This document shows, piece after piece, positions 1 to 25,687 of a stretch of DNA of 25,687 nucleotides. Positions within the stretch are counted from its first letter, which is position 1. Each line of letters begins with the position of its first letter. The translations under genes were made by a program, and so were the position numbers. The notes beneath the pieces are model-generated. The model was not told the DNA's origin. It was given only the letters and a program-made list of their open reading frames with translations, and made no database searches. This stretch comes from a virus, in IMG/VR virus record IMGVR_UViG_3300027971_000200, positions 1 to 25,687 of that record; one strand, written 5' to 3'.

Positions 1-501
1 CGTTATAAAATTGACGATCATAATTATTTGAAGGCAATCGACATTACTGTTGTGTCTAGAATAAAAAATTATATAAAAGAGTTTAGGGGTATATCATATA
101 CTCCATATGTGATTGGTGATGGAGAAAGTCCAGACTATGTTTCATACAAATTATATGGAAGTCCAGAGTACGATTGGATTATACTATTAACAAATAACAT
201 GTATAACATATATGATGACTGGCCGAGAGATAGCGAAGAGTTTAGGAATTATATTATAGAAAAGTATGGAAGTTTAGACTACGCAATGCAAAATACAAAA
301 TACTACTATGACATATCAGGAAATATCATAGATGTTATTGAATGGACGCAATTATCGTCATCAAAAAGACGTTCCGAAACAATATACGAATGGGAATTGA
401 GAAAAAATACAAACAAGTCTAAAATCAAAATAATGCAAAAGAGTTCTTTAGGTGCATTAGATTCTGGACTAAAAAGTATGCTTATAAAACCAATTGTTTA
501 A
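1..501 (+). CDS. 53: Baseplate wedge subunit gp53, 5' end outside window
   Basis: In T4, gp53 is a wedge protein that joins neighbouring wedges around the hub during baseplate assembly. The visible 166 residues resemble T4 gp53 in its core: a 'Y.IKDG'-like strand, then SYKLYGSPEYDWIILLTNN, then a 'YDDWP' turn followed by 'IIEKYGS'. This is the same order as T4's 'ANAIYGNPQLYWVLLMCNDNY...YGW'. The reading frame is open to base 1 (RYKIDDHNYLKAID...), so the gene starts upstream. The TTG at 28 lies inside conserved sequence and is not the start. T4 gp53 is 196 aa, so roughly 20-30 residues are missing. The gene ends with TAA at 499-501, ten bases before the hub gene. Identification rests on sequence pattern plus synteny with a hub gene and gene 5. 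Confidence 0.85.
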   Translation, partial: RYKIDDHNYLKAIDITVVSRIKNYIKEFRGISYTPYVIGDGESPDYVSYKLYGSPEYDWIILLTNNMYNIYDDWPRDSEEFRNYIIEKYGSLDYAMQNTKYYYDISGNIIDVIEWTQLSSSKRRSETIYEWELRKNTNKSKIKIMQKSSLGALDSGLKSMLIKPIV

Positions 502-502
502 G

Positions 503-523
503 ATATGAAATATGAAATATGAA
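503..523 (+). repeat. Triple heptamer ATATGAA carrying three out-of-frame ATGs
   Basis: Three perfect tandem copies of ATATGAA (503-509, 510-516, 517-523) cover the start of the hub gene. Each copy holds an ATG (505, 512, 519), and because the unit is 7 nt the three ATGs fall in three different frames. Only ATG 512 opens the long frame. ATG 505 gives a five-codon frame ending in TGA at 520-522, and ATG 519 meets TAA at 525. No clear Shine-Dalgarno sequence precedes the array. Confidence 0.9.
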
Positions 524-1897
524 ATAACTAATGCATTTGGGGCGGTGTCTAATGATGAGATAGATAACCCAAATAACGTATCGATAATTAAAACTTCTCC
601 ACCAAAAACACAAATTGGTGGAGACGTTATCATTAATGAATTGTCAATCATAACTCGCCAAGGTGTGAGAATTTCATTGTTGGATTCTTTCGCAGGATTT
701 AATATAGATGAAAATGTATTTTCAGCTTTCATAATTGGGTCCGTGACAATCAATGATATTGGCGGTGCGCTAGAAAAATGGGAAATAGAAGGTGGTGAAC
801 GTATTGCATTAAAATTTTCTATGCCAGCTACAAATGAAATTATTGTTTGGAGAGAAGATTTAATTATAACTAAAATTGGTAAGTATGAAGTTGATAACAC
901 AAATTTAACTAGACGTTATACATTATATTTCACATCAAAATCTTTTGTTGATTCCACAAAAAAATTACTATTTAAAAGTTATAAAAATACAAACATTAAA
1001 GATGCCGTTCTATCAATGTTCGGAGAAATGTCGAATAACGATTTAGCAGTAGAAGACTCAAGAGTTACGTTAACTAAACCTTTTATTGCTACTGGAATAA
1101 TGCCACACAAAGCAATCACAATGATGGCCGAACGTGCTTGCGTAAAAAATAAGTTTTTTATATTCTATGAACGTTTTGTTCCAGTTATGGGTACATATCC
1201 TGATGGTAGTAAATTTGCATCATCACATTATTTTGGAAGCTATGAAAAATTAATAGAAGATTCTATAACTGGTGGAATACACAGCATATATTTTAATCTA
1301 AATCAAGATGCAAAAATAGAAGGTAAAAAAATACGTGCAGTAAGACTAGCATATCAAGAAAATTTCAATCATCTAGAGTGTATGACTTTGGGTCTTTATA
1401 ACACCACAATGACTGCTATAAATCCAATCAATAGAACTTATAATGTAGAGAAGTTTGGATATAAAAATAGAGATACTGGTGATTTTTACGAAAATAAATT
1501 GCTAGATGATAAAAATATTTTCAATACATACGATAACAATAAAAATGAAATACCAGGAAGAAAATTGTTTTTTTCGTCAATAAATGATCCTGTTGATAGA
1601 AAGTCTTGGTTGCCAAATAATATGTTTGGTTTATCTAAAAGTTTACATAAACTTGAAGTAGATATTCAGGGCGCAACAAATTCAATTGGTGTTGGACATG
1701 TAGTGAACCTTGTTATTCCAAGTGCATATGACAGACAATTATCATTAAATTCTAGCACACCTTTGCCCGATGCAATGCATTCAGGTAGATATTTTGTGTC
1801 AGGCGTTCAACATAGTTTGTCTGGAGCAACTTACATAAAACGATTAGAACTAACAAGAGGTTCTTCTCCAATAAATTTAAATAGACTAATACCCTAA
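512..1897 (+). CDS. Baseplate hub protein, gp27-like
   Basis: This 461-aa protein most likely forms the ring of the central baseplate hub on which the gp5-type spike sits; T4 gp27 is 391 aa. The N-terminal third has hub-ring-like strands ('SLLDSFAGFNIDENVFSAFIIGSVTINDIGG', residues about 55-85, where a stretch of gene-27-type proteins sets up the first tail-tube-like domain). The C-terminus ends in 'SGRYFVSGVQHSL' and 'YIKRLELTRGS', a signature shared by gp27/gpD-type hub proteins. Its place between gp53 and the gp5 OB-fold protein supports this. The start at 512 is the only ATG of the heptamer array in frame. It ends 11 bases before the kinase gene, whose Shine-Dalgarno overlaps this stop codon. 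Direct similarity to T4 gp27 is weak by eye. The alternative is another hub component such as a gp48/gp54 analogue, but the C-terminus argues against it. Confidence 0.65.
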   Translation: MKYEITNAFGAVSNDEIDNPNNVSIIKTSPPKTQIGGDVIINELSIITRQGVRISLLDSFAGFNIDENVFSAFIIGSVTINDIGGALEKWEIEGGERIALKFSMPATNEIIVWREDLIITKIGKYEVDNTNLTRRYTLYFTSKSFVDSTKKLLFKSYKNTNIKDAVLSMFGEMSNNDLAVEDSRVTLTKPFIATGIMPHKAITMMAERACVKNKFFIFYERFVPVMGTYPDGSKFASSHYFGSYEKLIEDSITGGIHSIYFNLNQDAKIEGKKIRAVRLAYQENFNHLECMTLGLYNTTMTAINPINRTYNVEKFGYKNRDTGDFYENKLLDDKNIFNTYDNNKNEIPGRKLFFSSINDPVDRKSWLPNNMFGLSKSLHKLEVDIQGATNSIGVGHVVNLVIPSAYDRQLSLNSSTPLPDAMHSGRYFVSGVQHSLSGATYIKRLELTRGSSPINLNRLIP

Positions 1898-1908
1898 AGG
1901 TCAAAAAA

Positions 1909-2859
1909 ATGAAACTCAAATTTTCAGAATATGTAGATTTAAAAGACTACAAAGCATATGAACTTGTAGAGAAACAAATTCTTTACAACAAAGGCGCAAA
2001 GTACGGACAGATTGTGTTTCTTGCTGGTGGTGCAGGCTCGGGCAAAGGTTTTGCTATTCAACATTTTATGCAAGGATCTGACTTTAAAGTCCGTGACGTT
2101 GATGAATTAAAAAAAGCATTTCAAAAATTAGATGCCATTCAAAAATTTACGACTAAAGATTTGCTTGCAAAATATGGCGATAAAATTTCATCAAAAGATA
2201 AAGACCTTATTCAAAAAGAATTGATTGATAAAAATTTAAGATTAGGTGATTTAAATTTAAGAACTCCTACTAACGTTTATATGTTGCACGTTCTTGTTCG
2301 TGCAACCGGTGTTAAAGATAAAACTTTAGATTTAATGCTTGCTGGTGCGGAAAAGGGTCAGTTGCCAAATATTATTTTTGATAGCACATTTAAAGAAGTT
2401 GATGATATGACTTCTGTTTTACCAAAATTATTTAATGCTGGATATGAATCTGAAAATATTCATGTAACTTGGGTTTTGACAAATTATCAAATTGCAATTC
2501 AAAATAATAAAGGTAGATCAAGAGTTGTGCCAGAAGATATTCTATTAGCAACACACAAAGGGGCTGCCGAAACAGTTTATAATTTAGTAACAAATGCTAT
2601 GCCACCTTCTGTCAGAGGTGGTGTTTATGTCATTCTAAATAATCCTGAGAATACAGTCTTTATTGTTGATCCAAAAACAAACAGGGCATATAAAGACTCA
2701 AAAGGAAATCCTGTCATTAAAGATTTTAAGTACTTGACACTTAAAGAACCAGGAAAGCCCGCAAAGACAGAACTTGATGTGAAAAAACAATTGCTGACTT
2801 GGATACGTGATAACGTTCCTCCAGGTTCAGTAGACACATCAGAATTGGACAAGTTATGA
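1909..2859 (+). CDS. Zeta-toxin/adenylate-kinase-like P-loop protein
   Basis: A 316-aa predicted P-loop phosphotransferase. The Walker A loop is GGAGSGKGF at residues 40-48, preceded by the hydrophobic strand 'GQIVFLA'. The usual Ser/Thr after the lysine is Gly, as in adenylate kinases (GKGT), but here Phe follows. A second strand ends in 'IIFDST' (155-160, Asp158 a candidate catalytic or Mg-binding acid). Then come 'ENIHVTWVLT' (182-191) and 'RSRVVPEDILLATHKGAA' (203-220), an arginine-containing segment typical of zeta-toxin-like kinases. The substrate is unknown. AAAGG at 1896-1900 is 8 nt upstream of the ATG. The last four bases overlap the next gene (ATGA at 2856). The N-terminus MKLKFSEYVD resembles T4 internal-protein leaders. 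The gene sits between hub genes 27-like and 5, so it is expected to be made late. Toxin, virion enzyme or injected effector are all possible. Confidence 0.7.
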   Translation: MKLKFSEYVDLKDYKAYELVEKQILYNKGAKYGQIVFLAGGAGSGKGFAIQHFMQGSDFKVRDVDELKKAFQKLDAIQKFTTKDLLAKYGDKISSKDKDLIQKELIDKNLRLGDLNLRTPTNVYMLHVLVRATGVKDKTLDLMLAGAEKGQLPNIIFDSTFKEVDDMTSVLPKLFNAGYESENIHVTWVLTNYQIAIQNNKGRSRVVPEDILLATHKGAAETVYNLVTNAMPPSVRGGVYVILNNPENTVFIVDPKTNRAYKDSKGNPVIKDFKYLTLKEPGKPAKTELDVKKQLLTWIRDNVPPGSVDTSELDKL

Positions 2860-3086
2860 AATTTAAAGAGTTTATTAAAGGCACTACACTTTCACAAGAA
2901 GAGTGGGAAGAAGAAGTTTTTGGTGCAGAGTTAACTGAAGTACTTAAACAAGTAGATGGCAAGTGGGCGCTAGTCTCTAAGAAGACAGGCAAGCCGTTAC
3001 GCTACTATAAGGGTGAAGGTAAACCATCAGATGAATGGGTTGCAAGTCAAGAGAGACAAATTCAATATTTTAAGCATTTGGGATAA
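2856..3086 (+). CDS. Small phage protein with 'WALVSKKTG...QYFKH' motif
   Basis: A 76-aa protein of unknown function. Residues 36-74 form a motif I recall from many phage proteins, often at the C-terminus: KWALVSKKTGKPLRYYKG, a Lys/Pro-Ser linker, then ERQIQYFKH. The aromatic and basic pattern (W37, Y50, Y51, W61, Y71, F72, K73, H74) suggests a compact binding domain. The N-terminus MKFKEFIKG resembles the MKTYQEFIAE leader of T4 internal proteins, although no L/I-x-E cleavage site follows directly; the nearest is LTE at residues 26-28. The start ATG overlaps the kinase stop as ATGA, so translation is probably coupled to it. Gene 5 begins 4 bases after the stop. Coding status is well supported by position and motif; the role is not known. 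Confidence 0.75.
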   Translation: MKFKEFIKGTTLSQEEWEEEVFGAELTEVLKQVDGKWALVSKKTGKPLRYYKGEGKPSDEWVASQERQIQYFKHLG

Positions 3087-3089
3087 TTA

Positions 3090-3758
3090 ATGGCAAATTT
3101 TATTGGGCAAGATGGATTTGTTTGGTGGATTGGAATTGTTGAAGACATTGACGATCCATTGACGCTAGGCAGATGCAAAGTGAGATGTTTCGGATATCAT
3201 CCAGCGAAGTCAACTAATTTAGTTCCGACTGAAGACTTACCTTGGGCTGTATCTATTCATCCATTGAATACCCCTAATCTTTACGGGACTCCTAGACTTG
3301 GTGATTGGGTATTTGGATTCTTCTTAGATGCGTTGTCTGCACAAGAGCCAGCAATTTTAGGATACTTACCTGCTATACCTGAGGCGGCCGCAGAATATTT
3401 TGGCACACCACATAGTTTAACAAGAAATTTTGCAAGTGTCTCTAATAAGAATGATGTTCTATGGGAAGTAAACAATGCTACAATTAGAATTGCGAATACT
3501 GGAAATGTTACAATAGATTCTTCAAATACTGTTACGATTGATAGTAATGACTATTCGATACAATCCTCTAATAACAGTATTGTCAGTTCAAATACAAATT
3601 TAACGTTGAACGGAAGTAACAATTTAATCTTTTCCGACAGCGTAAACAATACAACTCTTGCAGAAATTCTTGCTAGGATAAAAGCCCTAGAAGATAAGGA
3701 TGTATTGCAAGATATCGCAATTGCAGTAGCGGCTACCTTACCGGTGGCTAATACTTAA
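3090..3758 (+). CDS. 5: Baseplate hub spike protein gp5-like, OB-fold without lysozyme
   Basis: The N-terminal 105 residues match the OB-fold of T4 gp5: WWIGIVEDIDDPLTLGRCKV (12-31), 'GYHP' (35-38), 'PTEDLPW' (46-52), then 'LGDWVFGFFLD' (70-80). T4 gp5 reads WFVGVVEDRMDPLKLGRVRV and PTEKLPW at these places. T4 gp5 (575 aa) continues with a lysozyme domain and a long triple beta-helix. Here the protein is only 222 aa, has no lysozyme segment, and carries a short run of alternating strand repeats (about 138-185, 'NVTIDSSNTVTIDS...') followed by a helix (189-202). It should form a trimeric plug or spike on the hub. Cyanophage gp5 proteins also lack lysozyme, so this is a lineage trait rather than damage. 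The start lies 3 bases after the previous stop, with only a weak GGGA upstream. Confidence 0.9.
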   Translation: MANFIGQDGFVWWIGIVEDIDDPLTLGRCKVRCFGYHPAKSTNLVPTEDLPWAVSIHPLNTPNLYGTPRLGDWVFGFFLDALSAQEPAILGYLPAIPEAAAEYFGTPHSLTRNFASVSNKNDVLWEVNNATIRIANTGNVTIDSSNTVTIDSNDYSIQSSNNSIVSSNTNLTLNGSNNLIFSDSVNNTTLAEILARIKALEDKDVLQDIAIAVAATLPVANT

Positions 3759-3772
3759 TTAAAATCATAGGC

Positions 3773-3809
3773 TACACAGTAGTGTAACACTATGTCAAGC
3801 AAATGTCAA
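3773..3809 (+). promoter_or_regulatory. Operator-like palindrome and spaced direct repeats
   Basis: The 70-base gap before the mini-histone gene contains a perfect 13-bp palindrome, TAGTGTAACACTA (3780-3792, 6+1+6). It overlaps a second inverted repeat, TACAC-AGTA-GTGTA (3773-3786). Directly after it the heptamer ATGTCAA occurs twice, at 3792-3798 and 3803-3809, offset 11 bp, about one helical turn. This is the pattern of a protein-binding site, or of a small RNA hairpin in the leader of the histone gene. No protein partner is identifiable here. Confidence 0.4.
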
Positions 3810-3828
3810 CATTTTATAAGGAAATAAC

Positions 3829-4014
3829 ATGACAAACCACGAAAATTTAATGAATTTATTTGAATCATATCTCGCAGAGAACGAAAAATTTGAAATCAAA
3901 GGCAACAAAGCGGCTGGAACTAGAGCAAGAAAAGCATTAGCTGAATTAAGTAAAGCAACAAAAGAACGCAGAAAAGAAATTCAAGATGCCAAAACGGCAG
4001 AACAATCAACATAA
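3829..4014 (+). CDS. Mini histone H1/Hc1-like DNA-binding protein
   Basis: A 61-aa protein, strongly basic after residue 23. Residues 24-35 read KGNKAAGTRARK. This is the hallmark of the bacterial histone H1-like Hc1 family, whose typical form as I recall it is 'EKGNKAAGTRVRKGM'. A second helix follows, rich in Lys, Arg and Glu (36-55). The N-terminal helix 'LMNLFESYLAENEKFEI' fits the short helix that precedes the motif in Hc1 proteins. It also resembles a T4 capsid-targeting leader with a L-x-E site (LAE, 15-17). Expected role: DNA binding and compaction, either in the infected cell or inside the capsid. A clear AAGGA (3818-3822) lies 6 nt before the ATG, stronger than for most neighbours. 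The upstream gap holds operator-like repeats. The stop TAA (4012-4014) is 13 bases before gene 25. Confidence 0.8.
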   Translation: MTNHENLMNLFESYLAENEKFEIKGNKAAGTRARKALAELSKATKERRKEIQDAKTAEQST

Positions 4015-4027
4015 ATAAAAGAAAAAA

Positions 4028-4417
4028 ATGGCAGATATCGCATTCTATAAAGACTTGGGACTAGACTTCACACCGCATCCGGTGAGTGGAGACGTTCGCC
4101 CTATTATAAATGAGGTTGCTATTAGAAGGTCTATAATGAATCTAATAAAAACTAGAAAAGGGACTAGACCTTTTAATCCAACATATGGATGCAATATCGA
4201 CAATTATTTGTTTAATTATGTTCCTGGATATACAGAATTTAATCTCCAGAAAGAATTGAAAGATTCCATAACACGTTTTGAACCTAGGGTTGACGTAGGA
4301 GATATTGTTGTTGATTACCTTGATGATGGCCAGGGAATTGACATAAAAGTGCAATATAGAATAAAAGGCATTAACAGAGTAGGAAATCTAGTCGCAACAA
4401 TAACAAGGACGGCATAA
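4028..4417 (+). CDS. 25: Baseplate wedge subunit gp25
   Basis: A 129-aa member of the GPW/gp25 family; T4 gp25 is 132 aa. The family core is clear: 'SIMNLIKTRKGTRPFNP' (35-51), 'YGCNI' (53-57) and the 'FEPRV' turn (84-88), corresponding to T4 'TRKGSRPFDPEFGC' and 'YEPRI'. gp25 is the wedge protein that contacts the first sheath ring and passes the contraction trigger from baseplate to sheath. The gene has only an A-rich leader and no clear Shine-Dalgarno. Its stop overlaps the start of gene 6 by one base (TAATG at 4415-4419), so gp25 and gp6, which form one wedge core, are probably translationally coupled. Confidence 0.96.
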   Translation: MADIAFYKDLGLDFTPHPVSGDVRPIINEVAIRRSIMNLIKTRKGTRPFNPTYGCNIDNYLFNYVPGYTEFNLQKELKDSITRFEPRVDVGDIVVDYLDDGQGIDIKVQYRIKGINRVGNLVATITRTA

Positions 4418-6234
4418 TGGCCATAGATAACAATCTAAAAATCGATGAACTTAGTTTTGATGGAATTAAATCTAATTTTAAAAGCTATTTAAAATCTCAA
4501 GATCAGTTTAGAGATTATAATTTTGATGGTGCAGGTATTTCTGTACTGTTAGACCTGCTTGCCTACAATACATACTACAACTCTTTCTACCTTAATATGG
4601 TAGCATCCGAATCTTTTCTTTCTACTGCACAAAAAAGAAATTCGGTCGTAAACTTAGCCAAGTCTTTAAACTATACACCAAGATCAACTACATCCGCAAG
4701 CATTACGGGCACAGTTGCATTAACTGTTACTGGTAGTCCAGCGGCAGTTTTAATTCCGGCATATACAGAATTTTCTGGTTCAATTGATGGTAAAACTTAT
4801 ATATTCTCAAATGTCGAATCAAAAACTATTTTCAATAGTTCTGGAGTTTATTCTGGAAGCATTGTTCTTAAAGAAGGACAAGTAATTACAACAAGATATA
4901 CTGTATTAAGTTCAGATCCAGAACAAAGATTTTTAATACCTAATGCAAATATCGACACCACAACATTGACAGTTTCAGTATTAAACTCTTCTTCAGACAG
5001 CACATCAAGAACATTTGTTCGATCTGAAAATTTAGTAGAGTTAAACACTACATCTCAAATATATTTTATAGAAGAAGTTGAAGATGGTCAGTATCAAGTT
5101 AAATTTGGTGATGGTACATTTGGTATTGCATTAGATGATGGTAATGTTGTCGTATTAAGCTATCTTGTTTCTAATGGAACTTTAGCAAATGATATCAACG
5201 CATTATCATATAATGATTCTATTTCTGGCGTAACATCTGCAACATTTACTGCAAATGATCCGGCGGCCGGTGGTGGAGACAGAGAAACTGTTTCTCAAAT
5301 TAAATTTAATGCGCCAAAAATGTATGAAGCGCAAAATCGTGCAGTAACTGCCGATGACTACAAAGCATTGCTATTGAAACAATCTACTGTAGACTCTGTT
5401 GTTGTTTGGGGTGGAGAAGACAATGACCCACCAACTTATGGTAAAGTTTACGTTGCAATTAAACCAACAACTGGTGAAGTTTTAACGCCAACAGAAAAGA
5501 ACAACCTAATTAATTCAATTATTAATCCAAAAAAGATTTTAACAATCTCAACCGAAATTGTTGATCCAGAATATTTGTACATCATTATAAACTCTACTGT
5601 TAAGTACGAAGCAAATAAAACTATTTTATCCTCTGGTGATTTGGTTGATTTGGTTACGAGTACAATACAATCATACAATACAGATGAGATAAATCAATTT
5701 GGAAAATATTTTAGATATTCCAAATTATCTCGTTTAATTGATATGTCTGAGGCATCTATATTGAATAACGATACCTCAACGCTAATGAGAAAAGAACTAA
5801 ATGTTCAGTTGAATGTTCCGACAAAATATGAAATTAACTTTTCAAACGGAATTGATGCAACCACAAATGGTAGACCATCAACTCATCCGTTTGGTATAGG
5901 AAATAAAATTTATTCTAATGTGTTTAGCTATGCTGGATATGACAATTGTAAAATTGAAGAAAACAATGGTATCATTAGAATATATCGAACAGAAAAAAAT
6001 GAAAATATCGGCGTATTATTGAATGCTGGAACTGTTAATTATACAACAGGAAAAGTAATTTTAAATAGTTTTACGCCAACTGCGTTTGCTGATGGTGGTA
6101 ATACTTTGAAGTTAACTGCATCTCCAGCAGAAAAAGATATTCTACCTTTAAGAAATCAAATTCTTTCTATTCGTTCAACAGACATAACTGTAAATATGGT
6201 AGATGACAAATCAATCAGTCTTGTAAATAGATAA
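4417..6234 (+). CDS. 6: Baseplate wedge subunit gp6
   Basis: A 605-aa protein; T4 gp6 is 660 aa. The N-terminal region carries the gp6/gpJ-family helices 'LLDLLAYNTYYNSFYLNMV' (45-63), 'ESFLSTAQKRNSVVNLA' and 'LNYTPRS' (residues to about 92). T4 has a matching arrangement ('LAYN...ESFIDSATLRENVVSLARNIGYTP'). The central segment 'GDRETVSQIKFNAPKMYEAQ' with 'RAVTADDYKALL' (about 290-325) is typical of gpJ-like baseplate proteins. gp6 dimers make the inner iris ring that holds the wedges together and reorganises during tail contraction. An AAGGA (4405-4409) lies 7 nt upstream inside gene 25. Position directly after gene 25 agrees with the family's usual order. Confidence 0.94.
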   Translation: MAIDNNLKIDELSFDGIKSNFKSYLKSQDQFRDYNFDGAGISVLLDLLAYNTYYNSFYLNMVASESFLSTAQKRNSVVNLAKSLNYTPRSTTSASITGTVALTVTGSPAAVLIPAYTEFSGSIDGKTYIFSNVESKTIFNSSGVYSGSIVLKEGQVITTRYTVLSSDPEQRFLIPNANIDTTTLTVSVLNSSSDSTSRTFVRSENLVELNTTSQIYFIEEVEDGQYQVKFGDGTFGIALDDGNVVVLSYLVSNGTLANDINALSYNDSISGVTSATFTANDPAAGGGDRETVSQIKFNAPKMYEAQNRAVTADDYKALLLKQSTVDSVVVWGGEDNDPPTYGKVYVAIKPTTGEVLTPTEKNNLINSIINPKKILTISTEIVDPEYLYIIINSTVKYEANKTILSSGDLVDLVTSTIQSYNTDEINQFGKYFRYSKLSRLIDMSEASILNNDTSTLMRKELNVQLNVPTKYEINFSNGIDATTNGRPSTHPFGIGNKIYSNVFSYAGYDNCKIEENNGIIRIYRTEKNENIGVLLNAGTVNYTTGKVILNSFTPTAFADGGNTLKLTASPAEKDILPLRNQILSIRSTDITVNMVDDKSISLVNR

Positions 6235-6237
6235 AAG

Positions 6238-9200
6238 ATGGACAATAATACATTCAATCCCGGATTAGGGATAAGTAATTTTTTCCCTGATGACGTTGCA
6301 TCGGAAAATTTTTTACTATTCTTAAAAGCATATTATGAGTGGTTACAGACCACAAAAATATCATTTTCTAGTATCACTGGCACTTTTGTTCGTGATGAAA
6401 TTGTTATTGGTTCCACTTCTAAATCAACTGGCATCATTAAAGAAGTTGATGCAGATGGAAACGTAGTAATAAAATCAACGTCTACAGTATCGTTTGATAG
6501 ATACGAAAATATTGTTGGCCAAACTTCTGGTGCAATTGGTGTTGTATCTCAAGTAAAAGATAATGTGGTTAGAAAAACTGGAAAATTAATTGACTATAGA
6601 ACAATTGATAATTCCGTTGACAAATATGTTGATTTTTTAAAAGAAGAATTATACGACAATATTCCAAAAAACGTATATGGTAATGCAAAAGATATTGCTT
6701 TAAGATATAAAGATTTATATCAATCCAAAAGTAACGAAGAATCATATCGCTTTTTATTAAAGCATCTGTACAATCAAAATTCTGAGTTCTATTATCCAGG
6801 AACAGATTTACTTAGAATTTCTGATGGTAAATTTGAAAAAACAAAAGTTATCAGGTCTGCAATTAACGACCAAATTTTTAGTTATATCAATAAAACTGTA
6901 GTTGGAAAGTCTAGTGGCGCTTTGGGTAATGTTGTTGACATTAGAAAATTCTTTGTGGGTTCAATAGAAATTGCGGAAATGACACTCACACTAGTTGATG
7001 GTGTGTTTACTTCCGGAGAAACTATTGAAGTATTGAATGATACTTCAATTGCAAACACCACTCTGTATGGAATGGTTACGGGGTTTACTTTAAATGATGC
7101 TGGTTCTGGATACGAAGTTGGCGATACAGTTTCAATTACTGGTGATGGAAGTGAGGCTCAAGCAATTGTAGCATCAATCAAGCAATCACCAATCACAGCA
7201 CTTAAAGTAAATTCGGTTGGGCATGGATATCAATTAAACACTACTGCAACAGTCAATAACTCTGGAACAGGTGGTTCTGGTTTAATCATTCGTGTTACTG
7301 GATTAGCAAACACATACACAGTAACAAGTGGAGCAAACACATATACTGTTGGTGAAGTTTCTCAGGTTTCAATTATCAATCGTGGATCCGAGTACTATAA
7401 AAAACCATCCGTTACATTAGAAGATGCAGTAATTTCATCTCTAGGTTTACTTTCTGAAAATCTAATTACAATTAGCAATGCGGGTACCAATTACGGTGTC
7501 GGCAATACAATTGTCTTCACTGGTGGATCTGGCGCAAACGCAACAGGCGTTGTTGCATCGGTTGTAGAATCTACTACATACGATTTGAAGTTTGAAGATG
7601 GCACTAAGATGATTGCCGAAACTGGCAAAGACATTATCAAGAATGAAGATTGGCTTGTAAAAGGAGCAATCGCAAGAGTTGAATTGACTAATTATGGAAC
7701 AGGATATACAAAAACCTCTCTTCCAACAATTACAGTCACAAGTACAACAGGTTCTAGCGCAAACTTAATTGCGACAAATATTCAAGGTAAGAGTGCGAAC
7801 GTTAGTATTGACGTAGCAAACAATGCGACAGGTATTGGATCGATTCGTGAAATTACAGTTAAAGATTTTGGTATCAATTACACCACAGCGACTGCAAACG
7901 TTTCTTCATATGGTGACGGTAACGCAAATTTAACTCCAATCATTTCTGGGCTTGGGATTAAAGAAGGCAACTGGATTAGTGATGATGGTAAAGTAAACTA
8001 CAAAAAAATTCAAGACTCATACTACTATCAAGACTTTTCTTATGTTATTAAGAGTGGTCTAGTATTCAGCGCATACAAAGATACAGTAAAAAAATTATTA
8101 CATCCGGCCGGTTTACAGGCGTTCGGTGAAATTTTATTATTCAATACTCTAGAAGTGACGCCAGATTTTGTCCTGAGAACCCAGACTTTACGTGAATATA
8201 TTATTAGCATATATGATGAATTCTTAACCGATGCGAATATTGCAACTTCCAGATATCATTGGGAAGTTAAACAGAAGTCTTTTGCTAATACTGCATCACC
8301 ATTATTGAATTCTAAAAAATATGTTGTCAATTTAGTTCCTGGTGGCAACAGAACAAAATCTGTAGCAAATACTTCTGCATATAATTATTTTGAAATTGTT
8401 GTTAATTCAGTTGATACTCTAGATTCAACGCTAACCGAAATTAGTGCGCCGTTACGTAAACTTGTCGTATCTAGAAAAGATACAAGCCTTCAAGATATTG
8501 CGACAGTATCTTCTAGCAAATTTACTAAATTTATCCCAAATAGTGCAAATTCATTAATAACTGTTTCTGATAGACTTGCATATATTTTACCTCTACAAGC
8601 CAATTCTGCTTCAGAAGCATATTTGGGACGTAGAATGGTATATCTAGTTCCGGAAACTAATATTTCTGCCGGATACTCTAGAACTTTAGGGCAAACTACA
8701 ATCGGTGAAGTATCAGATAGATATTTCTTCAACTATTTCCAAGAAAATGAATTTACTACGCCAGTCATGTTTGCTGACGCAACCTTTGATACTTTCTATG
8801 CGACAAAAACTGAAATCACCGCAAAGTATGAGAGAATTTTGGCCAAAACAGTTTCGAATGTGTCAAGTAATACATTACCATATAAACTTAAACATGAGCA
8901 TATATTACGTGAGAATACATCTATACAGAATACATCTAAATATTTGGTACAATATAGAACATCAAACGATGCAATATTATCATTTGCTAATAGTGCATAT
9001 GCGAGACAAGCTAAAATTTCGGGTACAGTATCCTCAATCACAACAACTTTCGCTAATGTTGCTGTTGGTGCATATGAAAGTTTACCAATATCAACAATTT
9101 CTGGGCGAACATTCAATGACGTTGCTTCCGTTGTTATAGGAAGTGGCACATCGTTTACTACAGAATTTGTTCGTGGGAATAGTTTCATTGCAGATAATCA

Positions 9201-9303
9201 GTATTTCATCGTAGATGGAATTGCAAACAATACATACATGACAGTAAATGTTCCCGCAACAACACCTTATTCCGGAGTTTTTGCATACAAACAGCTGGCT
9301 TAA
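6238..9303 (+). CDS. Large baseplate wedge protein, gp7-like by position
   Basis: A 1,021-aa structural protein; T4 gp7, which follows gp6, is 1,032 aa. The N-terminal part (1-200) matches a family I recall from aquatic T4-like phages: 'FFPDDVASENFLLFLKAYYEWL' near residue 15-36, 'YVDFLKEELYDNIP', and 'YPGTDLLRISDGKFEKT'. Residues about 281-574 hold repeated beta modules with a G-x-G-Y core ('GSGYEVGD', 'GHGYQ', 'GSEYYKKP', 'GTNYGVGN', 'GTGYTKTS', 'GINYTT'). The last about 55 residues carry a 'GSGTSFTTEF' module that recurs in the 10-like protein. Expected role: outer wedge component that bridges gp6/gp25 with gp8 and the 10-like protein. Assignment to gp7 rests on order and size, not on recognisable similarity. 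No Shine-Dalgarno is obvious before 6238. Confidence 0.6.
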   Translation: MDNNTFNPGLGISNFFPDDVASENFLLFLKAYYEWLQTTKISFSSITGTFVRDEIVIGSTSKSTGIIKEVDADGNVVIKSTSTVSFDRYENIVGQTSGAIGVVSQVKDNVVRKTGKLIDYRTIDNSVDKYVDFLKEELYDNIPKNVYGNAKDIALRYKDLYQSKSNEESYRFLLKHLYNQNSEFYYPGTDLLRISDGKFEKTKVIRSAINDQIFSYINKTVVGKSSGALGNVVDIRKFFVGSIEIAEMTLTLVDGVFTSGETIEVLNDTSIANTTLYGMVTGFTLNDAGSGYEVGDTVSITGDGSEAQAIVASIKQSPITALKVNSVGHGYQLNTTATVNNSGTGGSGLIIRVTGLANTYTVTSGANTYTVGEVSQVSIINRGSEYYKKPSVTLEDAVISSLGLLSENLITISNAGTNYGVGNTIVFTGGSGANATGVVASVVESTTYDLKFEDGTKMIAETGKDIIKNEDWLVKGAIARVELTNYGTGYTKTSLPTITVTSTTGSSANLIATNIQGKSANVSIDVANNATGIGSIREITVKDFGINYTTATANVSSYGDGNANLTPIISGLGIKEGNWISDDGKVNYKKIQDSYYYQDFSYVIKSGLVFSAYKDTVKKLLHPAGLQAFGEILLFNTLEVTPDFVLRTQTLREYIISIYDEFLTDANIATSRYHWEVKQKSFANTASPLLNSKKYVVNLVPGGNRTKSVANTSAYNYFEIVVNSVDTLDSTLTEISAPLRKLVVSRKDTSLQDIATVSSSKFTKFIPNSANSLITVSDRLAYILPLQANSASEAYLGRRMVYLVPETNISAGYSRTLGQTTIGEVSDRYFFNYFQENEFTTPVMFADATFDTFYATKTEITAKYERILAKTVSNVSSNTLPYKLKHEHILRENTSIQNTSKYLVQYRTSNDAILSFANSAYARQAKISGTVSSITTTFANVAVGAYESLPISTISGRTFNDVASVVIGSGTSFTTEFVRGNSFIADNQYFIVDGIANNTYMTVNVPATTPYSGVFAYKQLA
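7081..7960 (+). repeat. G-x-G-Y beta-module repeats inside the gp7-like gene
   Basis: At least six diverged protein repeats of about 40-70 residues, each with a (N/S)xG(S/T)xY turn, a short strand and a Gly/Thr/Ser-rich strand ending in alanines. One stretch of DNA, CAATTACTGGTGATGG at 7133-7148, is identical to 10000-10015 in gene 8, where the same module is found. Confidence 0.7.
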
Positions 9304-9315
9304 GCAAAAAACTTG

Positions 9316-9323
9316 TATAAATA
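9316..9323 (+). promoter_or_regulatory. T4-type late promoter motif TATAAATA before gene 8
   Basis: An exact match to the T4 late-promoter -10 element, in the 71-base gap between the gp7-like gene and gene 8. The start of transcription would fall about 6 bases downstream, giving a leader of about 45 nt before the strong ribosome site AAAGGAG (9361-9367). T4 late promoters need only this element plus the gp55-type sigma factor and the clamp. Confidence 0.65.
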
Positions 9324-9374
9324 AGTAAACGAAAAACAAACAGTATCCAACAAAATAATCAAAGGAGCTAACAA

Positions 9375-10652
9375 ATGGCATCAATAGTAACTAGTAAGTT
9401 CAGAATTCATAATGCACAGCAATTCTATGAATCTTTTTCAGAAGCGGCAAATACGATTATGTATTTGTTTGTCGGTAAAAATACCGCATTTGCAAATGAT
9501 AACTCTCCACCAACTCCAATAAATTCGACTGCTAATATCGAATATACTCCATGGCGTGATATGTATGGCGTAAAGCGCATTCAAAGTGCTGACGTAACAC
9601 ATGCAGTCCCACGTTACGATTGGACAACAGGAACAGTTTATGTTGCATATGATGATACAAGTACAAGTCTTTTAACGGACACATTCTACGTTATGACGGA
9701 AGATTATAACGTTTACAAATGTTTATTCAATAATGGCAGTGCGGCATCCACAACAAAGCCTACGGGAACAAGTACTGCTAGATTCACAACAGCAGACGGA
9801 TACATTTGGAAATTCATGTATACAGTTTCTACTGCTAAAGCACTTAAATTTTTGACTAGCGACTACATGCCAATTCAGACATTAGCATCCGACGATGGAA
9901 CAACTCAATGGAGTGTTCAGGGAGCCGCAGTTGATGGTTCAATCGAAGTTGTCAAGGTCACTTCTGGTGGTTCTGCATATGGTTCTGCTCCTACTGTTAC
10001 AATTACTGGTGATGGTACTGGTGCTACTGCAAATGCAACAATCTCTGGCGGTGCAGTTACCGCAGTTACAATTACAAATGCTGGTAGCGGATATACAAAA
10101 GCAAGCGTATCATTTAACTCTGGTTCGGCAGCGGCTACAGCGATTATCTCTCCACGTTATGGTCACGGCGCTGATCCTATTGAAGAGTTGGGTGCAAAAT
10201 ATATTATGATTAACGTTCGTTTAGATGGTAGTGAATCTAATACAATCTCTACAGCAAACGAATTCCGTCAAGTTGGTATTGTTCGTGACCCATACTTGTA
10301 TGGTACAACAACAAGAGCGACAGCATCTTCTTACAGACAAACATTTAAATATCAATTGTCTGGAATTTCTGGAACATTCACATTAGATGAACCTGTTTCA
10401 TCTGGATCAAATACTTCTGTAGTTGTTGAATGGGACACACCAAACTTATATGTGACTAAACCAGTAAATCAAAACTTTGCTAATGCCGCATCAATTACTG
10501 GTGCAACATCATCCGCAACAGGAACAATTGCCGCAATTACAACTCCAGGTTTGCAACCATACACTGGCGACATCCTTTATGTTGAAAATAGAGTACCAAT
10601 CTCTAGAGCGGCTGACCAAATCGAAGACGTAAAACTTATCATCCAGTTCTAA
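9375..10652 (+). CDS. 8: Baseplate wedge subunit gp8
   Basis: A 425-aa gp8 homologue; T4 gp8 is 334 aa. Conserved landmarks run along its length: 'IVTSKFR' (4-10), 'VPRYDW' (78-83), 'YNVYKCL' (110-116), '[12 protein letters not shown]', '[10 protein letters not shown]', and a C-terminus '[18 protein letters not shown]' matching T4 'GEMIYMENRPPIIMAMDQ'. gp8 bridges the wedge core to the gp10/gp11 periphery. The roughly 90 extra residues are largely explained by an inserted G-x-G-Y beta module at about 191-265 ('[18 protein letters not shown]', 'AGSGYTKAS'), the same type as in the gp7-like protein. The start is firm: AAAGGAG lies 7 nt upstream, the best ribosome site in the window, behind a late-promoter motif. 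Confidence 0.93.
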
Positions 10653-10670
10653 ACAAACGAAGAAATATAA

Positions 10671-13600
10671 ATGGCTAATCCAGGTGGTGTAGACTTTAAT
10701 ACGAGTCCGTATTATGATGATTTTGATGAAGATAAAAAGTTTGTAAGAGTTCTCTACAGACCTGGACGTGCTGTTCAGGCTAGAGAATTAACACAAGCAC
10801 AAACTATTCAGCAAACTCAGACAAAGCGTTTTGCGGAATTCTTTTTCAAGCAAGGCGCTATTGTTGAAGGTTGTGAACAAAATTTAGATTTAGGTTTAAA
10901 TTTTGTAAAATTACAAAATACATATAATGGTAGTGAAGCAAATGTTGCCGCATTTAACGGTAGCATTGTTTACGGCGCAAATAGCGGTATTAAAGCGTAT
11001 TGCGGAATAGTAACCGACTTAGAAGGTACTGATCCAAAAACGCTTTTTATCAATTACGCAACAAACGGAACTCAAGTTCTTACAGTAAATAATGCTCCTA
11101 CAATTTTAGTTCCGGGAAATAAAATTACATTTTCTACTGGAAATACTGCAACAATTGAGGCGGCTTATATTGATCCAATTACAGGAACAAATAAAATATT
11201 TGTGTCTAACGTATCTGGAACATTAACTACGACAACTGCAAATACAGTAGCAAGTACTGGCGCAACAGTTATCGTTAACGTTACAAATATTACAGATTAC
11301 ACATCTAATACATCATTTGCAAATTCTGAAACAATCTTTACATCAAACACCTCAACTAGAGCATATGCATCTGCGGCCGCAACAAATGCGACACGCAACG
11401 TTGTAGATGAGGGCTTAGCAACACAAACCATTTATAACTATGGTTCAAAAATAACTGTTGCTAATGGTATTATTTGGATGGCGGATCATTTTGTTAAGCA
11501 TACAAATCAAACGATTCTTCTTGACAAATATTCAAATGTTCCATCATATAAGATTGGTTTAGTTCCAACAAAATCTTTTGTTGATTATATTGCAGACAAC
11601 TCATTAGTTGATAACGCACAAGGAACACCAAACTATCAAGCACCTGGTGCTGATAGATTTAAAATTGATTCTGTTTTAACAAAAGTTGCACTTGGCGCAA
11701 CAACGGATGAAAATGAATTCATCACCGTAACAGAAATTGAAGATGGCATTACAAGAAAACGTAAAATTACTACTGTAGATAGTAATCTTGAAGATGTGAT
11801 GGCAAAAAGAACAAATGAGGAATCTGGAAACTATACAATTTCCGATCCAGTTGTTACTGTTCGTGAGCATCTATTAAATGGTAGCAATGGCGGTAGATAT
11901 ACTTCTGCCGAAGGCGGAAATAATAATATTCTATTAGTTGAAGTTGATCCATTCACATCGTATACTTCTGGATATAGAAATGAAATTATCGCAAGAACGC
12001 CAATTGACGTTCAAAAAGGTTTAGCGACAAGTTATGTCGACCAAACTAAAACTCAAGTTAACTACGGACAATATATTCTTGTCAATGAATTAGTTGGTGC
12101 TTGGGACATTATGGAAGCAACTCAAGTTGACTTGTATGATGCGGCACAGCAAGTTGTTACAAATGGAACACATTCTACCGCAACAGTATCGGGAAATAAA
12201 ATTGGTACTGCTAGAGTGCGTTCTGTAGAATACGTTAGTGGTTCAAAAGGTCAACCTGATGCAAGATATTACTTGTATCTCTACGAAATCACAATGAATT
12301 CTGGAAAGAATTTTAAAGATGTTCGTTCAGTATATGACTCCGCAACACCAAAACGTTTTGCTGATATTGCGGATGTAACTCCATACGGAGCCGTTTTGCA
12401 AGAAACTGGTTTCAATTCAATGATATTTAAATTGCCATATCAGGCAATTAAAACTGTTCGTTCTGATGTTGGTAACGTTGAGACTGCATTCAGATTTAAA
12501 AAGAAATTTACGGTATCATTCACATCTGGTGTTGCTACTATTGCAACAGATGTGGTAACAGAAACATTCGTTGGTACTGGAACATTAAACTCCACACAGA
12601 AAAACGATTACTACATGGTTGTAGTTAACAATGCTGGTGCTAACGTAGAAACTTCTGCATTGACTGGTACTCTTACTATTGGTGCGGGATCTAATACTGT
12701 AACAGGTAGTGCAACGTCTTTCACAACACAAGTTAGTGTTGGTGATTTTATCAAGGTTAATAGTTTAACAAAACAAATTGCATCCATCACTAATGCAACA
12801 TCATTAGTTCTTACTAGTACACACGCAACTGGTGCAACAGCTAATACATTTACAAAAGTTCTTCCAGCAGGAACTATATTAGCATTAGGCACAAATGGTG
12901 GTAAAGGAAGCACACGTACTGTTACTGTTTCCTCTCCTGGTACTGCATCAATTGATTTGCAAGAAAATGCAACATTCACCGCAGACATTATTGTTTCGAT
13001 GGATCGTGCTAGTGCAAAGGAGAAGATTAAAACTCTTAACTATGCAACTCAGGCAAATATAAATCCTAATACTCACATATCTGGATTAGCAGGTCCATTT
13101 GGACTTGGATATGGTGATATCTATCAACTAAGAGCAGTTTATCAGTCTTCATCATTTGCAAGTCCCGCATCGACATCTAATACGAATGTTACTTCATATT
13201 TTACATTAGACAACGGACAACGTGATTATGCATATGAGCATGGAAGTATTAGACCAGTTACTGGATTTACTCCTACTGGAAGATTGTTAGCAGTCTTTGA
13301 TAATTTTACACATGATACATCACAAGGTGTTGGATATCTATCAGTAGATTCATATCCAGTTAATGATTCGACAACATCGAATACCACAATCACAACATCA
13401 CAAATTCCAGTCTTTACAAGTCCTACGACAAAGACTACATATAACTTGCGTGATTGCATTGACTTTAGACCAATCAAAACTGCCAATACATCATTAAACG
13501 CAATCGATGATGGTACATATCAAGTTCCTACATATGGACTTCGTATTCCACAATCTGGTTCAGATTTTGATGCAGATTTGGTTTACTACAAAGGTAGAAT

Positions 13601-16600
13601 TTCTAAAGTTTATATCAACAACCGTGGTGTATTTGGTATCAATGATGGTGTTCCACCTAGTGCAGGTAATCAAAAAGCGGAATCACCTCCGACAAAACCA
13701 GATACATTAGAAATTGCTGAGTTGACAATTCCTCCGTATCCTTCAAACCCAATTGATGTTAAAATCAAATTGTTGAAGAATAAGCGTTTCACTATGCGTG
13801 ACGTTGCCAAACTTAATGACAGAGTTGAGAAGTTAGAATACTTTACTGCATTAAACTTCTTAGAGAAGCAAGCAACAGACACTACACAATTAGATGACAA
13901 TGGATTTGATAGATTCAAAAATGGTATTCTTGTCGATCCGTTCTCTGGATTTGCAGTCAGCAATCCGGTAAGTAGTGATTGGGCATCAGCTATTGATAGA
14001 ACAAACAGATTTGCTACTGCATTGCAAGATAATGCAAATACTGCTGGTATGAGATACAATGGAACTCTATCAGAAACTGCAAACACTACTGGTAATAAAA
14101 TTATGCTTCCATATACGGAAGTTGAAGCGCCAGGACTAAAACAACAATATGCATCTGGACAACTTCGTCTAGCTGAAGAGTTAAATTTTGTTTGGCAAGG
14201 TGAATTAACTGCTGTTCCATTCGTAGATAATTTCTTTGAAACCACAAATGATACAAGCAAAGCAATTGTGTATAATGACACTGGTGATGCAGACAATTGG
14301 AAAGCATTAACTCAAGCATGGAATTCTGAAGTTGCACCATTAAACGTTCACTGGATTGGTAATAGTTTACAAACAACTATTGACCGTTCTACTGCACAAA
14401 CGGCACAAGTTGGAAACTTTAATGTTACTACTGCAATTCAAAACACAACACAGATTGCTTACAATCAATTGGCATCTGGTTCCTCTGCAACATCGTCTAA
14501 ACAAGACGTTGCATTTGATAGAGTTGTTAAAGTTGAAACTGCATTATGGATGCGTCAAAGAGAGTTTGCGATTCGTGCAACTGGATTAAAAAACAATGCA
14601 AGATTATATGCGTTCTTTGATGGTGTCAATGTAACATCAAACTGCTATCAGATTCAGTTGCTAGGCAATACTACGTTGCAACAATTAAACTCCAAATATG
14701 ATAACAATGGATATTTAACTGAAGAAGGCACAAGCTGGATTGCAATTGCCAATGGTGCGACTCAAGCATTAACAGTCAAGAACAATGAAATTTATTTGAT
14801 ATTTGAAGTTCCATACAGAAAATTTTATGTTGGACAAAGAGAATTCTTAGTCACAGATAGTCCAACAAATTCTCAAGGAACAACATTAACTAGTGCAAGA
14901 AGCACACTTTTTGCACAAGGTATTCAACAGTCTACAGGTTCTGTTACAATTAATTCTCGCCCATACAATGTGACATTTAATGGGCAGACAAATATTACAC
15001 TATTGGGTAGAAGAACAATCTCTCAAGAACGTGTTGAAATTGGACGTGCTGTTGTTCCTATTCAAACAGATCAATGGGCTGGAACAGGAGTTGATCCATT
15101 GTCACAGAGTTTCTATGTTGATCCGCAAACTTATCCAAAAGGTTTCTATGCAACATCAGTAGACTTGTATTTCAGAACTAAATCTAAAGACGATAACAGA
15201 AATGTTAGAGTTGAAATTAGAGAAGTTGATAACGGATATCCATCTCCGAAATTTGTTGGTATAGGCGATGAGGCAGTTGTAAATAATAGGAACATTAACA
15301 TTAGTGAAGACGCATCAGCGGCAACAAAATTCACATTTAAAAATCCTATTTTCCTTGCTTCTGGTAACGACTATGCATTCACTATGCGTCCAGAAAACAA
15401 TGATGCAGACTATGCAGTTTGGGTTGCAGAATTGGGTGCAATTGACATTACTAATCCCGATAAGAATACAAGAATTGAATCCGCATATAATAGCGGAGTA
15501 TTATTCTCATCATCTAATGATAGAACACATACTGCTAGACAAAACTTAGACGTTAAATTCACAATGAGAGTTGCTGAATTTACCACATCGAATAAAGTTG
15601 CATATTGGACAAACATTCCAATGTCAAATGCATTCCAGTATGACGTATTGACACCAATCATTGGAGATCAAGTGCTACCGGGAACTAATATCACATACGA
15701 TATTAAAACTGCCGATAGTGCATATGCCGTTGATGGTTCATATACAACAATTAAAAACTATGAGAAGTTGATAAATCGTTCTAGAAAACAAATTTCTGCA
15801 AATACTGCTGAAGATACAAATTCATTTAAGTCTTTACAGTTAAGAGCAACGTTGTCAACTAACGATAAGTATATTAGTCCGTATATTGACAATGAGAATA
15901 TTTTGTTTAATTTCTCAAAGAACATTATTAACAATGACTACTACACTCCAATTACTGGTACGATAAAATATACAACAGACACAGCGGTTGTTGGTGTTGG
16001 TACTGATTTCTCAAATACAGTATATGCTGGCGAATATGCAGACTTTGGTACTGAATACAGAAGAATTGCAAGCGTTACAAATGCTACATATCTAACTGTT
16101 ACTAGCGCATTCACAACATCTAATGCTGTGAGTCAAACCATGTCAATTAGAAATGAAGAGCATCCAACTGGACCATATTCATCACAATCTAGATACATTA
16201 CAAAAGTTGTTACTTTAAACGATGGATTTGAAGCATCTGATGTGGTAGTTTACTTAGATGTAAACAGACCACCAGGAACATCAATTAAAGTTTACGTAAA
16301 AGTTTTGAATGAAAATGATTCTGATAGCTTTGATGATAAATTCTATACACCATTAGAATTGTCTGGCACAGAAACATTTACATTAGATCAAACAGACTTT
16401 AAAGAAGAAAAATATGTTATTCCAACCAGCATCAAAACTGGTGGTTCGACTTTGCTTACTGGCAATGTTGCAATATCTAACGTATCGACTACAGTTACAG
16501 GAACATCAACTAGATTTATAGAAGACTTAAAAATTGGTGACACAATTGCTGTTGGTTCTGCTAGAACAAATAGAGTTGTCACTACAATTTCAAACAATAT

Positions 16601-16805
16601 TTCATTGACTGTAGATAGCGCATTTTCGACCGTTGCTACAGGTCAAGACATATTCAGAGTACTAAATAACTCAATTGCATACACGACCCCTGACGGAAGA
16701 ACATTCCAAGGATACAAATATTTTGCGATAAAAGTTGTATTCCTTTCAAGTAATCCAAACTATGCACCAAAAATTAAAAACTTAAGAGGAATTGCATTAG
16801 CATGA
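10671..16805 (+). CDS. Giant baseplate protein, DUF4815/gp10-like
   Basis: A 2,044-aa structural protein. The N-terminus (about 1-60) has 'DEDKKFVRVLYRPGRAVQAR' and 'ELTQAQTIQQTQTKRFAEFF', the signature of the DUF4815 family of phage tail proteins. A middle segment contains 'FTMRDVAKLNDRVEKLEYFT' (about 1,040-1,060) and 'GFAVSNPVSSDWASAID'. A later one has 'DPLSQSFYVDPQTYPKGFYA' (about 1,470-1,490) leading into a beta-sandwich-like region with 'NVRVEIREVDNGYPSPK'. Three copies of a 'GTxTxF...GD.I...N.T.L' module sit near 663-730, 1,760-1,825 and 1,927-2,000. Cyanophage homologues are usually annotated as gp10-like or baseplate structural proteins. T4 gp10 is only 602 aa, so this may combine several peripheral functions. 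No T4-like gp9, gp11 or gp12 is seen nearby, which fits. The last four bases overlap the next gene. Confidence 0.8.
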   Translation: MANPGGVDFNTSPYYDDFDEDKKFVRVLYRPGRAVQARELTQAQTIQQTQTKRFAEFFFKQGAIVEGCEQNLDLGLNFVKLQNTYNGSEANVAAFNGSIVYGANSGIKAYCGIVTDLEGTDPKTLFINYATNGTQVLTVNNAPTILVPGNKITFSTGNTATIEAAYIDPITGTNKIFVSNVSGTLTTTTANTVASTGATVIVNVTNITDYTSNTSFANSETIFTSNTSTRAYASAAATNATRNVVDEGLATQTIYNYGSKITVANGIIWMADHFVKHTNQTILLDKYSNVPSYKIGLVPTKSFVDYIADNSLVDNAQGTPNYQAPGADRFKIDSVLTKVALGATTDENEFITVTEIEDGITRKRKITTVDSNLEDVMAKRTNEESGNYTISDPVVTVREHLLNGSNGGRYTSAEGGNNNILLVEVDPFTSYTSGYRNEIIARTPIDVQKGLATSYVDQTKTQVNYGQYILVNELVGAWDIMEATQVDLYDAAQQVVTNGTHSTATVSGNKIGTARVRSVEYVSGSKGQPDARYYLYLYEITMNSGKNFKDVRSVYDSATPKRFADIADVTPYGAVLQETGFNSMIFKLPYQAIKTVRSDVGNVETAFRFKKKFTVSFTSGVATIATDVVTETFVGTGTLNSTQKNDYYMVVVNNAGANVETSALTGTLTIGAGSNTVTGSATSFTTQVSVGDFIKVNSLTKQIASITNATSLVLTSTHATGATANTFTKVLPAGTILALGTNGGKGSTRTVTVSSPGTASIDLQENATFTADIIVSMDRASAKEKIKTLNYATQANINPNTHISGLAGPFGLGYGDIYQLRAVYQSSSFASPASTSNTNVTSYFTLDNGQRDYAYEHGSIRPVTGFTPTGRLLAVFDNFTHDTSQGVGYLSVDSYPVNDSTTSNTTITTSQIPVFTSPTTKTTYNLRDCIDFRPIKTANTSLNAIDDGTYQVPTYGLRIPQSGSDFDADLVYYKGRISKVYINNRGVFGINDGVPPSAGNQKAESPPTKPDTLEIAELTIPPYPSNPIDVKIKLLKNKRFTMRDVAKLNDRVEKLEYFTALNFLEKQATDTTQLDDNGFDRFKNGILVDPFSGFAVSNPVSSDWASAIDRTNRFATALQDNANTAGMRYNGTLSETANTTGNKIMLPYTEVEAPGLKQQYASGQLRLAEELNFVWQGELTAVPFVDNFFETTNDTSKAIVYNDTGDADNWKALTQAWNSEVAPLNVHWIGNSLQTTIDRSTAQTAQVGNFNVTTAIQNTTQIAYNQLASGSSATSSKQDVAFDRVVKVETALWMRQREFAIRATGLKNNARLYAFFDGVNVTSNCYQIQLLGNTTLQQLNSKYDNNGYLTEEGTSWIAIANGATQALTVKNNEIYLIFEVPYRKFYVGQREFLVTDSPTNSQGTTLTSARSTLFAQGIQQSTGSVTINSRPYNVTFNGQTNITLLGRRTISQERVEIGRAVVPIQTDQWAGTGVDPLSQSFYVDPQTYPKGFYATSVDLYFRTKSKDDNRNVRVEIREVDNGYPSPKFVGIGDEAVVNNRNINISEDASAATKFTFKNPIFLASGNDYAFTMRPENNDADYAVWVAELGAIDITNPDKNTRIESAYNSGVLFSSSNDRTHTARQNLDVKFTMRVAEFTTSNKVAYWTNIPMSNAFQYDVLTPIIGDQVLPGTNITYDIKTADSAYAVDGSYTTIKNYEKLINRSRKQISANTAEDTNSFKSLQLRATLSTNDKYISPYIDNENILFNFSKNIINNDYYTPITGTIKYTTDTAVVGVGTDFSNTVYAGEYADFGTEYRRIASVTNATYLTVTSAFTTSNAVSQTMSIRNEEHPTGPYSSQSRYITKVVTLNDGFEASDVVVYLDVNRPPGTSIKVYVKVLNENDSDSFDDKFYTPLELSGTETFTLDQTDFKEEKYVIPTSIKTGGSTLLTGNVAISNVSTTVTGTSTRFIEDLKIGDTIAVGSARTNRVVTTISNNISLTVDSAFSTVATGQDIFRVLNNSIAYTTPDGRTFQGYKYFAIKVVFLSSNPNYAPKIKNLRGIALA

Positions 16806-17059
16806 TATCATCAGCAAAAAATAAAGTTCCTATTATTGAACCGGTGCAGGGTTTTACAGAAAGAGACACACACTCTAAAGCAATATTAAATACTGATGTG
16901 GATTCTCTTTTGAAGTATAAAATTCAAAAGAGAAAATTTACAGAGATAAATAAAGGTGCAGAAGAGTTGAGTCAAATCCGAAACGAGGTTCATCTTATGA
17001 AAACGGAATTAAGCGATATCAAGCGCATGTTGTTGCAAATAACGAATGAGAGTAGATAA
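16802..17059 (+). CDS. Small coiled-coil structural accessory protein
   Basis: An 85-aa protein starting in the stop of the giant gene (ATGA at 16802-16805). The middle, 'HSKAILNTDVDSLLKYKIQK' (24-43), resembles a short conserved protein that I recall between baseplate and fibre genes of marine T4-like phages. Residues about 54-80 ('EELSQIRNEVHLMKTELSDI' onward) show heptads of Leu/Ile/Val, so a coiled coil is likely. It could be an oligomerisation or connector factor for the giant protein or the following fibre, but this is inference from position. The next gene begins 2 bases after its stop. No known domain is recognised. Confidence 0.7.
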   Translation: MISSAKNKVPIIEPVQGFTERDTHSKAILNTDVDSLLKYKIQKRKFTEINKGAEELSQIRNEVHLMKTELSDIKRMLLQITNESR

Positions 17060-17061
17060 AA

Positions 17062-18918
17062 ATGCCATTAATAAATCAAGTACAATTATCCAATACGTTT
17101 AACGAATTTAGATCAACCGTTAACGATATTAGTAATACTATTAATTCCGGATTAAGCATTACCGGTGATGCTGGTTCGGACTCAATTTCGGTTGGTGGTG
17201 AGACACTAGCGATTAATGGTGCTTCTGGAATTACTACTGTCGTTGCAAATAATACTCTTTCCATATCTAGCGTAGCTTCTGCTAATATGCAATATCAAAG
17301 AATGGTATTGACTACTGGAGAAGATGCAACTGCGGCTAATACTGGAAGTTTACGCACATATGGTGGCGCCGCAATCGGCAAAAAACTTTGGGTTGGCTCT
17401 GACATATATGTTGGTGGTAATGCGAATATTGCAGGTGACCTTGTTATTCAAGGTAACACCATCACATTTAATACACAAACATTTGAAGTTGAAGATAGCA
17501 TTTTATATTTAAATGCAAACAATACTGTAACAAATCCTGACGTTGGTATTGCCGCAAACTATGTCGATGGTGGATATAAACACACAGGTATTTTCAGAGA
17601 TGCATCTGAAGACCGTTGGGTAGTATTTAAGGGCTATACTCCAGAGCCAACAAACCCGATTGATGTGTCTAACGCATCATTTCAATATTCAGATTTTAGG
17701 GCGGCTACCTATTATGGTAACGCAGTTTTTACAACATCTCAAGTAGTAACAGAAACAGCAACCACAATTATTGCTAATAATAATATATCAGTCGGAACAA
17801 CTTTAACACCAGCAGGAACTGGAGTCAAATTTGTTGTTTTAGATGCATCTGGTGGTGGTTCACAATGGGCTTATGGAACTACGGGCGGAGGTAGAGTTTC
17901 TGCCGTTGCTAACGGTGGATTATCTTGGAGTACATATACCGGTGCAGTAGGCTCAGAAAGTTATACACAAAGAATAACATTAGCAAATACAGGTAACTTA
18001 TTGCTTGGTACTAGTACTGATGTTCTTTTATCAAAATTACAAATTGTAATGACTAGTGATAGTGCTAACACATCATCTGGTTTACGCATACAAACTCCTA
18101 ATAGTGCTGGTGGAAATACATTCCCAACATATGGTGCATATATTGATGCGGCTCAATCGTATGCAAGTTCAAACTCCGTATATGGTGTATATTCTCTAGC
18201 CGCTTCTTCTGGTGGACTAAATTCATTTGGTCTATATGGTAGCGCAACCGCAAATACAAATGGTGCTGGTTCGATTGGTGTTTATGCTGAAGCAACTGGT
18301 GCATCTGGTGCAACTGGTGCATTACCATCATATACTGGAAAATTACTTTCTGGTACAAGTATGCCAATTGGTATATACAGTAAAGTAATTTCAACTGGTT
18401 CGACAAATACTAATACTACAGCGGCTGGTTTATTTGAAAATACTTCAGCATACGGTGCAACAGCTTATGGTATTTACATTAAGACTGCATCAGGTCCCAC
18501 TACAGTAACTCCATTGACAATTAATCATGCAGGAACAGTTGTTGCTTCAGTTGATTCTTCTGGTTATTGGGTTGGTAACATCAAAGCAAAAATTCAACGT
18601 GACTCTGTTACAGCAGTTTCTGCTAGTGGTGCAACTAACATCGATTTGTCATTAGGCAACTCATTTGTAGTAACAATGAATGCAACAGCAACATTCTCAT
18701 TCATTAATCCTCCATCAGGAACTGATATTACATCATTTACTATTATCACAGTTAACTCTGCTGGTGGATATGCAATTTCATGGCCAGCATCAGTAACTTG
18801 GTCAGGTGGTGCGACTCCAACAAGAACAACAACATCAGCAAAACAGGACGCATACACCTTTTTTACTAGAGATGGTGGTACTACATACGTAGGATCACTT
18901 GCAATCACCAACTATTAA
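17062..18918 (+). CDS. Tail fibre-like virion protein
   Basis: A 618-aa Gly/Ala/Thr/Asn-rich beta protein with no catalytic motif. The N-terminus 'VQLSNTFNEFRSTVNDISN' (7-25) is like the attachment helix of aquatic phage fibre proteins. Residues about 115-160 have alternating short strands ('LWVGSDIYVGGNANIAGDLV', then 'IQGNTITFNTQTFEVEDSIL') leading to a 'DVGIAANYVDGG...GIFRD...DRWVVFKG' domain seen in cyanophage structural proteins. The middle is low-complexity shaft ('YGAYIDAAQSYASSNSVYGV'). The C-terminal about 95 residues ('TNIDLSLGNSFVVTMNATAT' to 'YTFFTRDGGTTYVGSLA') form a domain found at the ends of many phage tail fibres. It has no obvious intramolecular chaperone. Together with the next gene it probably makes the host-recognition fibre. 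Confidence 0.75.
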   Translation: MPLINQVQLSNTFNEFRSTVNDISNTINSGLSITGDAGSDSISVGGETLAINGASGITTVVANNTLSISSVASANMQYQRMVLTTGEDATAANTGSLRTYGGAAIGKKLWVGSDIYVGGNANIAGDLVIQGNTITFNTQTFEVEDSILYLNANNTVTNPDVGIAANYVDGGYKHTGIFRDASEDRWVVFKGYTPEPTNPIDVSNASFQYSDFRAATYYGNAVFTTSQVVTETATTIIANNNISVGTTLTPAGTGVKFVVLDASGGGSQWAYGTTGGGRVSAVANGGLSWSTYTGAVGSESYTQRITLANTGNLLLGTSTDVLLSKLQIVMTSDSANTSSGLRIQTPNSAGGNTFPTYGAYIDAAQSYASSNSVYGVYSLAASSGGLNSFGLYGSATANTNGAGSIGVYAEATGASGATGALPSYTGKLLSGTSMPIGIYSKVISTGSTNTNTTAAGLFENTSAYGATAYGIYIKTASGPTTVTPLTINHAGTVVASVDSSGYWVGNIKAKIQRDSVTAVSASGATNIDLSLGNSFVVTMNATATFSFINPPSGTDITSFTIITVNSAGGYAISWPASVTWSGGATPTRTTTSAKQDAYTFFTRDGGTTYVGSLAITNY

Positions 18919-18927
18919 TGATATAAT
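18899..18927 (+). promoter_or_regulatory. Sigma-70-like extended -10 promoter abutting the adhesin ATG
   Basis: TTGCAA (18899-18904, 4 of 6 to TTGACA) is followed after 17 bases by TATAAT (18922-18927) with an upstream TG, giving TGATATAAT, a perfect extended -10. With the usual spacing, transcription would begin at 18934, which is the A of the adhesin ATG. The gene has no Shine-Dalgarno, so a leaderless transcript is possible. AT-rich sequence makes chance matches plausible. Confidence 0.35.
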
Positions 18928-18933
18928 AACACT

Positions 18934-19623
18934 ATGAAAATATCTGGACTATTAAGAAGAGAAAGAACAACCGCAATTGTCAAACAGACAGTTACGTTTA
19001 ATGCGCCAGGGACTTATTACCCCCCATACGGAAAAACTAACTTTTCGTTACAGGGAAAATCTACCGATGGTAATCCTACAACATCGAATCCGACAACATC
19101 GAATCCAACTATACCAGGAAATCCAATACCAGGAAATCCCGTTCCCGTGTCTGGATATTTTGTATTTCAAGGTTTCACTTTTGTTACTACATATCAAATA
19201 GTTACTGATTGGACTGCATCTTCATTTCCTGGCCGAGGCGGTTTTTATAATAGTTTTTGGTCGGGATCTCCTGAAGGATACAATAATTATTATACTAGTG
19301 ATGGTAGTGGTACATGGAGTATGGTAAACTATTGGACTGGAGGAGTACAGAATGAGCAAGTTGCATACGGATATTATGTTCCTGGTTACACATACTATAA
19401 TCCCACAAACTACAATCCAACAACACCAGGAAATACTGTTCCAGGAAATACTATTCCAGGAAATGCGGGTCCATCATATACTGTGCTAGGCGTTCCATTG
19501 CCAGGCGGCGCTGGTGCCTCTGTTGCTCCTGTTGTGAATGCGCCAGTTAGCATTGATTATTCCACAAGTGGTGTATCAATTTCCGTTCCTCCAGGAGGAT
19601 ATGTTTCGATTATTAATGCATGA
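18934..19623 (+). CDS. Pro/Gly/Asn-rich adhesin-like tail tip protein
   Basis: A 229-aa secreted-looking but signal-less protein typical of receptor-binding tips of aquatic T4-like phages. After a basic start (MKISGLLRRER) comes 'VTFNAPGTYYPPYGKTNFSL' (20-39). Then follows a repeat array (47-71: NPTTS, NPTTS, NPTIP, GNPIP, GNPVP), a Trp/Tyr/Gly-rich core (72-150), a second array (156-180, ending 'TVPGNTIPGNAGP'), and a C-terminal 'LGVPLPGGAGASVAPVV' with 'VSISVPPGGYVSI'. There are ten X-Pro-Gly triplets. The arrays are 15-bp tandem DNA repeats, so length can vary by slippage. No Shine-Dalgarno precedes the ATG. It lies between a fibre gene and a prolyl-hydroxylase-type oxygenase. Function as adhesin is inferred from composition and context. 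Confidence 0.7.
   Translation: MKISGLLRRERTTAIVKQTVTFNAPGTYYPPYGKTNFSLQGKSTDGNPTTSNPTTSNPTIPGNPIPGNPVPVSGYFVFQGFTFVTTYQIVTDWTASSFPGRGGFYNSFWSGSPEGYNNYYTSDGSGTWSMVNYWTGGVQNEQVAYGYYVPGYTYYNPTNYNPTTPGNTVPGNTIPGNAGPSYTVLGVPLPGGAGASVAPVVNAPVSIDYSTSGVSISVPPGGYVSIINA
19072..19146 (+). repeat. Five 15-bp tandem units in the adhesin gene (array 1)
   Basis: Units at 19072, 19087, 19102, 19117 and 19132. The first two differ at one base (AATCCTACAACATCG and AATCCGACAACATCG). The last two begin GGAAATCC. They encode NPTTS, NPTTS, NPTIP, GNPIP and GNPVP. Whole-unit gain or loss keeps the frame. Confidence 0.85.
19429..19473 (+). repeat. Three 15-bp tandem units in the adhesin gene (array 2)
   Basis: GGAAATACTGTTCCA (19429-19443), GGAAATACTATTCCA (19444-19458) and GGAAATGCGGGTCCA (19459-19473) encode GNTVP, GNTIP and GNAGP. 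The unit shares its GGAAAT start and 15-bp length with the end of array 1. Confidence 0.85.
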
Positions 19624-19629
19624 TAAATA
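19622..19629 (+). promoter_or_regulatory. Near-consensus late promoter motif GATAAATA
   Basis: Matches TATAAATA at 7 of 8 positions and lies in the 46-base gap after the adhesin gene. It would give a leader of about 34 nt before the oxygenase gene, which has its own good ribosome site (AAAAGGAA ending at 19663). One mismatch and overlap with the upstream stop region make this tentative. Confidence 0.35.
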
Positions 19630-19669
19630 AATTGCATTTGAGTTTTATTATTTAAAAAAGGAATTAATT

Positions 19670-20299
19670 ATGAGTTATATTTTACAAAACTTTGGTCCTA
19701 GAGCCGTTGCGGCAATGACAATACATGATATACATCAGCCATTAGAGGATTTAGTTATGTGGGCGGACGGATTTTCTGAAGAAGAAGTTCGTGACATTAT
19801 AAGTTTAGGTGAAATGGCAGAATTTCAAAAAGGTGTTGTTGGATCCGACACTATGCCAACAACAGACCTTGATGTTAGAGATACCGATATTTCTTGGGTC
19901 AACCCATCCGAACAATCAGAATGGTTATATCAAAGACTTCAACACATCGTATCTAAAATCAACCACGACAAATATCAATTTGATTTAGATACACTTGATG
20001 TTCTTCAATATGCAAAATATAAAGAAAATCAGTTTTACAATTGGCATACGGATGCCGGACCATCACTATCATTTCATAGAAAACTATCTATAGTTGTGGG
20101 ATTGAGTGATCCTAGTGAGTATGAAGGTGGAGAATTTGTCATTAATATTGGCGGCAATCCAGACACCGCACAAACTTTTAAATTAAAACCTGGACATATA
20201 ATCGTTTTTCCATCTTGGATTCCACATAAAGTAAATCCTGTAACATCCGGAGAAAGAACTAGTCTAGTTACTTGGGTTAGGGGACCAAAATTTAAATGA
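19670..20299 (+). CDS. 2-oxoglutarate/Fe(II) oxygenase, prolyl-hydroxylase type
   Basis: A 209-aa enzyme of the double-stranded beta-helix superfamily. Fe(II) ligands are visible as HTD (His126, Asp128) and the distal His186 in 'WIPHKVNP'. Arg196 in 'GERTSL' is the expected 2-oxoglutarate carboxylate ligand. Flanking landmarks are 'YNWHTDAG' (123-130), 'LSIVVGLSDPSEYEGGEFVI' (139-158) and 'KPGHIIVFPSW' (173-183), which place it with P4H/PiuC-like oxygenases. The reaction would couple oxidative decarboxylation of 2-oxoglutarate to hydroxylation of a substrate, probably a protein side chain. Similar genes occur in many T4-like cyanophages. AAGGAA lies 6-7 nt before the ATG. The stop overlaps the next gene (ATGA at 20296-20299). 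Position directly after the X-Pro-Gly-rich adhesin makes that protein a candidate substrate. Confidence 0.92.
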   Translation: MSYILQNFGPRAVAAMTIHDIHQPLEDLVMWADGFSEEEVRDIISLGEMAEFQKGVVGSDTMPTTDLDVRDTDISWVNPSEQSEWLYQRLQHIVSKINHDKYQFDLDTLDVLQYAKYKENQFYNWHTDAGPSLSFHRKLSIVVGLSDPSEYEGGEFVINIGGNPDTAQTFKLKPGHIIVFPSWIPHKVNPVTSGERTSLVTWVRGPKFK

Positions 20300-21024
20300 G
20301 TTTGATTTCAATATTTAAAACTCCAGTAATAGAGTTTTTATGTGATGAAAGATATTTCAACGTAATACCAGAACCCAAACCATCAGCAAAAAATATTCCT
20401 GAATGGTATAAAAAAATTCCTACACACTCTAAAAGCGACCGAGATAGTAGAGGTGGTCCTGTTGCAACTGCGAAAAAATGTATTCCTATGATTGATGCTA
20501 TGTCAATTGGGTATACAATACCTTTCTTCATAGATCAATATGTACATGTAGATAGAAACTGTAATGTTGATCCGGGACCAACACTGGCAGACTTTGGTGC
20601 GGGAATAGAGTTTCATAATAAGGTGCAAGTCTCTGATAAAGATGGCAACGCACCATTTAAATCTAGCCCAATAAAATTTGTAAATCCTTGGGTAGTTAAA
20701 ACTTCTCCAGGATGGTCAACTCTTTTTATACCGTGTTTAAATACTCTTGAAGATAGATTTCAATTATTGGGAGGATTAGTAGATACTGATAGATATGTTA
20801 AACAAGTTAATTTTCCCGGAAGATGGATTATGCCATTCTATGAAGGATATATTCGTGCCGGCACTCCAATGATGACTGCTATTCCAATTAAACGTAGTAT
20901 GCTTGATATTAAACATAATGTGAGAGCATTAAATGATGATGAACAAAAATATATTGACATTTTAACAAAAAGTCAACTTACCCGTGAAAGCGTTTATGAA
21001 AAAGAATTGAGGGAAAAAAGATAA
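20296..21024 (+). CDS. Uncharacterised phage protein, tandem paralogue A
   Basis: A 242-aa soluble protein of a family I recall in aquatic phages and bacteria without known function (possibly filed as DUF6065; not certain). Landmarks: 'NIPEWYKKIP' (33-42), 'KKCIPMIDAMSIGYTIPFFI' (60-79), 'VNPWVVKTSPGWSTLFIPC' (129-147), 'GLVDTDRYV' and 'RAGTPMMTAIPIKRS'. The next gene has the same landmarks in the same order, so the two are paralogues. It starts in the stop of the oxygenase gene and ends one base before its paralogue starts, so all three are probably made together. The conserved Trp, Pro, Gly and Asp residues suggest a folded enzyme or binding domain, but no known catalytic motif is recognised. 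Confidence 0.8.
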   Translation: MSLISIFKTPVIEFLCDERYFNVIPEPKPSAKNIPEWYKKIPTHSKSDRDSRGGPVATAKKCIPMIDAMSIGYTIPFFIDQYVHVDRNCNVDPGPTLADFGAGIEFHNKVQVSDKDGNAPFKSSPIKFVNPWVVKTSPGWSTLFIPCLNTLEDRFQLLGGLVDTDRYVKQVNFPGRWIMPFYEGYIRAGTPMMTAIPIKRSMLDIKHNVRALNDDEQKYIDILTKSQLTRESVYEKELREKR

Positions 21025-21783
21025 ATGTTTGATAAAATTCATAATTATATAAGCGAAATGATGACAGATAAACCAGCAATTAGGTTTTCGTCTGTTGCTA
21101 CACACCCATACATTAGTGACATAACTGATATTAAATTGGCAAAAGATATAATCCCAGATTTTGTTAAAGCACAAAGGGGTAGACCAGCAAATGAAAAATT
21201 TTTAAATTGTCCAGGAATGGCTGATTTTCTACGAGCAGGTTATATTATTCCTGCGTGGACCGATTTTGAAATTAAATCAAATCGGTCAGGAACACATATT
21301 AAAGCACTTACTGGTTTTGAGGCTGGACAAATTTCAGGTTTAAATTATAAATTGGTCGATGGTTTAGTTCCATTAAATAATGTTCCTGGTGCAGTAAATA
21401 AAATTCCATGTCCTTGGGCAGTTTTTACTAAAAAAGGATGGTCTGCATATGTAATGCCGGCATATTATCACAGTCCATTTTTAAAAGATTTGTATATGTA
21501 TCCTGGAGTTATAGATCATGATAACTTTTGTCAAATGAATTGGCTTTTTACTGCAATGCATGAGTGTCATATTCATATTCCAGCTGGAACTCCAATATTG
21601 CAAATAATTCCTTTTAAAAGAGAAATTATTAAAGGAAAATCAATGAAGGGTACGGAATACGATATAGATTTTCATAAATATGGGTACCCTACCAAATGGC
21701 GTTCTGCATACAGACGGCTATTTCATAAGAAAAAAGAATTTAAACTGGAGACACAAAATGACAACATTTTATTGCGTAGATAA
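21025..21783 (+). CDS. Uncharacterised phage protein, tandem paralogue B
   Basis: A 252-aa paralogue of the preceding product. Shared landmarks: 'CPGMADFLRAGYIIPAWTD' (about 60-78, versus 'CIPMIDAMSIGYTIPFFID'), 'PCPWAVFTKKGWSAYVMPA' (versus 'VNPWVVKTSPGWSTLFIPC'), 'GVIDHDNF' (versus 'GLVDTDRY') and 'PAGTPILQIIPFKRE' (versus 'RAGTPMMTAIPIKRS'). It has an extra 'HECHIHIP' segment with three closely spaced His residues, and a basic tail ('YRRLFHKKKEFK'). The ATG follows the previous stop immediately (TAAATG), and the last 26 bases overlap the next gene. By-eye identity is low, so the duplication is old or the second copy came from elsewhere. Function unknown. Confidence 0.8.
   Translation: MFDKIHNYISEMMTDKPAIRFSSVATHPYISDITDIKLAKDIIPDFVKAQRGRPANEKFLNCPGMADFLRAGYIIPAWTDFEIKSNRSGTHIKALTGFEAGQISGLNYKLVDGLVPLNNVPGAVNKIPCPWAVFTKKGWSAYVMPAYYHSPFLKDLYMYPGVIDHDNFCQMNWLFTAMHECHIHIPAGTPILQIIPFKREIIKGKSMKGTEYDIDFHKYGYPTKWRSAYRRLFHKKKEFKLETQNDNILLRR
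21747..21750 (+). promoter_or_regulatory. Ribosome binding site GGAG fixing the start at 21758
   Basis: GGAG ends 7 bases before ATG 21758. The longer in-frame ATG at 21680 has no such site and would add 26 residues overlapping deep into the upstream gene, so 21758 is preferred. Confidence 0.75.
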
Positions 21784-22237
21784 AGATGCAAAAGTAGTAT
21801 TATCATCAGGACCATTACCTTCTACATGGGGAACTATTTCAGGTGTAGACGTATTGGATGATACGCATAGGAAAGATATGTCTTGGGCTGGATATCCAAC
21901 TCATGCATTTTTGACTCAATCTGAGTCACTTGCATTAGGATTCACACAAGATCAATTAGATACAGCTAATGCATCATACAGAAAATCAATTGTTCCAAAC
22001 GCAATTACTATGCGCCAGGCACGATTAACATTTTTAAGTGCAGGAATTTTAACTAGACTAGAATCCGCTATCAATAGCATTGAAGAAGAGAATGCAAGAA
22101 GTGTCGCACAAATTGAATGGCAGTTTGGTGAGTTTGTTTATAGAAACAATTCTCCAATCACATCGTTAATTGGTAATGTACTTGGATTAACAGAGTTACA
22201 AATTGATGATCTTTTCATTGAAGGTATGAATCGATAA
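21758..22237 (+). CDS. Phage protein with fibre-associated 'MRQARL' C-terminal domain
   Basis: A 159-aa protein from the preferred start. The N-terminal half begins MTTFYCVDKDAKVVLSSG and has no recognised match. The C-terminal about 75 residues, from 'TMRQARLTFLSAGILTRLES' through 'QIEWQFGEFVYRNNSPI' to 'LTELQIDDLFIEG', form a helical domain that recurs in tail-fibre-associated and fibre-assembly proteins of many phages, where the common form is 'MRQARL.LL.AGLL...' followed by 'IEWEYA..V.R.SP'. This suggests a fibre assembly or fibre cap role for the upstream fibre and adhesin genes. The gene overlaps its upstream neighbour by 26 bases and is followed after 19 bases by a strong terminator, so it ends the accessory cassette. 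Confidence 0.75.
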   Translation: MTTFYCVDKDAKVVLSSGPLPSTWGTISGVDVLDDTHRKDMSWAGYPTHAFLTQSESLALGFTQDQLDTANASYRKSIVPNAITMRQARLTFLSAGILTRLESAINSIEEENARSVAQIEWQFGEFVYRNNSPITSLIGNVLGLTELQIDDLFIEGMNR

Positions 22238-22256
22238 TTCGAATGTGAATAAACTC

Positions 22257-22282
22257 AAAACCCCCTTTATGGGGGTTTTTTT
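22257..22282 (+). terminator. Intrinsic transcription terminator
   Basis: AAAACCCCC (22257-22265), loop TTTAT, then GGGGGTTTT, a perfect 9-bp stem with five consecutive G-C pairs, followed by a T-run to 22282. It separates the fibre/accessory cassette from the neck and packaging genes and is followed 15 bases later by a late-promoter motif. Confidence 0.95.
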
Positions 22283-22297
22283 ATGAATGCCACGTAT

Positions 22298-22305
22298 TAT
22301 AAATA
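22298..22305 (+). promoter_or_regulatory. T4-type late promoter motif TATAAATA before gene 13
   Basis: An exact match in the 95-base gap directly after the terminator. Transcription from about 22311 would leave a leader of about 22 nt with AAGGGG (22322-22327) 5 nt before ATG 22333. The terminator-promoter arrangement resets transcription for genes 13 to 17. Confidence 0.75.
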
Positions 22306-22332
22306 GGAGAAAGAAATTTATAAGGGGCACAA

Positions 22333-23082
22333 ATGAGTATAAGTAAACCAGCATCCAGAGAAGAATTTAAAGAATTCTGTCTCAGAAGACTTGGTGCACC
22401 TCTGTTGGAAATTAACGTAGCAGATGAACAAGTTGAAGACTGTATCGAAATGGCATTCTCATATTACTATGACTATCACTACGATGCAACAGAAAAAGTA
22501 TATCTAGCACATCAAGTCACACAAACAGACATTGACAACAAGTATCTTTCAATAGATGATTCTGTCATTGGCGTAATCAATATTCTTCCTATCGGAAACA
22601 GCTATTCCACAAACAATTTATTTAATCTAAGATATCAGATTGCATTGAATGATTTGTTTGCGTTCAATACTGGTCCATTTGCACCATACTACATGGCATT
22701 GCAAAACGTTGCTTTAGCAGAAGAGTTATTTGTTGGTAAACAAGCAATTCGTTTTCAACGTCACTCAAATAAACTTTTTGTTGATATTGCTTGGGGTGAA
22801 AAAGTTGTTTTAGGCGAATACATTATTGTTGAAGCGTATCAAAAAATTGATCCAGACACATACACAGATATGTACAATGACAGATGGCTTCAAAAATATT
22901 GCACAGCTTTAATTAAAAAGCAATGGGGCGAAAATTTGAAAAAATTCGAAGGCATTTCTATGCCTGGAGGAGTTTCTTTTAACGGGCAGAAAATTTGGGA
23001 TGAAGCTATAGATGAAATTCAGGGTATGGAATCAGAAATGATTAGTTCATACTCATTGCCTGTTACTGATATGCTAGGCTAA
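22333..23082 (+). CDS. 13: Neck protein gp13
   Basis: A 249-aa neck protein; T4 gp13 is 309 aa. The N-terminus 'REEFKEFCLRRLGAPLLEIN' (9-28) followed by 'VADEQVEDCIEMAFSYYYDY' (29-48) is the gp13 signature of exo-T4 phages (LGAP-x-EIN-V-x-DxQ-x-EDxxxxA). The C-terminus has 'YTDMYNDRWLQKYCTALIKK' and 'QWGENLKKFEGISMPGGVSF'. gp13 binds the portal vertex after packaging and, with gp14, closes the head and forms the connector to which the tail attaches. It opens the neck-packaging operon behind a terminator and late promoter. Gene 14 begins 3 bases after its stop. Confidence 0.92.
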   Translation: MSISKPASREEFKEFCLRRLGAPLLEINVADEQVEDCIEMAFSYYYDYHYDATEKVYLAHQVTQTDIDNKYLSIDDSVIGVINILPIGNSYSTNNLFNLRYQIALNDLFAFNTGPFAPYYMALQNVALAEELFVGKQAIRFQRHSNKLFVDIAWGEKVVLGEYIIVEAYQKIDPDTYTDMYNDRWLQKYCTALIKKQWGENLKKFEGISMPGGVSFNGQKIWDEAIDEIQGMESEMISSYSLPVTDMLG

Positions 23083-23085
23083 CCC

Positions 23086-23898
23086 ATGGCACGTAATCGT
23101 CATTTTAATCAATACACTCCTGTCAAACAGGAACAAAGTCTTGTTGAAGATTTAGTCATTGAATCCATTAAGATTTATGGCGTGGATGGTTATTATCTTC
23201 CAAGAACACACGTAAATTTAGATAAAATTTACGGTGAAGATGCGTCTATGATTTTTGATGATGCACTTGAATTAGAATTATATATCAAGAGTTTTGATGG
23301 ATTTCAAGGGCAAGAAGATTTCTTGTCTAAGTTTGGCTTACAAATTGACGAATCTATTACGTTTGTTGTTGCACAGAAACGATTCACACAATCATTGAAA
23401 CCATCATTCATAACGGAGTATGGATATAATTTTAAGAATGAGGATGGTGAATATTTATTGGATGAGCAATCTTATGACTATGCAAGTATTTTAAGGCCAA
23501 GAGAGGGAGACTTGATTTGGATTCCTATGCTTGGATACATGTACGAAATTAAATTCACGGAGAACATTGAGAACTTCTTTCAACTAGGAAAACTATACAC
23601 ATACGAAATGCGTTGTGATAGATACGAATACTCTAGCGAACAAATTAATACTGGTGTTAATGAAATCGATGCAATCGAAGATCAATATAGTCTTTCTACT
23701 GATAACATAGAAAAGTTATTAGATGAAGAATCAAATATTTTTGCTTTGGAAGATAGTACTAGACTTGTCTCAGAAGGAGATACTGTTATACCATTTGAAG
23801 TTGCCGCAGACAATGAAGCAATTGGAGAGAAAATTATTGATGGAGATATTTTAGACTTCTCCGAAACAAACCCATTTGCACTTACAAGGACTTATTAA
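23086..23898 (+). CDS. 14: Neck protein gp14
   Basis: A 270-aa protein; T4 gp14 is 256 aa. Typical segments are 'EDLVIESIKIYGVDGYYLPR' (21-40), 'ELELYIKSFDGFQGQEDFLS' and 'KFGLQI' (to about 87), 'SILRPREGDLIWIPMLGYMY' (about 135-154) and 'EIKFTENIENFFQLGKLYTY'. gp14 joins gp13 in the neck ring between portal and tail terminator. The last about 80 residues are acidic and look flexible. No clear Shine-Dalgarno lies before the ATG; the 3-base gap after gene 13 suggests coupled translation. Confidence 0.93.
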   Translation: MARNRHFNQYTPVKQEQSLVEDLVIESIKIYGVDGYYLPRTHVNLDKIYGEDASMIFDDALELELYIKSFDGFQGQEDFLSKFGLQIDESITFVVAQKRFTQSLKPSFITEYGYNFKNEDGEYLLDEQSYDYASILRPREGDLIWIPMLGYMYEIKFTENIENFFQLGKLYTYEMRCDRYEYSSEQINTGVNEIDAIEDQYSLSTDNIEKLLDEESNIFALEDSTRLVSEGDTVIPFEVAADNEAIGEKIIDGDILDFSETNPFALTRTY

Positions 23899-23900
23899 CT

Positions 23901-24641
23901 ATGATGTTCGGTCACGATTTTTACCATGGCACATTAAGACGCTATGTTGTTATGTTTGGAAACTTGTTTAATGAGATTCAAGTTGAAAGATATGGCACCG
24001 ATGGAACTAAACTACAAACAATCAATGTTCCTATTGAATACTCACCAAAGCAAAAATTTGTTCAGCGTGTTTTAGGCGATCCTACTTTGAATCGTGAGAT
24101 TGCTGTTACTCTTCCTAGAATGGGATTTGAGTTTACAAGCATTAATTATGCGCCTCAGAGAAAATTGAATAGCGCACATAAAATTGCAAAAGGCGTAAAT
24201 ACTGGAGGTACTGATTTTGACTATACTTACACACCAGTGCCATATGATATCAATTTCTCTTTGTATGCATTGGTTAGATATGCAGAAGATGGTACGCAAA
24301 TTGTAGAACAGATCATTCCGTTCTTTACACCAGATTGGACAGTAACAATGAAACTTGTTCCCGAATTGGGAATCAATATGGATATTCCAATCGAATTGAA
24401 TAGTGTGACTGTTGACGATTCATATGAAGGCGACTTTGATGGACGTAGAGTTTTATCTTGGCAGATGGACTTTACTGTTAAAGGGTATCTATTCGGACCT
24501 AGCAGAAAGTTCAAGTATATTTCCAATGCAGATGTCAATACTTCAACGATTGATAACACAGCTATAAATATACAAACGTTCACTGGTGACGATAATTTTG
24601 ACATAACTGAAACGCAAACAACACCCCCAATTCCTACATGA
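23901..24641 (+). CDS. 15: Tail terminator / sheath stabiliser gp15
   Basis: A 246-aa protein; T4 gp15 is 272 aa. Recognisable segments are 'YVVMFGNLFNEIQVER' (15-30), 'VPIEYSPKQKFVQRVLGDP' (43-61), 'VTLPRMGFEF' and a late 'DFDGRRVLSWQMDFTVKGYL'. gp15 forms the hexameric ring that ends the tail tube and sheath and docks to the gp13/gp14 neck. Two ATGs stand in tandem at 23901 and 23904. AAGGA at 23886-23890 is 10 nt from the first and 13 from the second, so 23901 is preferred. The gene's end contains an exact late-promoter motif and overlaps gene 16 by four bases. Confidence 0.94.
   Translation: MMFGHDFYHGTLRRYVVMFGNLFNEIQVERYGTDGTKLQTINVPIEYSPKQKFVQRVLGDPTLNREIAVTLPRMGFEFTSINYAPQRKLNSAHKIAKGVNTGGTDFDYTYTPVPYDINFSLYALVRYAEDGTQIVEQIIPFFTPDWTVTMKLVPELGINMDIPIELNSVTVDDSYEGDFDGRRVLSWQMDFTVKGYLFGPSRKFKYISNADVNTSTIDNTAINIQTFTGDDNFDITETQTTPPIPT
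24563..24570 (+). promoter_or_regulatory. T4-type late promoter motif TATAAATA inside the end of gene 15
   Basis: An exact match 68 bases upstream of gene 16. It could give the terminase genes a separate late start in addition to read-through from 22298. A single exact match inside coding sequence is expected by chance in DNA this AT-rich, so support is weaker than for the two intergenic copies. Confidence 0.4.
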
Positions 24642-25066
24642 AAAAAACTGTTGATGATAAATTGAATGACATATTTGATGTGCAAGGTAAGATTGTAGAA
24701 CAAGTCTTACCAGTAGTGGTAGAGCAAGTTAAAGAACCTGTTGCTACTGGCGCACCGAATGATGAATCTATTGATGCTGACTATGAATATGCAAGAGAGA
24801 ATCTAAAGCTATTCATTGAACAAGGAAAAGTTGCTATGGAGAACATTATCTTTTTGGCTAAAGAAGGTGAGTCTCCAAGAGCATACGAAGTTGTTGGACA
24901 GTTGATTAAAACGTTGTCAGACACGAATAAAGACTTGTTAGACTTAGGTAAAAAAGTAAAAGACTTGAAGAGTAAGAAAGATGACACACAACAACCACAG
25001 CATGTAACTAATGCATTGTTTGTTGGTAGCACAGCAGAATTACAGAAACTAATTGGTAAACGATGA
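24638..25066 (+). CDS. 16: Small terminase subunit gp16
   Basis: A 142-aa protein; T4 gp16 is 164 aa. The architecture agrees: a variable N-terminus, a central helical pair for ring formation ('DADYEYARENLKLFIEQGKV', 'AMENIIFLAKEGESPRAYEV', 'VGQLIKTLSDTNKDLLDL', about 46-103), a Lys-rich linker, and a C-terminus 'NALFVGSTAELQKLIGKR' that resembles the terminase-binding tail of exo-T4 gp16 proteins. It forms an oligomeric ring that recognises concatemeric DNA and stimulates gp17. Its ATG lies in the gene 15 stop (ATGA), and its own stop lies in the gene 17 start (ATGA), so translation of 15, 16 and 17 is coupled. Confidence 0.9.
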   Translation: MKKTVDDKLNDIFDVQGKIVEQVLPVVVEQVKEPVATGAPNDESIDADYEYARENLKLFIEQGKVAMENIIFLAKEGESPRAYEVVGQLIKTLSDTNKDLLDLGKKVKDLKSKKDDTQQPQHVTNALFVGSTAELQKLIGKR

Positions 25067-25687
25067 CAGCAAAATCCTATCTAGGAAATTCTCTTTTAAA
25101 AGCATCTGGCGTACCACTCAACTTTACAAAAGATGAAATTGAAGAGTACATTAAGTGTGCTGACGATCCAATATACTTCATTGAAAGTTATTGTAAGATT
25201 GTCACGCTAGACCATGGGCTTCAGCCATTCAAACTTTATGACTGTCAGAAGAACAAAGTAAAGATTATCCATGAGAACCGTAAAGTTATTCTTATGGAGG
25301 GTCGCCAACAAGGCAAGACAACAACATCGGCAGCCTACATTCTTTGGTACACATTGTTTCAAGGAAGCAAGACTGTAGCGATTCTAGCAAACAAAGCGAC
25401 TGCCGCTAGAGAAGTTTTGTATCGTTATCAAATCATGTATGAAAATCTTCCTACGTGGCTACAGCAAGGCGTTACAACATGGAACAAAGGTGACATTGCT
25501 TTGGAGAATGGTTCGATTGTATTCACAGCCGCAACAAGCGCATCAGGCATTCGTGGTAAGTCAGTTAACTTATTGTACGTTGACGAAGCCGCTATCATAC
25601 CGAACAATGTAGCAGAACAATTCTTTACCTCAGTTTATCCTACGATTTCTGCTGGTGAAACAACAAAGATTCTACTAAGTTCTACCC
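25063..25687 (+). CDS. 17: Large terminase subunit gp17, 3' end outside window
   Basis: The first 208 residues of the packaging motor ATPase; T4 gp17 is 610 aa. An adenine-binding region 'QPFKLYDCQKNKVKII' (54-69) precedes the Walker A loop 'GRQQGKTTT' (80-88, Lys85), comparable to T4 'SRQLGKTT'. Walker B is 'LLYVDEAA' (170-177, Asp174 with catalytic Glu175). The coupling motif begins at 'ILLSST' (203-208), where the window ends. Walker A lies about 80 residues earlier than in T4 (near residue 161), so the N-terminal extension is shorter, as is usual in exo-T4 phages. The nuclease domain is outside the window. The start overlaps the gene 16 stop as ATGA. The frame is open to the last base. 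Confidence 0.96.
   Translation, partial: MTAKSYLGNSLLKASGVPLNFTKDEIEEYIKCADDPIYFIESYCKIVTLDHGLQPFKLYDCQKNKVKIIHENRKVILMEGRQQGKTTTSAAYILWYTLFQGSKTVAILANKATAAREVLYRYQIMYENLPTWLQQGVTTWNKGDIALENGSIVFTAATSASGIRGKSVNLLYVDEAAIIPNNVAEQFFTSVYPTISAGETTKILLSST

Follow-up and report, generated by a model that had tools for sequence, protein, structure and literature searches.

A conserved adhesin-oxygenase gene cassette behind the distal tail fibre gene of a T4-like phage, with a proposed role in adhesin modification

Background

T-even phages possess the gene order gp37-gp38, and we know of no modification enzymes encoded behind gp38. Aquatic phages very commonly encode 2-oxoglutarate (2OG) oxygenases, one cyanophage having 24 of them (PMC9602691), and roles in DNA repair or in the control of 2OG levels have been proposed, without test, for the cyanophage enzymes (PMC2984593, PMC3037559, PMC9602691). 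Among eukaryotes, Skp1 of Dictyostelium undergoes prolyl hydroxylation by PhyA, after which the cytoplasmic GlcNAc-transferase Gnt1 acts upon the hydroxyproline (PMC3515798, PMC8724618). GT60 is a group of protist polypeptide GlcNAc-transferases, and its characterised enzymes comprise the mucin-type pp-alpha-GlcNAcTs and the Skp1 hydroxyproline enzyme (PMC8724618). A literature search for hydroxyproline glycosylation in phages returned no report, which is weak evidence of absence.

Here we describe a locus in which the gene for an adhesin-like protein is directly followed by that for a 2OG/Fe(II) oxygenase. "The window" denotes the whole stretch analysed, the entire 25,687-bp IMG/VR record IMGVR_UViG_3300027971_000200.

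Results and discussion

Gene layout

The 25.7-kb fragment is part of a T4-like myovirus and encodes a gp8-type baseplate protein, a large fibre block and, at 22333, a neck protein, for which Stenotrophomonas phage DLP_6, Sinorhizobium phage phiN3 and Caulobacter phage Cr30 are the nearest isolates. A nucleotide-level search of phage records with the window gave no match. The features of interest are as follows.

17062..18918, plus strand: distal tail-fibre-type protein, 618 amino acids (tail fibre matches phrog_9017, 4e-11, and phrog_7760, 5e-11)
18934..19623, plus strand: adhesin-like protein, 229 amino acids, with conserved head and tail and PGN repeats; no significant family match
19623..19629, plus strand: ATAAATA, resembling a T4-type late promoter (pattern match only), in the interval ahead of the oxygenase gene
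19670..20299, plus strand: 2OG/Fe(II) oxygenase, 209 amino acids, PKHD/P4H-like (PF13640), proposed adhesin hydroxylase
20296..21024, plus strand: DUF6065 protein A, 242 amino acids, apparently of dUTPase-like fold (phrog_7084, 1e-42)
21025..21783, plus strand: DUF6065 protein B, 252 amino acids, paralogue of A (phrog_7084, 2e-25)
21758..22237, plus strand: tail-fibre-assembly-like protein, 159 amino acids, start as in the L082 relative (PHROG matches of its counterparts)
22257..22279, no strand assigned: terminator-like hairpin (consensus match only) at the end of the gene block before the neck gene (22333)

The adhesin and oxygenase genes lie on the same strand, 46 bp apart. At a place comparable to that of the tail-fibre-assembly-like gene, contigs L088 and L089 carry genes matching tail fibre assembly PHROGs. 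The motif ATAAATA occurs seven times on the plus strand of the window, with four of the copies falling within its 362 intergenic bases; these four (4011, 9317, 19623 and 22299) each precede a gene and are consistent with T4-type late promoters.

In the cassettes described below, the C-terminal tip domain of the fibre protein recurs directly upstream of the adhesin. Of 38 cassettes, 35 encode a related domain no more than three genes ahead of the adhesin; tandem adhesins, contig ends or inserted genes account for the three exceptions. It is this position behind the distal fibre that supports, short of proof, the assignment of the adhesin as a putative tail-tip protein and virion component.

The adhesin-like protein

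The first-pass annotation had counted ten X-Pro-Gly triplets in the adhesin (APG, IPG twice, FPG, VPG twice, TPG, IPG, LPG and PPG), and the recount agrees with it. Shuffling of the protein gave a mean of 3.5 such triplets, with ten or more in 22 of 20,000 shuffles. Five of the ten are PGN at five-residue spacing (residues 60/65 and 164/169/174), and the PG density is 4.4 per 100 amino acids versus at most 1.2 in all other genes of the window. From the N-terminus, the protein consists of a head (TFNAPGTYYPPYGK), PGN repeats, a variable aromatic centre, further PGN repeats and the tail LGVPLPGG...VPPGGYV. The family shares this plan across cassettes, with the head TFNAPGNY.IPYGK and the tail LGVTFPGG...VPPGGYV enclosing low-complexity repeats. 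A collagen-like Gly-X-Y fibre was considered and ruled out, the PGN units of the window having a period of five and no triplet periodicity.

The adhesin gave no significant match to Pfam, PHROG or NCBIfam, none that was usable in a PDB sequence search, and none by tblastn against 50,697 phage records. Structure prediction from ten sequences was unusable (pLDDT 31).

Among adhesins of the cassettes anchored on DUF6065, the median PG density is 4.0 per 100 amino acids versus 0.29 in the 521 other genes there. Few motifs are enriched as widely as PG and PG[N/T] (19 and 21 of the 27 representatives, respectively), and 20 of the 27 show enrichment of [YF]N[PAIVT]. The sample anchored on the glycosyltransferase (see below) includes 21 adhesins out of 73 with less than one PG per 100 amino acids and the oxygenase still present. 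Repeats nearly free of PG take forms such as AYPIANQPEASRP or NYPYTPASYNTV and, in the L158/L176 branch, NAQNPASYNAQN. Proline makes up 12.5% of the pooled repeat regions and at least 5.5% of every one; asparagine, the commonest residue (17.7%), is likewise constant, and lysine amounts to 0.3%.

Several loci depart from the simple arrangement. At L084:9296-12093 there are four tandem adhesin paralogues with conserved ends, hypervariable aromatic-rich centres and a single oxygenase gene behind them, which looks like a receptor-binding repertoire. An adhesin-family gene at L218:1790-4006 ends in a domain resembling the Hint/intein type (CFVAGTLVTMSDLTTKAIEEI) and is directly followed by a second adhesin piece; L220, L223 and L224 possibly carry similarly split adhesins. 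Distant, very PG-rich adhesin relatives without an adjoining oxygenase gene occur on the large phage contigs L089 and L090. The L089 genome has one oxygenase gene about 130 kb away from the adhesin relative, and a search of the 129-kb L090 record for the oxygenase found none.

The oxygenase

The next gene had been read as encoding an intact oxygenase with the ligands H126, D128, H186 and R196, and this holds. The product matches PF13640 at 60.6 bits (cut-off 27) and phrog_61 at 3e-45; H126, D128 and R196 do not vary among 81 distinct relatives, 77 of which also have H186. The sequence places the protein in the 2OG-Fe(II) oxygenase superfamily, with a catalytic site that is predicted to be intact.

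Compared by sequence with solved structures, the oxygenase is nearest to PKHD/PiuC proteins (2e-9), a viral prolyl 4-hydroxylase (P4H) following at 0.006. The best NCBIfam model is likewise the PiuC/YbiX PKHD (73.5 bits versus an equivalog cut-off of 143), and all equivalog cut-offs of NCBIfam were missed. Collagen P4Hs have lysine as the co-substrate residue ten positions beyond the distal histidine. The 2OG ligand at that position is arginine in 81 of 81 relatives, which speaks against identity with the collagen-type enzymes. Because of the PKHD/PiuC-like sequence and this arginine, we refer to the protein as a P4H/PKHD-like adhesin-linked oxygenase and not as a collagen prolyl hydroxylase. 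In a phylogenetic tree the cassette oxygenases form one clade (local support 0.835), separate from 57 other viral oxygenases.

Clusters of 2OG oxygenase genes were also seen in pelagiphages (L099:6880-11965 and L100:3897-10868), where they adjoin neck genes. The Mosig cluster includes a heme oxygenase and a bilin reductase, and that of HTVC008M a tryptophan halogenase.

Conservation of the gene pair

Contigs L082 and L083 have the gene order of the window (adhesin 83%, oxygenase 89%), and in L085-L088 the pair is retained at 35-49% adhesin identity. DUF6065 protein A was chosen as bait in IMG/VR, so that the sample is biased by neither the adhesin nor the oxygenase; it yielded 80 loci and 45 distinct oxygenases, 42 of these with usable upstream sequence. 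Almost all 80 loci show the order adhesin-oxygenase-DUF6065-DUF6065 in one direction. The same adhesin family lies upstream in 42 of the 42 distinct cassettes with upstream sequence, a count of distinct proteins and not of independent origins, since many contigs are near-duplicates. The L155, L158 and L176 types have one or two genes separating adhesin from oxygenase. For viral 2OG oxygenases outside the cassette, the corresponding figure is 0 of 80 distinct proteins with this adhesin within three genes, and 1 of 80 has any PG-rich neighbour.

An enzyme-independent scan with the DNA motif of the adhesin head agrees, the oxygenase gene being located behind the adhesin wherever the contig sequence suffices; all three baits used in this work are members of the same cassette. 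In contigs L218, L220 and L223-L225 the adhesin, oxygenase and GT60 genes directly adjoin one another in this order, and a second set of adhesin-oxygenase-DUF6065 comes after them, such that adhesin and oxygenase are duplicated together. The whole cassette was found in none of the isolated phages, and in prokaryote genomes on one 4.4-kb contig only (L204, from a Chitinophagaceae MAG), which is probably viral.

The pairing of adhesin and oxygenase is not due to chance; it is evolutionarily conserved and part of a larger phage cassette comprising a distal tail-fibre gene, the adhesin, the oxygenase, two DUF6065 proteins and often a GT60 glycosyltransferase. The first-pass annotation had proposed a two-gene unit, of which the pair stands, the rest of the cassette having been missed. 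It had also named frequent oxygenases in phages without a PG-rich protein as evidence against its proposal; such occurrence holds for the wide family but not for this clade.

Glycosyltransferase and other modifying enzymes

In 24 of 45 distinct cassettes the gene order continues with a protein of 310-360 amino acids, and all six of those tested match PF11397, 'Glycosyltransferase (GlcNAc)', at 1e-21 to 3e-34 (77.7 to 119.3 bits, cut-off 21). Gnt1 is also a member of PF11397. A D-x-H motif for metal and nucleotide-sugar is typical of the GT60/PF11397 family, and an alignment of ten cassette proteins displays an invariant D-S-H. Sequence comparison with the PDB gave no solved relative, and among isolated phages a match, a weak one, was found only in Xanthomonas phage XacN1.

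Used as bait, the glycosyltransferase gave 51 distinct proteins, 45 of them with at least 2.8 kb of upstream sequence. The cassette oxygenase is encoded at most four genes upstream in 45 of 45, and the adhesin was recognised by HMM in 44 and by eye in the remaining one (L214). No PF11397 gene adjoins the cassette in the window or its branch; downstream in the 25.7-kb fragment are the tail-fibre-assembly-like gene and then the neck gene. The suggestion that the adhesin may be further glycosylated thus gains support in those relatives with an adjoining GT60-family gene, but not beside the cassette of the window. The phage of L193 has a PF11397 gene about 30 kb from its cassette.

The L156/L176 branch contains a carbohydrate-type sulfotransferase (PF03567, above cut-off) between adhesin and oxygenase. 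A protein of about 250 amino acids is paired with the sulfotransferase at this place (L158:5902-7373, L176:1111-2549 and L156:5964-7392). Behind freshwater cassettes (L115:7109-9068, L119 and L143) come a desaturase-like protein that scores under the Pfam cut-off and a further sulfotransferase (PF00685), which suggests a longer modification island.

DUF6065 proteins

DUF6065 protein A scores 26.2 bits against PF19541, just under the cut-off of 26.6. Its AlphaFold model (pLDDT 77) has dUTPases among the fold matches listed (Z 7.5-8.4, rmsd 3-7), with no Foldseek E-value below 0.001, and the L107 counterpart of protein B matches the dUTPase family PF00692 weakly (6e-4 in one search, 0.043 in another). 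On the strength of this model the DUF6065 fold appears to be dUTPase-like. Isolates with DUF6065 are haloviruses, together with cyanophages carrying distant copies. A relative adjoins thymidylate synthase in HRTV-2, the one halovirus inspected, and another lies just after the ribonucleotide reductase genes of cyanophage S-RIM4. The occurrence of this uncharacterised family both here (window 20296-21783; L097; L194) and in haloarchaeal viruses provides a possible functional lead.

Proposed function and alternatives

We consider it probable that the oxygenase is a dedicated hydroxylase of the adhesin, acting probably on proline, and that many relatives then glycosylate the adhesin. The conserved pair and the frequent presence of a sugar-adding enzyme suggest that the host-binding protein of these viruses is probably decorated after its synthesis. 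Late in infection, the oxygenase would hydroxylate the low-complexity repeats of the adhesin, with numerous prolines as the most likely sites. Relatives with a GT60-type glycosyltransferase would then transfer GlcNAc or another sugar onto the new hydroxyl, as occurs with Skp1 in Dictyostelium; since no glycosyltransferase gene adjoins the cassette in the fragment, hydroxylation alone is proposed for the phage of the window. The two DUF6065 proteins would be accessory, perhaps as an assembly factor or in a nucleotide-linked step. The choice of the adhesin as substrate, of proline as the modified residue and of the tail tip as the site of the product is our inference. Lysyl hydroxylation is unlikely because the repeats are almost without lysine and always contain proline. 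The very PG-rich adhesin relatives of L089 and L090, with no oxygenase gene adjoining, count against the proposed adhesin hydroxylation.

The enzyme had been portrayed as a collagen-type P4H that specifically recognises X-Pro-Gly. The enrichment and density of PG in the adhesins would suit such an enzyme, as would the period-five VPGNx and IPGNx units of the window, which resemble elastin-like VPGxG, a known P4H context. We nevertheless regard this specificity as unlikely: X-Pro-Gly is not a constant feature, because the nearly PG-free adhesins (21 of 73) keep their oxygenase, and the invariant arginine and the higher score of PiuC/PKHD over the viral P4H also argue against it. The target of the oxygenase within the adhesin might instead be a different residue, asparagine in the PGN and YN motifs being the likeliest, with the glycosyltransferase acting separately on serine or threonine. 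Asparagine is the commonest residue of the repeats and [YF]N[PAIVT] is widely enriched, and on composition asparagine could equally be the hydroxylated residue; GT60 moreover includes the mucin-type pp-alpha-GlcNAcTs (PMC8724618). This combined scheme seems to us doubtful to a similar degree, given the strict coupling of GT60 and oxygenase genes, adjacent in five contigs, for which an oxygenase that generates the acceptor hydroxyl is the better explanation.

Two further explanations would leave the adhesin aside. One is that oxygenase, dUTPase-like DUF6065 proteins and glycosyltransferase constitute a nucleotide- or DNA-modification module situated merely beside the adhesin gene. DNA-modification pathways with a TET-type oxygenase plus a glycosyltransferase do exist in phages, and both the apparent fold of DUF6065 and its location near thymidylate synthase or ribonucleotide reductase genes would fit; yet the oxygenase, a PKHD-type protein, always lies close to the adhesin and has been duplicated along with it (L218 type), and five contigs have adhesin-oxygenase-GT60 with no DUF6065 between, which makes such a module quite improbable. 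That the oxygenase is a general auxiliary gene, serving as a 2OG drain or in DNA repair and placed here incidentally, we hold to be very improbable. Cyanophages do carry many 2OG oxygenase genes of this kind, and in T4-like pelagiphages such genes are clustered between the tail fibre and neck genes, but the present clade is completely linked to the adhesin in our sample and stands apart from the other viral oxygenases in the tree.

If the oxygenase is indeed an adhesin hydroxylase, it would provide a protein target for a phage oxygenase, hydroxylation-dependent glycosylation of a receptor-binding protein would occur in bacterial viruses, and models of host range built from adhesin sequence alone would miss a chemical layer. 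For this clade the candidate substrate is obvious and an assay is at hand. A role outside eukaryotes is suggested for part of PF11397, and a dUTPase-fold family is placed in an unexpected setting. Perhaps, though we offer this more tentatively, hydroxyproline-linked glycoprotein adhesins are widespread in uncultured tailed phages, produced from a self-contained cassette by a hydroxylate-then-glycosylate pathway similar to those of Skp1 and extensins, in which the repeats diversify and the enzymes stay. The cassette would in that case comprise the adhesin, the hydroxylase, two dUTPase-fold proteins, the GT60 glycosyltransferase and sometimes a sulfotransferase.

Comparison with known systems

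By sequence, PiuC/YbiX is the closest characterised type, giving the best match among solved structures and NCBIfam models and sharing the arginine ten residues after the distal histidine; it differs in being a bacterial gene, and the score of the window oxygenase is about half its cut-off (73.5 vs 143 bits). The P4H of Chlorella virus PBCV-1, likewise a viral 2OG oxygenase, belongs to the wider P4H fold and is reported to act on proline-rich peptides (Eriksson et al. 1999 via PMC9301287). The window oxygenase matches it at only 0.006, and a substrate gene is not known as its neighbour in PBCV-1. In Mimivirus too, enzymes of the virus (the lysyl hydroxylase L230 and a collagen glucosyltransferase) are reported to hydroxylate and glycosylate collagen-type protein (PMC5802723, PMC9546862); the residue concerned there is collagen lysine, whereas the phage repeats are nearly lysine-free and not Gly-X-Y.

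Like gp38 of T4, the adhesin of the window is small, repeat-rich and encoded directly behind the distal fibre; unlike a gp38 homolog, it has no sequence relation to known adhesins that could be found in PHROG, Pfam or NCBIfam. The Skp1 pathway of Dictyostelium is eukaryotic and concerns one proline of a ubiquitin-ligase subunit, whereas here we have phage genes, a repetitive tail adhesin and a predicted chemistry. In both, a 2OG oxygenase is paired with a glycosyltransferase, the two glycosyltransferases sharing one Pfam family, and in Skp1 it is the hydroxylation that prepares the acceptor for GlcNAc.
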